Assembly (NCBI RefSeq): GCF_022399565.1
Contig: NZ_JAJTUT010000003.1
Span: 372,001-436,000 of the forward strand
Source: Flavobacterium algicola
GTDB lineage: Bacteria; Bacteroidota; Bacteroidia; Flavobacteriales; Flavobacteriaceae
Reading direction: 5' to 3'
DNA: 64,000 bases
The notes beneath the pieces are model-generated. The model did not search any database. It saw only the letters and a list, made by a program, of their open reading frames with translations, and was not told the DNA's origin. Below, piece after piece: positions 1 through 64,000 of the stretch. Within the stretch, counting starts at the first letter, position 1. Each line of letters starts with the position of its first letter. The translations under genes and the position numbers were made by a program.

Positions 1-10
1 GGCTGGCTTT

Positions 11-517
11 TTATTGGGTTAGTCGTTTTAGTTTTAAAATATAATCCATTTTCCCGTTATCATATTCAGATTCTTTTTTTTCAAGTGACAAGATTTTAAA
101 CTTATCGATTAACTTATTTTGGTTAAAAAGTTCAATTATCAAATAATTTTGTTTTTTTTCAACATTTAACTTAATCCAATCATTTTCAGTTGTAACTTTT
201 TGGCTTGGTGGTTCGTTGCAAAAATCTGCATTTCCAATACTAAAAGCATCTTTTTTGTAGAAATTCCAATTTATTATTTTGCAATAATCTCGTTTGTAAC
301 TTTTAGCATTTTTTAAGGTTATAGTATCTTTTGTAAAATAGTTTTCGTTTGTATTGTCTGTAAACCAAGGGTTTGAATTAGTATGAATAGTTCCTTTCTC
401 TTTCTGAACAATTGTTTCCTTAAATGCTTTAAGTAATTCAGCTTTTGAAATTTCAGTTTCTTGAGAGTAAGAAAATTGAATTATAAATATTAAAACCAAA
501 AGTGTTGTTTTCTTCAT
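11..517 (-). CDS. Cassette A: hypothetical secreted protein
   Basis: No family recognised. The protein is about 168 residues when started at the ATG at 517, which puts a clean signal peptide first (MKKTTLLVLIFIIQFSYSQ, cleavage after SYS). A longer frame upstream would run through repeat R1 and is not credible. The mature part is polar and rich in Lys, Asn and Glu, with no visible motif. It is the leftmost cassette of the left-hand array: R1 lies just upstream, and the stop codon is 11 bases from the window edge, where the next repeat should begin. Function unknown; a periplasmic or surface location is inferred from the signal peptide. Confidence 0.6.
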   Translation of the reverse strand: MKKTTLLVLIFIIQFSYSQETEISKAELLKAFKETIVQKEKGTIHTNSNPWFTDNTNENYFTKDTITLKNAKSYKRDYCKIINWNFYKKDAFSIGNADFCNEPPSQKVTTENDWIKLNVEKKQNYLIIELFNQNKLIDKFKILSLEKKESEYDNGKMDYILKLKRLTQ

Positions 518-540
518 TTTCTTAGGATTTTCTGTAAGGT

Positions 541-670
541 TGCCACTAACGTTTTGCCGCTTGGCGAGGTTGCGGACATCGAAGACGAGTATGTTCGGTG
601 TAGCGAAAATACTAATAAAAAACGGTAATTCCACTAAATTCCGCAATAGCCTCAAACGTGTGTTGTGCGT
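541..670 (-). repeat. R1, attC-like repeat (type B)
   Basis: Imperfectly palindromic spacer between cassettes A and B. The left end has TGCCACTAAC (541-550) and the right end GTTGTGCGT (662-670). The inner arms GCTTGGCGAGGTTGCGGA and the CCGCAATAGCCTCAA stretch are roughly complementary. The right core GTTGTGCGT is repeated in inverse as ACGCACAAC at 1178-1186, at the other end of cassette B. Orientation is given as the reading direction of the cassettes. Confidence 0.75.
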
Positions 671-684
671 TCGCTTTTTTCTTT

Positions 685-1113
685 TTAAAACATCCATTTT
701 ATAATAGTTGCAAATCCAACTAAAACAGAAATTACAAGTATGATTCCAAGAAATCCAAAACCAAGAGATATTAATTTTTCGATGTTTTTTGTCTTATAAT
801 CCTTTTGAACATTAATTTTTCGATTGTAATATAGCGGTTCAATATATTCTATAATTGTATTGCTATTTTCATCTATCCAATCTTCATTATGTTGAAATGG
901 GATAATTGTTTTTTCACTATCATTAAGTACTTCTTCGGTAGAATTGGCAGACTTTAAAAGTTCAAGAGCAAATAACTCAAGTCCTTCTTTATTAGCTTTT
1001 ATAAAGCTTTCATCTGAACCACCACCATACTGAAATATTCCAAAAATGCCTTTAATTTTTAAATCATTTTCGTCAAATTTTTCAATTATTTTATGTAATT
1101 GTACGTTTGTCAA
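685..1113 (-). CDS. Cassette B: hypothetical tail-anchored membrane protein
   Basis: Unrecognised protein of 142 residues. There is no ATG near the N-terminus; the only plausible start is TTG at 1113. The first 110 residues look soluble and acidic, with a glycine patch (FGIFQYGGGSDE) near residue 25. One hydrophobic helix follows near residues 112-140 (LGFGFLGIILVISVLVGFA), so the protein is probably held in the membrane by its C-terminus. The gene fills its cassette: the stop lies 15 bases from R1 and the start 64 bases from R2. Function unknown. Confidence 0.6.
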   Translation of the reverse strand: MTNVQLHKIIEKFDENDLKIKGIFGIFQYGGGSDESFIKANKEGLELFALELLKSANSTEEVLNDSEKTIIPFQHNEDWIDENSNTIIEYIEPLYYNRKINVQKDYKTKNIEKLISLGFGFLGIILVISVLVGFATIIKWMF

Positions 1114-1177
1114 AATCTTTTTATTATTTTTTTATTTCAATTTTTCTCTTATTTTTTCCCGTTTTTTTGGCAAAGTG

Positions 1178-1306
1178 ACGCACAACGTTTTGCTGCTTTG
1201 AGATGGCTGGAAGTTCCTAACTGCTCAATTTTCGGCTTAACGAAACCTTGATGCGAAACGATAATTCCACTAAACTCCATCTAGCTCAAAACAGTTGTTA
1301 CCTACT
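1178..1306 (-). repeat. R2, attC-like repeat (type A)
   Basis: The left core ACGCACAAC (1178-1186) closes cassette B and the right core GTTACCTACT (1297-1306) opens the far end of cassette C. Arms TGCTGCTTTGAGATGG and CTAGCTCAAAACAG pair with few mismatches. The central block (CTCAATTTTCGGCTTAACGA) is shared with all type A copies. Confidence 0.8.
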
Positions 1307-1912
1307 GTTTTTTCTTCTTCGCAATGTAATTATTATAATGATTATTATGAGTGAAATATTAAGAAACAAAAGACCATAAATGATTTTTTCTTTCATTTTT
1401 AATTTTTCTTCAAATGAGTTTTTAACCAAACCAATTTGATATTCAGTATTATTTTCTAATCTTATTGTTCGAACTTCTGAATTGTCAGATAGATATTTCG
1501 AGTATAGTTTTTCAAGAGTTTGTATTTCTTCTTTTTCTATATTTTTCAGTTTATTAGTCCGTGAACATATTGAGCAAGCTAAAGTTTGACTTTCTTCTAT
1601 CGCATAAATTAAGTAAACTTCTCCAACCGTAAACATAAAGTCACAACTTGCTGAACTTTGACTTATAACAGTTCTTAATTCTCCTTCAGGGAAAATTTCT
1701 GATTTATAAGATTTTATGATTTTTACGGTGAAAGAATAAATTTTAGCTCCATCATTTCCATATAGTAAACTATCAACTTTAATAATTTTTCCAGTAAAAA
1801 CAACATTCGCGGCTTCCCAATTTTTTTCGATAGTTGGTAAACCAGAACATTCGCAAGAGTAACTTTTTAAGCCGAAAAAAAGGAAAATTATTAAAACTAT
1901 TAACTTTTTCAT
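1298..1912 (-). CDS. Cassette C: TIMP/NTR-like secreted protein with C-terminal membrane anchor
   Basis: About 204 residues from the ATG at 1912. It has a signal peptide (MKKLIVLIIFLFFGLKSYS) followed directly by CECSG, which begins a cysteine-containing domain like the tissue-inhibitor/netrin (NTR) fold: a Cys pair at the mature N-terminus, VFTGKI, then ASCDFMFTVGEVYLIYA and CSICSRT. A transmembrane helix follows (YGLLFLNISLIIIIIIITL) and a short Arg/Lys tail. The stop codon TAA (1298-1300) lies inside the R2 core, so the cassette boundary supplies the end of the gene. The family call rests on cysteine pattern and motif order only. In bacteria the role of such domains is unclear. Confidence 0.65.
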   Translation of the reverse strand: MKKLIVLIIFLFFGLKSYSCECSGLPTIEKNWEAANVVFTGKIIKVDSLLYGNDGAKIYSFTVKIIKSYKSEIFPEGELRTVISQSSASCDFMFTVGEVYLIYAIEESQTLACSICSRTNKLKNIEKEEIQTLEKLYSKYLSDNSEVRTIRLENNTEYQIGLVKNSFEEKLKMKEKIIYGLLFLNISLIIIIIIITLRRRKNSR

Positions 1913-1945
1913 TATAAGTATTTTAGGTCGTTTTTTGGCCAAAAT

Positions 1946-2074
1946 AGTAGGTAACGTTTTGCTGCTTTGAGATGGCTGGAAGTTCGTAACCGCTCAGTTT
2001 TCGGCTTAACGAAAACTTGATGCAAAATGATAATTCCACTAAACTCCAGCTATATTAAAACAGCTTTTGTGCGT
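1946..2074 (-). repeat. R3, attC-like repeat (type A)
   Basis: The left core AGTAGGTAAC (1946-1955) is the exact inverse complement of GTTACCTACT at 1297-1306, closing cassette C with a 10/10 match. The right core TTGTGCGT (2067-2074) belongs to cassette D. The arms TGCTGCTTTGAGATGGCTGG and CCAGCTATATTAAAACAGC pair. Confidence 0.8.
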
Positions 2075-2082
2075 TCGGTTTT

Positions 2083-2436
2083 TTATTCTGGTGGAGTAAT
2101 TTCCGCTTTTATTTCGTCACTCAAGCCCATTAAATCATTCCTTTTAGGTGTTGCCCAATAAAAATCCCACTTTTTGTCTTCTTTTGAACAAGCCAAAATA
2201 TAATTTCCATTTTCAACATCTTTTACGTAAAAATTTTCGCAATCAGCAATATTAAAACTTGTTATTAAATTTTTAAATGTTTTGGTTTCAACTTCTGTTG
2301 GTTTTTTCCAGGGTTTTTCAATAGAAACGTTTTCACATGCAATCATTATTGTTTTCGGTGCGAAAAGTTCAACGATAATGAAGAATACAACTAAAATAGA
2401 TAAAATTGAAATTATAAGATATTTAATTATTTTCAT
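2083..2436 (-). CDS. Cassette D: hypothetical membrane-anchored protein
   Basis: Unrecognised protein of 117 residues started at the ATG at 2436. A single N-terminal transmembrane segment (YLIISILSILVVFFIIVELF) is followed by a soluble domain of about 90 residues with two cysteines (IACENV and ADCENF) and a third in ILACSKED. The domain contains KKWDFYWATPKRND, but no motif tells its function. The gene occupies the whole cassette between R3 and R4. The N-terminal segment could be an anchor or an uncleaved signal; the Cys content suggests an extracytoplasmic domain. Confidence 0.6.
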   Translation of the reverse strand: MKIIKYLIISILSILVVFFIIVELFAPKTIMIACENVSIEKPWKKPTEVETKTFKNLITSFNIADCENFYVKDVENGNYILACSKEDKKWDFYWATPKRNDLMGLSDEIKAEITPPE

Positions 2437-2492
2437 TGTATGGTTTTTTTGCATTCAAATTTTTACTTTCAGTTTTCTGTCGCTCTAAACTG

Positions 2493-2620
2493 ACGCACAA
2501 TGTTTTGTTGCTTTGAGATGGCTGGAAGTACGTAACCGCTCAATTTTCGGCTTAACAAAAACTTGATGCGAAACGATAATTCCACTAAATTCGCAAATGG
2601 CGCAAGACGTGTGTTAGCAG
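2493..2620 (-). repeat. R4, chimeric attC-like repeat (left half type A, right half type B)
   Basis: The left core ACGCACAA (2493-2500) is complementary to TTGTGCGT at 2067-2074. The left arm is type A (GCTTTGAGATGGCTGGAAG) but the right arm is type B (TTCGCAAATGGCGCAAGACG), so the two arms do not pair as well as in other copies. The right core GTTAGCAG (2613-2620) opens cassette E. Confidence 0.7.
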
Positions 2621-2627
2621 ATGTTTT

Positions 2628-2766
2628 TTATATCCAATTAAAATTTTTTAGAATTATTTTAATATTTCCACTGAGAATCTTTTCATTAAGTTCAGGAGTT
2701 AAATCTAATAAAGATGAAATTATTATAATTTCGCCCTTATTATAAATTTCTGTTTTACCCAAATTT
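2628..2766 (-). pseudogene. Displaced C-terminal end of the cassette E gene
   Basis: This open stretch on the minus strand has no start of its own and reads GKTEIYNKGEIIIISSLLD, then PELNEKILSGNIKIILKNF, ending in a TAA at 2628-2630. It becomes the natural C-terminus of the gene at 2768-3259 if one copy of the 8-base direct repeat at 2767-2782 is removed. It is therefore read as the lost 3' end of that gene. Confidence 0.6.
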
Positions 2767-2782
2767 ATTAATTTATTAATTT
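2767..2782. repeat. Tandem 8-base duplication causing a frameshift
   Basis: ATTAATTT occurs twice in tandem (2767-2774, 2775-2782), preceded by the similar AAATTT. Two copies introduce a TAA stop; a single copy keeps the frame open for another 45 or so codons. Slipped-strand replication is the simple explanation. Confidence 0.7.
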
Positions 2783-3259
2783 ATTATTTATAGATGTTTC
2801 ATATTTTACTATTGTTACATCTAAAGAATTTAGGTCTATGTAACTTTCAAATTTATTTTTCTTTACTATTAGCTTTCCTGTTTCTTTTTCAAAATATACA
2901 TTTCTAATAGATTCAAAATATAGATGTCTAAAGAAATATATGCTTGTTTTTAAGAATAAATAACCTATAGTCAATGCAAAAACAGCTAACAAAACTAAAA
3001 ATAATATAGCCCAGAATTTAAGATTTTGCTTAAAAAAAACAAAATTTAAAAGTTTAAAAAAAAAGAAAAAGAAAACAACTGATAGTCCAATTTTTAAATT
3101 CTCAATCAAAAATTCAAAAGTTAAACCTATGATTTCAAATTTTTGTTTTATTACCATTTCTTTACAGACTTTAATATGATGTAATGTAGATGATATCAAT
3201 ATTATGGGACAAAGCATAACAATTAAAACAATAATTATTTGTATTTGGTATTTTTCCAT
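2768..3259 (-). CDS. Cassette E: hypothetical multi-spanning membrane protein, C-terminally truncated
   Basis: Unrecognised protein of 163 residues from the ATG at 3259. There are three to four hydrophobic segments: an N-terminal one (IQIIIVLIVMLCPIILI), one with a run of six Phe (SVVFFFFFFKLLNFVFF), and FWAILFLVLLAVFALTIGY. The C-terminal part is soluble (ESIRNVYFEKETGKLIVKKN), resembling a small cytoplasmic beta domain. Translation stops at 2768 within a tandem 8-base repeat, and the reading frame continues out of phase to 2628, so the protein has lost about 45 residues. Whether the short form is functional cannot be told. Confidence 0.6.
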   Translation of the reverse strand: MEKYQIQIIIVLIVMLCPIILISSTLHHIKVCKEMVIKQKFEIIGLTFEFLIENLKIGLSVVFFFFFFKLLNFVFFKQNLKFWAILFLVLLAVFALTIGYLFLKTSIYFFRHLYFESIRNVYFEKETGKLIVKKNKFESYIDLNSLDVTIVKYETSINNKLIN

Positions 3260-3292
3260 TTATGTTAATCTTTAGTTCTTTTTCGGGCAAAA

Positions 3293-3423
3293 CTGCTGGT
3301 AACATTTTGCCACTTTGAGATGGCTGGAAGTTCGTAAACGCTCGGTTTTCGGCTTAACGAAAACTTGATGCGAAACGGTAATTCCACTGAATTCCAGCTA
3401 TATCAAAATGGCTGTTAACTGCC
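3293..3423 (-). repeat. R5, attC-like repeat (type A)
   Basis: The left core CTGCTGGTAAC (3293-3303) pairs with GTTAGCAG at 2613-2620 except for a three-base insertion, the weakest pairing in the array. The right core is GTTAACTGCC (3414-3423). Arm bases GCCACTTTGAG and the ATATCAAAATGGC stretch are complementary, a compensated change relative to the GCTGC/CAGC version of other copies. Confidence 0.75.
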
Positions 3424-3434
3424 GTTTTTATTTT

Positions 3435-5081
3435 TTATTTTGTTATTGCTGGTATTAAATATTCCTGCATAATCTTTTCAACTTGTTTTTCTCCATATGG
3501 TGTATTATATGCGGTGGAAGTAATTACAATAACTATTGGTTGGTCTTTGAAAATGAAAATTCTATTTCCACCATTTCCGCTAGAATAGTAAACTTCATAA
3601 TCTTTGCCATTCAGTTTGTAGGTTTTATTCCAGAATAAATATCCATAAAACTCATCTTCTGATATTGCTATTTGGTGCGACATACTTTCTGCAATCCATT
3701 CCTTTGACAAAATTTGTTTGCCATTCCAAGTTCCTTGATTTTTGTATAACTGGCCAAATTTAGCATAGTCCAATGAATTTAATTGCAAACTTCCTGCTGT
3801 ATTTGCAACTTTTTGCGGTGTAAATTGCCATTTATATTTTGTAATATTCAAAGGTTTAAATAATTTTTCCTGAGCATATTTTTCCAAACCATTTGGAACA
3901 GATTTATGAATTATATCGCCCAAGACTATGCAACCTGCCGTAAAATAGTCCCATTGTTTATTTATTTCTTTTGTATCATCGATTGGAAGGTTTAATGTGA
4001 AATCAACCCAATTATTTGTTGGATACATATTTTCTTCGTTTCCTGGTGATTCTGAATTCATATCGGAACCTTCAAAAGTTGAACTCATTGTCAGTAAACT
4101 TTTTAAAGTTATACTGTCTTTTGATGCAGAGTAGTTTAGAAAAGATTTTAGGTTGTAGAAATCTTTTAAGGTTTGAGTTTCACTTTTTATGAATTTATCT
4201 TTGATTGCAATTCCTAAAAGAGTTGATGCAAATGATTTACCCACAGAACGTGTGTCGTGAAGTGTATTTCTATTTGCTCCATTGAAATATTCTTCAATAA
4301 AAATTTTACCGTCTTTTATAGCAACAATACTGGTTACATTTTTATAGGTTTGCTTTGCAATTTTTCGGTTTAATTCTTCAATTTTAGCAACATCAATTTT
4401 CTCTGTTGAAATCTTCCAATCTTTAGTTGGTTTAATCGATTGAATTTTAACCAGTTTTTCATCAATTTTTATTTCTGGAACAATAATTTTTATTTGACCT
4501 TCAGCAATTATGTTACCGGTCAAAACCTCGGTCAGTTTTAGATAAGGTCTGATTTCAATTTTAAGTTGATGTTCTCCTTCTGAAAGAGCATCTTGTCCGC
4601 CATAGCCAAAAAATCTATTCCAAAGAAATCTACCCCAAGAATCTTCATTAGTTGAACTTATTAATGGAACTCTGAAAATCGTATTTTGATTTTTACTCTC
4701 AACACTTCCTGCACCAACATTTACGTTTTCAGCATAAACTTTTTTGCCGTCAACAATAAAAGTAAATTGATAATTCCCACTTTTTGTAAGTTCTTCACTG
4801 GTCAATTGAGGCGAAAGTAAATGAAGATAATTTGTTAATGAATTGCCTAAAAAAACTCGAATGTTTAAATCAGTTTTCTCTTTAATTTCAGCCGATTTTA
4901 AAAAATCGGTTTCTTTGAAGTTTTCAATTACAATTGCTTGTTTCATAAAAACAATTTTGCCAATGTTTGATTTGTGAATTGGATAAATTATGCTATCGCT
5001 TTTAACAAATTCGGTCTTTTGTCCAGACACATTCAAATATGTCATTAAACTTAATGCTAAAATAGTGATTTTTGATGCCAT
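3435..5081 (-). CDS. Cassette F: secreted serine hydrolase of the class C beta-lactamase family
   Basis: 548 residues. An N-terminal signal peptide (MASKITILALSLMTYLNVSG) is followed by about 200 residues of beta-rich region unlike the catalytic domain. From roughly residue 235 comes a beta-lactamase/penicillin-binding fold: SVGK (the SxxK nucleophile motif, in TRSVGKSFASTLLG), DYFTAG (the Tyr motif) and YYSSGNGG near the C-terminus (equivalent of the KTG/HxG triad). Relatives include esterases and D-aminopeptidases, so antibiotic hydrolysis should not be assumed. It is the largest gene in the left array and fills its cassette between R5 and R6. It acts outside the cytoplasm. Confidence 0.85.
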   Translation of the reverse strand: MASKITILALSLMTYLNVSGQKTEFVKSDSIIYPIHKSNIGKIVFMKQAIVIENFKETDFLKSAEIKEKTDLNIRVFLGNSLTNYLHLLSPQLTSEELTKSGNYQFTFIVDGKKVYAENVNVGAGSVESKNQNTIFRVPLISSTNEDSWGRFLWNRFFGYGGQDALSEGEHQLKIEIRPYLKLTEVLTGNIIAEGQIKIIVPEIKIDEKLVKIQSIKPTKDWKISTEKIDVAKIEELNRKIAKQTYKNVTSIVAIKDGKIFIEEYFNGANRNTLHDTRSVGKSFASTLLGIAIKDKFIKSETQTLKDFYNLKSFLNYSASKDSITLKSLLTMSSTFEGSDMNSESPGNEENMYPTNNWVDFTLNLPIDDTKEINKQWDYFTAGCIVLGDIIHKSVPNGLEKYAQEKLFKPLNITKYKWQFTPQKVANTAGSLQLNSLDYAKFGQLYKNQGTWNGKQILSKEWIAESMSHQIAISEDEFYGYLFWNKTYKLNGKDYEVYYSSGNGGNRIFIFKDQPIVIVITSTAYNTPYGEKQVEKIMQEYLIPAITK

Positions 5082-5135
5082 TGATTTTTGATTGATTTTG
5101 ATGATTATGTTTTTAGCAGTTTCGTGAGCAAAAAT

Positions 5136-5264
5136 GGAAGTTAACGTTACGCCACTTTGAGATGGCTGGAAGTTCGTAACCTTTCAATTTTCGGCTTAAA
5201 GGAAACTTGATGCGAAACGATAATTCCAATAAATTCCAGCTAGCTCAAAATGGCGGTTGGCGGA
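5136..5264 (-). repeat. R6, attC-like repeat (type A)
   Basis: The left core GGAAGTTAAC (5136-5145) is complementary to GTTAACTGCC at 3414-3423 in 9 of 10 positions. The right core is GTTGGCGGA (5256-5264). Arms ACGCCACTTTGAGATGGC and GCTAGCTCAAAATGGCG pair, again with the GCC/GGC variant. Confidence 0.8.
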
Positions 5265-5269
5265 TGTTT

Positions 5270-5772
5270 ATATTTTTTCCGTTCGCAAATGTCGCTATTG
5301 TATATTTTTAATATTCGCTGACCTAATTCTGAATTTTCGCAATGTGCTGAAATAGTTGTTGTCAACTCTATTTTTATCGGATAATTTAAGATTGTATCTA
5401 TTTCAAAAGAACTATTATATTCCGTTATTCCGCTTACTAGTTATCGTATATAATTTTTTTCAAATCCAACTTCAATTTTCCCTTTACTCGCCTTCAAGGC
5501 AGGCCAATTAGATATTTTTTCTGTAACAGTTTTATTTACTTTAATATCAAATTTGTTGAAGTTTCTTATTACACTTTCTCCAATAATTTCCTATGAGCTA
5601 TTTAGATCAATTACTTCGCAATTTTCTTGTTCAAAAGTATAACTAGCTTTTATTTCTTTAGAAAGTGGAGCGAGGATAATCTCGGAATGTTTTCTGATAT
5701 GTAAATTGACAAACTTTTGATTATTTTTAATTTAGGTTCAGGAACTTTAAATATCAAACTTTTAAATTTCAT
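5270..5772 (-). pseudogene. Cassette G: decayed hypothetical gene
   Basis: No open frame covers this stretch, but on the minus strand, starting at ATG 5772, a continuous protein can be traced through one frameshift (near 5690) and two in-frame stops. It reads MKFKSLIFKVPEPKLKII, then after the shift EIILAPLSKEIKASYTFEQ, stop, EIIGESVIRNFNKFDIKVN, a second stop, and SGITEYNSSFEIDTILNYP. The pieces look like one cytoplasmic protein of about 165 residues of unknown family. It sits downstream of the intact gene at 5807-6094 in the same cassette. Confidence 0.55.
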
Positions 5773-5806
5773 TGCTTCAGTTAAGTTGTTAATTATCGAT
5801 TTTTAG

Positions 5807-6094
5807 TCAGCTGTTCTTCTCCTTTATAAATAAACTCAATACGAAGAAAGTTATGAAAAATATTACGAATTGAATTATGAAAACTGGATATAATAGATCT
5901 GATTCGGCATACCTAAAACCGAAACTAAATATTGATACAGGAAATGTTAATAGTAATCCATAAAGTGACCAATCTCCATAAAATAAATCTTTTGTATAAA
6001 TTGAACAAACAGACAAAGTTCCAAATGCAACATAAAATAGAGAGATTTTAAATGCTAATTTTCGGTTTTCAATGATTTTTATAAACTTATCCAC
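5807..6094 (-). CDS. Cassette G: small hypothetical membrane protein
   Basis: Unrecognised protein of 95 residues with three predicted transmembrane helices (AFKISLFYVAFGTLSVCSI, then LYGLLLTFPVSIFSFGF, then LYPVFIIQFVIFFITFFVL) and a short charged C-terminus. The only suitable start is GTG at 6094; an overlapping ATG is out of frame. A decayed gene (5270-5772) follows in the same cassette, so this one probably once carried two genes. Function unknown. Confidence 0.55.
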   Translation of the reverse strand: MDKFIKIIENRKLAFKISLFYVAFGTLSVCSIYTKDLFYGDWSLYGLLLTFPVSIFSFGFRYAESDLLYPVFIIQFVIFFITFFVLSLFIKEKNS

Positions 6095-6143
6095 ATTTCT
6101 GATTTAATACTTTTTCTCTATTCGTCCAGTTTCTCGAAAATAT

Positions 6144-6279
6144 TCGCCAACGTTCCCGCGCTTTGCGCTGTTGCGAGCTTCGGAACTGCTTGTTTTCTGT
6201 TCAAGATAATATTTCTTGCGAAACGTGAACGTGAATTTACTACAAAATTCGCAATAGCGCAAAACGTGTGTTAGTGGCA
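6144..6279 (-). repeat. R7, attC-like repeat (type B)
   Basis: The left core TCGCCAAC (6144-6151) matches GTTGGCGG at 5256-5263 in 7 of 8 positions. The right core GTTAGTGGCA is at 6270-6279. Type B arms GCGCTTTGCGCTGTTGCGA and TCGCAATAGCGCAAAACG pair closely, with a different central block from type A (AGATAATATTTCTTGCG). Confidence 0.8.
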
Positions 6280-6852
6280 GTACTTTTTCAATTTAATAGT
6301 TTTTATTGCATTTAAAAATTCTTTTTCTGTTTTCTCTTTCAGATTTTCTCCATAAAAGGAAAATTTAGTTTTATTTGAATTTTGTCCACCACCTTTTAGA
6401 CTATCAATATAAATTCCAGTTGTTCCAAATCCTTTATTTCTTGTTGTAATAATTTTTGCTTTGAAACAATCAGTTTTTACAATTTCAAATTTTTGTGTTA
6501 GATAATTTTCAAAATCTATTTTTCCTGAAATTGTGTCTACAATTAAATGGTTAGTATTTTTTAAACGTTTTTTTTGCTTTTCAGTTAGTTCTGCATAACT
6601 TTTTTTATCGAAAACTAACGGTAAATTATTTTTTGAAACGTCTGGTGAATATGCTCCGATATCAAAAATTAATGTGTCATTTTCAGATGTTACAATTCCG
6701 CCAACATAACTGTCAGTTCCGTTAAGTTCAATTTCTGACCACTTTTTAGGAACAGTTATTTCAAAACTTTCAAAATCTATAGTTTTAAATTCGGATTTAG
6801 GTTGGCAAGAAAAACAAGCAATTGAAATATATATTAAAATAAAAATTTTCAT
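6271..6852 (-). CDS. Cassette H: hypothetical lipoprotein
   Basis: 193 residues from the ATG at 6852. It has a lipoprotein signal with a lipobox-like end (IACFSC), so Cys16 or so is probably acylated. The rest is a soluble domain with EITVPKKWSEIEL and LPLVFDKKSYAELTEKQKK, resembling PsbP/MOG1-like or PepSY-like small lipoproteins only in the general way of a membrane-tethered beta domain; no family is named. The TAA stop (6271-6273) lies inside the R7 core GTTAGTGGCA. Both cassette ends carry a perfect 10-base complementary pair. Confidence 0.65.
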   Translation of the reverse strand: MKIFILIYISIACFSCQPKSEFKTIDFESFEITVPKKWSEIELNGTDSYVGGIVTSENDTLIFDIGAYSPDVSKNNLPLVFDKKSYAELTEKQKKRLKNTNHLIVDTISGKIDFENYLTQKFEIVKTDCFKAKIITTRNKGFGTTGIYIDSLKGGGQNSNKTKFSFYGENLKEKTEKEFLNAIKTIKLKKYCH

Positions 6853-6887
6853 AGAGATGTCTTATTTTTCGGTTTCTGCGGTCGTAT

Positions 6888-7016
6888 TGCCACTAACGTT
6901 TTGCTGCTTTGAGATGGCTGGAAGTTCGTAACCGCTTAATTTTCGGCTTAACAAAAACTTGATGCGAAACGATAATTCCACTAAATTCCAGCTAGCTCAA
7001 AATGGCGGTTGGGCAA
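6888..7016 (-). repeat. R8, attC-like repeat (type A)
   Basis: The left core TGCCACTAAC (6888-6897) is the exact complement of GTTAGTGGCA at 6270-6279. The right core is GTTGGGCAA (7008-7016), the only one in the array that also fits the integron consensus GTTRRRY exactly. The outer part of the left arm (GCTGC) and of the right arm (ATGGCGG) do not pair here. Confidence 0.8.
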
Positions 7017-7022
7017 TCGTAT

Positions 7023-7640
7023 TTATGACATATTACAATTGTTAGATTTGTAATAAACGCCATTATTCTTCAATTTAAAGTTTCCAATTGAGTCTATTTC
7101 GACTTTTATAGATTCCTTTGTTTCGGGGCAACCTTTAGCTTTCATCATATATAATTCAAATCCATTAGTTGTCTTTTTAAATGAACCCGCTTTTTTTTCT
7201 TTATGGTCAAACCACAAATCATACATTTCTAAAATTAGAATTGCTTCTGCAAGATTATCAATTTTGCCAATGAATTTTTTCATTTCTGTTTCATCTGTGA
7301 CGTAATGAACATCATCGTTTTCAATATATGTAACATATGAAAAACAAGTCCCAGGTAAACATCCATTAAAGAAACCCGATTGGGGAGGATAAAAAGTATA
7401 ACTATTTCTAATTAATGTATCACCATATTTTCTAATCACCTCTTTTTTATTTTTATATAAATCGGGTCTGAATGTAGCATAATCCCAATAGATATAATCT
7501 TTATTTGGTTTTATCTGTTCGATTAGTTTATTTCTATCAAGATATTCATCATTAATTTTAGTAAAACCATTTTCAATTCGGACAGAATTCTTACTGCAAG
7601 AAATTAAACTAAGAAAAATTAATATTGATATTTTTTTCAT
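7023..7640 (-). CDS. Cassette I: hypothetical lipoprotein
   Basis: 205 residues from the ATG at 7640, with a short lipoprotein signal (MKKISILIFLSLISC; lipobox LISC). The mature domain includes IYWDYATFRPDLYKN, a Cys pair (NGCLPGTCFSYVTYIEND), and a second pair near the end (KGCPETKE, NNCNMS), suggesting disulfides and an extracytoplasmic location. No family recognised. The cassette ends GTTGGGCAA and TTGCCCAAC are perfectly complementary. Confidence 0.65.
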   Translation of the reverse strand: MKKISILIFLSLISCSKNSVRIENGFTKINDEYLDRNKLIEQIKPNKDYIYWDYATFRPDLYKNKKEVIRKYGDTLIRNSYTFYPPQSGFFNGCLPGTCFSYVTYIENDDVHYVTDETEMKKFIGKIDNLAEAILILEMYDLWFDHKEKKAGSFKKTTNGFELYMMKAKGCPETKESIKVEIDSIGNFKLKNNGVYYKSNNCNMS

Positions 7641-7660
7641 TCACATTTTGGTTTAATATG

Positions 7661-7796
7661 TTGCCCAACGTTTCGCGGCTTTGCGAGGTTGCGAACTTCG
7701 TAACCGAGAACTTTCGGCCAAGATAAAATTTCTTGCGGAACGTAAACGTGATTTCACTACAAAATTCGCAATCTTGCAAAACCGCTGTTACCAGCA
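7661..7796 (-). repeat. R9, attC-like repeat (type B)
   Basis: The left core TTGCCCAAC (7661-7669) is the exact complement of GTTGGGCAA at 7008-7016; the right core is GTTACCAGCA (7787-7796). Arms CGGCTTTGCGAGGTTGCGAA and TTCGCAATCTTGCAAAACCG pair along 20 positions with four mismatches. Confidence 0.85.
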
Positions 7797-7800
7797 GTTT

Positions 7801-8370
7801 TTATTTTTTTATTAATTTTATTCCAAGTAATACAAGCAAAACTATGTTTGTTAATACTAAATACATTTCTAATTCTACACTTTTGTCTTTCTTGAAAGTT
7901 AACTCTTTTGCTAATTGGTTTTTATCAAGTGCAACATTTTGATTTACGTTTATTTTAAAATCAGTTTTCTTGTTTTCTGTTTCTTCGAGGTAAACAATTT
8001 CATTTTCCTTATTTTTTGCAACTATCCAAAATTTCCCTCCATCGCTGTCAATACAAAATTCGGAAGTTTCATTCGGCTCCAATTCTGAATTATAATTTAC
8101 AAAATTTCCGCTTCCATTTCCATAATCGTCCCAAAATGCAATTGCGTAAATTCTTAAATTTTGATTAGTTACATTTTGCGTAGTAATGTCAATTGGAGTT
8201 GAAGCTCCAAAACAACCACCAAACAAATGATTTAATCCCAATGTAGAAAAACCGATAAAAAGTCCAAAATAGATTAGCAGTTTCAAACTAATTTTTTTCT
8301 CATTTAGAAAAAAGTAAATAACTAGTAAAATAATTATATTCAAAAATATAGAAAAAAATAATAAGTTCAT
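7801..8370 (-). CDS. Cassette J: hypothetical membrane protein (first cassette of the left array)
   Basis: 189 residues from the ATG at 8370. Two N-terminal hydrophobic helices (SIFLNIIILLVIYFFL and LKLLIYFGLFIGFSTLGL) are followed by a soluble domain of about 110 residues (RIYAIAFWDDYGNGSGNFV, FCIDSDGGKFWIVAK) and a C-terminal helix (MYLVLTNIVLLVLLGIKLI). No family recognised. It is the cassette nearest the leader at 8403-8514 and would be the most strongly expressed if the leader promoter drives the array. Its ends GTTACCAGCA and TGCTGGTAAC are a perfect complementary pair. Confidence 0.65.
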   Translation of the reverse strand: MNLLFFSIFLNIIILLVIYFFLNEKKISLKLLIYFGLFIGFSTLGLNHLFGGCFGASTPIDITTQNVTNQNLRIYAIAFWDDYGNGSGNFVNYNSELEPNETSEFCIDSDGGKFWIVAKNKENEIVYLEETENKKTDFKINVNQNVALDKNQLAKELTFKKDKSVELEMYLVLTNIVLLVLLGIKLIKK

Positions 8371-8392
8371 TTTTCAGGTTTTTCGGTAAAAT

Positions 8393-8472
8393 TGCTGGTA
8401 ACTAGTATATATGCGAAACAAACCTTCGCATAGCCACCCAAAATCGGGTGTATAAGGGAAGGTTTGTTTCGC
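8393..8472 (-). other. Leader L1: conserved hairpin at the head of the left array
   Basis: The cassette J core (8393-8402) is followed by ACTAGTATATATGCGAAA and on to about 8472. GCGAAACAAACCT (8413-8425) and AGGTTTGTTTCGC (8460-8472) form a perfect 13-base stem. CACCC (8435-8439) and GGGTG (8446-8450) form an inner stem. The first 45 or so bases recur at 61968-62013 (leader L2) with four differences. In integron terms it holds the attI position. It could instead be an attC of another type or a regulatory RNA leader. Confidence 0.7.
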
Positions 8473-8486
8473 TTTTGTTGCTATTT

Positions 8487-8514
8487 CAAATATATTGTTT
8501 TTTTTTCTTACAAA
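8487..8514 (-). promoter_or_regulatory. Putative array promoter upstream of L1
   Basis: On the minus strand TATATTTG (8494-8487) fits the Bacteroidota -7 box, and TTTG (8514-8511) lies 16 bases upstream as a possible -33 element. It points into L1 and the cassettes. A TATATTTG box occurs at the equivalent place next to L2 (62061-62054). Confidence 0.55.
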
Positions 8515-8697
8515 TCATTAAGACGACTTTTAATCTGTTGATTACTTATCGTACGTAGGAGCTGTGTGTTTCAACAGTTTTATGTCGTGTCCTAACACAA
8601 CAACCGATGTATAATTATAAAAAACAAAAAATTCCAAATGAGCCCCGATTACTTCATTTAACTTTTATTTTTTCAAGAGTTTAGTGAACTTTGTTTG

Positions 8698-8806
8698 CAG
8701 CGGAAATCCTTTTCCTTCTTCTCCTAAAAAGGAAAAGATTGCAACGTCCCGAAGCATCGGGAGCGGGAGGAATGGTGGTTGTGCAAACGGGTATTTCTGC
8801 TCCTTA
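8698..8806. repeat. Flavobacterial intergenic repeat with hairpins
   Basis: A more GC-rich stretch between the array leader and icd. It contains CCTTTTCC/GGAAAAGA-type arms and CCCGAAGCATCGGG (8749-8762), and ends in TATTTCTGCTCC. A related element lies at 62190-62303 next to leader L2 (shared CGAAGC, GGAGCGGGAGG and TTTCTGCT). No coding sequence is credible here. Confidence 0.55.
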
Positions 8807-8850
8807 ATAATACACAGTAAAATGATGACTTGTTGGTTTTTGACCAAAAA

Positions 8851-8880
8851 AAAAGACAACCGTTTCGGGTTGTCTTTTTT
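8851..8880 (-). terminator. Terminator of icd
   Basis: AAAAGACAACC (8851-8861) and GGGTTGTCTTTT (8867-8878) form a GC-containing stem with a short loop. It lies 30 bases past the icd stop and has T/A runs on both sides, so it could also act on transcription from the left. Confidence 0.75.
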
Positions 8881-8910
8881 GAAATTTATATTGAAAAATA
8901 AAGCAATTTG

Positions 8911-11590
<2,680 letters not shown>

Positions 11591-11631
11591 AAAAAAAAGT
11601 CCCAATTCCGATTGATCGGAATGGGACTTTT
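11591..11631 (-). terminator. Terminator of rplS
   Basis: AAAGTCCCAATTCCGAT and ATCGGAATGGGACTTT form a long stem (one bulge) around a two-base loop, with poly-A on the left that becomes a U-tract for minus-strand transcripts. It lies 20 bases past the rplS stop. Confidence 0.85.
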
Positions 11632-11650
11632 ATGATAAAGGGATATTTGA

Positions 11651-12001
11651 CTATCTTCTTTTGTCTTTGATTCTTGCTTTTTTACCAGTAAGTTCTCTAA
11701 AGTAGAAAATTCTAGCTCTACGTACAGAACCTTTTTTGTTGATTTCAACTTTTTGTAAAGCTGGTAAGTTCACTGGGAAGATACGCTCAACTCCAATTGC
11801 ACCAGACATTTTACGAATAGTAAAAGTTTCAGTACTTCCAGAACCTCTTCTTTGGATTACAACTCCTTTGAAAAACTGTGTTCTAGTTTTTTCACCCTCT
11901 TTAATTTCGTAGTAAACTGTGATTGTGTCTCCAGCTCCGAATTCAGGGAAATCTTTTTTTGCAACATATTCGCTATTAACGAAATCAATTAAATTTGCCA
12001 T
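11651..12001 (-). CDS. rplS: 50S ribosomal protein L19
   Basis: 116 residues, the normal length. L19 sits at the 30S-50S interface. Family-typical stretches: FGAGDTITVYYEIKEGEKTR, FFKGVVIQRRGSGSTETFT, GVERIFPVNLP and the basic C-terminus RRARIFYFRELTGKKARI. trmD lies upstream in the same direction, as in many bacteria, but 284 bases away. A promoter at 12075-12105 with ideal spacing shows that rplS has its own transcription start here. Confidence 0.97.
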   Translation of the reverse strand: MANLIDFVNSEYVAKKDFPEFGAGDTITVYYEIKEGEKTRTQFFKGVVIQRRGSGSTETFTIRKMSGAIGVERIFPVNLPALQKVEINKKGSVRRARIFYFRELTGKKARIKDKRR

Positions 12002-12074
12002 TTTAAATGCTAATTATGGTTGTTTGATTAGAGCAACATTCACGGATCTCGCCAGAGGTTAGTCTAAGTGGGCG

Positions 12075-12105
12075 CAAAAGTACACTATTTGTTTTAAACT
12101 GCAAA
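12075..12105 (-). promoter_or_regulatory. rplS promoter
   Basis: On the minus strand, TTTG (12105-12102) is followed after exactly 19 bases by TACTTTTG (12082-12075). This is the Bacteroidota housekeeping promoter (-33 TTTG, -7 TAnnTTTG) at its preferred spacing, about 75 bases before the rplS start. Confidence 0.75.
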
Positions 12106-12284
12106 TATTATTTATAGTTTTTAGCTCTGTCCTAAAATACTTTATGAAATTAAAATAAATGGATCAGCAATTTTATGAGCTACTGGCAATGAGTTTGTTG
12201 TCTCAATTTTTTAGGAATTCTAGTTTTAAGATTACAGTCAAATTGCAATTTTTCAGCCTAAGAAATCAAGCTGAATAGAACTAA

Positions 12285-12962
12285 TTACTCTTCCAGCAAA
12301 TCAGGCCTTCTTGTTTTTGTATGCTCATAAGCCATATCCTCATTCCATTTGTCAATTTTAGCAAAATTACCACTGGTCAAAACTTCAGGAACTTTCCATC
12401 CGTTATAATCGGCAGGACGTGTATAAATAGGTCCTGAAAGTAATCCATCCTGAAAACTATCTGTTAATGCAGAAGTTTCATCACTCAAAACTCCAGGAAT
12501 CAAGCGAATTAACGCATCTGATAAAACCAAAGCGCCCAATTCTCCTCCTGATAAAACATAATCACCAATCGAAATTTCCTTTGTAATAAAATGATCTCGC
12601 ACTCTTTGATCTACTCCTTTATAATGACCACACAAAATTATGATGTTCTCATACATCGACATTGTGTTGCACATTTTTTGATTTAGAGTTTCTCCATCCG
12701 GCGACATATAGATTATCTCATCATAACTTCTTTCATTTTTCAAATGTGTAATGCACGCATCTATAGGTTGTACCGTCATTACCATACCTGCACGACCACC
12801 GTAGGCGTAATCGTCTACACTTTTTTGTTTATTGGTCGTATAATCTCTTAAATTATGAAAATGTACTTCGACCAAACCCTTGTCGATAGCGCGTTTCATA
12901 ATCGAAGCTTCAAACGGACTTCTTAATAATTCAGGTAAAAGGGTAATAATATCGATACGCAT
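12285..12962 (-). CDS. trmD: tRNA (guanine-N1-)-methyltransferase (m1G37)
   Basis: 225 residues from the ATG at 12962 ([17 protein letters not shown]); a longer frame adds nine residues that overlap the probable -7 box (TATCTTTG, 12994-12987). TrmD uses S-adenosylmethionine to methylate G37 next to the anticodon and prevents frameshifting. The trefoil-knot SAM site is clear: [14 protein letters not shown] near residue 110 and [18 protein letters not shown] near 135, followed by the [10 protein letters not shown] loop. The C-terminal domain is present ([19 protein letters not shown]). It precedes rplS in the usual order. Confidence 0.96.
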
Positions 12963-13138
12963 GATTCTTTTCTGTTTTTTCAACCGCAAAGATACAAAGT
13001 TTTTCAGGAGTTATTCAGCTAGCTTTTTTTCGAATAAAATAATCGGATTGTAAAAAAAATTATGCAAAAATATTAACAACTGTTAGCTTTCTGAGATGCT
13101 TTTTTTTATTTACTTTTATCAAAATTAATAAACAATTT

Positions 13139-15262
13139 ATGAAAATTTTATCAAACATAATTCTATCAGGTACGATGCTTGTTATGATTACGTCCTTGCA
13201 AACGATTAATGCTCAAAATAAATCTGTTAAAATGACAAATCCACTTTTGCAGAAAAGCGCACTGCAATACCAGGCGCCAAACTTTAGCTTGGTTAAAGAT
13301 GAATATTTTAAACCTGCTTTTGAATATGGACTTGCTGTCCAGGATAAAGAAATCCTTGCTATCGCAAACAATCCTGCAAAAGCTACTTTTCAAAATACAG
13401 TACTAGCTTTAGAAACATCTGGAGTAGATTTAAAAAGAGCAACTGGAATGTTTTATAATCTAACAAGCTCAAATACAAATCCAACGCTACAAGCTTTACA
13501 AGCAGAATATGCACCGATTTTCTCTGCGCATAGCGATAAAATGTATTTGAATAGTAATTTATACAAACGTTTCAAGTCAATTGACTTGAACTCACTTAAA
13601 GGTGAAGATAAAAAATTGACAGAAAGTTATATTCAAGATTTTGAATTGGCAGGTGCAAATTTATCAGATGCTGATAAAGAGAAAATGAAAAAGATCAATG
13701 GAGAACTAGCTACGCTAAGCACTTCTTTTGGTGATAAACTATTGACAGCTCGTAAAAATGGAGCGGTTTTATTTGACAATGCAGTTGATCTGGACGGACT
13801 AAGTGCTAGTGATCTTGCTGCTGCAAAATTAAAAGCAACAGAAGAAGGTCATGACGGTAAATATTTAATTGTATTGCAAAACACTACACAACAGCCCGTT
13901 TTGCAAAATTTAACTAACAGAGCGTCTAGAGAAAAAATCTTTAAATCATCATGGACTCGTGCAGAGAAAAATGATGATGGAGATACACGTCAAGTATTAG
14001 AGCAAATGGCAAAATTGCGTTTACAAAAAGCGCAGTTAATGGGTAAAAAGAATTTTGCCGAGTGGAAACAACAAGATCAAATGGCTCAAACTCCAGAGAG
14101 AGCGATGAGTTTATTGGCTGAAATTGCAGCACCAGCAGTTGCAAAAGCTAAGGTAGAAGCAAAAGAAATTCAAGCTTTAATAGATGCTCAAAAAGGTGGT
14201 TTTAAATTAGAACCATGGGATTGGGATTTTTATTCTGAGCAGGTTCGTAAAGCAAAATACGATTTAGACGAGAGCCAAGTAAAACCGTATTTTGAATTGA
14301 CAACTGTTCTTGAAAAAGGAGTATTTTTTGCTGCAAAAAAAATGTACGGAATCACTTTTAAACAACGTACAGATTTACCAGTATATCACCCAGATGTTGT
14401 TGCTTACGAAGTATTCGATAATGACGGAAAATCAATGGCAATCTACTATTTAGATTTCTATACTAGAGATAATAAAAAAGGTGGAGCATGGATGAACAGC
14501 CTTGTGAAACAATCTCATTACTTAAAACAAAAACCAGTTATTGTAAACGTTTACAACTTTTCAAAACCAGTAAACGGAAGCCCTTCTTTGATTAGTTTTG
14601 ACAATGTAACTACGATGTTCCACGAGTTTGGACATACATTACACGGCTTGTTTGCCAATCAAAATTACGCTAGTCTTTCTGGTACTTCTGTGCCACGTGA
14701 TTTCGTAGAATTTCCTTCTCAAATCAATGAGCACGCCGCTTTAGATCCTGAAGTGTTGAAAAACTATGCATTACACTACGAAACTAAGGAAGTAATTCCA
14801 CAAGATTTAATAGATAAAATCAAGAAAGCAGAATCTTTTAATAGTGGGTATCACGTTACAGAACTTTTGGCTGCATCAACTTTGGATATGGCTTGGCATA
14901 GTGTAGAAAACGAAGCTGATTTCAAGCCAACATTAGTATTCGAAAAAGAAGCACTAGAAAAATATGGTCTATTGGTGAAGGAAGTACCTACAAGATACCA
15001 CTCTCCATATTTTGCACATATCTTCTCAGGTGGATATTCTGCAGGATATTATGCTTACACTTGGTCAAAAACGCTAGATTACAATGTATATGACTGGATG
15101 AAAGCAAACGGTGGATTGACAAGAGAGAATTCTGAGAGATTTAGAAAATACATCTTATCTGTTGGTAACAGCGTAGATTTAAACAAAGCCTTTGAAGAAA
15201 TGATCGGTCACAAAATGGAGATCGAACCTTATTTGAGAAATGCTGGACTTACAGAAAAATAA
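13139..15262 (+). CDS. dcp: M3-family metallopeptidase, peptidyl-dipeptidase Dcp type
   Basis: 707 residues with an N-terminal signal peptide (ending near TINAQ), so it is exported, unlike the E. coli cytoplasmic Dcp. It is a zinc peptidase that removes dipeptides from peptide C-termini. The zinc site HEFGH lies at about residues 495-499 (TTMFHEFGHTLHGLF), with the downstream Glu in the FVEFPSQINEHAAL segment typical of the M3 family. C-terminal FSGGYSAGYYAYTWSK is also characteristic. It is monocistronic, diverging from trmD and ending in a terminator. Substrate preference cannot be read; an oligopeptidase A-like role is the alternative. Confidence 0.9.
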   Translation: MKILSNIILSGTMLVMITSLQTINAQNKSVKMTNPLLQKSALQYQAPNFSLVKDEYFKPAFEYGLAVQDKEILAIANNPAKATFQNTVLALETSGVDLKRATGMFYNLTSSNTNPTLQALQAEYAPIFSAHSDKMYLNSNLYKRFKSIDLNSLKGEDKKLTESYIQDFELAGANLSDADKEKMKKINGELATLSTSFGDKLLTARKNGAVLFDNAVDLDGLSASDLAAAKLKATEEGHDGKYLIVLQNTTQQPVLQNLTNRASREKIFKSSWTRAEKNDDGDTRQVLEQMAKLRLQKAQLMGKKNFAEWKQQDQMAQTPERAMSLLAEIAAPAVAKAKVEAKEIQALIDAQKGGFKLEPWDWDFYSEQVRKAKYDLDESQVKPYFELTTVLEKGVFFAAKKMYGITFKQRTDLPVYHPDVVAYEVFDNDGKSMAIYYLDFYTRDNKKGGAWMNSLVKQSHYLKQKPVIVNVYNFSKPVNGSPSLISFDNVTTMFHEFGHTLHGLFANQNYASLSGTSVPRDFVEFPSQINEHAALDPEVLKNYALHYETKEVIPQDLIDKIKKAESFNSGYHVTELLAASTLDMAWHSVENEADFKPTLVFEKEALEKYGLLVKEVPTRYHSPYFAHIFSGGYSAGYYAYTWSKTLDYNVYDWMKANGGLTRENSERFRKYILSVGNSVDLNKAFEEMIGHKMEIEPYLRNAGLTEK

Positions 15263-15283
15263 TCAAACTGTATTATACTAATA

Positions 15284-15315
15284 AAATGACATTCGTAAAG
15301 GATGTCATTTTTTTT
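15284..15315 (+). terminator. Terminator of the M3 peptidase gene
   Basis: AAATGACAT (15284-15292) pairs with ATGTCATTT (15302-15310) and is followed by a T-tract, 20 bases past the stop codon. Confidence 0.8.
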
Positions 15316-15316
15316 T

Positions 15317-15395
15317 GGAGCAATTTCCAGCTGTACACTATATCTATTATGCCGAACCCCGGCACAATAGGATGCCGTTTCCATCTGGGCTAGGA
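15317..15395. repeat. Intergenic repeat, CCAGCTG...CATCTGGGCTAG type
   Basis: The element runs from GGAGCAATTTCCAGCTGTAC to GTTTCCATCTGGGCTAGGAG. Its outer bases are partly complementary (CCAG/CTGG) and its middle holds GCCGAACCCCGGC. The same outer words flank a longer element at 26733-26880. It is a non-coding repeat class of unknown role. Confidence 0.55.
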
Positions 15396-15502
15396 GAATA
15401 GTACGCAATACAATTTGGTTTTGAAATTGTAAATTTTTCCTAATAGTTTTTCAATAGGATTGTTTCTTCTTAAATTTACAATAATAATAAAATACACATC
15501 AA

Positions 15503-16498
15503 ATGAAATTCAAACTTTTTACAGCACTCTTTTTTATAACACTTGGGTCATTTGCACAACAGGAGCAATTAAAATGGTTGGACATCAATTTAACTAATTA
15601 TGAATATCCCTATCCTGTACATTTTATAACTTTAAATGTACAAAAACAAGAACTCCAGATGGAGTATATGGATGTGAAACCGGATAACTACAATGGGAAA
15701 AATGTTCTTCTTTTGCACGGTAAAAATTTTAACGGAGCGTATTGGAAAACAACTATCGATGCTTTGACTAAAAAAGGATTTCGCGTAATCGCACCCGATC
15801 AAATTGGTTTTGGGAAGTCGACAAAGCCAGCAAATTTTCAGTACACTTTCCAGCAATTGGCAGAAAATACAAAACAAATCTTAGATACTTTAGGAATCAA
15901 AAAAATTGCAGTTTTAGGACATTCGATGGGCGGAATGGTTGCGACACGTTTTGCACTCATGTATCCTGAGGTAACTGAAAAATTAATTCTAGAAAACCCT
16001 ATTGGTCTGGAAGATTGGAAATTAAAAGTGCCCTATCAAAAAGTAGATTGGTGGTACAAAAATGAACTAACACAAAGTTACGAACGTATTAAAAAATACC
16101 AACTAGATAGTTATTACGACGGAAAATGGAAACCAGAATACGACGAATGGGTAAACCTTTTAGCAGGTTGGACATTAAATTCTGACTTCGAGAGAATCGC
16201 TTGGAATGCAGCACTAACCTATGACATGATATTTACGCAACCTGTAGTCTATGAATTTCAAAATATAAAAGCTCCTACCTTACTAATTATCGGGACGAGA
16301 GATAGAACAGCTTTGGGAAAACCATTAGTTTCAAAAGAGGTGCAAGCTACAATGGGATTGTATGCTAACCTAGGTAAAGAAACTCAAAAGAAAATACCAA
16401 ACTCAAAATTAGTTGAAATTCCAAACATTGGGCACATGCCACACATTGAGAGTTTTGACAAATTCATCACGCCATTAACGGCATTTCTAGAAAAATAA
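15503..16498 (+). CDS. Secreted alpha/beta hydrolase
   Basis: 331 residues with a signal peptide (MKFKLFTALFFITLGSFAQ). Alpha/beta hydrolase fold: oxyanion LLLHGKNFNG near residue 70, APDQIGFGKS near 98, nucleophile elbow GHSMGG with Ser141, TLLIIGTRDRTALG carrying the likely acid residue, and the His in NIGHMPHIES near 313. It could be an esterase, haloalkane dehalogenase-like or C-C hydrolase-like enzyme; the substrate is not predictable. It lies alone between an intergenic repeat and the peroxiredoxin-like gene, without evidence of co-transcription. Confidence 0.85.
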   Translation: MKFKLFTALFFITLGSFAQQEQLKWLDINLTNYEYPYPVHFITLNVQKQELQMEYMDVKPDNYNGKNVLLLHGKNFNGAYWKTTIDALTKKGFRVIAPDQIGFGKSTKPANFQYTFQQLAENTKQILDTLGIKKIAVLGHSMGGMVATRFALMYPEVTEKLILENPIGLEDWKLKVPYQKVDWWYKNELTQSYERIKKYQLDSYYDGKWKPEYDEWVNLLAGWTLNSDFERIAWNAALTYDMIFTQPVVYEFQNIKAPTLLIIGTRDRTALGKPLVSKEVQATMGLYANLGKETQKKIPNSKLVEIPNIGHMPHIESFDKFITPLTAFLEK

Positions 16499-16611
16499 GA
16501 ATTCAAATTTTCGCTAAGGGAAAAATGGACAACAAATAGATAAAAAAGACCAACTTATATAAATAGGAGAGAACTAATTTTGTCTTGAAAAATAAATAAA
16601 AAATAAAAATT

Positions 16612-17280
16612 ATGAGCACAGATAACAAAAATACAGGATTACAAGCAACACTGGATGAGGCTAAAAATACTTGGGAAGCAAAAGCACCTGAGCAAATTAA
16701 AGAAATTTATGCAGAGGGTATTGCAGATGTAACCCGTCAAAATATAATCGCCAATGCTAAGAAAAATGATGACATTGCACCCGATTTTATCTTGACAAAT
16801 GCTACTGGTCAGGAGGTACAATTGAGTGATTATTTAAAAAAAGGTCCAGTAGTTTTAACTTGGTACCGCGGAGGATGGTGTCCTTATTGCAACATGACCC
16901 TACATTACTTGCAAGAGCAATTACCAAATATTCAAGCCAAAGGTGCTAATTTATTGGCCTTGACACCTGAATTACCAGACAAGTCTATGTCAACTGCAGA
17001 AAAACATGATTTGAAATTTGAAGTTTTAAGTGACGTTGCAAACAAAGTTGCAAAAGAGTACGGAATCGTTTTTAAATTAACGGATGAAGTTGCTGAATCA
17101 TACCAAAACGGATTTGATTTACATGGCTACAACGGTGATGAATCTGATGAATTACCATTGGCTGCTACTTACGTTATCGGGCAAGATGGTAAAATCGTCT
17201 ATACTTTCTTGGATGCTGAGTACAGAAACAGAGCAGAGGCCGATGTTATATTGAAAGCCTTAGAAGGTTTAGAAAAATAA
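16612..17280 (+). CDS. Peroxiredoxin-like (AhpC/TSA family) protein
   Basis: 222 residues, no signal peptide, so cytoplasmic. Thioredoxin-fold domain from about residue 50: IAPDFILTNATGQEVQLSDY, then TWYRGGWCPYCNMTLHYLQ with a CxxC pair (Cys90, Cys93) at the usual peroxidatic position. The WCPYC form is found in the AhpC/TSA subgroup close to alkyl hydroperoxide reductase-like proteins rather than classical 2-Cys AhpC. The probable role is thiol-dependent peroxide reduction. A terminator follows at 17429-17462. The N-terminal 45 residues are helical and of unknown role. Confidence 0.85.
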   Translation: MSTDNKNTGLQATLDEAKNTWEAKAPEQIKEIYAEGIADVTRQNIIANAKKNDDIAPDFILTNATGQEVQLSDYLKKGPVVLTWYRGGWCPYCNMTLHYLQEQLPNIQAKGANLLALTPELPDKSMSTAEKHDLKFEVLSDVANKVAKEYGIVFKLTDEVAESYQNGFDLHGYNGDESDELPLAATYVIGQDGKIVYTFLDAEYRNRAEADVILKALEGLEK

Positions 17281-17428
17281 TACGTTCGATCTATCGTTAT
17301 AAATTGGTAGAAGCTCAAACATACTACGGTCAAAGTGATATACTTGGATCAAATGTATAGCTCTAGACTTCGCTTATCTACATCGCAAATCACAGTCGAA
17401 AAAATAATGAATACCTATAGTAAAAACT

Positions 17429-17462
17429 ACCCTCAAGAGCTGTAATCTTTTGAGGGTATTTT
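17429..17462 (+). terminator. Terminator downstream of the peroxiredoxin-like gene
   Basis: ACCCTCAAGAG (17429-17439) and CTTTTGAGGGT (17447-17457) form a stem, followed by ATTTTTG. It lies about 150 bases past the stop codon; no gene lies in between. Confidence 0.75.
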
Positions 17463-17532
17463 TGATTATCATAAATTAGATTTTTACTATAAAATTAGCT
17501 TTTGTTTAAATCAATAAATTACAAACACAACG

Positions 17533-17540
17533 TACTTTTG
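17533..17540 (+). promoter_or_regulatory. -7 box close to the MFS start codon
   Basis: TACTTTTG matches the Bacteroidota -7 consensus, but the ATG follows after only four bases. If used, the transcript would be leaderless or nearly so, or translation starts at a later Met. No TTTG was found at the preferred 19-base spacing. Confidence 0.35.
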
Positions 17541-17544
17541 CGCG

Positions 17545-18714
17545 ATGAATTTATCAAAAAAGAATGTCCTATTTATGGCAGCGGCTACCGGGTTAATTGT
17601 AGCCAACTTATATTATTGCCAACCCTTAATCGTTCTTATTGCAGACGAGTTTAAGATTCCTCATGCAGATGCTGGAACCATCACATATCTTACACAAGCA
17701 GGATATGCCATTGGCTTGTTTTTTATGGTGCCGCTTGGCGATAAGATTGAGCGCAAAACGCAAATATTATACACCACATTTGCGTCGGTAATAGCCTTGA
17801 TTATCGCAGCAACTGCACAAAGTTACATCGTACTTGAGATTGCTTCACTTTTGATCGGAATAACATCAATAGTGCCGCAACTTATTTTGCCACTCGCTGC
17901 CTCGTTAAGCGCACCCGAAGAGAGAGGGAAAGTTGTGGGAACGATCATGAGCGGACTCCTTGTCGGGATTTTATTGTCAAGAACCTTGAGCGGTTTTATA
18001 GGTGATGTATTAGGATGGCGCGCTATGTTTTGGATTGCTTCTGGACTTTGTTTGCTTCTCTTTTTCATTATAAAAAAACAATTTCCATACAACAAACCCG
18101 TTTTCGATGGGTCTTATGGGCAATTAATTAGTTCGCTATTTACACTTATAAAAGAGCAGCCGTTACTTCGTGAAGCGACGTTAATTAATGTATTTAGTTT
18201 TGCTCAGTTTGGAGCATTCTGGACTACGATGGTATTATTGCTTTCAGCAGATCCTTTCAATTTCAACAGCGCTACCATTGGTTTATTTGGTATCGTCGGC
18301 GCATCTGGAGCATTAGCTGCACCCTTAGTTGGAAAACTAGGAGACAAAGGTAGTTCAAGAGTAGCGGTAGGTTACGGTTGTTTGCTAATTGCTCTGAGTT
18401 TTGCCGTATTTTACTTCTCGGGATTGAGTGTTGTTGGGATTGTAATTGGAATTGTACTAATTGACATTGGCCTGCAGGGAGTGCACATTTCGAACCAAAC
18501 TCGAGTATATTCAATTCTGCCAGAAGCTAGAAACCGCATGAATACTGTATTTATGTCTTTTAGTTTTCTAGGAACTGCTGCAGGATCTGCCTTTGGTTTA
18601 TTTCTATGGGAATTAGGTGGCTGGCATGCTGTAGCGCTAGGGTGTTTATTACTGTCAGGATTATCATTTGCAGTTTATGCATCAACGTATAAATCAAAGC
18701 GGAAAGTCCTGTAA
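17545..18714 (+). CDS. MFS transporter, drug-exporter type
   Basis: 389 residues with about twelve hydrophobic helices, the usual size of the 12-helix major facilitator family. The N-terminus carries GLIVANLYYCQPLIVLIADE, typical of the YnfM/arabinose-efflux-like subgroup. The loop between helices 2 and 3 has the conserved MFS signature in the form VPLGDKIERKTQIL, and the second half repeats it (GKLGDKGSSRVAVG). It is an inner-membrane proton-driven exporter; the substrate is unknown. Start at ATG 17545 or possibly Met11. Confidence 0.87.
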   Translation: MNLSKKNVLFMAAATGLIVANLYYCQPLIVLIADEFKIPHADAGTITYLTQAGYAIGLFFMVPLGDKIERKTQILYTTFASVIALIIAATAQSYIVLEIASLLIGITSIVPQLILPLAASLSAPEERGKVVGTIMSGLLVGILLSRTLSGFIGDVLGWRAMFWIASGLCLLLFFIIKKQFPYNKPVFDGSYGQLISSLFTLIKEQPLLREATLINVFSFAQFGAFWTTMVLLLSADPFNFNSATIGLFGIVGASGALAAPLVGKLGDKGSSRVAVGYGCLLIALSFAVFYFSGLSVVGIVIGIVLIDIGLQGVHISNQTRVYSILPEARNRMNTVFMSFSFLGTAAGSAFGLFLWELGGWHAVALGCLLLSGLSFAVYASTYKSKRKVL

Positions 18715-18740
18715 AGTAGGAATGGATAAAAATTAATTTG

Positions 18741-18748
18741 TAAATTTG
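18741..18748 (+). promoter_or_regulatory. -7 box of the cyclophilin-FKBP gene
   Basis: TAAATTTG fits the TAnnTTTG consensus 23 bases before the ATG. The short AT-rich leader (AAAATAAATAAAG) is typical for this phylum, where Shine-Dalgarno sites are weak. Confidence 0.5.
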
Positions 18749-18771
18749 CACTTCAACAAAAATAAATAAAG

Positions 18772-19704
18772 ATGGAAAACGGAATATACGCTAAATTTAA
18801 CACTGCAAAAGGTGCTATTTTGGTAAAGTTAGAGCATGAATTAACTCCTGGAACAGTTGGTAATTTCGTAGCTCTTGCAGAAGGTAACATGGAAAACAAA
18901 ATCAAACCTCAAGGAGAAAAATTCTATGATGGTTTAAATTTTCACAGAGTTATTCCTGATTTCATGATTCAAGGAGGATGTCCTCAAGGAACTGGAACTG
19001 GAGATCCTGGATACAAATTTGATGATGAATTTCACCCAAGTTTAAAACATGACAAACCAGGTATTTTGGCAATGGCTAATTCAGGACCTGGATCTAATGG
19101 TTCTCAATTTTACATCACTCACGTACCAACTTCATGGTTAGACGGAAAACATACTGTTTTTGGTCACGTTATCGAAGGACAAGATATTGTTGATGCAGTT
19201 GCACAAGGAGACAAATTAGACTCTCTTGAAATTGTAAGAGTAGGTGAAGAAGCTCAAAAATGGAATGCTATCGAAGCTTTCGTAGGTTTAAAAGGAGCAC
19301 GTTTGAAAAAACAAGCTGCTTTAAAAGCAGAATCTGAGGCAAAAATGGAAACATTGGCAGCTGGTTTTGAAAAAACAGAAAGCGGATTACGTTACCAATT
19401 TATCCAAAGAGGTGAGGGGAAACAAGCTGAAGCAGGAAAAACAGTTGCTGTACACTACGAAGGTTCATTAGAGTCTGGTAAAGTTTTTGACTCTTCTTAC
19501 CCAAGAAAAAAACCAATCGAATTTAAATTAGGTCAAGGACAAGTAATCGAAGGATGGGACGAAGGTATCGCTTTGTTGAAAGTAGGAGACAAAGCTCGTT
19601 TTGTAATTCCATCTGACTTAGGATACGGACCAGCAGGAGCAGGAGGAGTAATTCCACCAAACGCTACTTTGATCTTTGATGTAGAATTAATGGATGTAAA
19701 ATAA
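18772..19704 (+). CDS. Peptidyl-prolyl isomerase, cyclophilin-FKBP fusion
   Basis: 310 residues and two different prolyl isomerase domains in one chain. Residues 1-155 are cyclophilin: GNFVALAEG, FYDGLNFHRVIPDFMIQGG with the catalytic Arg in FHRV, LAMANSGPGSNGSQFYIT and WLDGKHTVFG. A helical linker with KLKKQ/ALKAESEAKME follows. Residues 200-310 are FKBP: TVAVHYEGSLESGKVFDSSY, VIEGWDEGIALLKVGDKARF, GYGPAGAGGVIPPNATLIFD. No signal peptide, so it acts on cytoplasmic folding or nascent proteins. It is not a frameshift or misjoin: the linker is in frame and well formed. Confidence 0.93.
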   Translation: MENGIYAKFNTAKGAILVKLEHELTPGTVGNFVALAEGNMENKIKPQGEKFYDGLNFHRVIPDFMIQGGCPQGTGTGDPGYKFDDEFHPSLKHDKPGILAMANSGPGSNGSQFYITHVPTSWLDGKHTVFGHVIEGQDIVDAVAQGDKLDSLEIVRVGEEAQKWNAIEAFVGLKGARLKKQAALKAESEAKMETLAAGFEKTESGLRYQFIQRGEGKQAEAGKTVAVHYEGSLESGKVFDSSYPRKKPIEFKLGQGQVIEGWDEGIALLKVGDKARFVIPSDLGYGPAGAGGVIPPNATLIFDVELMDVK

Positions 19705-19735
19705 TCGCTTTTTTAAAGCTTTTGTTATAAAAAAT

Positions 19736-19772
19736 AAAGCCGATTCAATTTATTTTGAATCGGCTTTTTTAG
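19736..19772 (+). terminator. Terminator of the cyclophilin-FKBP gene
   Basis: AAAGCCGATTCAA (19736-19748) and TTGAATCGGCTTT (19755-19767) form a perfect 13-base stem followed by a T-run. Confidence 0.9.
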
Positions 19773-19826
19773 TTTTTGACTTTACATAAAATAATTGAAA
19801 AGCTTTACAAGTAATAATCGTATGAT

Positions 19827-21293
19827 TTAATTACACTTTAATCTAAAGATAAAGGCACTTCCTTTTCCTTCGTCACTTACGAGTTCTAGGTTAGATTCGT
19901 GAAGGTCTAAAATTTTCTTAGCTATGGCGAGACCAAGTCCGGTACTGTTTTTTAGATCAGTATAATTGTTGGCTCGATAATAGCGTGCAAAGATGCGCTC
20001 ACGGTCTTTTTCGGGAATACCTATTCCGTTATCTGCAATTGTTATCCTTATATGGTCATTTACACATTTTTCTGTTGTGATACTAATGTTTCCGTTCTCT
20101 GGTGTAAATTTTATAGCATTGTCAAGCAAGTTTTGAATCACTCTTTCGATCAACGCAATATCAGCAAATACAGGTGCCAATTCTTTCGATAGAAAGGTGT
20201 CAATAGTTATTTTTTTATTACGCGCCATCAATTGGTATTTTGAGCTAATGTCATTTAATAATTCACTAATGATGAAAGCTTCTTTATTGGGGCGAATTTG
20301 ATTGGCTTCTAATTTGGACAATTCAAAAAGTTCGTTTACTAGTTTTTCTAATTTTACAGAGCTTTGACTCACCATATCAATGTACCGCTTACGCTCGTCA
20401 TCGGTGAGGGTTTTCTCTTTCATTTGTAGGGTTTCTAGGTAACCGCGTATAATGGCAATGGGAGTACGCAAATCATGAGATACATTGGCAATCAACTCTC
20501 TTCGCAAATTTTCTACCTCTTTTAACTTGTCAATATTTGTGGTGAGAATATCAGCCATTTCATTAAACATTTCAGCCATCTGTTTTTCACTACCTACTGT
20601 CTTAATATCAATCCTAGCGGCCAAATCACCTTGTTTGAATTGTTGCATCACAGATAATATTTTGGCATAATTTTTTGTAATCGCTCGCAATAATAATAAT
20701 CCGACCAAAAAGGTAAAAAATAAGGTGATTGCGGTGGTGCCGTAACTGACGCGTAGTAAATAATCGGCAAATAAATTGTCTGATGCGGCAGTTTGCTTTT
20801 GTCCATCAAGCACAACATAAATATAAGCATACAACATGTTATTCATCATCAACGGATGTGCCGAAAAAATCTTTTTGGTTTCTGGGTTCAATGGGTCATC
20901 ACCTCTAATGAGATGCTGTGACTTGTCATTTATAAATTCTTTTATGGGATCTAAGTCGATAGCTTTAAGTGAAATGTTTTTCTCAGGTGGATACCAAGAA
21001 AGTATTTCGCCTTTTGGATTGACCAAATACACCTCAAGACTTGGATTAATCGCCATCACGTGATGGAACATTTCATGTAGGGCAGGTACGATCACCTTTC
21101 CATTATAAAAAGGAGTCGAATTTTCTACAATATTTTTGGCGGTGTCGTGGTTGAGTCTTTGATTTACTTCTTCGATATAGTCTTTCGAGTATTTAAAGCT
21201 AATGTAGGTGTGGGCAATACCAACAATTGCTAGAAGTAAAAAGAACGCCAGCGAAATTTTCCAAAATAGTGTGTTGTAATTCCTCGTTTTCAT
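19827..21293 (-). CDS. Two-component sensor histidine kinase
   Basis: 488 residues. Transmembrane helix 1 (about residues 11-30), an extracytoplasmic sensor region (about 35-178), transmembrane helix 2 (about 185-203), a HAMP linker, HisKA with the phospho-acceptor in ANVSHDLRTPIAIIRGYLE (His273), and a HATPase domain with NLLDNAIKFTP, DNGIGIPEKDRERIF and STGLGLAIAKKIL. All catalytic boxes are intact. It lies 2 bases downstream of its response regulator and is co-transcribed with it. The sensor region is unassigned, so the signal is unknown. Confidence 0.94.
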   Translation of the reverse strand: MKTRNYNTLFWKISLAFFLLLAIVGIAHTYISFKYSKDYIEEVNQRLNHDTAKNIVENSTPFYNGKVIVPALHEMFHHVMAINPSLEVYLVNPKGEILSWYPPEKNISLKAIDLDPIKEFINDKSQHLIRGDDPLNPETKKIFSAHPLMMNNMLYAYIYVVLDGQKQTAASDNLFADYLLRVSYGTTAITLFFTFLVGLLLLRAITKNYAKILSVMQQFKQGDLAARIDIKTVGSEKQMAEMFNEMADILTTNIDKLKEVENLRRELIANVSHDLRTPIAIIRGYLETLQMKEKTLTDDERKRYIDMVSQSSVKLEKLVNELFELSKLEANQIRPNKEAFIISELLNDISSKYQLMARNKKITIDTFLSKELAPVFADIALIERVIQNLLDNAIKFTPENGNISITTEKCVNDHIRITIADNGIGIPEKDRERIFARYYRANNYTDLKNSTGLGLAIAKKILDLHESNLELVSDEGKGSAFIFRLKCN

Positions 21294-21295
21294 AT

Positions 21296-22000
21296 TTATT
21301 TAATTTCGTCAGTAAAGCGGTAACCAATGCCCCATGTGGTTAGGATATATTTGGGGTGGGTTAGATTTTCTTCTATTTTGGTACGCAATCTGTTGATGTG
21401 CGAATTTACAGTATGCTCATATCCTGAGAATTCATATCCCCAAACCAAGTTTAATAACGTTTCGCGGGAGTAACTAATTCCTGGATTAGCCATAAATAAA
21501 TAGAGTAAGTCAAATTCTTTTGGTGTCAATTCAATCTTTTGATCGTTGAGAGTAACTTTTCTTTTTTGGGCATCAATAAGGAGGCTTCCACATTGTAGTA
21601 CTTCTTCAATAGGAGATTCAATTTCCGTGATATTGAGTTCACTTCGTCGAATAAGCGCTTTTATGCGAGCGGTAAATTCTCTAATACTAAAGGGTTTTGT
21701 GAGGTAATCATCAGCACCCGTTTCTAGCCCAATTATTTTGTCAATCTCTTCGCTGCGCGCGGTAAGCATCATTATAGGCGTAAAGTTTTTCTCCGCTCGA
21801 ATGCGTTTGCAGATTTCGATTCCATCAATATCAGGCAACATGATGTCCAGAATAATTGCATCAAAATGATTGGTGTTTGCCAGATGCAAACCTTCAAAAC
21901 CGTTATAAGCTTTGGTGAGTTCGCAATGAATGTCTTTTAAATGAATACTAGCCAACTCTACGATAGAGGGATCATCTTCAATCATTAATATTTTTTTCAT
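21296..22000 (-). CDS. Response regulator, OmpR/PhoB family
   Basis: 234 residues. The receiver domain has the acidic pair in MIEDDPS, the phospho-acceptor Asp52 in IILDIMLPDIDG, Thr in MMLTARSE, and Lys in YLTKPFSIRE. The C-terminal winged helix has IELTPKEFDLLYLFMANPG and HINRLRTKIEENLTHPKYI, the DNA-reading part of the OmpR type. It is a transcription factor for unknown targets. The outer-membrane protein gene (22056) and DM13 lipoprotein gene lie directly upstream in the same direction and may be targets or operon partners. Confidence 0.95.
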   Translation of the reverse strand: MKKILMIEDDPSIVELASIHLKDIHCELTKAYNGFEGLHLANTNHFDAIILDIMLPDIDGIEICKRIRAEKNFTPIMMLTARSEEIDKIIGLETGADDYLTKPFSIREFTARIKALIRRSELNITEIESPIEEVLQCGSLLIDAQKRKVTLNDQKIELTPKEFDLLYLFMANPGISYSRETLLNLVWGYEFSGYEHTVNSHINRLRTKIEENLTHPKYILTTWGIGYRFTDEIK

Positions 22001-22055
22001 GGCAATACATTTTTGGAATAGTGGTAAATATAATATTTAGGCTTGACAATCAAGA

Positions 22056-22913
22056 TTATTTTTTTTGATATACAATTCCAAAAGAGAGAATATTATTTGC
22101 GTAAATGTTTTTGGCTTTTACAATGGCACTATTCGAATTAAAATATTGAGCCGTAAGTCCAAAGTTTTTTCCAATTTCATATAATCCGCCCACAGATACA
22201 CCTGTATAGCTTGTACCATCGCCTCTTATAAAGTCTGCAGTCGTGGGCTGTGCACCTACACCTGTAAGGATAGATACTTTTGTGTTTACCCATAATCTAT
22301 CAAAAAACTGATAACCTACCTCGACACCGGCTTGGTATTGATTTTGAAAGTCACGTTCTTTATATTTTGTTCTATAGTTAAATGCACTGTAAGCACTTGC
22401 ATATAATTTTAAAGGGGTGAAAGTATGAGAAACAGCTAACGTTGTCCATACATTGAACTCGCCATCACCAGATGGTAAATTAATTTGTTCCAGAGGATTA
22501 CTTTTATTTACTGCAAAATTATCTTTTTTGCCTGTTGGAAATTCTGGCGCAATGGAAACCGATAGCGGAAAAGATTTGTTCAGTAAAGCGTATTTTAATT
22601 CCAATTTTACATCACCAAAACCACTAACCTTATTGGTGGTTTCATAACTATTTTGTTTAAAAAAAGGAACAAAAGCAATGGCCGTTAAACGATTGCTTAT
22701 GCCGTATTCTCCATATGCCGAAATTGCATTTTGTGTAAAGTCACTGGTTGTTAAGCTATTTCCTGTATTGTTTCTAAAGTCAGATGAAGTATAAGAGCTG
22801 TAATCTACTTTTAAAAAGTAAGTATCCTTTGGTTTTGTCCATCCACTTTGCGCTTGCACTGCCGTTGGCGCATAAAGCGCAAAAAGCATAAAGGTGTAAA
22901 TGTATTTTTTCAT
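22056..22913 (-). CDS. Outer-membrane beta-barrel-like protein
   Basis: About 285 residues from ATG 22913; this start gives a normal signal peptide (ends near PTAVQAQ), and a hairpin sits just upstream (22954-22987). The mature protein has alternating amphipathic strands ending in aromatic residues (ISAYGEYGISNRLTAIAFVP, LYASAYSAFNYRTKYKER, FGDVKLELKYALLNKSFPL), like the phenol-degradation MetA/transporter-type barrel family. It ends with a barrel-type C-terminal strand (LSFGIVYQKK). Function unknown. The response regulator gene follows 55 bases downstream. Confidence 0.7.
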   Translation of the reverse strand: MKKYIYTFMLFALYAPTAVQAQSGWTKPKDTYFLKVDYSSYTSSDFRNNTGNSLTTSDFTQNAISAYGEYGISNRLTAIAFVPFFKQNSYETTNKVSGFGDVKLELKYALLNKSFPLSVSIAPEFPTGKKDNFAVNKSNPLEQINLPSGDGEFNVWTTLAVSHTFTPLKLYASAYSAFNYRTKYKERDFQNQYQAGVEVGYQFFDRLWVNTKVSILTGVGAQPTTADFIRGDGTSYTGVSVGGLYEIGKNFGLTAQYFNSNSAIVKAKNIYANNILSFGIVYQKK

Positions 22914-22953
22914 GGTATTAATTTTTATAAAATGAGGTGTTTTTAATCGAAAA

Positions 22954-22987
22954 ACAAAAGACATCAGTAAGTACTAATGTCTTTTGT
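22954..22987 (-). terminator. Hairpin between the DM13 lipoprotein and outer-membrane protein genes
   Basis: ACAAAAGACAT (22954-22964) and ATGTCTTTTGT (22977-22987) form a perfect 11-base stem. It lies 20 bases past the stop of the DM13 gene and may terminate or attenuate transcription before the barrel gene. Confidence 0.7.
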
Positions 22988-23007
22988 AGAAATTATAAAG
23001 TAAATTT

Positions 23008-23469
23008 TTATTGTAGTAGTCCATTTCCAAAAGGAATATTTGCTGAACCGCACCAGATAATTAAATAATTTAAATTGGCTGCTATTGTACCATTTACTTT
23101 ATAATAAATTTCGCCATTTTCGGTAACAATTCCGATTAGTTTTAGGTCAGGATTTCCAGTACCGGGACTAGCAGTGTAGGTAGAAGTAGTTGAAAGGTAA
23201 ACCGTTGCGGTACCGGTACCTAATTCTGTTGTAAAATCAGACCCAAGGTGTACAAAAGTAGTGTTTTCACTATCTACTCCAATTTCGATTTTACCAGCTG
23301 TTGGTGTTCCATTTTGAGCGGTTAATGTTCCCGATTTTGTAACGGTAAAAGTACCTACTGGTAAGGCAGAATCAACTTCTACTGTTGTAGTTTCATTGTC
23401 GTTAGAGCAAGATACTGCTGTCATTGTTGTTAGAGCTAGAGCGAAGATTGCGATGAAAATTCTTTTCAT
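23008..23469 (-). CDS. DM13-domain lipoprotein
   Basis: 153 residues with a lipoprotein signal (LTTMTAVSC; lipobox AVSC). The domain contains LPVGTFTVTKSGTLTAQNG and GKIEIGVD, and ends in LNYLIIWCGSANIPFGNGLL, which matches the C-terminal pattern of the DM13 fold (a buried Cys, then FG.a.L), proposed to take part in redox reactions. Outer- or inner-membrane tethered. The downstream gene encodes a beta-barrel protein and then comes the two-component pair. The DM13 assignment rests on pattern alone. Confidence 0.65.
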   Translation of the reverse strand: MKRIFIAIFALALTTMTAVSCSNDNETTTVEVDSALPVGTFTVTKSGTLTAQNGTPTAGKIEIGVDSENTTFVHLGSDFTTELGTGTATVYLSTTSTYTASPGTGNPDLKLIGIVTENGEIYYKVNGTIAANLNYLIIWCGSANIPFGNGLLQ

Positions 23470-23865
23470 AATTTTGATGTTTAAATTAGTATTCGTTTTT
23501 CTTATTGCAAATATCCTCGAGAAGTATCACAGAAATATCCCGAAAGAATTACAAAAGGGTAAAATTTACTTTTTATCAAAATATAAGTAGGAGATGGCAA
23601 CTTAAGTGGTAGTAAGTGTTGGGTCTCATATACAATGAAGCTTTCGGATTATACATCCTCTTCCAAAAAAAGTAAAAATATAAATTCGATTTATGTGGTC
23701 TAGCGTTTAATTGAGAAAAACACACCGTAGATAGAGCAAATCGACACACCTTGTTGAGGTTTAAATTGTTTTATGGTATAAAATAAAGCACATATCATGA
23801 GAAGAATGTGCCTTTTAGTTCTGTTAAATAAGAGAAGTCTCATTTCTATTTCTGATTAGTTTTTA
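23470..23865. other. Gene-free stretch before the HMG-CoA lyase gene
   Basis: About 400 bases with no credible coding sequence, between two divergent genes. TATCTTTG at 23866-23873, fitting the -7 consensus, lies just after it and only six bases before the ATG of the lyase gene. Nothing else definite is seen. Confidence 0.45.
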
Positions 23866-23879
23866 TATCTTTGATTACT

Positions 23880-24743
23880 ATGAACGCAGTCAAAATTATT
23901 GAATGTCCTAGAGACGCCATGCAAGGAATAAAAACGTTTATACCCACCAAACAAAAGGCAGCGTATATACAAGCCTTGTTGCGCGTTGGGTTTGATACGA
24001 TTGATTTTGGAAGTTTTGTTTCTCCCCGCGCAATTCCGCAAATGCAGGATACCGCTGCTGTTTTAGATTCACTTGATTTATCAAAAACAACAAGTAAACT
24101 TCTTGCGATTGTAGCAAATACTAAAGGTGCTGAAATTGCATCCACACATTCTCAAATTGACTACCTAGGTTTCCCTTTTTCTATATCAGAAAATTTTCAG
24201 ATGCGGAATACCCATAAAACTATTGGGGAATCTTTAATTACTTTAAACGAAATTTTAAACATTGCAGATAAAAGTAATAAACAAGTAGTAGCTTACCTAT
24301 CTATGGGTTTTGGAAATCCTTATGGTGATCCTTGGTCTACTGAAATTGTAGGGCAATGGACAGAAAAGTTAGCTGGAATGGGAGTGAAGATTTTATCGCT
24401 ATCCGACACTGTTGGTAGTTCAACTCCCGAGGTAATTCGTTATTTATATTCGCACTTAGTACCACAATATCCCGAAATCGAATTTGGTGCACACTTTCAT
24501 ACGACGTACGATAAATGGTTTGAGAAAATTGATGCAGCTACCCAAGCAGGATGTCGCCGTTTTGATGGAGCCATTCAAGGTTTTGGCGGCTGCCCAATGG
24601 CTAAAGATGTACTTACAGGCAACATGCCAACAGAGAAATTATTATCTTATTTCACTAGTACTAAAATAAAGACGAACCTAAACCCGTTAAGTTTTGAGTC
24701 ATCATACAATGAGGCATCAAAATTATTTGGTGAATTTAAATAA
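23880..24743 (+). CDS. Hydroxymethylglutaryl-CoA lyase
   Basis: 287 residues from the ATG at 23880; a frame-extending TTG at 23871 overlaps the probable -7 box and is unlikely. The enzyme splits HMG-CoA to acetyl-CoA and acetoacetate in leucine degradation and ketone metabolism. TIM-barrel family features: ECPRDAMQGIKTFIPTKQK at the N-terminus, DFGSFVSPRAIPQMQD, the metal-binding HFHTTYD near residue 205, and the active-site cysteine loop GFGGCPMAKDVLTGNMPTE. The family name is clear from the loop; a related aldolase specificity is possible. It is followed by a lipoprotein/DUF5723 pair of no obvious link. Confidence 0.88.
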   Translation: MNAVKIIECPRDAMQGIKTFIPTKQKAAYIQALLRVGFDTIDFGSFVSPRAIPQMQDTAAVLDSLDLSKTTSKLLAIVANTKGAEIASTHSQIDYLGFPFSISENFQMRNTHKTIGESLITLNEILNIADKSNKQVVAYLSMGFGNPYGDPWSTEIVGQWTEKLAGMGVKILSLSDTVGSSTPEVIRYLYSHLVPQYPEIEFGAHFHTTYDKWFEKIDAATQAGCRRFDGAIQGFGGCPMAKDVLTGNMPTEKLLSYFTSTKIKTNLNPLSFESSYNEASKLFGEFK

Positions 24744-24776
24744 GGTATAAGCCCAATTACTAATTATAACCATTAT

Positions 24777-25331
24777 ATGGAAAAGAAATCTACTATTCGA
24801 AATATATTATCCGTGCTGTTGTTAGTGTTTTTGACACCTTCATGTTCCAGTGATTTAGATTTTAACCAATCAGAGGATTTATTATTGACTCCCGTTATTG
24901 TAGCTAACCTTACTAATTTTGATGTGCCAGCTCCAGATTTTGTAGAAGGCGGTGTCGAAACAACAGTAGCTTTTGAAGTTGAAAATTTTGACGTTTTTCG
25001 AGATACTTTTTTTCGAGATAATTTGCAACAAGCAGATTTCTTGTTCGTAATTACAAATACAATAGACAGAGATTATGTAATTGAATTAATTTTGTACGAT
25101 ATTTTTAATAACGTAGTGGATAGTATCGTCTTTAATATTCCAGCATCAGCCGGTACACCACAAGTGATTACTGAAAAAAAAACATATCAAAATGCCTCAT
25201 TAGATCAATTAAAGCGAACGGATAAAATGGGATTCAGGATAACAATGTTGCCAGGAACGCCTCTAACTGAAAGTAGTGCCGGTAGTTTAAAATTGAAATC
25301 AAGTGCAACCGTTTATATGGAAATAGAATGA
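24777..25331 (+). CDS. Hypothetical lipoprotein
   Basis: 184 residues with a lipoprotein signal (LLLVFLTPSC; lipobox TPSC). The mature part carries beta-strand-like segments, VETTVAFEVENFDVFRDTF, ADFLFVITNTIDRDYVIEL and a C-terminal LKLKSSATVYMEIE. No family recognised. Its TGA stop overlaps the ATG of the DUF5723 gene by four bases, so the two are translationally coupled and likely form one outer-membrane complex, with this one as the lipoprotein partner (inference). Confidence 0.75.
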   Translation: MEKKSTIRNILSVLLLVFLTPSCSSDLDFNQSEDLLLTPVIVANLTNFDVPAPDFVEGGVETTVAFEVENFDVFRDTFFRDNLQQADFLFVITNTIDRDYVIELILYDIFNNVVDSIVFNIPASAGTPQVITEKKTYQNASLDQLKRTDKMGFRITMLPGTPLTESSAGSLKLKSSATVYMEIE

Positions 25332-26728
25332 AATATATAGCAATACTATGGCTTACTGTTCTAGTTTCAGTAAACATGTTAGCCCAGAACAAACAAATTT
25401 TGTACAACTTTACCGCGGTACCGCAGTCAATGATGACGAATCCTGGTGCAGATGTGTCTTATAAATTTTACTTTGGAGTTCCTTTTCTTTCCGGAATTTC
25501 AGCAAATATGGGTTCGACTGGTTTTTCGGCCTATGATTTATTTGCGGACAACGGTGTTGACTTTAATACCAAATTACAAAGCGTAGTCAATTCAACTACA
25601 AACAAAGATAAATTGGTATTTAATGAGCAATTAGAAATCGTTACGGGTGGATTTCGTTTAGGAGAAAGGGATAATTATACTTATGTGTCTTTCGGAATGT
25701 ACCAAGAGATAGATGCTTTGATCTACGTCCCAAAAGATCCGTTATTATTGGCCTTAAACGGAAATCAAGATTATATAGGAAAGTCTTTCAACCTTGGTGA
25801 CTTAAATGGTAGAGCAGAAGCAGTTTCAGTTTTACACTTAGGTTTTCATAAAAACATCAATGAAAAATTAATTTTGGGAGCAAGAGGTAAGATTTACACC
25901 AGTGGTTTTAATGCAACCACAACCAACAACTCAGGTTACATATACACCATTCCGTCAAATACATCTATGTATGAGCAGGTGATTTACTCAGATTTGCAAG
26001 CACATACCTCAGGTTTGTCCAATTACATTGATAACGAGAGACAATTTGAAGGAGGGAAAAAGGCATTACAAAAAGCATTTCTAGGTCCAGATTTAGGTCT
26101 AGGACTTGATCTTGGGTTTACTTATAATCCAAAGGAAAATATACAATGGACTGGGAGTGTTTTGGACATTGGTTTTATTTCTCATAACAATGATACTAAA
26201 ATTTACACATTCAAAGGAGTGTACGATTACCAAGGTGTCAATCCTGATTTCAACAACACCAGCGGAACGGGTGGTAATTTTCAGGACTTTCAAGATGCCA
26301 TTCCGCTCGATACCATACGTACAAAATACAGAACATGGCGTCCTGTGAAGATCAATGCCTCTTACAAATACTCATTTGATGATCGCCGTGGCGGAGGTGA
26401 CTGCAACTGCTATGGTGATGAAAATAAAGGATATAAAAATGGAGTAGGAGCACAACTGTATATGATGACTACACCCAAAACACCCTTAGTCGCCTTGACA
26501 GGTTTCTATGAAAGAAGACTTCTAACGAATCTAAACATGAAAGCAACCTACACCGTAGATTCTTTCTCGTATACCAACATTGGTTTAGGACTGGCGGGAA
26601 GTATAGGAGCATTTAATATGTACCTCATGGGAGATAATTTACTGGCGTACCGCGATCTATCCAAAGCGAAGACCTTATCGTTGCAATTCGGAATCAATTT
26701 TATCTTTCAAGACAAAGACGGTGAATAG
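25328..26728 (+). CDS. DUF5723 outer-membrane protein
   Basis: 466 residues with a signal peptide (MKYIAILWLTVLVSVNMLAQ). The opening NKQILYNFTAVPQSMMTNPG and the repeated amphipathic strands (RLGERDNYTYVSFGMY, LHLGFHKNINEKLILGARGK, GAQLYMMTTPKTPLVALTG) match the DUF5723 group, related to the PorP/SprF-type barrel proteins of Bacteroidota. Found with its lipoprotein partner in a two-gene unit. A surface or gliding/secretion accessory role is possible but not shown. A Cys-rich loop (GGGDCNCYG) around residue 357 is unusual in a barrel. Confidence 0.8.
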   Translation: MKYIAILWLTVLVSVNMLAQNKQILYNFTAVPQSMMTNPGADVSYKFYFGVPFLSGISANMGSTGFSAYDLFADNGVDFNTKLQSVVNSTTNKDKLVFNEQLEIVTGGFRLGERDNYTYVSFGMYQEIDALIYVPKDPLLLALNGNQDYIGKSFNLGDLNGRAEAVSVLHLGFHKNINEKLILGARGKIYTSGFNATTTNNSGYIYTIPSNTSMYEQVIYSDLQAHTSGLSNYIDNERQFEGGKKALQKAFLGPDLGLGLDLGFTYNPKENIQWTGSVLDIGFISHNNDTKIYTFKGVYDYQGVNPDFNNTSGTGGNFQDFQDAIPLDTIRTKYRTWRPVKINASYKYSFDDRRGGGDCNCYGDENKGYKNGVGAQLYMMTTPKTPLVALTGFYERRLLTNLNMKATYTVDSFSYTNIGLGLAGSIGAFNMYLMGDNLLAYRDLSKAKTLSLQFGINFIFQDKDGE

Positions 26729-26732
26729 GTAG

Positions 26733-26880
26733 TTGGAGTAATTCCCAGCTGTACTTTACAAGTCCTCACTAGTAGCACCCTTTTTCTAAGCCCAAAAAGG
26801 AGCTTCTTTCAGTCGCTCTTTTTGAGCAAGAAAATGTGCTGCTACACGTTCCGGGCTTTCCATTTCCATCTGGACTAGAA
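26733..26880. repeat. Intergenic repeat, CCAGCTG...CATCTGGACTAG type
   Basis: Begins GGAGTAATTCCCAGCTGTAC and ends TTTCCATCTGGACTAGAATG, the same outer words as the element at 15317-15395. The middle is a nested inverted repeat (GTAGCACCC...; AAAAAGGAGC and GCTCTTTTTGAG). Non-coding; may form a long hairpin downstream of the DUF5723 gene. Confidence 0.55.
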
Positions 26881-26993
26881 TGACTGTTTAATTAAACTTA
26901 ACTATTTTTTAAAAATTCATATTGTAGACTGAACAAAATATTTTGTATTTTTAAAGCTTTATAGTGAAGTGCAAACCATTAAAAATCAGTAAT

Positions 26994-27473
26994 ATGGATC
27001 CGAAACACATTTACCCAGGAGCGCATTCCTTGAATGCATACATCATAGTAAAAGGTTGTAGTGACGCAATAGAATTTTATAAAAAAGTTTTTGGAGCAGT
27101 AGAGAAATTTCGATTACTCATGCCCGACGGTGCAATAGCACATGCTGAAATCGAAATCGAGGGATCACTCTTAATGCTGTCTGATGAAAATGTAGAGTGG
27201 GGAGCCTTAAGCCCAACAACGATAGGCGGCAGTTCAACGACCTTAAGCATTTATGTAAAAGATGCCGATAAAGTTTTTAATACCGCCATCTGTCAAGGAG
27301 CCACAGCTGTTATGCCAGTAAAAAATGAGTTTTATGGAGATAGAGTTGGGCAGATTTTAGACCCTTTTGGCTATAAGTGGATGATTGCAACGCATGTTGA
27401 ATCTGTAAGCCCAGAAGAAATGCAAATCAGGATGGATAAAATGTTTGCAGGTGAGTCAGAAACTACGGACTAG
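26994..27473 (+). CDS. VOC-family protein (glyoxalase/PhnB-like)
   Basis: 159 residues from the ATG at 26994 (MDPKHIYPGAHSLNAYIIV); a ten-residue extension is unlikely. Vicinal-oxygen-chelate fold: an N-terminal module with IEFYKKVFGAVEKFRLLMPDGAIAH and a C-terminal module with DADKVFNTAICQGA and GDRVGQILDPFGYKWMIAT, as in the PhnB-like group. Metal-dependent enzyme or antibiotic-binding-like protein; substrate unknown. Its stop codon is only three bases from the stop of the converging PPTase gene. Confidence 0.82.
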   Translation: MDPKHIYPGAHSLNAYIIVKGCSDAIEFYKKVFGAVEKFRLLMPDGAIAHAEIEIEGSLLMLSDENVEWGALSPTTIGGSSTTLSIYVKDADKVFNTAICQGATAVMPVKNEFYGDRVGQILDPFGYKWMIATHVESVSPEEMQIRMDKMFAGESETTD

Positions 27474-27476
27474 ATA

Positions 27477-27977
27477 TTAAAAATGATTTTGTTTTATTCC
27501 CACAATTTTCTTTGCCCGACCATGATGACTTACAGATATAGGTTTTTTATAATCTGCAGAGATAGGTAATCCATTTTCGTTTTTGATATATGCAAGTTGA
27601 TCAAAATACAGTATTTTGTCTAGGTCACCTTTATTTTGTACGGCAATTGTAAAGATAATTTGGTCAACAATTTGACTTTCGCCATAAAATATATTTCCAA
27701 ACAATTCTATTACCGATCTAAACTTGCCATCTTGCAAGTTCAGGGATAGTACTGCAATTTTAATAGGGTAGAAACCTTGTTGGTAGTGTATTCTTTGATA
27801 CGCTTTATACACACTTTCTTTGATGCTCCACAAGAGCCAAACGACTTCATCTTGGTTTGTTGCATTTTGAATTAGATCTTGTTCCGATGCCGTGAATAAT
27901 TTATCCAGATAGCCTTTCCGTTTCCAGTTGCTTTCTTTTCTTGCTAAAACTAAATCTACGACATCGTTACCTATCAT
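27477..27977 (-). CDS. 4'-phosphopantetheinyl transferase superfamily protein
   Basis: 166 residues. It starts with MIGNDVVDL, holding the Mg-binding Asp (Asp5/Asp8) of the AcpS-like group, and has WSIKESVYKAYQR (residues 50-62) with the conserved Glu54 and Lys58. It converts apo-ACP to the holo form with coenzyme A. Its partner is probably the ACP encoded immediately upstream, whose gene overlaps it by four bases. A dedicated activator at the end of the PKS operon. Confidence 0.85.
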   Translation of the reverse strand: MIGNDVVDLVLARKESNWKRKGYLDKLFTASEQDLIQNATNQDEVVWLLWSIKESVYKAYQRIHYQQGFYPIKIAVLSLNLQDGKFRSVIELFGNIFYGESQIVDQIIFTIAVQNKGDLDKILYFDQLAYIKNENGLPISADYKKPISVSHHGRAKKIVGIKQNHF

Positions 27978-28228
27978 TTTTCTGCTTGTTTTGTTTGTAT
28001 GATTGCAATAGTATTTTCGATATCGGTCATTTTCTCCATAGATTCGTTATCGATTACAATCGAGAAAGCATCTTCTACATCTAAGATAATATCTACCAGG
28101 TTGGCCGAATTAATATTTAAGTCAGTGATAAAATTGGTCTTATCGGTTAAGTTTGCAAATGCCTCTTCATCATTAACAAATGGCTCTACAATAGGTTTAA
28201 GTTTTTCTATGATTTCTTCTCTGTTCAT
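27974..28228 (-). CDS. Acyl carrier protein
   Basis: 84 residues, acidic. The helix II start that normally reads DSL is NINSANLVDIILDVEDAF here, so Ser41 is the presumed phosphopantetheine site; the family's Asp before Ser is Asn. It carries acyl or polyketide intermediates for the ketosynthase and dehydratase of the cluster. It overlaps the PPTase gene by four bases and lies 86 bases behind the ketosynthase gene. Confidence 0.85.
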   Translation of the reverse strand: MNREEIIEKLKPIVEPFVNDEEAFANLTDKTNFITDLNINSANLVDIILDVEDAFSIVIDNESMEKMTDIENTIAIIQTKQAEK

Positions 28229-28314
28229 TAGTTTGTTTTTTTATAGTTTAGTATTGTGAAGCATTTTCACGCTAAGGTATATAAGTATATGGTATATTTA
28301 AAAAGACAGGCTAA

Positions 28315-29592
28315 TCAATTTATCGCGTACTTTTTTAGAATTAAGCAACCATTTACATCTCCAAAGCCAAAACTAGCTTTTATTACCACATTAAGCTCTT
28401 TTTCAATTAATTGATGCGGTATTTTTTCAACAGCTACGCATTCGGAAATTTCAGGATGTAAATCGTCACAGTTTATAGAAGGAAAAATAAAACCATTGTA
28501 CAATTGTAAGACTGTAGCAACTGTCTCTATGCTTCCTGCTGCAGATAAGCAATGTCCCACCATTGACTTTAAAGAATTTATATATGGAAAATCTGTACCC
28601 TTTCTATTCAAAGCTTCACTCCAGTTTTTAATTTCCAAAGCATCTTTTGACGTTGCAGTCAAATGTCCGTTGATATAATCTATTGCTTCTGCTTTTACAT
28701 TTGCATCTGCCAAGGCATCAACAATGCATTTTTGAACAGCAACAGAATTAGGTGCCGTCATCGTACCTTCGCCTCTTTGTCCGCCAGAGTTAATATTTCC
28801 GCCGAGAATTTCTCCATATATGCGAGCGCCACGTGCAATAGCTGACTCTAAATCTTCGATAACCAACGCTCCCGCGCCACTGCTTGGCACAAAACCCGAG
28901 GCTGAAGCACTCATAGGTCTAGATCCGTTTTCTGGTGATTGGTTGTGTTTAAATGTGCACACTTTCATTGCGTCAAATCCACCCCATATGTATGGGCCTG
29001 AATCACTTGTGCTACCCACGAGCATTCGTTTTGCTTTGCCTTGCTGAATGCGTTCAAAGCCCATCATAATACTTTCGGTTCCTGTCGTGCAAGCCGATGA
29101 ATTAGTAGTAACTTGATTGCCTAGACCCAGTTTCCCACCAAGATAGGCAGATACACCACTATTCATCGTTTGTGCTACTGCAGTGCTACCCAAACGTCTC
29201 GTTTGTAAATCATCAATTTTATAAATCGATTCTCTAAATTTTTCGATTCCGCTCGTTCCAGTTCCAAAAATGGTACCTGAATCCCAGTCTGGATTATCAT
29301 TAATATCAATCGAAAGTCCAGCATCTTTCCATGCATCCAAACCAGCCATTACGCCATATAAAATTCCGGTAGAATTAAAATTCCGAAGTTCGAGTTCAGT
29401 AAAGTATTTGCGTTTTAGCGCTTCCGAAATGGTTGGAGTTCCCGCTATTTGACAAGAAAATTTTAAACGCTCCAATTCGGCATCGTGTGCAATACCCGAA
29501 ATGCCGTTTTTAATTGCATTTGTAAACGCATCGAGACCCACTCCATTGGGAGCAACAATTCCTAATCCAGTAATGACAACTCTATTTTTCAA
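28315..29592 (-). CDS. Beta-ketoacyl-ACP synthase (FabF/KAS-II type)
   Basis: 425 residues starting at TTG 29592; no in-frame ATG is available, and the start MKNRVVITGLGIVAPNG fits the family. The active site is complete: Cys168 (TTNSSACTTG), His310 (YINGHLTATSKDALE), His347 (LKSMVGHCLSAAGSIETV). It condenses malonyl-ACP with an acyl chain. The usual family phrase NGHGTxTxxND is altered here to NGHLTATSKD. Within the cluster it may build the acyl starter chain for the type III PKS, but a separate ketoreductase is not in the window. Confidence 0.9.
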   Translation of the reverse strand: MKNRVVITGLGIVAPNGVGLDAFTNAIKNGISGIAHDAELERLKFSCQIAGTPTISEALKRKYFTELELRNFNSTGILYGVMAGLDAWKDAGLSIDINDNPDWDSGTIFGTGTSGIEKFRESIYKIDDLQTRRLGSTAVAQTMNSGVSAYLGGKLGLGNQVTTNSSACTTGTESIMMGFERIQQGKAKRMLVGSTSDSGPYIWGGFDAMKVCTFKHNQSPENGSRPMSASASGFVPSSGAGALVIEDLESAIARGARIYGEILGGNINSGGQRGEGTMTAPNSVAVQKCIVDALADANVKAEAIDYINGHLTATSKDALEIKNWSEALNRKGTDFPYINSLKSMVGHCLSAAGSIETVATVLQLYNGFIFPSINCDDLHPEISECVAVEKIPHQLIEKELNVVIKASFGFGDVNGCLILKKYAIN

Positions 29593-29685
29593 TGCTATGT
29601 ATTTTCGATAATTAATATGAAATCTAACTTTATGTTGAGTATAAATTTAATGCCTCTAATCGTGTCTTAGATAAAAAATAATATA

Positions 29686-30108
29686 TCAAACAATTATTCC
29701 TGCTAGCGTTCCCATGCACACAAGCTCTTTCGCTTCATTAAACATTTTTACTTTGCATTTTAATTTTCCAAAACGATAATAGATTTTTTCTGACACTACG
29801 CTTATTTTTTCGTTAGGATAAACCGGTTTTAAAAACTCAACTTCAGAGGAGGTAAAAGCAATATTTTTGATTGCAGTTCCCTCGCATAGATATATTCCCA
29901 GACAAACCAATCCTATTTGTGCCATAGTCTCAATAAGAATTACGCCTGGCGTAATTGGATTATTTTTGAAATGGCCTTTATAAAAATCTAAATTTTCGTC
30001 GAAAGTAAAGGTACCTTCGGAGCCATTTTCATTAATTGACACAATGTCATCCACAAATAAAAAAGGTTTAGAGTAGGGCAGCTGCTGTAAGATATCGGAT
30101 GTATTCAT
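29686..30108 (-). CDS. FabZ-like 3-hydroxyacyl-ACP dehydratase
   Basis: 140 residues, hot-dog fold. DFYKGHFKNNPITPGVILIE has the catalytic His46 and the Glu60 of FabZ, and the N-terminal YSKPFLFVDDIVS is also family-typical. It dehydrates 3-hydroxyacyl-ACP to the trans-2-enoyl form. Directly behind the PKS gene (one base apart) and 93 bases before the ketosynthase gene. A dedicated second copy of the fatty-acid enzyme is expected, since housekeeping fabZ is usually elsewhere with lpx genes. Confidence 0.88.
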   Translation of the reverse strand: MNTSDILQQLPYSKPFLFVDDIVSINENGSEGTFTFDENLDFYKGHFKNNPITPGVILIETMAQIGLVCLGIYLCEGTAIKNIAFTSSEVEFLKPVYPNEKISVVSEKIYYRFGKLKCKVKMFNEAKELVCMGTLAGIIV

Positions 30109-30109
30109 A

Positions 30110-31162
30110 TTACCATTCTAATAAAACGCGTTGTGCTGTAAATCCAGGACCAAAACTAAGCATGACACCTTTTTCTCCTGCTTTTGGTTTCTTTTCGAGT
30201 ATCCGTTCTAGAACATAAATTACTGTGGCACTAGACATATTTCCGTAAAGACGCAAAACTTCCTTGGTATCATCAATATTCTTCCCTAGCTCAGAAAAAA
30301 GACCTTCTACTAAGTTAACTATTTTTTTTCCACCAGGATGAAAAATCAAATGGTCAACATCTGCTATTGTAAGTTCGTTTCGCTCCAAAAATGGATGAAT
30401 GATAGCAGGGAAGTGAGATTCAATAGTATCGGGAACGGCTACATCCAATATCATTTTTAATCCTTTGTTGGTCAACTCAAAACCCATCATTTCTTCATTG
30501 TCGTAAAAGTGGTACATTGATTCATCAACAACTTTTGGTCCTACTTCATCTTCATACGATGATAACAAAACACAAGCAGCTCCATCGCCAAATATTGCGG
30601 CACTAACAATATTAGCCATTGAGTAATCGTCCAACTGAAAAGTTGCTGTTGGACTTTCGACTGTTATTACTGCTGCTCTCTTGTTAGGATTTGCTTTTAG
30701 GAAGTTCTTGGCGTAAATAATTCCAGACACACCACCAACACAACCCATCTCAGTAACTGGTAAACGTACAACGTCTTGTTTTAAGCCGACTTTATTAATC
30801 AAATAAGCATCAAGTGACGGAATCATAATTCCGGTACAGCTAACGGTGATAATAAAGTCTATGGTGTCGGGTTTCCAATTTGCTTTATCCAAGGATTTAC
30901 GAAGGACTTTTTCGCCTAGAACAATCATTTCGCGCGCATAAATAGCATTGCGTTCTTCAAAAGAATGTAGCGAGAAAACTTCCGCGGGATCCATGATCGA
31001 GTACCGTTTGTCAACTTGTGCTCCTTCAAATATTTTTTTTACTTTTCTTTGAAAACGTTCTTCTTGATTGGCCAACCATATATCTAAAAAAGGTAATATA
31101 TCCTCTGTTTCTCTAGAGTAATCTGGTACTTGTGTAGCAACACTTATTATTTTTACACTCAT
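30110..31162 (-). CDS. Type III polyketide synthase (chalcone/stilbene synthase family)
   Basis: 350 residues, the family length. The catalytic triad is visible: Cys141 (VTEMGCVGGVSG), His275 (HLIFHPGGKK), Asn308 (YGNMSSATV). It extends an acyl-CoA or acyl-ACP starter with malonyl-CoA and cyclises the product, typically to alkylpyrones or alkylresorcinols. The C-terminal signature GVMLSFGPGFTAQRVLL is normal. It overlaps the methyltransferase gene by four bases, placing it in an operon with an SAM methyltransferase and a flavoenzyme, the set seen in Streptomyces for alkylquinone formation. Product unknown. Confidence 0.92.
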   Translation of the reverse strand: MSVKIISVATQVPDYSRETEDILPFLDIWLANQEERFQRKVKKIFEGAQVDKRYSIMDPAEVFSLHSFEERNAIYAREMIVLGEKVLRKSLDKANWKPDTIDFIITVSCTGIMIPSLDAYLINKVGLKQDVVRLPVTEMGCVGGVSGIIYAKNFLKANPNKRAAVITVESPTATFQLDDYSMANIVSAAIFGDGAACVLLSSYEDEVGPKVVDESMYHFYDNEEMMGFELTNKGLKMILDVAVPDTIESHFPAIIHPFLERNELTIADVDHLIFHPGGKKIVNLVEGLFSELGKNIDDTKEVLRLYGNMSSATVIYVLERILEKKPKAGEKGVMLSFGPGFTAQRVLLEW

Positions 31163-31869
31163 ATTTCTGTTTTAATAATCCATTGGTAGCGAAAAGCCCA
31201 TTTCCACTGGATGCTGTGATTTTTTAAATTATTTATTTTCGAAAAAGCTACTAACTCTTTCTTTTTAAACCCTCTCAAAATGGAGACTAATCCATCTTCT
31301 CTTGACATTCTATTCAATCTAAAAACAAAACAAACAGCCTGAAATAAGCGATAGGCAATGCTAGTGCGATGAAGATCATTAATCACAATACCAATTTTAG
31401 CTTGCTTTGCAAATAACTGAAGCAGGTAATTAATTTGATCCGTTTTAAAATGATGTAATGTTAAAGTACATAATACTATGTCATATTGTAGCTCTTGAAA
31501 TTCCTTTTCGAAAATATCAATACACTGATAACTAATAGTTGGGTATTGCTTTGATAATGCAACGGCATGATTGATGGTAAACGCGTTAGCATCGATACCA
31601 ATTAAATCGAGTTCTAGATTGTTTTTAGCACCATAATCAGCCAAAGTGCGCAGCATGTCACCATTACCGCATCCTACATCTACTATGGTCAATTTTCGCT
31701 TTTTTTCGGAAATCAGCTGTTTGACCCCTTGCAGTGTTAATTGATTACCTCCCAACAACTGGTTTATGGAAGCTATTTTATCCAATGCATCGCGCAGTTC
31801 TTCTCCCTCAAGGGAAAAGTCATCCATGATTTCTTCTTCGGTTGTTCTATAAGTTGTATTTAAAAACAT
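31159..31869 (-). CDS. SAM-dependent class I methyltransferase
   Basis: 236 residues. SAM motif I is TIVDVGCGNGDMLRTLADYG (residues 61-80), motif II at DLIGIDANAFT, and the post-motif LCTLTLHHFKTDQINYLL is typical of UbiE/Coq5- or methyltransf_11-type enzymes. Its stop overlaps the PKS start by four bases, and its start lies next to the stop of the FAD gene. O- or C-methylation of the polyketide ring is the natural guess. It is the middle enzyme of the three-gene ring-modifying part. Confidence 0.87.
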   Translation of the reverse strand: MFLNTTYRTTEEEIMDDFSLEGEELRDALDKIASINQLLGGNQLTLQGVKQLISEKKRKLTIVDVGCGNGDMLRTLADYGAKNNLELDLIGIDANAFTINHAVALSKQYPTISYQCIDIFEKEFQELQYDIVLCTLTLHHFKTDQINYLLQLFAKQAKIGIVINDLHRTSIAYRLFQAVCFVFRLNRMSREDGLVSILRGFKKKELVAFSKINNLKNHSIQWKWAFRYQWIIKTEI

Positions 31870-32988
31870 TTAGACTGGTTTTCCATGGGTTTTTTTGATA
31901 ATAAAAGGCAGTAAGAAAGGGAATGCTATTAGGCTTTTCATGACTAATTTTGATAAGCGCTCATTCAACAATATTTTCGATAAAAATTTTCCAAACTGAA
32001 TTCTGGCTCGAAAAGTTTTATTCCAACGACTTACATACTGACTTTCAAATTGAATTCTTGTTATTTTATTTTGAAGAAAACGAATTGTTAATTCACTCGC
32101 AATTTTAGCGCTGTGAATTGCAATCGCCATACCGTTTCCACAAAGGGGATGAATCATTCCAGCCGCATCACCAATCATGATCATATGGTTTTCAATTTTT
32201 GGTTTGTCTTCAAAAGAAATTTGACTGATAGTTAAAGGTTTTTCAAATATCATTTTACTATTTTTAAAGATAGTTTTTAAATGTGGATTTGTTGCCATCA
32301 CATTCTCTTGAAAGTCTGCGATATCTTTATATTTTTTGAAAGAGGAATAGCGTACAAGATAGCAAATATTCACTTTATCATCTTCCACTTTTGATACACC
32401 ACAATAACCTCCTTCAAAATTATGAAGCATCACAACGTCAGCTGGCAAGTCTAGCGCGTAATGCGCTTTAACCGCTAACCACGGTGATTTCTTTTTAATA
32501 AAATCACGGTTTAATTGTAAATCTAAATTGGAGCGTTTACCAAAACTGCCCAAAACCACCTTAGCGGTGTAATTTTGATTATCATCCGTTGTAAGTACAA
32601 ATTGATCATTTGAAAATAGTACATCAGTTACATTAGATTGAATTACCACACCTCCCAATTCTTGAACTTTTTGGTACAGATAATAGTCTAATGTGTAACG
32701 ACTGATTCCAAATCCACCTAACGGTAAATTGGTTTCAATACTTCTGCCAGAAGGAGTAGATAGGAACGTAGAATTTATTTTTGTAGGATTTAGTGATTCT
32801 ATATCGAGATCTAATAAGTTTAGATAACTCCATACTTCATTCGAAATAAATTCACCGCAAACTTTATGTTTGGGAAAGCTATTTTTTTCCAATACAGTGA
32901 CCGAGAATCCTTGTGTTAATAAATGAATAGCCGATGTCATACCAGATAAACCAGCACCAATGATGACTATTCCGTTAGTATGCTCCAT
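31870..32988 (-). CDS. FAD-dependent oxidoreductase, geranylgeranyl-reductase/hydroxylase family
   Basis: 372 residues. The dinucleotide fold is at the N-terminus (IVIIGAGLSGMTSAIHLL), followed by FPKHKVCGEFISNEV. A second FAD contact is MIGDAAGMIHPLCGNGMAIA around residue 283. The C-terminus is hydrophobic and basic (LIAFPFLLPFIIKKTHGK), perhaps membrane associated. This family includes aromatic-ring hydroxylases and geranylgeranyl reductases. As the first gene of the cluster it would hydroxylate or reduce the PKS product. It is divergent from guaB. Confidence 0.85.
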   Translation of the reverse strand: MEHTNGIVIIGAGLSGMTSAIHLLTQGFSVTVLEKNSFPKHKVCGEFISNEVWSYLNLLDLDIESLNPTKINSTFLSTPSGRSIETNLPLGGFGISRYTLDYYLYQKVQELGGVVIQSNVTDVLFSNDQFVLTTDDNQNYTAKVVLGSFGKRSNLDLQLNRDFIKKKSPWLAVKAHYALDLPADVVMLHNFEGGYCGVSKVEDDKVNICYLVRYSSFKKYKDIADFQENVMATNPHLKTIFKNSKMIFEKPLTISQISFEDKPKIENHMIMIGDAAGMIHPLCGNGMAIAIHSAKIASELTIRFLQNKITRIQFESQYVSRWNKTFRARIQFGKFLSKILLNERLSKLVMKSLIAFPFLLPFIIKKTHGKPV

Positions 32989-33120
32989 CTCGCTAATTTA
33001 TGCAATGCCATTTAGATTTTTGTTTATTAATATCGAAATTTTTAACTCATTCAGATTAAAAATTAAACGAATCATAACAAATGATATCTATTATTCAATT
33101 TTTAATTGAAATAAATTGAC

Positions 33121-33128
33121 TATATTTG
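33121..33128 (+). promoter_or_regulatory. guaB -7 box
   Basis: TATATTTG matches the -7 consensus 27 bases before the guaB ATG at 33155. No TTTG lies at 19-base spacing. The box overlaps the beginning of a longer open frame, which argues against any start upstream of 33155. Confidence 0.5.
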
Positions 33129-33154
33129 CACGCAATTCAACTAGAAATTGCACC

Positions 33155-34627
33155 ATGATAGCACACAACACCAAGATTATCGGCGAAGGTTTAACTTACG
33201 ATGATGTATTATTAGTTCCAAATTACTCCAATGTGCTTCCAAGAGAAGTAAGTATCCAATCAAAATTTTCACGAAATATTACTCTTAACGTTCCTATTGT
33301 ATCAGCTGCAATGGACACCGTTACAGAAAGCGCAATGGCAATCGCTATGGCGCAAGAAGGCGGAATAGGAGTATTACATAAAAATATGACAATCGAGCAA
33401 CAAGCTGCCAAAGTACGTAAAGTGAAGCGTGCCGAGTCAGGGATGATAATCGATCCTGTTACTTTACCTTTAACTTCTTTGGTTGCAGATGCCAAAGCAG
33501 CAATGAAAGAATATGGAATTGGTGGTATTCCAATTGTGGATGAAAACCAAATCTTAAGAGGAATCGTTACCAATCGCGACTTGCGTTTTGAAAAAAACAA
33601 TGCAAGACCAATTGTTGAGGTAATGACAAGTGAAAACTTAATCACCGTTGCAGAAGGTACTTCATTAGAACAAGCTGAGGTTGTTTTACAAGGCTATAAA
33701 ATTGAAAAATTGCCTGTTGTAAGCAAAGACAATAAACTAGTAGGTCTAATCACCTTTAGAGATATTACCAAATTAACTCAAAAACCAATTGCAAACAAAG
33801 ATGTTTACGGTCGTTTACGCGTAGCAGCTGCAATTGGAGTTACGGGAGATGCGGTAGAAAGAGCAGCAGCACTTGTACATGCAGGTGTAGATGCTATCAT
33901 TATTGACACTGCTCACGGACACACTCAAGGTGTAGTGAATACGTTGAAAGAAGTAAAAGCAAAATTTCCTCAAATTGACGTTATTGTTGGTAACATTGCT
34001 ACTCCAGAAGCGGCTAAGTTTTTAGTAGAACATGGCGCTGATGGTGTGAAAGTGGGAATAGGACCTGGTTCTATTTGTACAACTCGTATTGTTGCAGGTG
34101 TTGGATTTCCTCAATTCTCTGCAGTGCTAGAAGTAGCCGCAGCTTTAAAAGGAACAGGTGTACCAGTTATTGCTGATGGTGGTATTCGTTACACAGGTGA
34201 TATTCCTAAAGCAATAGCTGCAGGTGCTGACTGTGTAATGTTAGGATCGTTATTAGCAGGGACAAAAGAATCTCCAGGTGAAACAATTATTTTCGAAGGA
34301 AGAAAATTCAAATCATATAGAGGAATGGGTTCTGTTGAAGCAATGGAAACAGGATCAAAAGACAGATACTTTCAAGATGTTGAAGACGATGTTAAAAAAT
34401 TGGTTCCAGAAGGAATTGTAGGTCGTGTTCCTTACAAAGGTGAATTAAACGAAAGCATGCTTCAGTTTATTGGTGGTCTTCGCGCCGGAATGGGATACTG
34501 TGGATCAAAAGACATTCCTACTTTACAAGAAACAGGTCGCTTCGTTAGAATTACTGCTAGTGGTATCAATGAAAGTCACCCGCACAATGTTACAATTACC
34601 AAAGAAGCTCCAAATTACTCTAGATAA
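33155..34627 (+). CDS. guaB: Inosine-5'-monophosphate dehydrogenase
   Basis: 490 residues from the ATG at 33155 ([20 protein letters not shown]), which follows the -7 box and gives the normal length. It oxidises IMP to XMP with NAD, the first step toward GMP. TIM barrel with two CBS domains inserted (about residues 95-205; [20 protein letters not shown] and [19 protein letters not shown]). Catalytic loop [20 protein letters not shown] with the active Cys, and the flap [18 protein letters not shown]. Purine gene purB lies 5 kb away on the other strand. A strong terminator follows. Confidence 0.97.
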
Positions 34628-34650
34628 TTTTTAGCAATTTATATAAAATT

Positions 34651-34679
34651 AAAAAGCGGTCTAATTAGACCGCTTTTTT
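34651..34679 (+). terminator. Terminator of guaB
   Basis: AAAAAGCGGTCTAA and TTAGACCGCTTTTT form a nearly perfect hairpin; poly-A and poly-T sides make it usable in both directions, so it may also serve the converging CocE-like gene. Confidence 0.9.
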
Positions 34680-34700
34680 AATGTGTAGAATTATTATATT

Positions 34701-36563
34701 TTATTTTAAAACATCCACTTCTAGAGCACTATCACCATAAATTTTAATGAATGCTTTCGTATAATCGGCTTTGGTTGCTAGATTAACATTCGGAATAAAT
34801 TTTTGAGGATTCACCGCAAAAAGAGGAAACCAAGTACTTTCAACTTGTACTTGTATTTTATGCCCTTTCTTAAAAGTATGCATCACATCTTGCAACTTTA
34901 CATGTACTGCAGTTTTTTGACCTGGAATTAAGGCTTCTGGATTTTCGATCGAATTTCTAAATCTTGCAGGCATTATTTCACTACGAACCAATTGATGGTA
35001 ATTGGCATACAAAACATTAGGTTTGTCTGCATTCGCAGGTTCGTCTTCAGGATAAACATCTATCAGTTTTACTATAAAATCGGCATCAGTAGCTGTTGTT
35101 GAGATATTTAGTTTTGCTAATAGCTCTCCTCCAAATGTAATATCGTCGGTTAAGACTTCTGTTGTAAATGTAGCTACATCAGGGCGCATTGCTGCAAATC
35201 TTTGGTCTTCACTCATGTAATTTCTAGGAGTAAATCCATTAAAGTCTTTTAGATTATCTGAACTTAAAACTGGCTTGCTAGGATCGCTATAATACTCTGT
35301 GTAATTGTCTGAAGGTTCTTTTTCAAGCGTATTGTTTGCAAAGTAAAAATTCAACTTCTTTACATTCGCTGGTGGGTATTTGGAAAATTCTCTCCATTTT
35401 TTGGCACCAGTATCAAACATAACAGCTTCGGGTATTCCGGCATCTTTCTTTGTATTGCCTTTTAGGTAATGCGTAAAGAATTTTGTTTCAATATTTTTTT
35501 GGTAATAAGTGGCAATACTATCTCCGAAATAAATATCGTTATGATATGATTTTCCAGTTTCTCTTCCCCATGCACCATGAGAAAAAGGTCCCATTACTAT
35601 AGTGTTTTTAGCTTTTGGTGAAGATTTTTCAATCGATTTGTAAATATTCAAAGGACCCGATAAATCTTCTGCATCAAACCATCCTCCAACAACCAAAACA
35701 GCTTGCTTTACATTTTTTAGATGAGGTAATAAGTTTCTTTTTTTCCAGAATTCGTCATAATTAGGATGGTCCATAATTTCTTGCATGAAGAAATTATCTT
35801 TATAATGTTGATCAACACCTTCTTTTAAAGTTCCCATGTCTGTGTAAAATTTTAATCCGTCATCAGAATATTTTTTTACCATTGAACTAGTGTACCAAGC
35901 ATTTGGAGTAGTAGTGGTTTTTTGAACACCAAATACTGGAAAAGTTCTAAAATAACCAAGCATAAATCGACCATTATGTAAAAAGTCATCATTCCAAAAA
36001 TTAGAAATAGGGGCTTGAGGAGAAGAAGCGACTAGAGCAGGATGGTTTGACAAAATTCCAACTGCAGTATAAAAACCAGGATAAGATGTTCCATATTGTC
36101 CCACTTTTCCGTTATTGTTAGCAATGTTTTTAACCAACCAATTAACAGTGTCGTAGGTATCAGTACTCTCGTCAATGTCTTGATTCGTTTTATGTTCTAC
36201 TTGAGGTGTCATATTCGTAAAAGTACCTTCGCTCATATACCTTCCGCGTACGTCCTGCTGCACAAAGATATACCCGTCTTTTACCATAAATGGATTTGGG
36301 CCTACTCGTGTAGAAAATTTATCTTCTCCATAAGGTGCAATACTATAACAAGTACGCATCATAACCATTGGATATTTTCTGTTTTTCGAAATATCTTTTG
36401 GTGTGTAAATAGAGGTGAATAGTTTTACACCGTCACGCATTGTAATGTATATTTCCTTTTTTGTGTAATTGTCTTGTAAATAGCTATTACCAGTTGCTTT
36501 TTGCTCCTGACCAAAACTAATTACAAACGTAAAAAGCGAGATAATCGAAAGTAATTTTTTCAC
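34701..36563 (-). CDS. Secreted CocE/NonD-family hydrolase (X-Pro dipeptidyl-peptidase-like)
   Basis: 620 residues with a signal peptide (MKKLLSIISLFTFVISFGQ); the start codon is GTG at 36563. Alpha/beta hydrolase domain with the nucleophile elbow GQYGTSYPGF (Ser160), the VQQDVRGRYMSEG segment upstream, and a long C-terminal jelly-roll (from about residue 420) as in cocaine esterase, glutaryl-acylase-like and X-Pro peptidases. It acts outside the cytoplasm on esters, amides or proline peptides; specificity is not predictable. It converges on guaB. Confidence 0.85.
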   Translation of the reverse strand: MKKLLSIISLFTFVISFGQEQKATGNSYLQDNYTKKEIYITMRDGVKLFTSIYTPKDISKNRKYPMVMMRTCYSIAPYGEDKFSTRVGPNPFMVKDGYIFVQQDVRGRYMSEGTFTNMTPQVEHKTNQDIDESTDTYDTVNWLVKNIANNNGKVGQYGTSYPGFYTAVGILSNHPALVASSPQAPISNFWNDDFLHNGRFMLGYFRTFPVFGVQKTTTTPNAWYTSSMVKKYSDDGLKFYTDMGTLKEGVDQHYKDNFFMQEIMDHPNYDEFWKKRNLLPHLKNVKQAVLVVGGWFDAEDLSGPLNIYKSIEKSSPKAKNTIVMGPFSHGAWGRETGKSYHNDIYFGDSIATYYQKNIETKFFTHYLKGNTKKDAGIPEAVMFDTGAKKWREFSKYPPANVKKLNFYFANNTLEKEPSDNYTEYYSDPSKPVLSSDNLKDFNGFTPRNYMSEDQRFAAMRPDVATFTTEVLTDDITFGGELLAKLNISTTATDADFIVKLIDVYPEDEPANADKPNVLYANYHQLVRSEIMPARFRNSIENPEALIPGQKTAVHVKLQDVMHTFKKGHKIQVQVESTWFPLFAVNPQKFIPNVNLATKADYTKAFIKIYGDSALEVDVLK

Positions 36564-36714
36564 AGTTTGATATTTGTATAATTGATATATTTTATTTTAA
36601 GTGTAGTTTTATTCGAACGATTTTAAGATCATGACAAGCTTCGATTTTCGTTCTAGAATCGCAGAGTAATGTTAATTACCGTAAGAGAACCAATTAACTC
36701 ATTAATTATTTGAA

Positions 36715-38964
36715 TTAGCGATCAACAAAAATAGTATTCAGTAATTTTTTATTTCCTACAATCCAGACGATATCATCACGTTCTAATACGACATTGGATT
36801 CTGGGTTTAACATACGAACACCATTTCGTTCAATACCAACGATTAATCCTTGAGTTAATTCGCGCAGTTTTGACTGACCGATAGCCTTACCGATGAACCT
36901 TTCATTTTCAAGTTCGATTTGTCGTAGTATCACTTCATTATCAACCTTTTCAGGAATTTCAATTTCATTTTGACGTAAGTAATCAGAAAATGCTTTTACT
37001 TGATCATCTGTTCCAATCACCCCGATAACATCTCCAGGAAAAAGACGCTCCATTTTGTTGGGAACTTGAATGGTGATTTCACCACGGTTGATGTATGCTA
37101 TATTGACGCCCAATATTTCTCTCATCTTAATTTCACGCAAGGTCTTACCTGCAAGATTTGATTCTTTTGCAATAGTAAAATTGGTCATGTGACCATCCCA
37201 CGGAGTCAAGTTGGCATGTTGTCGGTTAATTTTTCCAGCTTCACCTTCTGTTCTATCATTCAAGTTTTTCAGAAAGTGACCTTCAATTTTATGGTATTGG
37301 CGGTGTAATTTTTTGGGGAATAAAAAGTAAATCGTCAACGCACAAACCAACGCGATAAAGGCGATGATAGGAGAGAAAAAGATATTCAATAAGAAACCAA
37401 TATAGAATACAGCAAGTCCCATTCTTAAGAACAAAAGCATCAAGATCGGTCCTTTGTACTTTCTTTCTTTAAATAAAATGGCCACTTCTTTTACCGCAAT
37501 CTTTCGCAATGACAGTGCATATAAAAAAGGTGAAATAATGATAATCGTTATCGCGGCCGATATGGCATTCCCAAACTTAGAATCTTCTACCAACGGAATA
37601 ACAAACTTAGAACATAATAAAATTATAGAGGTGATAATAATAGTATGAAGTACAATATGCATCAAATGAGTTCTTATTACCACTTGCCAAGTACTTACGG
37701 CTCGAATTGCTTGCGCATTGGTACTGTAACGGTTTATTTTCTTTGTAATTCTACGAGGCAATTTTCGCTCTAGAAATTCCGAAAACGGTCCCGCCGCTTT
37801 TACCATGAACGGCGTTGTAAAGGTCGTAATTGCCGAAACAGCCACAACTATGGGATACAAGAACGAACTCGTTACATGCATCGTTGTTCCCAAAGTGGCA
37901 ATGATAAAAGAGAATTCCCCTATTTGAGACAAACTCATTCCAGTTTGTATGGACTGCTTTAACGGTTGTCCCGAAATTAAAGCGCCCACTGTTGAGCTGA
38001 ATGATTGACCGAATATGGTAATTACTGTAAGGATCAGTACTGGAATTGCATGCTCGTATAAAGTATCTGGATTGATCAACATTCCCACCGATACGAAAAA
38101 TACTGCACCAAATAAGTCTTTAACTGGTTTTATAAGGTGTTCAATATGTTCTGCCTGTGTGGTTTCAGCTATGATAGACCCCATAATAAAGGCACCAAGA
38201 GCAGGAGAGAAGCCTACATCTGCAGCAAGAATTACCATCATCAAACAAAGAGCTAATGATATAATAAGCAACATTTCATCTGTTAATAGATGCTTTGCTT
38301 TTTTAAGTAGTGTCGGAATAAAGAAAATACCAGCTACAAACCAGGCAGTTAAGAAAAATGCTAATTTAAGTACAGAGAAAATTAATTCGCTACCAGAAAA
38401 GTTTTGGGTGGCAGCGACTGTTGATAATAATACCATCATCAAAATGGCAATAATATCCTGCACAATAAGGGAACCAATTACAATTCCAGCAAATTTCTGT
38501 GCCTTTACGCCAAGCTCCTCAAAGGTTTTTAAAATGATGGTGGTCGAGGAAATGGAGAGTATAACACCTAGAAATATACTGTCCATTAATTTCCAACCCA
38601 TCCATTTTCCCGCCAAGAATCCAAATAGCACCATGGTGATGATCTGGGTGACGGCGGTGATGGAGGCGGTACCTCCAACCTTCATCAATTTCTTAAAACT
38701 GAATTCGAGCCCTAAACTAAATAGCAAGATAATAACTCCAATTTCTGCCCAAACTTCTACACTCTGAATATCTTTTACCGAAGGAAAGAAATCAAAATGA
38801 TTTCCAGCCAAGAATCCGGCGATCAAATAGCCAAGAACTAGAGGTTGTTTTAATTTTTTAAAGATCAATACCGCAATTCCTGCTGTCATTAGGATAAGTC
38901 CTAAATCGCTAATTAAGGGTTCCAAATGGCTAGTGGTTTCGGCTACTGTTGCTGCGGCACTCAT
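36715..38964 (-). CDS. CPA2-family cation:proton antiporter with regulatory TrkA-C domains
   Basis: 749 residues. The N-terminal two-thirds are a KefB/C-type membrane domain with about 12 helices (LGLILMTAGIAVLIFKKLKQ, ISSTTIILKTFEELGVKAQK, ALGAFIMGSIIAETTQAEH with the ion-binding acidic residues). A second membrane block follows (to about residue 545). The C-terminus carries TrkA-C domains (KESNLAGKTLREIKMREIL near 590-650 and RFIGKAIGQSKLRELTQG) that bind ligands and gate transport; no NAD-binding RCK-N is obvious. It exchanges K+ or Na+ for protons at the inner membrane. Confidence 0.9.
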   Translation of the reverse strand: MSAAATVAETTSHLEPLISDLGLILMTAGIAVLIFKKLKQPLVLGYLIAGFLAGNHFDFFPSVKDIQSVEVWAEIGVIILLFSLGLEFSFKKLMKVGGTASITAVTQIITMVLFGFLAGKWMGWKLMDSIFLGVILSISSTTIILKTFEELGVKAQKFAGIVIGSLIVQDIIAILMMVLLSTVAATQNFSGSELIFSVLKLAFFLTAWFVAGIFFIPTLLKKAKHLLTDEMLLIISLALCLMMVILAADVGFSPALGAFIMGSIIAETTQAEHIEHLIKPVKDLFGAVFFVSVGMLINPDTLYEHAIPVLILTVITIFGQSFSSTVGALISGQPLKQSIQTGMSLSQIGEFSFIIATLGTTMHVTSSFLYPIVVAVSAITTFTTPFMVKAAGPFSEFLERKLPRRITKKINRYSTNAQAIRAVSTWQVVIRTHLMHIVLHTIIITSIILLCSKFVIPLVEDSKFGNAISAAITIIIISPFLYALSLRKIAVKEVAILFKERKYKGPILMLLFLRMGLAVFYIGFLLNIFFSPIIAFIALVCALTIYFLFPKKLHRQYHKIEGHFLKNLNDRTEGEAGKINRQHANLTPWDGHMTNFTIAKESNLAGKTLREIKMREILGVNIAYINRGEITIQVPNKMERLFPGDVIGVIGTDDQVKAFSDYLRQNEIEIPEKVDNEVILRQIELENERFIGKAIGQSKLRELTQGLIVGIERNGVRMLNPESNVVLERDDIVWIVGNKKLLNTIFVDR

Positions 38965-39080
38965 AAATGTTTTTTTTTAGATGGTAATGCAACTATATAT
39001 TAGGGTCTAAATATAGCAAAAGCATTGGTTGTATGCAATCTATACCTTGGTATCAATTGATAAATTGTAAATTCATAAAA

Positions 39081-39104
39081 AAAGCTATCTGCAAGGATAG
39101 CTTT
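39081..39104 (-). terminator. Terminator of purB
   Basis: AAAGCTATC (39081-39089) and GATAGCTTT (39096-39104) form a nine-base stem, preceded by an A-run that gives the U-tract for minus-strand transcripts. Confidence 0.85.
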
Positions 39105-39128
39105 GTAAATATATAAAGGTTTTTACTA

Positions 39129-40475
39129 CTATATTCCCAAGAAATTACTTGGAGTGATATGTAATAATTCGGTTTTAATGGCATCCGAAACTTCCAAGGT
39201 TCCTATGAACTCATGAATCGACGCTTTTGTTATTGCTTCATTTGTTCTTGTTAATCCTTTCAAAGCTTCGTAAGGATTTGGATATCCTTCACGACGTAAG
39301 ATAGTCTGAATAGCTTCCGCTACTACTGCCCAGTTTTTTTCTAGATCTTCGTGGAACTTAGATTCGTTTAGTAATAGTTTATTCAAACCTTTCATAGTGG
39401 CTTCAAACGAAATAATAGTATGTCCCAATGGAACACCAATATTTCTTAAAACAGTACTATCCGTTAAATCTCGTTGCAATCTTGAGATTGGTAACTTAGC
39501 CGAAAGGTGTTCGAAAATGGCGTTTGCTATTCCTAAATTTCCTTCCGAATTTTCAAAATCAATTGGGTTCACTTTATGTGGCATAGCTGATGATCCAATT
39601 TCACCTGCTTTGATTTTTTGTTTGAAATATTCCATTGATACATAGGTCCAGATATCGCGATCCAAATCAATAACAATGTTGTTGATTCTTTTTAAAGCAT
39701 CAAAAAATGCAGCGAAATGATCGTAATGCTCAATTTGAGTCGTTGGGAAAGAGTGGTGCAAACCAAGTGTGTTTTCTACAAATTTATTTCCGAACTGTTT
39801 CCAATCAATTTGAGGGTAAGCAACATGGTGTGCGTTGTAGTTTCCTGTAGCACCTCCAAATTTGGCTGCAAAAGGAACGCTAAATAATAATCGCATTTGC
39901 TCTTCTATACGTTCTACGAAAACAGCAATTTCTTTACCTAAGCGAGTAGGGGAAGCTGGTTGTCCGTGAGTACGTGCCAACAATGGTATGTTTGCCCATT
40001 CAACACTTAATTCTTTTAACTTTGCTACTAAAGCAATTAATGACGGCAAGTAAACTTGTTCAAAAGCCTCTTTTGTAGACAATGGAATCGCAGTGTTATT
40101 TATATCTTGAGAAGTCAATCCAAAGTGGATGAATTCTTTGTATTCTGATAATCCTAATTTTTCAAATGCATCTTTAATAAAATATTCTACTGCTTTTACA
40201 TCATGGTTGGTTACCTTCTCAGTATCCTTAATCCAAATTGCATCTTCTGTAGAGAAATTTTTGTAAATATTACGCAAACTTTCAAACACACTAGCATCAA
40301 CTCCTTTTAATTGTGGCAAAGGCTGCTCACACAAAGCGATAAAATATTCAACTTCAATTAAAACGCGGTATCTTATTAAGGCTTCCTCAGAGAAAAATGG
40401 AGCCAAATTTTTAGTCTTATTTCTATATCTTCCGTCAATTGGCGAAATAGCATTCAATTCGTTTAAAGTCGTCAT
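39129..40475 (-). CDS. purB: Adenylosuccinate lyase
   Basis: 448 residues from the ATG at 40475 (MTTLNELNAISPIDGRYRNK), which lies after a TATATTTG -7 box (40506-40499). It acts twice in purine synthesis, on SAICAR and on adenylosuccinate, releasing fumarate. Signature regions: EKVTNHDVKAVEYFIKD near residue 95, FGLTSQDINNTAIPLS, RTHGQPASPTRLGKEI with the catalytic His, and the fumarase/aspartase loop GSSAMPHKVNPIDFENSEGN with the catalytic Ser. Its terminator is at 39081-39104. Monocistronic. Confidence 0.96.
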   Translation of the reverse strand: MTTLNELNAISPIDGRYRNKTKNLAPFFSEEALIRYRVLIEVEYFIALCEQPLPQLKGVDASVFESLRNIYKNFSTEDAIWIKDTEKVTNHDVKAVEYFIKDAFEKLGLSEYKEFIHFGLTSQDINNTAIPLSTKEAFEQVYLPSLIALVAKLKELSVEWANIPLLARTHGQPASPTRLGKEIAVFVERIEEQMRLLFSVPFAAKFGGATGNYNAHHVAYPQIDWKQFGNKFVENTLGLHHSFPTTQIEHYDHFAAFFDALKRINNIVIDLDRDIWTYVSMEYFKQKIKAGEIGSSAMPHKVNPIDFENSEGNLGIANAIFEHLSAKLPISRLQRDLTDSTVLRNIGVPLGHTIISFEATMKGLNKLLLNESKFHEDLEKNWAVVAEAIQTILRREGYPNPYEALKGLTRTNEAITKASIHEFIGTLEVSDAIKTELLHITPSNFLGI

Positions 40476-40498
40476 TGTAAGTGTTTTTTTGAAAAGCA

Positions 40499-40506
40499 CA
40501 AATATA
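40499..40506 (-). promoter_or_regulatory. purB -7 box
   Basis: TATATTTG on the minus strand (40506-40499), 24 bases upstream of the ATG at 40475. It overlaps the N-terminal extension of the reading frame, supporting the shorter protein. Confidence 0.5.
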
Positions 40507-40699
40507 GTTAGATTTTAAGTTTATGGCTACTACTAAATGGTTTTTATCGCGAAAAAACACTGATTTTTTTTAAATTATTAGCTGAAATACACATTTCTAA
40601 TTATTGTTATTCGAATTACAAAATTAACTATGAGGCACTACTGCTTTGCAAATATCATTTTCTACATAATTTGCGAGACTCTCTAATATCTAAAACAAA

Positions 40700-40731
40700 T
40701 TGGGTGTAATTATCGAAATAACTACACCCAA
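40700..40731 (-). terminator. Terminator of the YceI gene
   Basis: TTGGGTGTA (40700-40708) and TACACCCAA (40723-40731), with further pairing inside, form a strong hairpin 40 bases past the YceI stop. Confidence 0.8.
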
Positions 40732-40771
40732 TCAAGAAATTTAATAGCAGCTATTAACTGTACATTAAAAA

Positions 40772-41416
40772 TTATTTCTTCAATACTATGTCTGCATGAA
40801 CTGCAACTTCGCTCCAAGTTTTGCTTACTCCATCTGCACCTGTGTGTAAAGCTTCACATGCTTTATTGATAGAAGCAACTGCTGCCAAAGCATCCCAATT
40901 TTCCAAATTCATAACTCCGTCAAATGAATAACTTGTGTCGCTGTTTGCAACATATTGTAATGGGATATTTGATGTTTTACCGTTAAGTGTTACATCAATT
41001 GTACAAACATTCTCAGGAGAAACTTTAAATTCACCAGAAATTAGTTCTGTATCGCTCATCACTCCAAAAAAGAATTTTAAAATCTTAGGATCTCTAGTTC
41101 CAGTCGCGTCGTTTGTAAATAAACTACTAACTGGGATACTAAATTTTGTTCCATTTAATGCTTCCAATGGTGTTTTTCCAGGTTTGTTATCTGTTAATGT
41201 AATCTCTTTAAAGGTTCCGCCAACTGGAGTTTTGTCGGTCGTTTTGTAGGCAGTAAAACTTACTTTTGTAGAATCATTTACCAATGTATATTCCTCACCT
41301 GTCGTCTGAATTTCTGTTGCGGGATCTGTTCCCATTTCATCAGATTTTTTAGAATCCTTACAGCCAATAGCAGTTATAAGAATCATTCCTAGAGCAATAA
41401 ATTTTAAATTTTTCAT
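40772..41416 (-). CDS. YceI-family lipoprotein
   Basis: 214 residues from the ATG at 41416, giving a lipoprotein signal (MILITAIGC; lipobox AIGC). The YceI lipocalin-like barrel covers about residues 40-210: STKVSFTAYKTTDKTPVGGT, FSIPVSSLFTNDATGTRDPK, LQYVANSDTSYSFDGVMNL. YceI proteins bind isoprenoid-type lipids; the ligand here is unknown. The gene ends before the purB promoter region and has its own terminator. Confidence 0.88.
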   Translation of the reverse strand: MKNLKFIALGMILITAIGCKDSKKSDEMGTDPATEIQTTGEEYTLVNDSTKVSFTAYKTTDKTPVGGTFKEITLTDNKPGKTPLEALNGTKFSIPVSSLFTNDATGTRDPKILKFFFGVMSDTELISGEFKVSPENVCTIDVTLNGKTSNIPLQYVANSDTSYSFDGVMNLENWDALAAVASINKACEALHTGADGVSKTWSEVAVHADIVLKK

Positions 41417-41562
41417 TGTATTTATTCTTTTTAATTTTGTTGTAAATTTAAACATAATAACCCGAACCGCTGTCTTTATGAGTTCCCTGTCTTGACGTGA
41501 TGGTGTTAAACCTTATAAAACGGAATGTTAACTTATGTTAAAAGCATTTCTAATAAAGAGAT

Positions 41563-42255
41563 TTATAGCAATATTCTCAATTTGTCTTGTAATACTACGA
41601 TTCCGGTTCCTATATTCATCGGAATCAATTCTAGTTTGTTTTTTAGGTTTGGAATCGGTGCTGGTTTTGGGTCTATGTAAAACAACAGGCAATCTTTGGA
41701 AGCAAAATCTATTAATCCTGCTGCAGGGTACACTTGTAATGAAGTACCTATAACAACGAGATAATCTGCTCCTTCTACTATATCAATTGCTTCTTCTAGG
41801 GCGGGCACGTCTTCTCCAAACCAGACAATGTGTGGTCGTAATTGATTTCCTTTAGTATCCACATCTCCTAATACCAAATCACCTTTCCAACTTTGAATTT
41901 CAGCATCGTTAACGGTACTTTTTACTTTCAATAATTCGCCGTGCAAGTGTAACACATTAGTGCTTCCCGCACGCTCGTGAAGGTCATCTACATTTTGCGT
42001 AATAACATGTACATCATAATCTTTTTCCATTTCAGCCAAAATTAGGTGCCCTATATTAGGTTCAACTTCAAGTAGCTGCTTGCGCCTTTGGTTGTAAAAA
42101 TCCAATACCAAGGCACTATTTTTCTGCCAGCCTTGAGGTGTAGCCACGTCCATGACATTGTACCCTTCCCACAAACCATCACTATCTCTAAATGTTTTGA
42201 TACCACTCTCGGCGCTCATTCCTGCACCCGATAATATTACAAGTTTCTTCTTCAT
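41563..42255 (-). CDS. Sir2-family NAD-dependent protein deacylase
   Basis: 230 residues from the ATG at 42255 (MKKKLVILSGAGMSAESG); the frame is open for 40 more codons upstream but that would run into the divergent trmH promoter region. NAD-site motifs: GAGMSAESGIKTFRDSDGLW, VITQNVDDLHERAGS, and the catalytic His in LHLHGELLKV, then VVIGTSLQVYPAAGL. The zinc-binding cysteines of larger sirtuins are absent, as in many bacterial CobB-like class U/III forms. It removes acyl groups from lysines in the cytoplasm. Confidence 0.9.
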   Translation of the reverse strand: MKKKLVILSGAGMSAESGIKTFRDSDGLWEGYNVMDVATPQGWQKNSALVLDFYNQRRKQLLEVEPNIGHLILAEMEKDYDVHVITQNVDDLHERAGSTNVLHLHGELLKVKSTVNDAEIQSWKGDLVLGDVDTKGNQLRPHIVWFGEDVPALEEAIDIVEGADYLVVIGTSLQVYPAAGLIDFASKDCLLFYIDPKPAPIPNLKNKLELIPMNIGTGIVVLQDKLRILL

Positions 42256-42437
42256 ATTCTGTTTATTTGGGCGTGATAATCGGGCTTTCGACTGTATCTT
42301 TTTGGGCAAAAAAAAACCAAAAAGGATGCCGTCTCTATCCCGCACGCAATCCTGATTCTCAATTCGAGATTTCACTTCTAGTCAAACACAGGAAGGATTC
42401 AATTTATTTTTCTAGGCATAAAGCTAGTCTTTTTCAC

Positions 42438-42445
42438 TACTTTTG
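42438..42445 (+). promoter_or_regulatory. -7 box of the TrmH-family gene
   Basis: TACTTTTG fits the -7 consensus 20 bases before the ATG at 42465. It lies inside the longer open frame that starts at 42267, which is therefore not the true start. Confidence 0.5.
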
Positions 42446-42464
42446 CAAAATAAAACAACCCATA

Positions 42465-43127
42465 ATGATTGACATCGATTACCTTAATTTCCTCGAAAAC
42501 ATCTTGACTGACAACCGCAAAGAACGATTTTTGAAAGTGCTTGAAAACAGAACCAATCACTTTACAATAGCGGTAGAAGATATTTTTCAGATGCATAATA
42601 CCAGCGCTGTAATGCGCAGTTGTGAGGTTTTCGGAATTCAAGAACTCAACGTCATCGAGGAACGCTACGGAAAAAGTATCGATAAAGAAATTGCTATGGG
42701 CGCTCAAAAATGGGTAGACATCAATACTTTTGACTCAGTAACAAGTTGTCTTGATTCGGTAAAGAGTAAAGGCTATCAAATTATAGCAACAACTCCTCAT
42801 GATAACGATTGTTTGATGGAAGATTTTGATATCAGCAAACCGAGTGCTTTGTTTTTTGGAACCGAGCGCGACGGACTGTCTGAAGAAATCTTGAAACGTG
42901 CCGATGGCTTTTTAACAATTCCGATGGTTGGGTTTACAGAAAGTTTAAATATCTCAGTTTCGGCAGCGATTATAATTCAAAATTTAACCAATAGGTTGCG
43001 TCAGTCGGATATCGACTGGCATTTGTCTGAGGAGGAAATGTTGGTCAAAAGATTGGCCTGGGCCAAAAGTTCTATTAAAGATATTAAAAGAATTGAAGCC
43101 CGTTACTACGAAGAGCATCCAGTATAA
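42465..43127 (+). CDS. TrmH-family tRNA/rRNA 2'-O-methyltransferase (SpoU)
   Basis: 220 residues from the ATG at 42465 (MIDIDYLNFLENILTDNR). SpoU trefoil-knot motifs are complete: HNTSAVMRSCEVFGIQ (motif 1), SALFFGTERDGLSEE (motif 2), and IPMVGFTESLNISVSAAI (motif 3). It methylates a 2'-hydroxyl, by similarity of the tRNA Gm18 TrmH type. The longer upstream frame overlaps the promoter and the divergent sirtuin gene. Good general assignment; the target nucleotide is not certain. Confidence 0.92.
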   Translation: MIDIDYLNFLENILTDNRKERFLKVLENRTNHFTIAVEDIFQMHNTSAVMRSCEVFGIQELNVIEERYGKSIDKEIAMGAQKWVDINTFDSVTSCLDSVKSKGYQIIATTPHDNDCLMEDFDISKPSALFFGTERDGLSEEILKRADGFLTIPMVGFTESLNISVSAAIIIQNLTNRLRQSDIDWHLSEEEMLVKRLAWAKSSIKDIKRIEARYYEEHPV

Positions 43128-43267
43128 TTTTATAAATTCTATATTAATATAAATGAAATATTGTAATGTAATGATCAATTAAAGAGGTAGTTAGCTAATT
43201 GAATAAATTACTTTTAACAGTTCAATTTTTATATTAATGAAAGTTGCACTTATTATTAAGTATTTGA

Positions 43268-44359
43268 TCACTTTAAAGTTCCGTTACTAACTGTAACGTT
43301 TATCAACTTATAACCAGCATCAGTTCTTAAAAACTCGAAGTGATTTTGGGAGAAGCCTTTGCTTTTTCCTTGTGACAAAACAATTGTCATAGTTGGGTAT
43401 TTATTATCAATTGACTCACCGCAATCATTATAATATTTTTTAAAAGCCTCCCCATTAAATAAAAAATTGTTTAGCCCACCAGCGTAAATAAAATAGTCCG
43501 TTTTAGGTTTTTTAATTTTTAATAAATTATTTTTCAATAGCTTATAGTTTTTAGTAACAAATGACTTTCGTTTAGTTTTCATCCAATTATCCGAAGATTG
43601 CCAGCTTACAGTTGCAAGACAAGCTTCCTGTAATTTCTTGGCTGTCAAATTAAAAAGTAGCTTTTGCTTTAACCATTGTCTAAATTCCTTTTCAAAATCT
43701 ATAAAAGAATAAAATTTGCCGTCTGTTGCTAAGAAAGAAGTTCGAATATAGTCTGATGAAATGCTGTCTGTAATTTTAAGTGAGTAGAGATTCAATTTTG
43801 AATTATCTTTAAAATTTTCGATCAAGATAGTATTGTGAGCATTGATCAACAGTTCTTGACCTCCCGACCAGCTATAGTGTTCTTTATCTCTAGATTGTTT
43901 TTTTATAGCACCTTTTAAAGCGATTATCATACCATTATTAGATCTGCTTAATTCATTGTAATCTGCTGGAACAGTCACTTCGCCATTTTTATCAAACAGA
44001 CCAACTTTATCATTGGTATTGTCCTTGAATCGAATAAATCCTTCTGATTCACAATCATGACCATTGTCAAAAATGTGCAAGCTATCTTTACCAACGATTT
44101 TACCTGATCTAGTGAGATAATAACTTTTCCATTTTCCCTTTTGGGTTTCTTCTACAACAGCAATTATATTTCTAAAATTTGTAGCATGATTGGTAAAACT
44201 AAACTTAGGTTGTATTTGTACAATACCTTTTGCATCTCTATAGCCAACGGCTGTAGAATCCTTGTTATAAAATGCAGTCCACAAATCATCAGATTGTGCA
44301 AATATGTTAGTGGTTGAAAAAAAGAAGAGTAGAAAGATTGTTTTTACTATAGCAGTCAT
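43268..44359 (-). CDS. Secreted WG-repeat-like protein
   Basis: 363 residues with a signal peptide (MTAIVKTIFLLFFFSTTNIFA). The N-terminal part has two or three WG-type repeats (GYRDAKGIVQIQPKFSFTN and GLFDKNGEVTVPADYNELS), degenerate in the Trp-Gly position. The C-terminal part (from about residue 215) is unassigned: FYSFIDFEKEFRQWLKQK and DYFIYAGGLNNFLFNGEAF. WG repeats are common in Bacteroidota, often of unknown function. Transcribed alone, between the TrmH-family gene and the PepSY gene terminator. Confidence 0.7.
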   Translation of the reverse strand: MTAIVKTIFLLFFFSTTNIFAQSDDLWTAFYNKDSTAVGYRDAKGIVQIQPKFSFTNHATNFRNIIAVVEETQKGKWKSYYLTRSGKIVGKDSLHIFDNGHDCESEGFIRFKDNTNDKVGLFDKNGEVTVPADYNELSRSNNGMIIALKGAIKKQSRDKEHYSWSGGQELLINAHNTILIENFKDNSKLNLYSLKITDSISSDYIRTSFLATDGKFYSFIDFEKEFRQWLKQKLLFNLTAKKLQEACLATVSWQSSDNWMKTKRKSFVTKNYKLLKNNLLKIKKPKTDYFIYAGGLNNFLFNGEAFKKYYNDCGESIDNKYPTMTIVLSQGKSKGFSQNHFEFLRTDAGYKLINVTVSNGTLK

Positions 44360-44460
44360 ATATCAATATCGTAATTATTTATCTCTAAAATTCAAATATA
44401 TAAAATTTAAATTTTGACAGTAGGGTGTGGAAGTGTCTGTATTTTCAAATTTTTTATAAA

Positions 44461-44509
44461 ATTGAAATGCTACAATTCTTTTAATTGTAGAGAATTGTAG
44501 CATTTCAAT
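44461..44509 (-). terminator. Terminator of the TonB receptor/PepSY operon
   Basis: ATTGAAATGCTACAATTCT (44461-44479) and AGAATTGTAGCATTTCAAT (44491-44509) form a perfect 19-base stem with an 11-base loop, 20 bases past the PepSY gene stop. Confidence 0.85.
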
Positions 44510-44529
44510 ATTTCTATTCTAATTGTTGC

Positions 44530-46059
44530 CTATTTCCTTTTTAAAAATAAGTACAATCCCATTAAACTAACAGCTAGAACTCCAAGTGCTGCAAGAGACA
44601 TCACTAAATCACGAATATTTTTTCCTGCCCAATCCATAAATAAAAATTTGTGAAGGATGGCAAAACTGTAGCCTTCGATTCGGTCGGAATCAGTTACAAA
44701 AGCGGCCAGTCGAGAAGTAGAAGGATCTATATATATGGCAGTATGATCTTCGGTATTATAACTTAATTTAATGACTGGCAATCTTTTATTCACAAAACCA
44801 TATTCACGATTATCAAATTGATATAATATTTTGGTATCTACCAATTGTGCTCCTGCAATACATGACTTTAAATTTGCCATATCACAACAATCCGCTGGAG
44901 TTTCTGCATGACCAACCGCCTTCAATTTTGCAAACTTATTGGCCAAGAAGACAATGTACTTATTTTCTACGGCTTTATCTTCGATTCCAGTTTGGCAGTT
45001 GATGTACTTTGTTAGAACTTCATCGTCGTCATTTGGGAGTAAGCTTACTTGTAAATAAATGATACCGTCAAGCTGCACCACTGAATAATTGGACCAATTT
45101 GATCCTGGTTTTACTACTTCATCGAGAGTTGACAAATCAGATGTTTTAAAATCTGTCGTATAAATCATTTTATCCAAGGTATAAGGGTCCAACTTTTTGG
45201 TCGCATGGTAGCCGCCACTAAAGGTGAAAGTCAAGGTAACCAATGAAACTGCAATACCTATTTTACGATGGTGCTTTCTAAATCTACTTTGATTGTCTGT
45301 AACAGGAGCTTTCTTAAATACTTTCCAAAAGAAACCGTAAATAACAATGCCGCTCAAAGCAGAAAAGCCGATGATGCTGAGCAACAAAATCATCACTGTT
45401 ATTTGAATAGTTTTATTGGTAATGCTTTCTAAAAAGTTCCAATTGTGAAAGGTGTCAAAAACCCAAAGCTGTATTTTTCGTGAGGTAGGATTGTAGGTTG
45501 CCAATTTACTTGAAGTTGTTTCAACATATACATCCATATCATTAGCTCTGTTAAAAGTAAGTTTCCAAACAGGTAAGTACCGGTTGACGTATTTGTACTG
45601 ACCATCAAATTCAGTTTGTAACTTAAGAGTAGCAACAGTACTTTTTTGATCATCGATAAAGTAACGAGACAACCATTCGGCATAAATGATGTCTCCATTT
45701 ACCAATTCGCTTCCATTCGAAGCATTAAAATATAAAACCTCGTGTTCTTTGATAGTTTTAACTTGATAATAGATTGAATTATTAAAGTGCACCAGTCGAA
45801 AATTATGAAAACGTTCTACTTTATTGCTAGTAAGCACATCATGAATAGAGAGCTTAATTAAACTAGTATCTATTGCAGCAGCTTGCAATTTTTCATGAGC
45901 AATCGAGGGTTTAAACCAATGCGCCATAACAGGATGCATTAATCCTGACAAGCACCAAAAAATCACAGGCACAATGGTAATAATTCCAAGTGTTCTATGC
46001 CATTTGTACAGATTTTGCTTTAGTTTTTTGATCCACTTTTTTGTTTTCGAATTTTTCAT
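44530..46059 (-). CDS. PepSY-associated membrane protein
   Basis: 509 residues. N-terminal helix (GIITIVPVIFWCLSGLMHPV), a large periplasmic segment with PepSY-like repeats, further helices (IQITVMILLLSIIGFSALSG; SLVTLTFTFSGGYHATKK) and a C-terminal one (LAALGVLAVSLMGLYLFLK). PepSY_TM proteins of this type accompany TonB receptors and are thought to handle ferric siderophore reduction or metal release. The sequence holds a Cys cluster (DCCDMANLKSCIAG, near residue 392) that could bind metal. It lies six bases downstream of the receptor gene in the same operon. Confidence 0.82.
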   Translation of the reverse strand: MKNSKTKKWIKKLKQNLYKWHRTLGIITIVPVIFWCLSGLMHPVMAHWFKPSIAHEKLQAAAIDTSLIKLSIHDVLTSNKVERFHNFRLVHFNNSIYYQVKTIKEHEVLYFNASNGSELVNGDIIYAEWLSRYFIDDQKSTVATLKLQTEFDGQYKYVNRYLPVWKLTFNRANDMDVYVETTSSKLATYNPTSRKIQLWVFDTFHNWNFLESITNKTIQITVMILLLSIIGFSALSGIVIYGFFWKVFKKAPVTDNQSRFRKHHRKIGIAVSLVTLTFTFSGGYHATKKLDPYTLDKMIYTTDFKTSDLSTLDEVVKPGSNWSNYSVVQLDGIIYLQVSLLPNDDDEVLTKYINCQTGIEDKAVENKYIVFLANKFAKLKAVGHAETPADCCDMANLKSCIAGAQLVDTKILYQFDNREYGFVNKRLPVIKLSYNTEDHTAIYIDPSTSRLAAFVTDSDRIEGYSFAILHKFLFMDWAGKNIRDLVMSLAALGVLAVSLMGLYLFLKRK

Positions 46060-46065
46060 TTGTGA

Positions 46066-48222
46066 TTATTTTTTCAGAGAAAGATTGTATTGAAGACCGA
46101 TCAAAAAGGTTCTAGGAGCTGCTGTAGTATAACTCGATTGGGAAGTAGTTAAATTGGCTCTACTCACGTTGTACGCATATAATTTGTCTGTTATGTTCAT
46201 GACATTTCCGTATATTTCAATACATTTAAACTTGTATCCAATACGACCATTAAATAAATTATATCCATCATATTTCACAGTATTGACTTGGTCTTGAAAG
46301 TAACTGCTTATCAACTGCCATTCGACTGAAGCCCGCAGATTTGGCAACCAATTAGGATAATAACTTACTTCTGAATTTCCAGACCATCGTGGTGCTTGTG
46401 GCATTTCATAGCCACCTAAATTCTGTAAAACGTCACTAGATTTATCCGAAACTTTAAAATCAATGTATTCATGCTTGGAAACTGTTCCACCAATACGCAA
46501 ATTCCACTGTGTGCTGGGCTTGTATGTCAATCCCAATTCAATTCCCTTATGACTCGTTTTTCCCGCAGAACGGTAATCGGTTGAATTGTCTTCTAATTTG
46601 ACACTTAATTGCTCATTCGTACCTACCATATAATAGAGTGCATAGTCAAAATTTAATTTGTTTTCGAATAAAGAAAGCCATCCGCCGACTTCATAGTTTT
46701 CAAAAGTGGCTGGTTCAAGGTTGTAATAAAAGTCAGCAGGAACTCCAGTGGTTCCACCAGTACCCGTTTTAAGTCGAAAAATAGAAGTGATTCCAGGAGG
46801 TGCAAATCCTTGCGAATAATTTCCGTAAAATCCAGCTTCTTTATAAGGGTTGAAATTTGCTCCTGCTTTAAAGGTAAACTTATCATAAGTTTTCTCTCCA
46901 GTAGAAAGATTGATCGCATTTTGATAATCCAATTTCATGTTGTCATAACGACCTCCGATTGTTACTACCAATTCTTCAATGGGGCTGAAACTAACTTGAT
47001 TAAAGAAAGCTGTATTGTAAACATCAGACGAATAATCTACTAATTTAGTTTCAGGATGTTCAGCAACAATCTCATATTTACTTACGGTTTGCTTGCCAAC
47101 TTCTCCGTCATTTAAAGTAGCCGAAAGATTGATTAGATATGCCCAGTAGGTAACAGGCGAAAAGTCAAATGAAGCGCCACTGACCATTGTTGTCCTCCAA
47201 AAATCAAATTTTTGAGTGTGTTGCGCAACGCCACCATAGCTCTTAAAATTGCTAGAGTTAATTTGTCCAGTTGCAGTAGTAGGATTATTTGTTTGACTCC
47301 AAATGATAGAATAAGAAGGGTTTTGTCCCAATTTGTTATCACGATGATAAGCTGTAAATGATGTACTGGACTTCGAATTCCAATCGTGTTCTAGTGTTAA
47401 GCGAGTGCGTAAAGCTTCGGACTTTCGATAAGTAAAATCAGATGTACTAGTGTAGTTTCGACTGTAGAAATCTGCTTCGTTCAAACTACTACTCATGTCA
47501 GAATAATAGTTACCAACCATAGTATTGCTAATCAGTCGGGTATGGTCAGTGATTGCATAATCTACTCGTACATTCAAATTGTCTTTTGTATAATCGGAAT
47601 TTGCCAACCATGAATTTTCTTGTAGGCTAGAAATACCTGCAACGTGAAAACCAATTTTGCCAAGGGTGGCTCCTCCAGCTGCTTGGATTCTCTTGTACCC
47701 CCATTGATCGGCTTGAATACCAAATTTAAATTCAGGGTAGTAAGATGGTTTTTGCGAAATCAAATTTATTGTCCCTCCAATGGCTTCAGGACCGTACAGA
47801 GAGGAGACGGGACCTTTTACAATTTCGATACTTTGCAAATTGAATTGATTGATCTCTAGTAAAGCATTGTGATTAAAGATTCCGAGTGGGCGAATAGGCA
47901 AACCATCTTCGAGGTATAAATAGTAGCTAGAGTAGGAGATGGGCTGGCGAATGGACATGGCATGTTGCTCATTGCCAAGATTCACCATAACTACGCCTGG
48001 TGTTTTATTGGCGATTTCATATAAAGCAGACGCTTTTGTTTCATCAATTGTTTTGGCAGTAATTTTGCTAATAGCAACTGGCGTTTCTTTACGTAAGGTT
48101 TTGGTTCTGTTTGCTGTAATGAACACATCTTCTAATGAAGTTGATGTAGTGTCTTGTTTTTGAGTATTTTGGGCATAGGTGAATTGTCCTAATATTATTA
48201 GGATTGTGACGAATTTGTACAT
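46066..48222 (-). CDS. TonB-dependent outer-membrane receptor
   Basis: 718 residues with a signal peptide (ends near GQFTYA). The plug domain follows at about residues 35-155: LRKETPVAISKITAKTIDE, SSYYLYLEDGLPIRPLGIF, IEIVKGPVSSLYGPEAIGGT. A 22-strand barrel follows, ending with the TonB-receptor C-terminus FLIGLQYNLSLKK. It imports a ferric chelate, heme or other metal complex, with energy from TonB. The partner PepSY protein downstream and a small Cys-containing protein upstream suggest metal uptake. Specificity is not readable from the sequence. Confidence 0.9.
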   Translation of the reverse strand: MYKFVTILIILGQFTYAQNTQKQDTTSTSLEDVFITANRTKTLRKETPVAISKITAKTIDETKASALYEIANKTPGVVMVNLGNEQHAMSIRQPISYSSYYLYLEDGLPIRPLGIFNHNALLEINQFNLQSIEIVKGPVSSLYGPEAIGGTINLISQKPSYYPEFKFGIQADQWGYKRIQAAGGATLGKIGFHVAGISSLQENSWLANSDYTKDNLNVRVDYAITDHTRLISNTMVGNYYSDMSSSLNEADFYSRNYTSTSDFTYRKSEALRTRLTLEHDWNSKSSTSFTAYHRDNKLGQNPSYSIIWSQTNNPTTATGQINSSNFKSYGGVAQHTQKFDFWRTTMVSGASFDFSPVTYWAYLINLSATLNDGEVGKQTVSKYEIVAEHPETKLVDYSSDVYNTAFFNQVSFSPIEELVVTIGGRYDNMKLDYQNAINLSTGEKTYDKFTFKAGANFNPYKEAGFYGNYSQGFAPPGITSIFRLKTGTGGTTGVPADFYYNLEPATFENYEVGGWLSLFENKLNFDYALYYMVGTNEQLSVKLEDNSTDYRSAGKTSHKGIELGLTYKPSTQWNLRIGGTVSKHEYIDFKVSDKSSDVLQNLGGYEMPQAPRWSGNSEVSYYPNWLPNLRASVEWQLISSYFQDQVNTVKYDGYNLFNGRIGYKFKCIEIYGNVMNITDKLYAYNVSRANLTTSQSSYTTAAPRTFLIGLQYNLSLKK

Positions 48223-48315
48223 TTTAATTGGAATAAATTATAATATTAGTGACTGCCTTTGGCTTAAGGCCAAAAGAAAATAGCCGTAATCAAACAGCTA
48301 GAGTACTATTATAAT

Positions 48316-48690
48316 TTAAACGAGGGGAGGGCGAAAAAGTGCAAAAACGATTGCTTTTGTTTTTTTGGTGAAACTTACGAAAACCTTTGGCTTTCTTTGT
48401 GAGATGTAGGAAGTGTGAACTTGATAATCTACTGTATTTGCAGTGTAAACTAATGCTGCTTTTTCATTAAGATTACTATTGTTCATTCTCTTTTCGTTTT
48501 CATCATATTTCTTTAAACTCTTCAAAAGTTCGCAACGACCATTACAACTGTTATTGATGTTGTCTCTTTGTACACAAATAGTTTTAGAAATTTGATCTTG
48601 AGCCATTTTAAATTGCGCATAAATTACAACACTTCCCAAAGAAGGAAGGAATATAATCAATGATAGTAAAGTCGCAAAAAAAAGTTTCAA
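48316..48690 (-). CDS. Small membrane-anchored Cys-containing protein upstream of the TonB receptor
   Basis: About 124 residues from TTG 48690. A longer frame would start at TTG 48714, but that codon lies inside a TATATTTG -7 box (48719-48712). A hydrophobic N-terminal helix (FFATLLSLIIFLPSLGSVVIY) is followed by CVQRDNINNSCNGRCELLKS, in which the three cysteines resemble a metal-binding CxGxC motif, and by a basic C-terminus. Position and motif suggest a small partner of the receptor in metal handling. No family recognised with certainty. Confidence 0.6.
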   Translation of the reverse strand: MKLFFATLLSLIIFLPSLGSVVIYAQFKMAQDQISKTICVQRDNINNSCNGRCELLKSLKKYDENEKRMNNSNLNEKAALVYTANTVDYQVHTSYISQRKPKVFVSFTKKTKAIVFALFRPPLV

Positions 48691-48711
48691 TTGGTGAAAT
48701 TTAAGATCGAG

Positions 48712-48719
48712 CAAATATA
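48712..48719 (-). promoter_or_regulatory. -7 box of the TonB-receptor operon
   Basis: TATATTTG on the minus strand (48719-48712), about 22 bases upstream of the TTG start proposed for the small protein gene. It is the only such box upstream of the operon. Confidence 0.5.
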
Positions 48720-48822
48720 TAAAAAATGATTATATTATGGTGATCTATCTACATATTTGCAAGCTTCTTTTTACTCTTTTTTAACTCGCTGAAAATAGAA
48801 TGAGCCATGGCTGTTACAGTAA

Positions 48823-49335
48823 TTATACTTTTCTATTTTCTTCAATTACCAATTTTAAAGAGTTGATATAATCGGTGTCAAATTCTATGACTCTGATTTT
48901 AGAAAGTTTAAATGGCATTTCGCCTTCAAACGTGCCTTCGGGTCCTAAGAAGTCGATGATTGCCTCTTTTTCATTAACATCCAAAAGTTTACCGAGATAA
49001 ACGGCTTTGTCTGATCTTTTTGCAATTTGAAATATACCCTGTTTTTTTGCTAAAAATTCGAGAATAGTTTGCAAGTTAGTCAATGGTATAATTTCTTCGG
49101 CACTCGTTTTTAAGCCTTTTAATTTGATGACGCGCTCGGTGAATTCATAATCTTCATCTTGGCTTATTGATTTTACATTTTTGTTTCTTAAGATCGTGTA
49201 ACCATCAATGATAAAATCATAAGGATTATTTTTGATCAAAATCCAATCTTCAGTATAGTCAATTAAAAAACCTGTGAAAATTTCTTTTTTATCTTCAAAA
49301 ACGATCGAAATCAATTGACGTAAATACTTTTCCAT
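48823..49335 (-). CDS. Hypothetical cytoplasmic protein
   Basis: 170 residues from the ATG at 49335; a 14-residue extension is unlikely. Unrecognised. The protein is soluble, with two beta-rich halves (GFLIDYTEDWILIKNNPYD and YLGKLLDVNEKEAIIDFLG), both shaped like a bent Sm-like or OB-type strand pattern, an inference only. It has no catalytic motif and no close partner; katG lies upstream in the same direction but behind a terminator. Confidence 0.65.
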   Translation of the reverse strand: MEKYLRQLISIVFEDKKEIFTGFLIDYTEDWILIKNNPYDFIIDGYTILRNKNVKSISQDEDYEFTERVIKLKGLKTSAEEIIPLTNLQTILEFLAKKQGIFQIAKRSDKAVYLGKLLDVNEKEAIIDFLGPEGTFEGEMPFKLSKIRVIEFDTDYINSLKLVIEENRKV

Positions 49336-49530
49336 GTTGTTTAAAATTTTATGGGTTGTTTGCGATTTGATGAACAAAATTTATATAAAGACGAAAATAC
49401 AAAATATTATAGAGAGAAGGAAAGAATATAATAGTTTTGAAAGTATAGTTTGTGGTAAAAGGTATTTCTGGTGGTTTACGTCATAGCCAGTAGAGTCCCA
49501 AACTACGAGCAGCAGAATTAGCTGAAAAAA

Positions 49531-49564
49531 AAATATCCCCAACTACTAGGTAATTGAGGATATT
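49531..49564 (-). terminator. Terminator of katG
   Basis: ATATCCCCAA (49533-49542) and TTGAGGATAT (49553-49562) form a stem with one mismatch, next to an A-run giving U residues in the minus-strand transcript. It lies about 20 bases past the katG stop. Confidence 0.75.
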
Positions 49565-49582
49565 GTTAAAAAATGGGTATGA

Positions 49583-51871
<2,289 letters not shown>

Positions 51872-51898
51872 TTAGTTTTTTTTTCTTTTACAAACTTA

Positions 51899-52658
51899 CC
51901 TTTATTGTTTGGGGAAAGTTGGGGATAACAATCTTCATATTTTATTACAACATAGTCAAAAACTATTATTACTTAATTTTCTATAGTTTTTTAATATGTT
52001 AATATTCATTTGTAATTATAGAATTCGCCACTCTTCATCTTATTAATCGAAATCGAAAATGACAAATACTTCTTAAACACCTTACAAGTTAAGAAATAAA
52101 TCGGTTACAATTTTAAATAACTAGAACTAAGCAGTTATAAAATAACAGATTGCGATTGCAATACTAGTATACAATTCATTTCTATCTTTTAAAGTTAGCC
52201 AAAATAGTCGGAAAGGAATTGACTTAACAAAGATTTATCGTTGTATTAATAAAGGAGTTTACCGCAATTTTGTTCGAAAGTGATTCAGATTACCTTTTTA
52301 AATTCTGCCGCTACTGATAAATTTGCTTACCAATAAGTTGAATGAAATTGAACATGTACACAATCGAAGTTCAGCAAAAATGTCGCGTAGGGTAGTGGTA
52401 ATGTGGTCAATTTATAGTTAGCAAAGATCGAAAATATCTAGCAGGAGATAAGTTAAAATGACTGCGCTCGAATTGACAATAGTATCGTGTTAAAGAACGA
52501 TTTGTCAGGTCGAGCGCGGTCTAAATTTTTTTAGTAGCGTGTAAGTTGTTTGTGTAATTTTTCAATAGTATGCTATTAAACGAACTACTGTTCGAGCAAG
52601 TGATTGTGTCACCGTATTGGCGTACTATTGCAAACAGAAAATGATCTGCAGTTTTGTA
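51899..52658. other. Gene-free stretch upstream of katG
   Basis: About 760 bases, AT-rich, with no credible protein gene on either strand and no clear RNA gene by eye. It separates katG from the KdgF-like gene, both on the minus strand, so it holds the katG promoter at its left end and the 3' side of the cupin gene. No repeat of known class was recognised. Confidence 0.45.
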
Positions 52659-53033
52659 TTATTCTTTGTCTCCAAAATAAGAAACACCACCACCACTTAA
52701 GAAATCTTCTCTTACTGGGCTAAAAGTGTCAATAAGCATTCCTTCTTCCAAACATACGGCACTGTGCAATAAGTTAGGCTCAATATAAACACCATCTCCA
52801 GCTTCTACAATTTTCTTTTCTCCATCAATTTCAAATTCAAATTTACCTGAAACGCAAAAAGTAGCTTGTGTATGAAAGTGTTGGTGTGGAGCTCCCAAAG
52901 CACCTTTGTCAAACTTCACTTTTACCATCATGATTTGGTTATCGTACCCTAAAAATTTTCTAGATACACCGCCACCAAGTACTTCCCATTCCATGTCTTT
53001 GGTACTGATGTATTTTTCACTAAATCTTTCCAT
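52659..53033 (-). CDS. Cupin protein, KdgF-like (unsaturated uronate linearisation)
   Basis: 124 residues from the ATG at 53033. Single cupin with the metal triad in GAPHQHFHTQATFCVSGKFE and the second cupin motif AGDGVYIEPNLLHSAV. The tail SPVREDFLSGG matches KdgF, which opens 4,5-unsaturated uronates released by alginate or pectin lyases to the linear keto form. The PL7 alginate lyase gene lies 1 kb away on the opposite strand, supporting that role, although other cupins share the fold. Confidence 0.75.
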   Translation of the reverse strand: MERFSEKYISTKDMEWEVLGGGVSRKFLGYDNQIMMVKVKFDKGALGAPHQHFHTQATFCVSGKFEFEIDGEKKIVEAGDGVYIEPNLLHSAVCLEEGMLIDTFSPVREDFLSGGGVSYFGDKE

Positions 53034-53241
53034 TTTATATTTATTTGTAATTAATAATAATTCGACCAAGATAATTTATTTCTAAGAAATGAGAAGAGTA
53101 AATAGTAGAAATTTTGTGACTTTAGCACTCGTTATTGTTTTAAAATGACAATGTACATTTTCAAATGTTTCCGTATTGATTAATGCTCTAGAAATAAATT
53201 ATGCGCTTTTTATAGTTGACAATCTATCGCTTATTTTGTCC

Positions 53242-53785
53242 TGTAACCCGATATTTCTGGAGTCGAAGTCATTTTTAGTGGAGAGTTCAATAGAGGAAAG
53301 GTCTTCGACAGGCTCAGACTGACGGACTGTATTGAATCATATGACTTTTTTCAAGAAACTGTTATTCGACTGTCCCGGTATTTCTGGAGTCGAAATCATT
53401 TAAGTAAAAAGGTAAATAGGAAAGGTCTTCGACAGGCTCAGACTGACGGACTGCATTGAATCATATGACTTTTTTCAAGAAACTGTTATTCGACTGTCAC
53501 GCTATTTCGGGATTTGAAGTCATTTAAGTAAAAAGGTAAATATTAGGAAGGGTCTTCGACAGGCTCAGACTGACGGATTGCATTGAATCATATGACTTTT
53601 TTTATGATACTGTTATCCGACTGTCCCGCTATTTCGGGAATTGAAGTCATTTAATTAAAAAGATAAATGTAGGAAGGGTCTTCGACAGGCTCAGACTGAC
53701 GGACTGCTTTAAAGCAATATTTTTTATCGAATACTATTTGTCCAACTGTCCCGAAACTTTGGGAGTCGAAGTCTTTTTTATGGGA
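53242..53785. repeat. Tandem repeat, about 4.4 copies of a 126-base unit
   Basis: Units start at 53242, 53371, 53495, 53622 and 53747 (the last partial), with spacing 124-129. Each full unit contains GTCTTCGACAGGCTCAGACT, TGACGGA, and TGTCCCG followed by GGGAnTCGAAGTC arms, so the unit can fold. Copies are 80-95% alike by eye. TTCGACAGGCTCAG is a common bacterial intergenic word. No open frame spans it. It is not a CRISPR: there are no unique spacers of even size. Confidence 0.85.
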
Positions 53786-53846
53786 ATAGATAATTCAGAG
53801 TAGTTTAGTCTGCCTTTTCTATAATTTATCTCATCACTATTTCGGT

Positions 53847-53898
53847 CACAGATAAATATTAGGGCTAATGTTTGTTCCTATTCGAGCGATTGAGGCAG
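53847..53898 (+). repeat. Direct repeat, copy 1, upstream of the alginate lyase gene
   Basis: ACAGATAAATA, then CTAATGTTTGT, then GAGCGATTGAGG: the same three words recur in order at 55197-55249 with small changes. The copies flank the alginate lyase gene and its promoter palindromes, 1.35 kb apart. Confidence 0.5.
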
Positions 53899-53940
53899 TA
53901 TAATTATCAATGCTGAATTATTTCAATTCAAAACTACAAA

Positions 53941-53954
53941 ATTGGTTAACCAAT
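53941..53954. promoter_or_regulatory. Operator-like palindrome O1 (ATTGGTTAACCAAT)
   Basis: A perfect 14-base palindrome, about 105 bases before the alginate lyase ATG. It fits the TGGTnnACCA core bound by FadR-type GntR regulators. No such regulator is encoded in the window. Confidence 0.6.
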
Positions 53955-53997
53955 GTTTTTTTTGTTCCATTTATAGTAGTAGATTTGTCTTTGCCAT

Positions 53998-54011
53998 ATT
54001 GGTTAACCAGT
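53998..54011. promoter_or_regulatory. Operator-like palindrome O2 (ATTGGTTAACCAGT)
   Basis: A second copy of the TTGGTTAACCA palindrome, one mismatch from perfect, 57 bases (centre to centre) from O1 and 47 bases before the ATG. Two sites flanking the likely promoter suggest looping repression of the lyase gene. Confidence 0.6.
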
Positions 54012-54057
54012 ATGTAAAAAACTTTTCTATACTATTAATTTACCAAATTTATTCAAA

Positions 54058-54906
54058 ATGAAAAACAAAAATTATAATATTCATCTCTTTTTATCTTTAA
54101 GTATTCTGTTACTATGTCTCACACAATCGGCAGTAGCTCAGGTTCCTGCAGATTTAATCCGAAATTGCAAACAGTGGTATATTACATATCCTACAGGTAA
54201 AAATGTAAATACTATTTGTAACGAACCCAGTAACGAATTTTATTTTGTAAATAAAGATAAAAACGCAATCACTTTTCGTGTTCCTATCAGAAGTGACAAT
54301 GGTACCACACCAAATACTAGAAACATTCGATCTGAATTGAGAGAAAAAACAGCCGATGGTAAAGAAAATATATTTTGGACTACAGATGGGACGCACCAAA
54401 TTTATGTAAAACAAGCTATTACTCATTTACCATTAAAGCATCCACAACTTGTCGCCACCCAGATTCATGGTGATAAAGCTGCTGGTATCGATGATGCCAT
54501 GGTCATGCGATTAGAAGGAAAAAAATTATTTCTATGTTTTAATGGAGGTAAATTACATCCCAATGTAATGATCAAATCTGATTATGTTCTGGGCACTGTT
54601 CATGAGGTTATTTTCAAGATAGTTGACGGAAAACATTATTGTTATTATTCCGAAGATGGAAAACTTTTGTCAGCTTACAAAAACGGAACTGCTGAACGTT
54701 ATTTAATTAAGGACGGAAATAATGATTTTGTGATGGACAAAAATTATGATAAATCTTATTTTAAAGTGGGAAATTATACGCAAAGTAATCCGACCGATGA
54801 AGGTGACCTAACGGGTGACCCAAATAATTATGGTGAAGTTGTTGTTTACGATTTCGATGTAGATCATTCAGGTAAAGGCTTTACTACTGCAAAAAGTTCA
54901 AAATAA
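54058..54906 (+). CDS. Secreted alginate lyase, polysaccharide lyase family 7
   Basis: 282 residues with a signal peptide (ends near SAVAQ). PL7 jelly-roll with its three conserved boxes: RSELRE near residue 79-84, QIHG near residue 136-139 (the His of the active site; the QIH variant is usually linked to guluronate-containing substrates), and YFKVGNYTQS near residue 236. It cleaves alginate by beta-elimination outside the cell; the unsaturated sugars would be substrates of the KdgF-like cupin. No CBM or other module. Two palindromes and a terminator frame it; no susC/D pair is near. Confidence 0.92.
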   Translation: MKNKNYNIHLFLSLSILLLCLTQSAVAQVPADLIRNCKQWYITYPTGKNVNTICNEPSNEFYFVNKDKNAITFRVPIRSDNGTTPNTRNIRSELREKTADGKENIFWTTDGTHQIYVKQAITHLPLKHPQLVATQIHGDKAAGIDDAMVMRLEGKKLFLCFNGGKLHPNVMIKSDYVLGTVHEVIFKIVDGKHYCYYSEDGKLLSAYKNGTAERYLIKDGNNDFVMDKNYDKSYFKVGNYTQSNPTDEGDLTGDPNNYGEVVVYDFDVDHSGKGFTTAKSSK

Positions 54907-55020
54907 ATTTTAAATGCCGGGAATGGCTCTTCCTTAAAGCCAGAGTTCTAGAATACTAAAATCCCGATAATTGAAAAACGAATTACAAGCTTTTGTATAA
55001 AGTGGATATTCCACATAAAA

Positions 55021-55060
55021 AAATGGCAAATGAATTTTATTTCATTTGTCATTTTTTTTA
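55021..55060 (+). terminator. Terminator of the alginate lyase gene
   Basis: AAATGGCAAATGAA (55021-55034) and TTCATTTGTCATTT (55041-55054) pair with one mismatch, followed by a T-run. It lies about 115 bases past the stop. Confidence 0.8.
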
Positions 55061-55196
55061 TTTTTATGAGAGTGGAAAGTTTCATTAAGAACTCCTCAAA
55101 GTCATGTAAAACTTTTATCCTTTGTTAAGTTCGTCGGCTAACTTATCTAAATATCTTATTTTTTTTAATTTGCATACAATTCTTCACTGTTAAAGC

Positions 55197-55249
55197 TACA
55201 GATAAATAGCTGTGCTAACGTTTGTGTATGTATGAGCGATTGGGTTCAG
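55197..55249 (+). repeat. Direct repeat, copy 2, downstream of the alginate lyase gene
   Basis: Partner of 53847-53898: ACAGATAAATA, GCTAACGTTTGTG and GAGCGATTGGG in the same order. A remote origin from an insertion event or duplicated promoter area is possible. Confidence 0.5.
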
Positions 55250-55326
55250 AACTTACAAAATAAGCTCCTGTTTTTTCTCCAAAATTCTATTTTGTACTCA
55301 TTCGATTATTATTAAATTACTTTGTA

Positions 55327-55390
55327 GGCACGAGCGGGACGCTTGCGCTAGCGTACGCTCAAGCCAGCGGGGGCAAAACTGCGCGGTCGA
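55327..55390. repeat. GC-rich intergenic element
   Basis: GGCACGAGCGGGACGCTTGC and CGCTAGCGTACGCTCAAGCC are much richer in G and C than the surroundings and contain short inverted words (GCGCTAGCG, CGTACG). The type occurs between genes in Flavobacteriaceae. It lies at the end of the WYL/helicase pair, possibly acting as transcript end. Confidence 0.45.
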
Positions 55391-55432
55391 ATTATGATTC
55401 ATCGCTGTGCGTATTTACAATTTATTCATTTT

Positions 55433-55696
55433 TTAAATAATTTCAGCCTTTATAATTCGGCTAATTTTAAAAGTTCGTTCTTCTTGTCTTAGATGACAAA
55501 AGGCCTTTATGTGGGCATTAAAAAAACCATCATTTTGAAATTCATTATTAAATCGTATTTGGCTCAGGGTGCGTACGCTAGCCTCACCATCATTATTTTG
55601 ATAACTTATTCTTATTGTTTTATTTTCGTTGATCGCTCGTGTGATTAATGCTTCGATGTTGTCGTTTGGTTTGTTCCAAAGGTCTAATAATCCCAT
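55433..55696 (-). CDS. Small WYL-domain-like protein
   Basis: 87 residues. After a short N-terminus (MGLLDLWNKPNDN) it shows the WYL pattern: LITRAINENKTIRISYQNND, SVRTLSQIRFNN, then HIKAFCHLRQEERTFKISRI, close to the WYL consensus of a YxxxxG/E strand followed by RxFxxxRI. There is no DNA-binding domain. WYL domains bind ligands or single-stranded nucleic acid and often regulate defence genes. It lies 4 bases downstream of the helicase gene, so the two are translated together. Confidence 0.65.
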   Translation of the reverse strand: MGLLDLWNKPNDNIEALITRAINENKTIRISYQNNDGEASVRTLSQIRFNNEFQNDGFFNAHIKAFCHLRQEERTFKISRIIKAEII

Positions 55697-55700
55697 AAAT

Positions 55701-58700
55701 TTAGTTTTTATTGGCTACAGTATCTGCATAATAGGCTAAGTTAGACAATAATGATTTTCCTCGTTGGTTGTCTTGTAATGATTTGCAAAATCTTTTGTTT
55801 CCAATAATATACAAAGCACTACGAGCTCTTGTAACGGCTACATTGATAATGTAAGGCGACAATAAGTTTATAAAATTAATTAAGCTAGGTCTAGCATTGG
55901 TGCTTACTACAAGGCTAAAGAGGATAATGTCTTTTTCGTCTCCTTGAAATTTATGTACAGTATCACAAAGGATGTCTTGAGTATTAGGTACTCTATTAAG
56001 TTCTCTAATAATTGCCTCTTTTTGGTGTTTGAAAGGCGTAATAATTCCGATACTTGCTTTAGGGTTTTCTTCCCGCAACTTTTTCACTAGACTGATGCAG
56101 TTTTCGACTTCTAATGCATTTACATTTTTAGTGGTATCTAGTTGCCCTATAGTATGGACCCAATTCATGCCGGGATTTCCAAATATAAATTGTTCTTTAG
56201 TAGTTTTTATATCCAGTTCGTGACCTGCTTTTGGCAGATAATAGTATTTGTTACTAAAATTGATAATATCTGGATGGCAGCGGAAATGTTCTTCGAGAAA
56301 TGCAGACTTTAAACCAGAGCGTATTCCAAGACTATCGGCATGATTAAACAGGGAATTGTTTACATAATTTAGTATAGCCTTATCTAGGCCTAATTTTTCT
56401 AAAACAAAATCTTGCTCATGTTTGGCAACAGAAGTTATGTGTGGTAATTGTAATGGATCACCAATAATAACTGCGCTTTTGGCTCTATATAACAATGGTA
56501 GTGCTGAGGCTACATCGCATTGGGATGCTTCATCAATTACAACCAAATCAAATAACTCTTCTTGTAATAGAAATGCTTTCTTGACGGTTAATGAAGTTAA
56601 AGAAATAGCTTTGAAAACACTGGTAAACTCATTGGAAACCTTAGCGAAATTATTTTTTTCATCTACCTTCCATGGAATATTATTATTGATTGTTTCCTTG
56701 TATTCTTGCAAATATTCGATCATTGCTAATCGATTAGATTCATTAATAGTGTATTTCAAATATTCTCTACCTAATTGGGGTAGTTGGTTTTCTATCTCAA
56801 GTATTCTGGCTTCATTATTTTTCTTTTCTGCTATACAGTGTTTTAAACGCTTCTTAGTTTGTTGTAAGTTGGATAAAGCTTGGGAAATATTTATATTATG
56901 ATTATCATTGGTTTTTTGAACATCCGTTTGAGTCTTAGCCAGTTCCTGAATAAAATTGATATTTGATAAGAGTCCTTGGGCAACTTTAACATCATTAGCA
57001 AAATAGGGAGCCTCTTCATCTACATATTTTTGAATATCTTGTTTTAAATCTTCGTTCAAGTCTTTAACTTTTTGAGTAAGTTTTTTTTGCTTAAATATTT
57101 TAAAAATAAAACCCGTAATCCCTCCATTTAAACCGCTTTTAAGTCCGTTTCTTAAATCATTGATATCGCTGTTTTTTATCTCTATTTGTAATGCATTTGC
57201 AATAAACAACTCTTTAATCTCATTAGGTACACTTTTCAGCCAAATTTCTTTTTCCTCATTAAGATTACTTAATACGTCTGAAAGTTCTACTTCCTTTTTA
57301 GTTAAGACTTCGATGGCTTCTATTTCTGCTTGCAAAAAACTTAAAGTACTTAATTGCTGAAGGTAATTTTGTTTGCTAGTAACAAGCTCAGTGGCTAGAT
57401 TCGGAAAGTTTTTTTGTCTATTATTTTCAATTACATTTTCTATAGCTTTTGTAGCTTCCTTAATATGTTCCGTTGTTCCTAATCTTAAAAAATACTTGGT
57501 ATCAAGTAATTCATTTAGTCGTTTATACACATTATCAACTGCTTGATTATTTTTACTCGCAAAAAGTACTTTCTTCCCCGCAATAGCTGCATTTGCCAGA
57601 ATATTTGCTACTACCTGACTTTTTCCTGTACCAGGTGGCCCAGTAATTACCGTAAGTGGTTGTTGAAAACTGAGGGCTACGGCTTTCTTTTGAAATTTGT
57701 TTAGAGGTGTAACCTGAATTAATTTTTCTTCGGGAATCATTGTTGTAGCTGGTAGCTTTTTCCCAGTTACAAAACTCTCAAATAAAGTTCCTGAAACGGG
57801 TATGCTTCCTTTTACAAACTGATTTAGTTCTGATTGCAATTGAGCGGTAAATATACTTTCAGAACTTAAACCTAGTGAAATAGTCTCTGTTAGGATTAAA
57901 GGCGTGTCTAAATAGTTACTAACGGCTGTGATTTTATCTTGTACCGTGTTATTATTAACTACCAATGCTGCAATTTCTTCAATGGTATCTTCAGTCAGAT
58001 TTAGCTCATTCAGTATTTTTCTATATAAAACAAAGTCATCGAAATTAACATCGACGCTTTTTAGATTCGTTACATCGGAATTTACTATAATGGTATAAAA
58101 AAGAGGAACAATGGTACCGTTCATCATTACATTGATACTCAAAAATAGATTCTTGGGAAATCTTTGCGACTGGTTGTTTCGAAAAATTTGATGAAATTGT
58201 TCGTGACTTTCAATATTTACAAAATATTGCTCATTTGTCCAGTTTTTCCATTCCATTGGATAAGAGCATACATCACTTACCGAGGACTCATTAATACGCT
58301 CAATAGAGATCATCGTACTGTAAAAAGCCATGGCTTTTATCTCCTCTGAAGCATTTGTAACGTTAGGAATTAATTGTTTAATTCTTTCCAATCTAGCAGG
58401 CACAATATTGATATTAGACAAAGCTTCATCTATAACCGCTTTTGCATTGTATGAGGAACTGTCGTCAATATTTAAAAGCTTTAATATATTATTGATTTCT
58501 ATATCCGTCAAATTTAATTTACTGGAATGTAAATCATTAATTCTTCCAATGACATTATTTGCATCTGTGATATGAAAAAATCGTTGGATCTTGGCGGGAA
58601 TTTCGTTATTGTCAAATTGAATTTCTCTGTGAAATAAAACAATTGAATTAGTGTGGCTCCATTCTACTTTATGATTTGGTTCTAAAATAGTACCTTCCTT

Positions 58701-59054
58701 GTCAGACAAAAGCAAGAATAACGAATAACGATATGCTTTTACCTGTTGAAATGGATTTCTTGCAATGGCACCACCTGCTACAAAAATAAAATCATTATTT
58801 TTTTTTATTTTCCAAGGACCGTTTTCAGAAAAGGTTAATTGTCCTTCGTAATCTTTAAAATCAATTACGATTAAAGCTCCATTCTTAATGAAGACAGCAT
58901 CTAATGCATGACCTCCAACACTAATATTTCCAATAAAAACGTGATTGCCAGCTATAGTAGCGTATGCTTCTTCAAATCGGTTATTTAAATCTCTAAAAAA
59001 AATATTTTCATGAGTCGTTTCAAAACGCTCGACTAGATATGATTGATATGCCAT
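55701..59054 (-). CDS. NERD-domain superfamily 1 DNA/RNA helicase
   Basis: 1117 residues. The N-terminal NERD nuclease-like domain (about residues 20-130) has DAVFIKNGALIVIDFKDYEG, with the Asp and the FK of the PD-(D/E)xK-type active site. A helical region follows. Helicase motif I is TGPPGTGKSQVVANILANA near residue 470, then a long coiled-coil insertion (about 515-770), motif II VVIDEASQCDVASA near 840, SAVIIGDPLQLPHI, and motif VI VNVAVTRARSALYIIGN near 1073, of the Upf1/Dna2 type. It pairs with a WYL protein and lies next to a defence cassette. A nucleic acid-attacking defence role is inferred, not shown. Confidence 0.85.
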   Translation of the reverse strand: MAYQSYLVERFETTHENIFFRDLNNRFEEAYATIAGNHVFIGNISVGGHALDAVFIKNGALIVIDFKDYEGQLTFSENGPWKIKKNNDFIFVAGGAIARNPFQQVKAYRYSLFLLLSDKEGTILEPNHKVEWSHTNSIVLFHREIQFDNNEIPAKIQRFFHITDANNVIGRINDLHSSKLNLTDIEINNILKLLNIDDSSSYNAKAVIDEALSNINIVPARLERIKQLIPNVTNASEEIKAMAFYSTMISIERINESSVSDVCSYPMEWKNWTNEQYFVNIESHEQFHQIFRNNQSQRFPKNLFLSINVMMNGTIVPLFYTIIVNSDVTNLKSVDVNFDDFVLYRKILNELNLTEDTIEEIAALVVNNNTVQDKITAVSNYLDTPLILTETISLGLSSESIFTAQLQSELNQFVKGSIPVSGTLFESFVTGKKLPATTMIPEEKLIQVTPLNKFQKKAVALSFQQPLTVITGPPGTGKSQVVANILANAAIAGKKVLFASKNNQAVDNVYKRLNELLDTKYFLRLGTTEHIKEATKAIENVIENNRQKNFPNLATELVTSKQNYLQQLSTLSFLQAEIEAIEVLTKKEVELSDVLSNLNEEKEIWLKSVPNEIKELFIANALQIEIKNSDINDLRNGLKSGLNGGITGFIFKIFKQKKLTQKVKDLNEDLKQDIQKYVDEEAPYFANDVKVAQGLLSNINFIQELAKTQTDVQKTNDNHNINISQALSNLQQTKKRLKHCIAEKKNNEARILEIENQLPQLGREYLKYTINESNRLAMIEYLQEYKETINNNIPWKVDEKNNFAKVSNEFTSVFKAISLTSLTVKKAFLLQEELFDLVVIDEASQCDVASALPLLYRAKSAVIIGDPLQLPHITSVAKHEQDFVLEKLGLDKAILNYVNNSLFNHADSLGIRSGLKSAFLEEHFRCHPDIINFSNKYYYLPKAGHELDIKTTKEQFIFGNPGMNWVHTIGQLDTTKNVNALEVENCISLVKKLREENPKASIGIITPFKHQKEAIIRELNRVPNTQDILCDTVHKFQGDEKDIILFSLVVSTNARPSLINFINLLSPYIINVAVTRARSALYIIGNKRFCKSLQDNQRGKSLLSNLAYYADTVANKN

Positions 59055-59186
59055 AAGGTTGTATTAGGCCGCTTAAACGGAATTTAATTCTTTTTTAATT
59101 TCATTTATTTAGTTTTCAAATTATTAGGTGTTTTTTTATTTAAAAAACTTGTCTTAACTACAGTGTAGACCAAATATTCCATATCT

Positions 59187-59316
59187 GTAAGCCAACTTTA
59201 TGCCACTTTGCGATGGCTGGAAGTTCGTAACCGCTCAATTTTCGGCTTAACGAAAACTTGATGCGGAACGATAATTCCACTACATTCCAGCTATATCAAA
59301 ACAGCGGTTAGCGGAT
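59187..59316 (-). repeat. R10, attC-like repeat (type A), second array
   Basis: Same repeat as in the left array, over 50 kb away. The left end GTAAGCCAAC (59187-59196) has no match found downstream of cassette K. The right core GTTAGCGGAT (59307-59316) is exactly complementary to ATCCGCTAAC at 61961-61970. Arms GCCACTTTGCGATGGCTGG and CCAGCTATATCAAAACAGC pair with a few mismatches. The central words (CTCAATTTTCGGCTTAACGA) are identical to left array copies. Confidence 0.85.
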
Positions 59317-59335
59317 GGACTTTTATTTATAACGG

Positions 59336-60937
59336 TTATCTCCAATCTTGATTAAATAATTTTCTTGAATCATTTAGTTGGATTACTTTCTTATTTGTTA
59401 AAATTTCAATAGATTTTTCACTGTATTTAATTATTCCGTCTAACGAAACGAAAATCTGTTTTTGTTCGGTTGAATATTGCTCAATAATTTTATCAACCGC
59501 TGAATCTTCAATATTTTTAAATACTACTGAATCGTGAATTAAAAACGGTAAACAAGTTAATTTTAAAACCACTAAATCAAATTCAATTAAATCAGAAAAT
59601 GATTTTCCTGTACCTGTATTATTTTGATGGTCGAATGTATATGATCGTTTATTTAATATTATTTTCGGAGTTTTCTTATTTCCAATATGTATTTCTTTAT
59701 TGATTGTAATTAGTTCTGTATTAATTTGCTCTTCAATGTTTTTCAGAATGCCAGTAATTTTATCTTCTAAATCTAAATTCAATTGTTTTAAATCGCTTGT
59801 TACTTGTTCTTTTTCAGTGTAAAATTTATTTACTGTAGATATTTTATTTGATTCAATTGTTAAATCATAAATTTTCTCAACGATAAACTTTGGACTTTTT
59901 ACATTTTCAAGTAAACTTGATATTTTTAAATCGATTTTAGAGATTTCCTCTTCTATAATATGATTTTCTTCTTCAAGTATTTTCTTTGCATTATTTAATT
60001 CTCTTTTTAGAATTGTACCGATTTTATTATGAAAAGATTCTATTTCTTCAATTTTAGCTTCGTTTGTATTTTCAAAAAAACTTGAGAGTTTATTAAAATA
60101 TTTACTTTTTACACTTCTTTGCTCAAGATTTAATTGTAAGCGGCGAATTTTATTTTGATTAACTGATTGTAATTGCAAAAATTTACTTTTTTCAGTTTTC
60201 AATTCTATCATTTCTTTACTTGTTAATTCCTCAATATTTAAAGTATATTGTAATAGATTATCTTTAATGTTTGTTATATCATCTTGTATGCGTCTTAATT
60301 CAATTTCATTTTTTTTAAAATCTGTTTTTGTTATTTTCTCAACATAGTTTTTTTTGTGGATGCCTGCGAGTACTTTCTTCGATTCACCATGTTCCTTAAT
60401 TTGTGCTTCAGTTTTAACTATTGCCTCGTATAAATCAAAGAGTTTTATTAAATTAGTTACTGCTGTTGATTCGGGTTCTTTAGTAAAAGCTTGCAATGGT
60501 TTATCTACATTGTAATTATCTTTGCCCCATATTCTTGAAAAATTACTAACGATTTGTCTAAAAGATAAAAACGGATTAATAATATTATATTTTTCTTTAA
60601 GTGTTTTTGTAAAAACTTCAACTGTATTTTCTGTTAGAGTGTTATATTCACTATCACAAAATGAAACAATTTCGGGGTTTTCAGTACTTCTTTTGAAGTA
60701 ATGATTTTCTTTTTCAAATTCAAATTTAAACGAAAATATTTGGTGACCAAGTTGTTTTATAACACCTGAATCATTTGTTAAAAAGGATTTACCGCCAAAA
60801 GCAAAATCAACAATCATTAAGAGTGTTGATTTTCCAATTGAATTTGTTGAAATATCATCACCTAAAACTGCATTTAAACCTTTTGAAAATTTTATTGGAT
60901 TTTCAATGAATTGTTCTGATTTAATTTCTTTTAACAT
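59336..60937 (-). CDS. Cassette K: ABC-three-component system ATPase (DUF2326 family)
   Basis: 533 residues. It starts with a P-loop of the form GDDISTNSIGKSTLLMIVDF (Lys36, Ser37), typical of DUF2326 and related SMC-like ABC ATPases. A long coiled coil follows (about residues 170-400; KEMIELKTEKSKFLQLQSV, EEENHIIEEEISKIDLKIS). The C-terminal head has TGKSFSDLIEFDLVVLKLT and a Walker B-like LPFLIHDSVVFKNIEDSAVD. In ABC-3C systems it is the switch that senses infection and drives the effector. It overlaps the middle-component gene by 17 bases. Third and last gene of the cassette, ending beside repeat R10. Confidence 0.85.
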   Translation of the reverse strand: MLKEIKSEQFIENPIKFSKGLNAVLGDDISTNSIGKSTLLMIVDFAFGGKSFLTNDSGVIKQLGHQIFSFKFEFEKENHYFKRSTENPEIVSFCDSEYNTLTENTVEVFTKTLKEKYNIINPFLSFRQIVSNFSRIWGKDNYNVDKPLQAFTKEPESTAVTNLIKLFDLYEAIVKTEAQIKEHGESKKVLAGIHKKNYVEKITKTDFKKNEIELRRIQDDITNIKDNLLQYTLNIEELTSKEMIELKTEKSKFLQLQSVNQNKIRRLQLNLEQRSVKSKYFNKLSSFFENTNEAKIEEIESFHNKIGTILKRELNNAKKILEEENHIIEEEISKIDLKISSLLENVKSPKFIVEKIYDLTIESNKISTVNKFYTEKEQVTSDLKQLNLDLEDKITGILKNIEEQINTELITINKEIHIGNKKTPKIILNKRSYTFDHQNNTGTGKSFSDLIEFDLVVLKLTCLPFLIHDSVVFKNIEDSAVDKIIEQYSTEQKQIFVSLDGIIKYSEKSIEILTNKKVIQLNDSRKLFNQDWR

Positions 60938-61154
60938 ATTTTATAATTTCGTTTTCAAAGTCTATTTCAATTTCATCTAAAATATATAATACATCTAATG
61001 AGTATATAAATTCATCTGCATTTTGAAATTTTGATATTGTGTTTGTAAAAAGTTCAGTAATAGATATTTCAGAGTACTCTTGAGCTTCTAAAAGAAAAAT
61101 CATTTTATATATAATTGATTCTTCAAATTGGATATGTTTATTTGGATATATCAT
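60921..61154 (-). CDS. Cassette K: ABC-3C middle component
   Basis: 77 residues from the ATG at 61154 (MIYPNKHIQFEESIIYKMIF), one base past the stop of the HNH gene; an upstream GTG at 61172 adds six residues. The opening P-K-H...ES-I resembles middle component type 6 of ABC-three-component systems. The rest is helical (EYSEISITELFTNTISKFQN, FIYSLDVLYILDEIEIDF). Middle components are small adaptors between the ATPase and effector. It overlaps the ATPase gene by 17 bases, so expression is coupled. The assignment depends on position as well as the short motif. Confidence 0.7.
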   Translation of the reverse strand: MIYPNKHIQFEESIIYKMIFLLEAQEYSEISITELFTNTISKFQNADEFIYSLDVLYILDEIEIDFENEIIKYVKRN

Positions 61155-61155
61155 A

Positions 61156-61929
61156 TTATTCGAAGATTTCACAGTTCTGTATGAAATAAGAAATTATTAT
61201 TTCTGACGATTCATATGATTGATTATTAGTTCGTTTATTTAACCACTCAATCATTGCGTCAAATATTTCTTTCTGATTTTTTTCTGAGTTATGCTTTTTA
61301 AGTAATAAATAATGTTGCTTTATCTGAATGGAAATTGTTTCCGTTGTACCTGGTTGAAGGGTATCCAATTCTCTAAATTTTGATTTTACTTGATTAAAGT
61401 AATCTTGAATGTTTTTATGTATTTTTCTTTTTACAAGTTTTGTAATTGTCGAGTTTGTTTTTTCGTCAATTGTTTTTGGATTGTAATTTAAAATATCTTC
61501 TTGGTTAAAGTCAAAATCTTCATTTGCTAAAAAATCAATTATTTGAAAAATTTCATTTTCTATATTTGAATTTATCCAAATTGATTTTTCTTTTGTGAGT
61601 CTGATTAAGTCTTTTTTCTTTTTTACTAAATTTAGGTATTCTTCAAGAGTTCTTGGATTATCGAATTCATTATGACATTTTAAACATAAACAGATTAAAT
61701 TATGTATGTGATTTAAATCTTCATTTAAAATTTCTTGGTTTTTCAGAATTTCAAATTCATCTGCTTTAGGATTTAAAGGATAAATATGTGCAATTTCATA
61801 ATCTTTTCTTTTTTTTCCAACTTTGTCACCAATCAAAATTGTTGGACAATTTGGACACACTCCGTCTACTTCTGCAAAAAGTTGAAGTTCATCATATCTT
61901 GAAATTTTCTTTCGATTATTTTCTTTCAC
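61156..61929 (-). CDS. Cassette K: ABC-3C HNH-nuclease effector
   Basis: 257 residues; the start is GTG at 61929 (no ATG nearby). The N-terminal HNH domain has zinc ligands Cys25 and Cys28 (GVCPNCPT), His48 (EIAHIYPLNP), Asn77 (HNLICLCLKCH) and the CLKCHNEFD pair (Cys82, Cys85, His86). The C-terminal half (about 170-257; IQDYFNQVKSKFRELDTLQP) matches in size and position the C-terminal domain of ABC-3C effectors. As an HNH protein it would cut DNA when released by the ATPase. First gene of the operon, directly behind leader L2 and its promoter. Confidence 0.8.
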   Translation of the reverse strand: MKENNRKKISRYDELQLFAEVDGVCPNCPTILIGDKVGKKRKDYEIAHIYPLNPKADEFEILKNQEILNEDLNHIHNLICLCLKCHNEFDNPRTLEEYLNLVKKKKDLIRLTKEKSIWINSNIENEIFQIIDFLANEDFDFNQEDILNYNPKTIDEKTNSTITKLVKRKIHKNIQDYFNQVKSKFRELDTLQPGTTETISIQIKQHYLLLKKHNSEKNQKEIFDAMIEWLNKRTNNQSYESSEIIISYFIQNCEIFE

Positions 61930-61960
61930 TTATAGTTTTTTTCTGCATTTTTGGTAGTCT

Positions 61961-62052
61961 ATCCGCTAACTCGTATATATGCGAAAGAAACCTTCGCATA
62001 CCCACCCAAAATCGAGCATATTTACGAATGTTTGTTCTGCTTCGTTTCTTTC
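61961..62052 (-). other. Leader L2: hairpin leader at the head of the second array
   Basis: After the core ATCCGCTAAC (61961-61970) comes CTCGTATATATGCGAAA and CCACCCAAAATCG, matching L1 with four changes over 45 bases. GAAAGAAAC (61983-61991) and GTTTCTTTC (62044-62052) form a 9-base stem; in L1 the stem has 13 bases and a different sequence (GCGAAACAAACC). The G-to-C change in one arm is matched in the other, which keeps the pairing. Confidence 0.7.
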
Positions 62053-62053
62053 C

Positions 62054-62061
62054 CAAATATA
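62054..62061 (-). promoter_or_regulatory. Putative array promoter upstream of L2
   Basis: TATATTTG on the minus strand (62061-62054), directly beside the L2 hairpin and pointing to the ABC-3C genes. The L1 leader has the same box 15 bases from its hairpin. No TTTG at 19 bases was found. Confidence 0.5.
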
Positions 62062-62189
62062 TAATAATATTCAGAATAATCTTAGTTTAATTAATTATCT
62101 AATTGTAAATCTAATTCCTTTCTTCAATCCTATATTACGGAAAACCGTAATTACACAAAATAAATATTTTAGCATAGCCCAATAGTCCC

Positions 62190-62303
62190 GAACTGTCGGG
62201 AGAAATTCTCTTGTGGAGTGATCTCGGAATAAAATATTGCTACGTCTCGAAGCCTCAGGAGCGGGAGGGAAGCTGTATTGAAAACCAATCTTTCTGCTTC
62301 AAA
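62190..62303. repeat. Flavobacterial intergenic repeat near L2
   Basis: Contains CCCGAACTGTCGGG, CGTCTCGAAGCCTC, GGAGCGGGAGG and TTTCTGCTTC, related to the element at 8698-8806 close to L1. Neither has an open frame. Both flank the head side of a cassette array, but the type may simply be common in the genome. Confidence 0.5.
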
Positions 62304-62310
62304 AAAAAGC

Positions 62311-62346
62311 AAAAAAAATCCCCAACTACTTTCGTAATTGGGGATT
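62311..62346 (-). terminator. Terminator of secA
   Basis: AAATCCCCAA (62315-62324) and TTGGGGATTT (62337-62346) form a perfect 10-base stem 20 bases past the secA stop; the A-run on its left gives the U-tract. Confidence 0.85.
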
Positions 62347-62366
62347 TGCAATAATTAATAAGTGGA

Positions 62367-64000
62367 TTATTTTACAACAACCCATTGACCTGTGGCGATT
62401 AAGCTTTCGGCTTTTTTGAATTTCATTTCTTGTGTTTGTCCGCTGGCAACATTTTGAACAGTAACTGTATCGTTGCGATTGATTTTTGGCATATCGCGTA
62501 CTACAGTTTCTGTTACCTGACGTTGTTGCGTTTCCCCAGCCTCACGGTTGGCAGCTTCGCTAGAAACGATTTCGTCCTTTTGAGTTTTTAAATTCTCTTT
62601 CGGACGTGGTAATTCTTTTGCTTCATGAATGATTTCTGGAGCCGATTGCTGTGGTAAATCTCCTTTGAATAAGAAAGATATAACCTCTTTGTTGATTCCG
62701 TTAAGCATGCTGCTGAACAAGTTGAAAGCTTCAAATTTGTAGATAAGCAATGGATCTTTTTGCTCGTGAACGGCCAATTGAACAGATTGTTTCAATTCAT
62801 CCATTTTGCGCAAATGTTTTTTCCAAGCTTCGTCAACAATTGCTAGGGTGATGTTTTTCTCAAAATCAGCTACCAATTGTTTTCCTTGTGATTCGTACGC
62901 TTTTTTAAGGTCTGTAACTACGTTCAATGATTTTACACCATCTGTAAACGGAACGACAATACGCTCAAATTGATTGCTTACATCTTCGTAAACATTCGCT
63001 ATGATAGGGAAAGCTTCTCTAGCAGAACGTTCTGTTTTTTCGTTGTAATATTTTAAGGCTTCTTTGTAAAGTTTCCCTGTTAATTCTGACTCAGGTATTC
63101 TTGTGAAATCTGCTTCTGAAACTGGTGACGTGATAGAGAAGTAACGAATGGTATCAAATTCAAATGCTTTGAAGTCATTGGTTGCTTTACTGCTTTGTAC
63201 TACAAGTTCGCAAGTGTCGTATAACATGTTTGCGATGTCTAGTTTTAAACGTTCTCCAAACAAAGCATGACGACGACGTTTGTACACTACTTCACGTTGT
63301 GCGTTCATTACATCATCATACTCAAGTAAACGCTTACGTACACCAAAGTTATTTTCTTCTACTTTTTTCTGAGCGCGCTCAATAGACTTCGTCATCATAG
63401 AATGTTGGATTACTTCTCCTTCTTCTAGACCCATTCTGTCCATTACTTTTGCTACTCTTTCAGATCCAAACAAACGCATCAAGTTGTCTTCTAGCGAAAC
63501 GTAGAATTGTGAACTTCCCACATCTCCTTGACGTCCTGCACGACCACGTAACTGGCGGTCAACACGACGTGAATCGTGACGCTCTGTACCTACGATGGCC
63601 AATCCACCTGCTGCTTTTACTTCAGCAGATAATTTGATATCCGTTCCACGACCTGCCATGTTGGTTGCGATCGTTACAACTCCTGGTTTACCTGCATCCT
63701 CAACGATTTGTGCCTCTTGCTTGTGCATTTTGGCATTCAATACATTATGCGTAACGCCTCTCATTTTAAGCATACGGCTTAACAATTCAGAGATTTCAAC
63801 AGAGGTAGTACCAATAAGTACCGGACGACCTGCTTTTGATAATTCGGTTACATCTTCAATAACAGCATTGAATTTTTCACGTGTTGTTTTGTAGATGAAA
63901 TCTTCTTTGTCTTGACGTGCCATTGGTCTGTTGGTTGGAATCTCCACCACATCCAATTTATAGATTTCCCATAGCTCTCCAGCCTCAGTAACCGCTGTTC
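62367..64000 (-). CDS. secA: Preprotein translocase ATPase SecA, C-terminal part
   Basis: The gene starts outside the window; about 544 residues are present, open to the right edge (TEAGELWEIYKLDVVEIPTN). Helicase-like motifs of nucleotide-binding domain 2: GVVTIATNMAGRGTDIKL, then GTERHDSRRVDRQLRGRAGR and QGDVGSSQFYVSLEDNLMRL. The helical scaffold and wing follow (DEAWKKHLRKMDELKQSVQL). The C-terminus ends in ATGQWVVVK and lacks the Cys-rich zinc finger used for SecB binding in Proteobacteria. SecA drives proteins through SecYEG at the inner membrane. Confidence 0.96.
   Translation of the reverse strand, partial: TAVTEAGELWEIYKLDVVEIPTNRPMARQDKEDFIYKTTREKFNAVIEDVTELSKAGRPVLIGTTSVEISELLSRMLKMRGVTHNVLNAKMHKQEAQIVEDAGKPGVVTIATNMAGRGTDIKLSAEVKAAGGLAIVGTERHDSRRVDRQLRGRAGRQGDVGSSQFYVSLEDNLMRLFGSERVAKVMDRMGLEEGEVIQHSMMTKSIERAQKKVEENNFGVRKRLLEYDDVMNAQREVVYKRRRHALFGERLKLDIANMLYDTCELVVQSSKATNDFKAFEFDTIRYFSITSPVSEADFTRIPESELTGKLYKEALKYYNEKTERSAREAFPIIANVYEDVSNQFERIVVPFTDGVKSLNVVTDLKKAYESQGKQLVADFEKNITLAIVDEAWKKHLRKMDELKQSVQLAVHEQKDPLLIYKFEAFNLFSSMLNGINKEVISFLFKGDLPQQSAPEIIHEAKELPRPKENLKTQKDEIVSSEAANREAGETQQRQVTETVVRDMPKINRNDTVTVQNVASGQTQEMKFKKAESLIATGQWVVVK

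Follow-up and report, generated by a model that had tools for sequence, protein, structure and literature searches.

Sequence comparisons indicate that positions 1 to 8402 of the window, i.e., the whole 64,000-nt stretch of Flavobacterium algicola DNA analyzed here, very probably form a mobile gene cassette array of an integron-like system of Bacteroidota. The system is integron-like in its working, yet it stands outside the IntI family, because its linked recombinase neither carries the IntI-specific insert nor reaches the IntI score cut-off. An earlier note on this DNA had proposed an integron-like array with attC-like repeats. The logic of that proposal holds, and the analysis adds an attI-like head, a recombinase linked to it in relatives, and cassette-exact copies between sites, genomes and orders.

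Organization of the array

Ten minus-strand units are split by nine imperfect palindromes, as had been described before, with the tenth unit cut by the window edge (Table 1). The palindromes, all on the minus strand, span 116 to 124 nt from AAC to GTT; the 128 to 136 bases given in the earlier note would include flanks. By sequence comparison, a cassette unit extends from one GTT to that of the following site. The array was expected to go on past the left edge, and looking left of position 1 revealed approximately 6.5 kb more of it. What stands at its right end is no further cassette but an element of another kind, a hairpin head (approximately 8403 to 8478).

Table 1 Features of the two arrays in the window
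Feature	Position	Strand	Description
Main array head	8400-8597	-	Recombinase-gene relic (~8503-8597), promoter-like TATATTTG, hairpin, core ATATATACTA followed by GTT (attI-like)
attI-like hairpin and core	8403-8478	-	95% identical element heads C2 array beside recombinase gene
Cassette 1	7670-8402	-	189-aa ORF 7801-8370; 88% copy over full 733 nt in C2 array; start/end words 13/14
attC-like site 1	7667-7789	-	Covariance model
Cassette 2	6898-7669	-	205-aa ORF 7023-7640; 97% copy over 770/772 nt on contig C4; start/end words only 9/14
attC-like site 2	6895-7010	-	Covariance model
Cassette 3	6152-6897	-	193-aa ORF 6271-6852; start/end words 13/14
attC-like site 3	6149-6272	-	Covariance model
Cassette 4	5146-6151	-	Sole ORF 95 aa, minus strand, 5807-6094; start/end words 12/14
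attC-like site 4	5143-5258	-	Covariance model
Cassette 5	3304-5145	-	548-aa ORF 3435-5081, PF00144 serine hydrolase family (Pfam); start/end words 12/14
attC-like site 5	3301-3416	-	Covariance model
Cassette 6	2502-3303	-	163-aa ORF 2768-3259; start/end words 11/14
attC-like site 6	2499-2615	-	Variant core, ATT replaces GTT; covariance model
Cassette 7	1956-2501	-	123-aa ORF 2083-2454; start/end words 10/14
attC-like site 7	1953-2068	-	Variant core, AAA replaces AAC; covariance model
Cassette 8	1187-1955	-	ORF 1298-1942 or shorter; start/end words 13/14
attC-like site 8	1184-1299	-	Covariance model
Cassette 9	551-1186	-	142-aa ORF 685-1113; start/end words 10/14
attC-like site 9	548-664	-	Covariance model
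Cassette 10	1-550	-	Cut by window edge; start/end words 11/14; attC-like site just left of position 1, at C3:371882-371997
Second array head	61968-62069	-	Promoter-like box, hairpin, core; leader profile E 1.4e-9
Single cassette of second array	59197-61970	-	Three-gene ABC-3C type system (HNH/CTD11, MC7, DUF2326; Pfam and PADLOC); start/end words 13/14
attC-like site of second array	59194-59309	-	117.7 bits, training row of covariance model; found independently by blastn

The attC-like sites

The sites share with attC their imperfect palindromes, AAC/GTT ends and folded-strand structure. Extrahelical bases and an unpaired central spacer are among the attC features given in PMC2727003; here, AAC/GTT is flanked by an asymmetric unpaired stretch, after which comes an internal loop, and no single extrahelical base was identified. 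The nine window sites scored 84.5 to 130.1 bits with a covariance model trained on 27 rows, of which seven of the nine and the site at 59194 to 59309 were part and thus match by construction; the sites at 1953 to 2068 and 2499 to 2615 were absent from the training rows. Apart from these sites, matches of the model in the window reached at most 28.1 bits, and the three best were plus-strand readings of the same palindromes. The sites in window positions 1 to 9000 had no match to any Rfam family; Rfam may hold no attC model.

Covariation was assessed on the 27 of 44 sites (E of 1e-10 or better) with both AAC and GTT in place, the remaining 17, without AAC or GTT at the expected place, being dropped. 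The score was 0.390 versus 0.124 in shuffles, and 12 of the 21 pairs showed change on both sides; as the structure was written from the first rows, the test favors that structure over slid versions. One of six folded sites had a z-score of only -0.66.

Cassette-specific complementary ends

The first ~15 nt of each cassette are complementary to its own last ~15 nt and not to the ends of other cassettes, which bears out the mutually complementary words noticed earlier. In the 39 cassette rows from this genome, a cassette's own start and end words matched at 10.9 of 14 positions, compared with 7.5 for other pairs and 7.6 for the word across the same site, and the highest mean in 20,000 permutations was 8.5. 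The own end was best or tied best in 29 of these rows; the misses were mostly weak C1, C2b and left-end C3 rows, along with some window cassettes. Among the 31 cassettes with both ends clean, the own match was 0.68 to 1.00 at positions 1 to 10, 0.03 at position 11, which is a fixed mismatch, 0.74 to 0.87 at positions 12 to 15, and 0.13 at position 16.

Cassettes directly following the core provided an independent test (54 rows, of which 53 were distinct and one came from the source genome). Own matches of at least 13/14 occurred in 24 of the 54, versus 8 of 2,862 comparisons with words of other genomes, and matches of at least 12/14 in 35, versus 58 of 2,862. The own end fell below 11/14 in 10 of the 54, which counts against our best explanation. 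Twenty-eight heads were recombinase-less, 2 without GTT and 3 with too little sequence; 11 of the remaining 23 missed a 12/14 match, and one of the 23 (from L108) is a hairpin read backwards.

Wobble pairs were preferentially on the bottom strand, both in this genome (12 versus 3; p 0.047) and elsewhere (17 versus 4; p 0.011), a preference that amounts to 36 changes in partly related cassettes. For this analysis, only first cassettes with at least 11/15 and a single best end were kept (56 rows); this selection chose the pairing level, so that only the direction of the changes tests anything. In the inner stem, however, all 27 of the 27 sites have a top-strand wobble at one pair, which counts against the strand preference.

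Array heads and the linked recombinase

In relatives, the cassettes begin at the attI-like core (TATA..AC.AGTT), which follows a hairpin of conserved structure and mostly lies 89 to 105 nt after the gene of a ~347-aa tyrosine recombinase. This layout resembles an attI that serves as insertion point beside its integrase gene, and a pair of plasmids described below diverges at the GTT. After 5 of 97 distinct recombinase genes had been left out because the contig was too short, the core was found at 88 of 92; the other 4 were without a core by the pattern used, which was sought only 60 to 115 nt after the stop codon and has a background of 157 in 5,000 random windows. Pairing of the head hairpin is kept through all four Watson-Crick types (87 leaders). 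In the window, the segment 8597 to 8400 matches a profile of 50 recombinase genes and their leaders (model positions 950 to 1149 of 1149, E 4.5e-25), and the DNA fold of 8396 to 8478 has a z-score of -7.8. The main head retains only the last ~95 nt of the recombinase gene, a relic found with the DNA profile; a protein search for recombinase remnants at this head gave nothing clear.

The linked enzyme is XerA-like by its best solved-structure and family matches (NF040815; PDB 5hxy and 4a8e) and has an extra N-terminal domain of ~65 to 70 residues. The segment that holds the IntI-specific insert comprises 27 to 28 residues in 33 of 33 recombinase rows versus 69 in 15 of 15 IntI rows, and 22 residues were left unaligned with 2a3v versus 64. 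With TIGR02249, the curated IntI model, the three proteins tested scored 170.7 (an interrupted copy), 200.2 and 209.4 bits, all below the cut-off of 265. A structure model (mean pLDDT 81.4, pTM 0.50) matched XerA and IntI best; residues 321 to 332, including the catalytic tyrosine, are below 50 pLDDT in it, and its domain arrangement is not trustworthy. The N-terminal domain had only sub-threshold matches in Pfam, to HARP in one of five proteins (16.2 bits; cut-off 25) and to DUF5710 in three of five (up to 18.1 bits; cut-off 26.5), and no match below E 0.1 in a sequence search of the PDB. A quick tree with long branches included L040 and L041 of the six tyrosine recombinases in the genome; the interrupted copy, L043, L044 and L045 were left out.

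At E 1e-60 or better, the source genome gave a single match to the recombinase, located at the C2 array. Since a ~54-nt insert breaks up this copy ahead of its catalytic tyrosine codon, the arrays of this genome may now be static. Movement in the main array would need a recombinase in trans, given that its own gene is lost except for the 3′ end.

Distribution and evidence for cassette movement

The same arrangement of cassettes and recombinase recurs in many Bacteroidota. With blastn alone, the recombinase was found in 55 and the head in 39 of 121 genomes of the genus, and one site type gave matches in 9 of 60 relatives, the source genome included. The blastn co-occurrence of recombinase and head was set aside in favor of the covariance model because the head query represents one hairpin type. 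By that model, with at most 30 matches counted per genome, 41 of the 55 genomes with the recombinase contain three or more sites, compared with 26 of the 66 that gave no recombinase match at E 1e-60 (p 9e-5). One site or more is nevertheless present in 47 of these 66, which counts against our best explanation.

Cross-species and intragenomic comparisons were used in place of a strain-level test of fixed cassettes. Whole cassette-exact copies lie at other places within the genome, namely in the C2 array and on contig C4. F. denitrificans and Pelobium manganitolerans, members of two orders, have in common a 1,441-nt cassette (93.3% identity) whose ends lie at GTT and whose flanks are unrelated. 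Two Chryseobacterium plasmids are 89.7% identical over 3.2 kb up to GTT and differ beyond; in one of them, no own end was found for the cassette. Exact copies, the cross-order cassette and the plasmid break at GTT all point to site-specific recombination, as far as alignments can tell. In half of the long alignments between array regions (20 of 40), the starting point coincides with the beginning of neither a cassette nor a site, which counts against our best explanation.

Alternative explanations

Transfer of an ordinary IntI integron, or of an attC cluster without integrase, into Flavobacterium would make the sites canonical attC acted on by IntI. The layout and the AAC/GTT ends are alike, a phylum-wide sample of 395 genomes includes 105 that have true IntI above the curated cut-off, and PMC8138268 notes incomplete conservation of the IntI insert within its subgroup. 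We nevertheless regard such a transfer as very unlikely, given the short insert segment and low IntI scores of the linked recombinase and the lack of any match to IntI above the curated cut-off in the source genome. The R′ box of attC has the consensus GTTRRRY, which just 4 of 31 cassettes fit.

It is even less probable that the palindromes are mere transcription terminators or interspersed palindromic repeats in an ordinary gene cluster. They adjoin stop codons and fold, the one weak z-score aside, but this would not account for cassette ends that pair with their own starts hundreds of bases off, for cassette-exact copies, all of which would have to be due to chance, or for the linkage of recombinase, core and cassettes. 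Nor do we give appreciable weight to the units being separate transposon-like elements, each bounded by its own inverted repeats and moved by a transposase located elsewhere: the start and end words do form inverted repeats of ~15 nt, but they differ from cassette to cassette, which makes their recognition by sequence unlikely, and the units follow a single head, lined up head to tail in the same orientation.

Comparison with known systems

Like IntI integrons of the sedentary chromosomal kind, as in Vibrio, the integron-like system has a recombinase gene, an adjacent attI-like head, co-oriented cassettes arranged head to tail, hairpin sites with AAC/GTT ends, a GTT junction and mostly unknown small genes. 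It differs in that the recombinase lacks the IntI insert, has the extra N-terminal domain and reads towards the array, that the head contains a structured hairpin and occurs several times in this genome, and that ~15-nt own-end complementarity with a fixed mismatch replaces the seven-base R boxes of IntI. Simple XerA-like tyrosine recombinases, unlike the linked enzyme, lack the N-terminal extra and the tie to cassette arrays. Co-direction of recombinase and cassettes is reportedly what "reverse" orientation means for Spirochaetota integrons. Those integrons, described as carrying IntI in reverse orientation (PMC9668308), thus resemble the present arrays in this respect, but their recombinases are IntI. 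CALINs are defined as clusters of attC sites lacking integron-integrases (PMC9024848). The window array resembles them in that no intact recombinase accompanies its sites and cassettes, but it has retained an attI-like head along with a relic of the recombinase, and its attC-like sites may not be canonical attC.

Proposed mechanism and implications

We consider it reasonably likely that these arrays represent a second integron-like class across Bacteroidota that, on the present tests, does not descend from IntI and in which an XerA-like recombinase, possibly with a HARP-like N-terminal domain, reads the folded cassette end by shape. The ~15-nt cassette-specific outer stem would carry a fixed wobble as strand mark, the head would be a structured hairpin, possibly several per genome, and a single recombinase could act in trans on many arrays. 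The recombinase would capture circular cassettes, each with one or a few small genes and a ~116- to 125-nt hairpin site, at the attI-like core, behind the hairpin and promoter-like box just after its own gene. In the circle, the two cassette ends would pair into one long stem around the hairpin; the recombinase would recognize the folded strand, probably the bottom one, by shape, cut at GTT and join cassette and core, with the result that the head promoter would read into the newest cassette.

Searches in an open-access library turned up no description of such a system. Integron surveys, as far as their published definitions go, define integrons by IntI and attC models, so that they would overlook a system that relies on another recombinase. 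As one window cassette holds a three-gene defence-like system, the arrays may act as a reservoir of such genes in Bacteroidota. The integron-like system seems to be a second, little-noticed counterpart to a gene-capture system known mainly from other bacteria. If so, folded-strand cassette capture has arisen or been rebuilt around another tyrosine recombinase. This would make the purpose of the IntI insert testable, and the long cassette-specific complementary ends would offer a way to study how cassettes form.

Cassette arrays and the fold of their sites

The earlier note had described an integron-like array of gene cassettes, separated by palindromes resembling attC sites and running past the left edge of the window, and all nine palindromes as well as the leftward continuation were confirmed. 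With sites called at E ≤1e-5, the array reaches about 6.5 kb beyond the edge and consists of 18 contiguous cassettes leftward from its right end, ten of them wholly or partly inside the window; one more cassette and weaker sites lie further left. In the host genome (4.27 Mb, six contigs), where the window occupies C3:372001-436000, blastn with one palindrome gave 32 matches in several clusters, and a profile built from the nine palindromes gave 49 rows at E ≤0.05, some of them weak, in the stretches fetched. Nine of the ten window cassette proteins had no Pfam match at E 0.01.

A common fold was found for 27 clean-ended sites, composed of a stem of 10 to 11 pairs, an internal loop, a second stem of seven pairs and an apical part of variable length. 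On this shared structure 92.6% of cells were paired, versus 77.1% after shuffling and at most 43.5% when slid; changes on both sides occurred in 12 of 21 pairs, and covariation was 0.390 versus 0.124 in shuffles (standard deviation, 0.014). Six single sites folded as DNA had z-scores of -0.66 to -4.05.

Complementarity of cassette ends

In gene direction, i.e., on the minus strand of the window, GTT opens each cassette and the AAC at the cassette end opens its hairpin site. The mutual complementarity of start and end words that had been proposed from the sequence was also found: reverse-complemented, the start word of a cassette tends to match that cassette's end word (its own end), with no such tendency towards the word that it faces across the site. 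Across 39 cassette rows from this genome, among them those of weak arrays, own pairs matched at 10.9 of 14 positions versus 7.5 for other pairs (maximum of 8.5 in 20,000 permutations), and in 29 rows no other end matched better than the own one. Among 31 clean-ended cassettes, the own-end match was 0.68 to 1.00 per position over positions 1 to 15, except at position 11, which is A at the start of 30 cassettes and agrees between the two sides in one; the match fell to 0.13 at position 16. Such complementarity would be needed for closing a circle at GTT, as in integron cassettes, but at about 15 nt it is roughly twice the length of the seven-base R box of IntI integrons.

Heads of the arrays and the linked recombinase

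At its right end, the window array has an element unlike the sites, which we call a head. It is composed of TATATTTG, promoter-like by the Bacteroidota promoter consensus, a strong hairpin (z of -7.8, folded as DNA) and a core, ATATATACTA, followed by GTT. This element is also found at the head of the array at C2, another array-bearing place in this genome, where a tyrosine recombinase gene ends directly before it; heads are also present at the C1 and C1b arrays, and C4 gave a blastn match. Behind heads that have no recombinase, in this and other genomes, the first cassette matched its own end at 12 or more of 14 positions in 12 of 23 cases, versus 3 of 506 other words. The cassette of the second window array, which lies outside the coordinates of the earlier note, contains three ABC-3C type system genes (HNH/CTD11, MC7, and DUF2326), two of which were matched by the PADLOC candidate PDC-M68.

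Coordinates of array-related features in the window and at C2
Feature	Stretch	Coordinates	Remarks
Array with nine palindromes	Window	1-8402	Head at 8402
Window head with recombinase remnant	Window	8597-8400	Profile match, E 4.5e-25; only about the last 95 nt of the gene left
Flavo-1 RNA family match	Window	8700-8746	Below threshold, 25.3 bits (gathering, 42)
Second array	Window	59194-62069	One cassette
Second head	Window	61968-62069	
Recombinase (locus L033)	C2	14775-15767	Insert of about 54 nt

Of 121 genomes of the genus, counting this one, 55 had a recombinase match at E ≤1e-60. At least three sites were found in 41 of these 55 versus 26 of the 66 others, 47 of which nonetheless have at least one site. 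Intact genes encode 347 amino acids in 15 of 16 cases measured and 337 in the other. The recombinase of this genome, at L033, is broken by an insert of about 54 nt just 5′ of the catalytic tyrosine codon. An insert with similar letters occupies the same place at L162 in F. pokkalii, and a third locus, L228, has a tail like that of these genes.

A scan of named genomes gave at least 574 relatives. The 80 kept included Flavobacterium, Kaistella, Paenimyroides, Pedobacter, Pelobium and metagenome bins bearing the names of other groups. The core was sought behind 97 distinct recombinase genes (loci L131 to L230), 5 of which were dropped as too near a contig end. It was found 3′ of 88 of the 92 testable genes, with a distance from stop codon to GTT of 89 to 105 nt in 85 of the 88; its pattern occurred in 157 of 5,000 random windows. 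The hairpin preceding this core differs in sequence between leaders but stays paired; of 87 leaders, one of its pairs is C-G in 29, T-A in 26, A-T in 14 and G-C in 7. First cassettes behind these cores matched their own end at 13 or more of 14 positions in 24 of 54 cases versus 8 of 2,862 controls, and at fewer than 11 in 10 of the 54. Several draft contigs stop no more than a few hundred bases from the recombinase, which would be expected if assemblies break at repeated sites; arrays may be undercounted.

A recombinase family distinct from IntI

We rejected an IntI identity of the recombinase, as the IntI model gave two intact members 200 and 209 bits, below the cut-off of 265. The XerA-type model NF040815 gave them 220.7 and 221.9 bits (cut-off, 220). 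IntI has 69 residues between conserved boxes in 15 of 15 rows, whereas this family has 27 to 28 in 33 of 33. In a quick tree, one branch (support, 91) set off the 33 family rows and another (99) the 15 IntI rows, with four Xer rows apart; the deeper order is unsure because of long branches. The N-terminal domain gave one weak match, to HARP, a domain that binds forked DNA; this likeness is a lead only.

Of 395 genomes sampled from the phylum in its GTDB bounds, 105 had true IntI above the cut-off; these bounds may take in groups that a survey paper counted apart. One of the IntI-bearing genomes is listed as of the same class and the others as of the same phylum only; among the genomes listed, neither this genome nor any of the same genus had IntI above the cut-off. 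Bacteroidota are among the integron-bearing phyla in IntI-based surveys (PMC9668308, PMC8618304), and another such survey names, along with Chlorobi and Ignavibacteriae, one complete integron in Bacteroidetes proper, that of Salinibacter ruber (PMC9024848). In open-access literature other than preprints, searched by titles and abstract openings, we found no description of such arrays in Flavobacterium or of a non-IntI recombinase of this kind. NF040815 is described as "site-specific tyrosine recombinase/integron integrase," and some public plasmid records bear this name; thus, the protein is already annotated, the system apparently not, as far as we found.

Signs of cassette movement

Window cassette 1 is copied over its full length (88%) in the C2 array, and window cassette 2 has a counterpart of 97% on C4; in each case the limits of the copy are the ends of the cassette. 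A cassette with unrelated flanks (93.3% over 1,441 nt) is shared by two members of different orders, F. denitrificans and Pelobium manganitolerans; in one species it starts at the head GTT, in the other at a GTT within the array, and both copies stop at the next GTT. Two Chryseobacterium plasmids, NZ_CP041688.1 and NZ_CP094530.1, share 89.7% identity across 3.2 kb that include the recombinase and run up to the core GTT, which is at base 8151 in both stretches, and diverge after it; in one of the two, the own end of the first cassette was not found. At L248, a Chryseobacterium plasmid locus, the first unit after the core, from base 8149, may, judged by eye, be a very short, geneless unit with a long hairpin. 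Among 40 alignments of at least 250 nt between array regions, a cassette start was the starting point of 6 (chance, 1.4%) and a site start that of 14 (chance, 3.5%); the other 20 started elsewhere.

Strand probably used in recombination

Where start and end words differ but a G-T wobble is kept, the changes favored the bottom over the top strand by 12:3 in this genome (P = 0.047) and 17:4 elsewhere (P = 0.011), tested against the ratio in mismatched pairs. At position 11, 23 of 31 cassettes here and 49 of 56 elsewhere have A/C on the top strand, i.e., T/G on the bottom strand. As counter-evidence, one inner-stem pair is a top-strand T-G wobble in 27 of 27 sites. With this pair set against the wobble bias, these sequences make it only likely that the bottom strand is used, the strand reported to recombine at IntI attC sites (PMC2727003).
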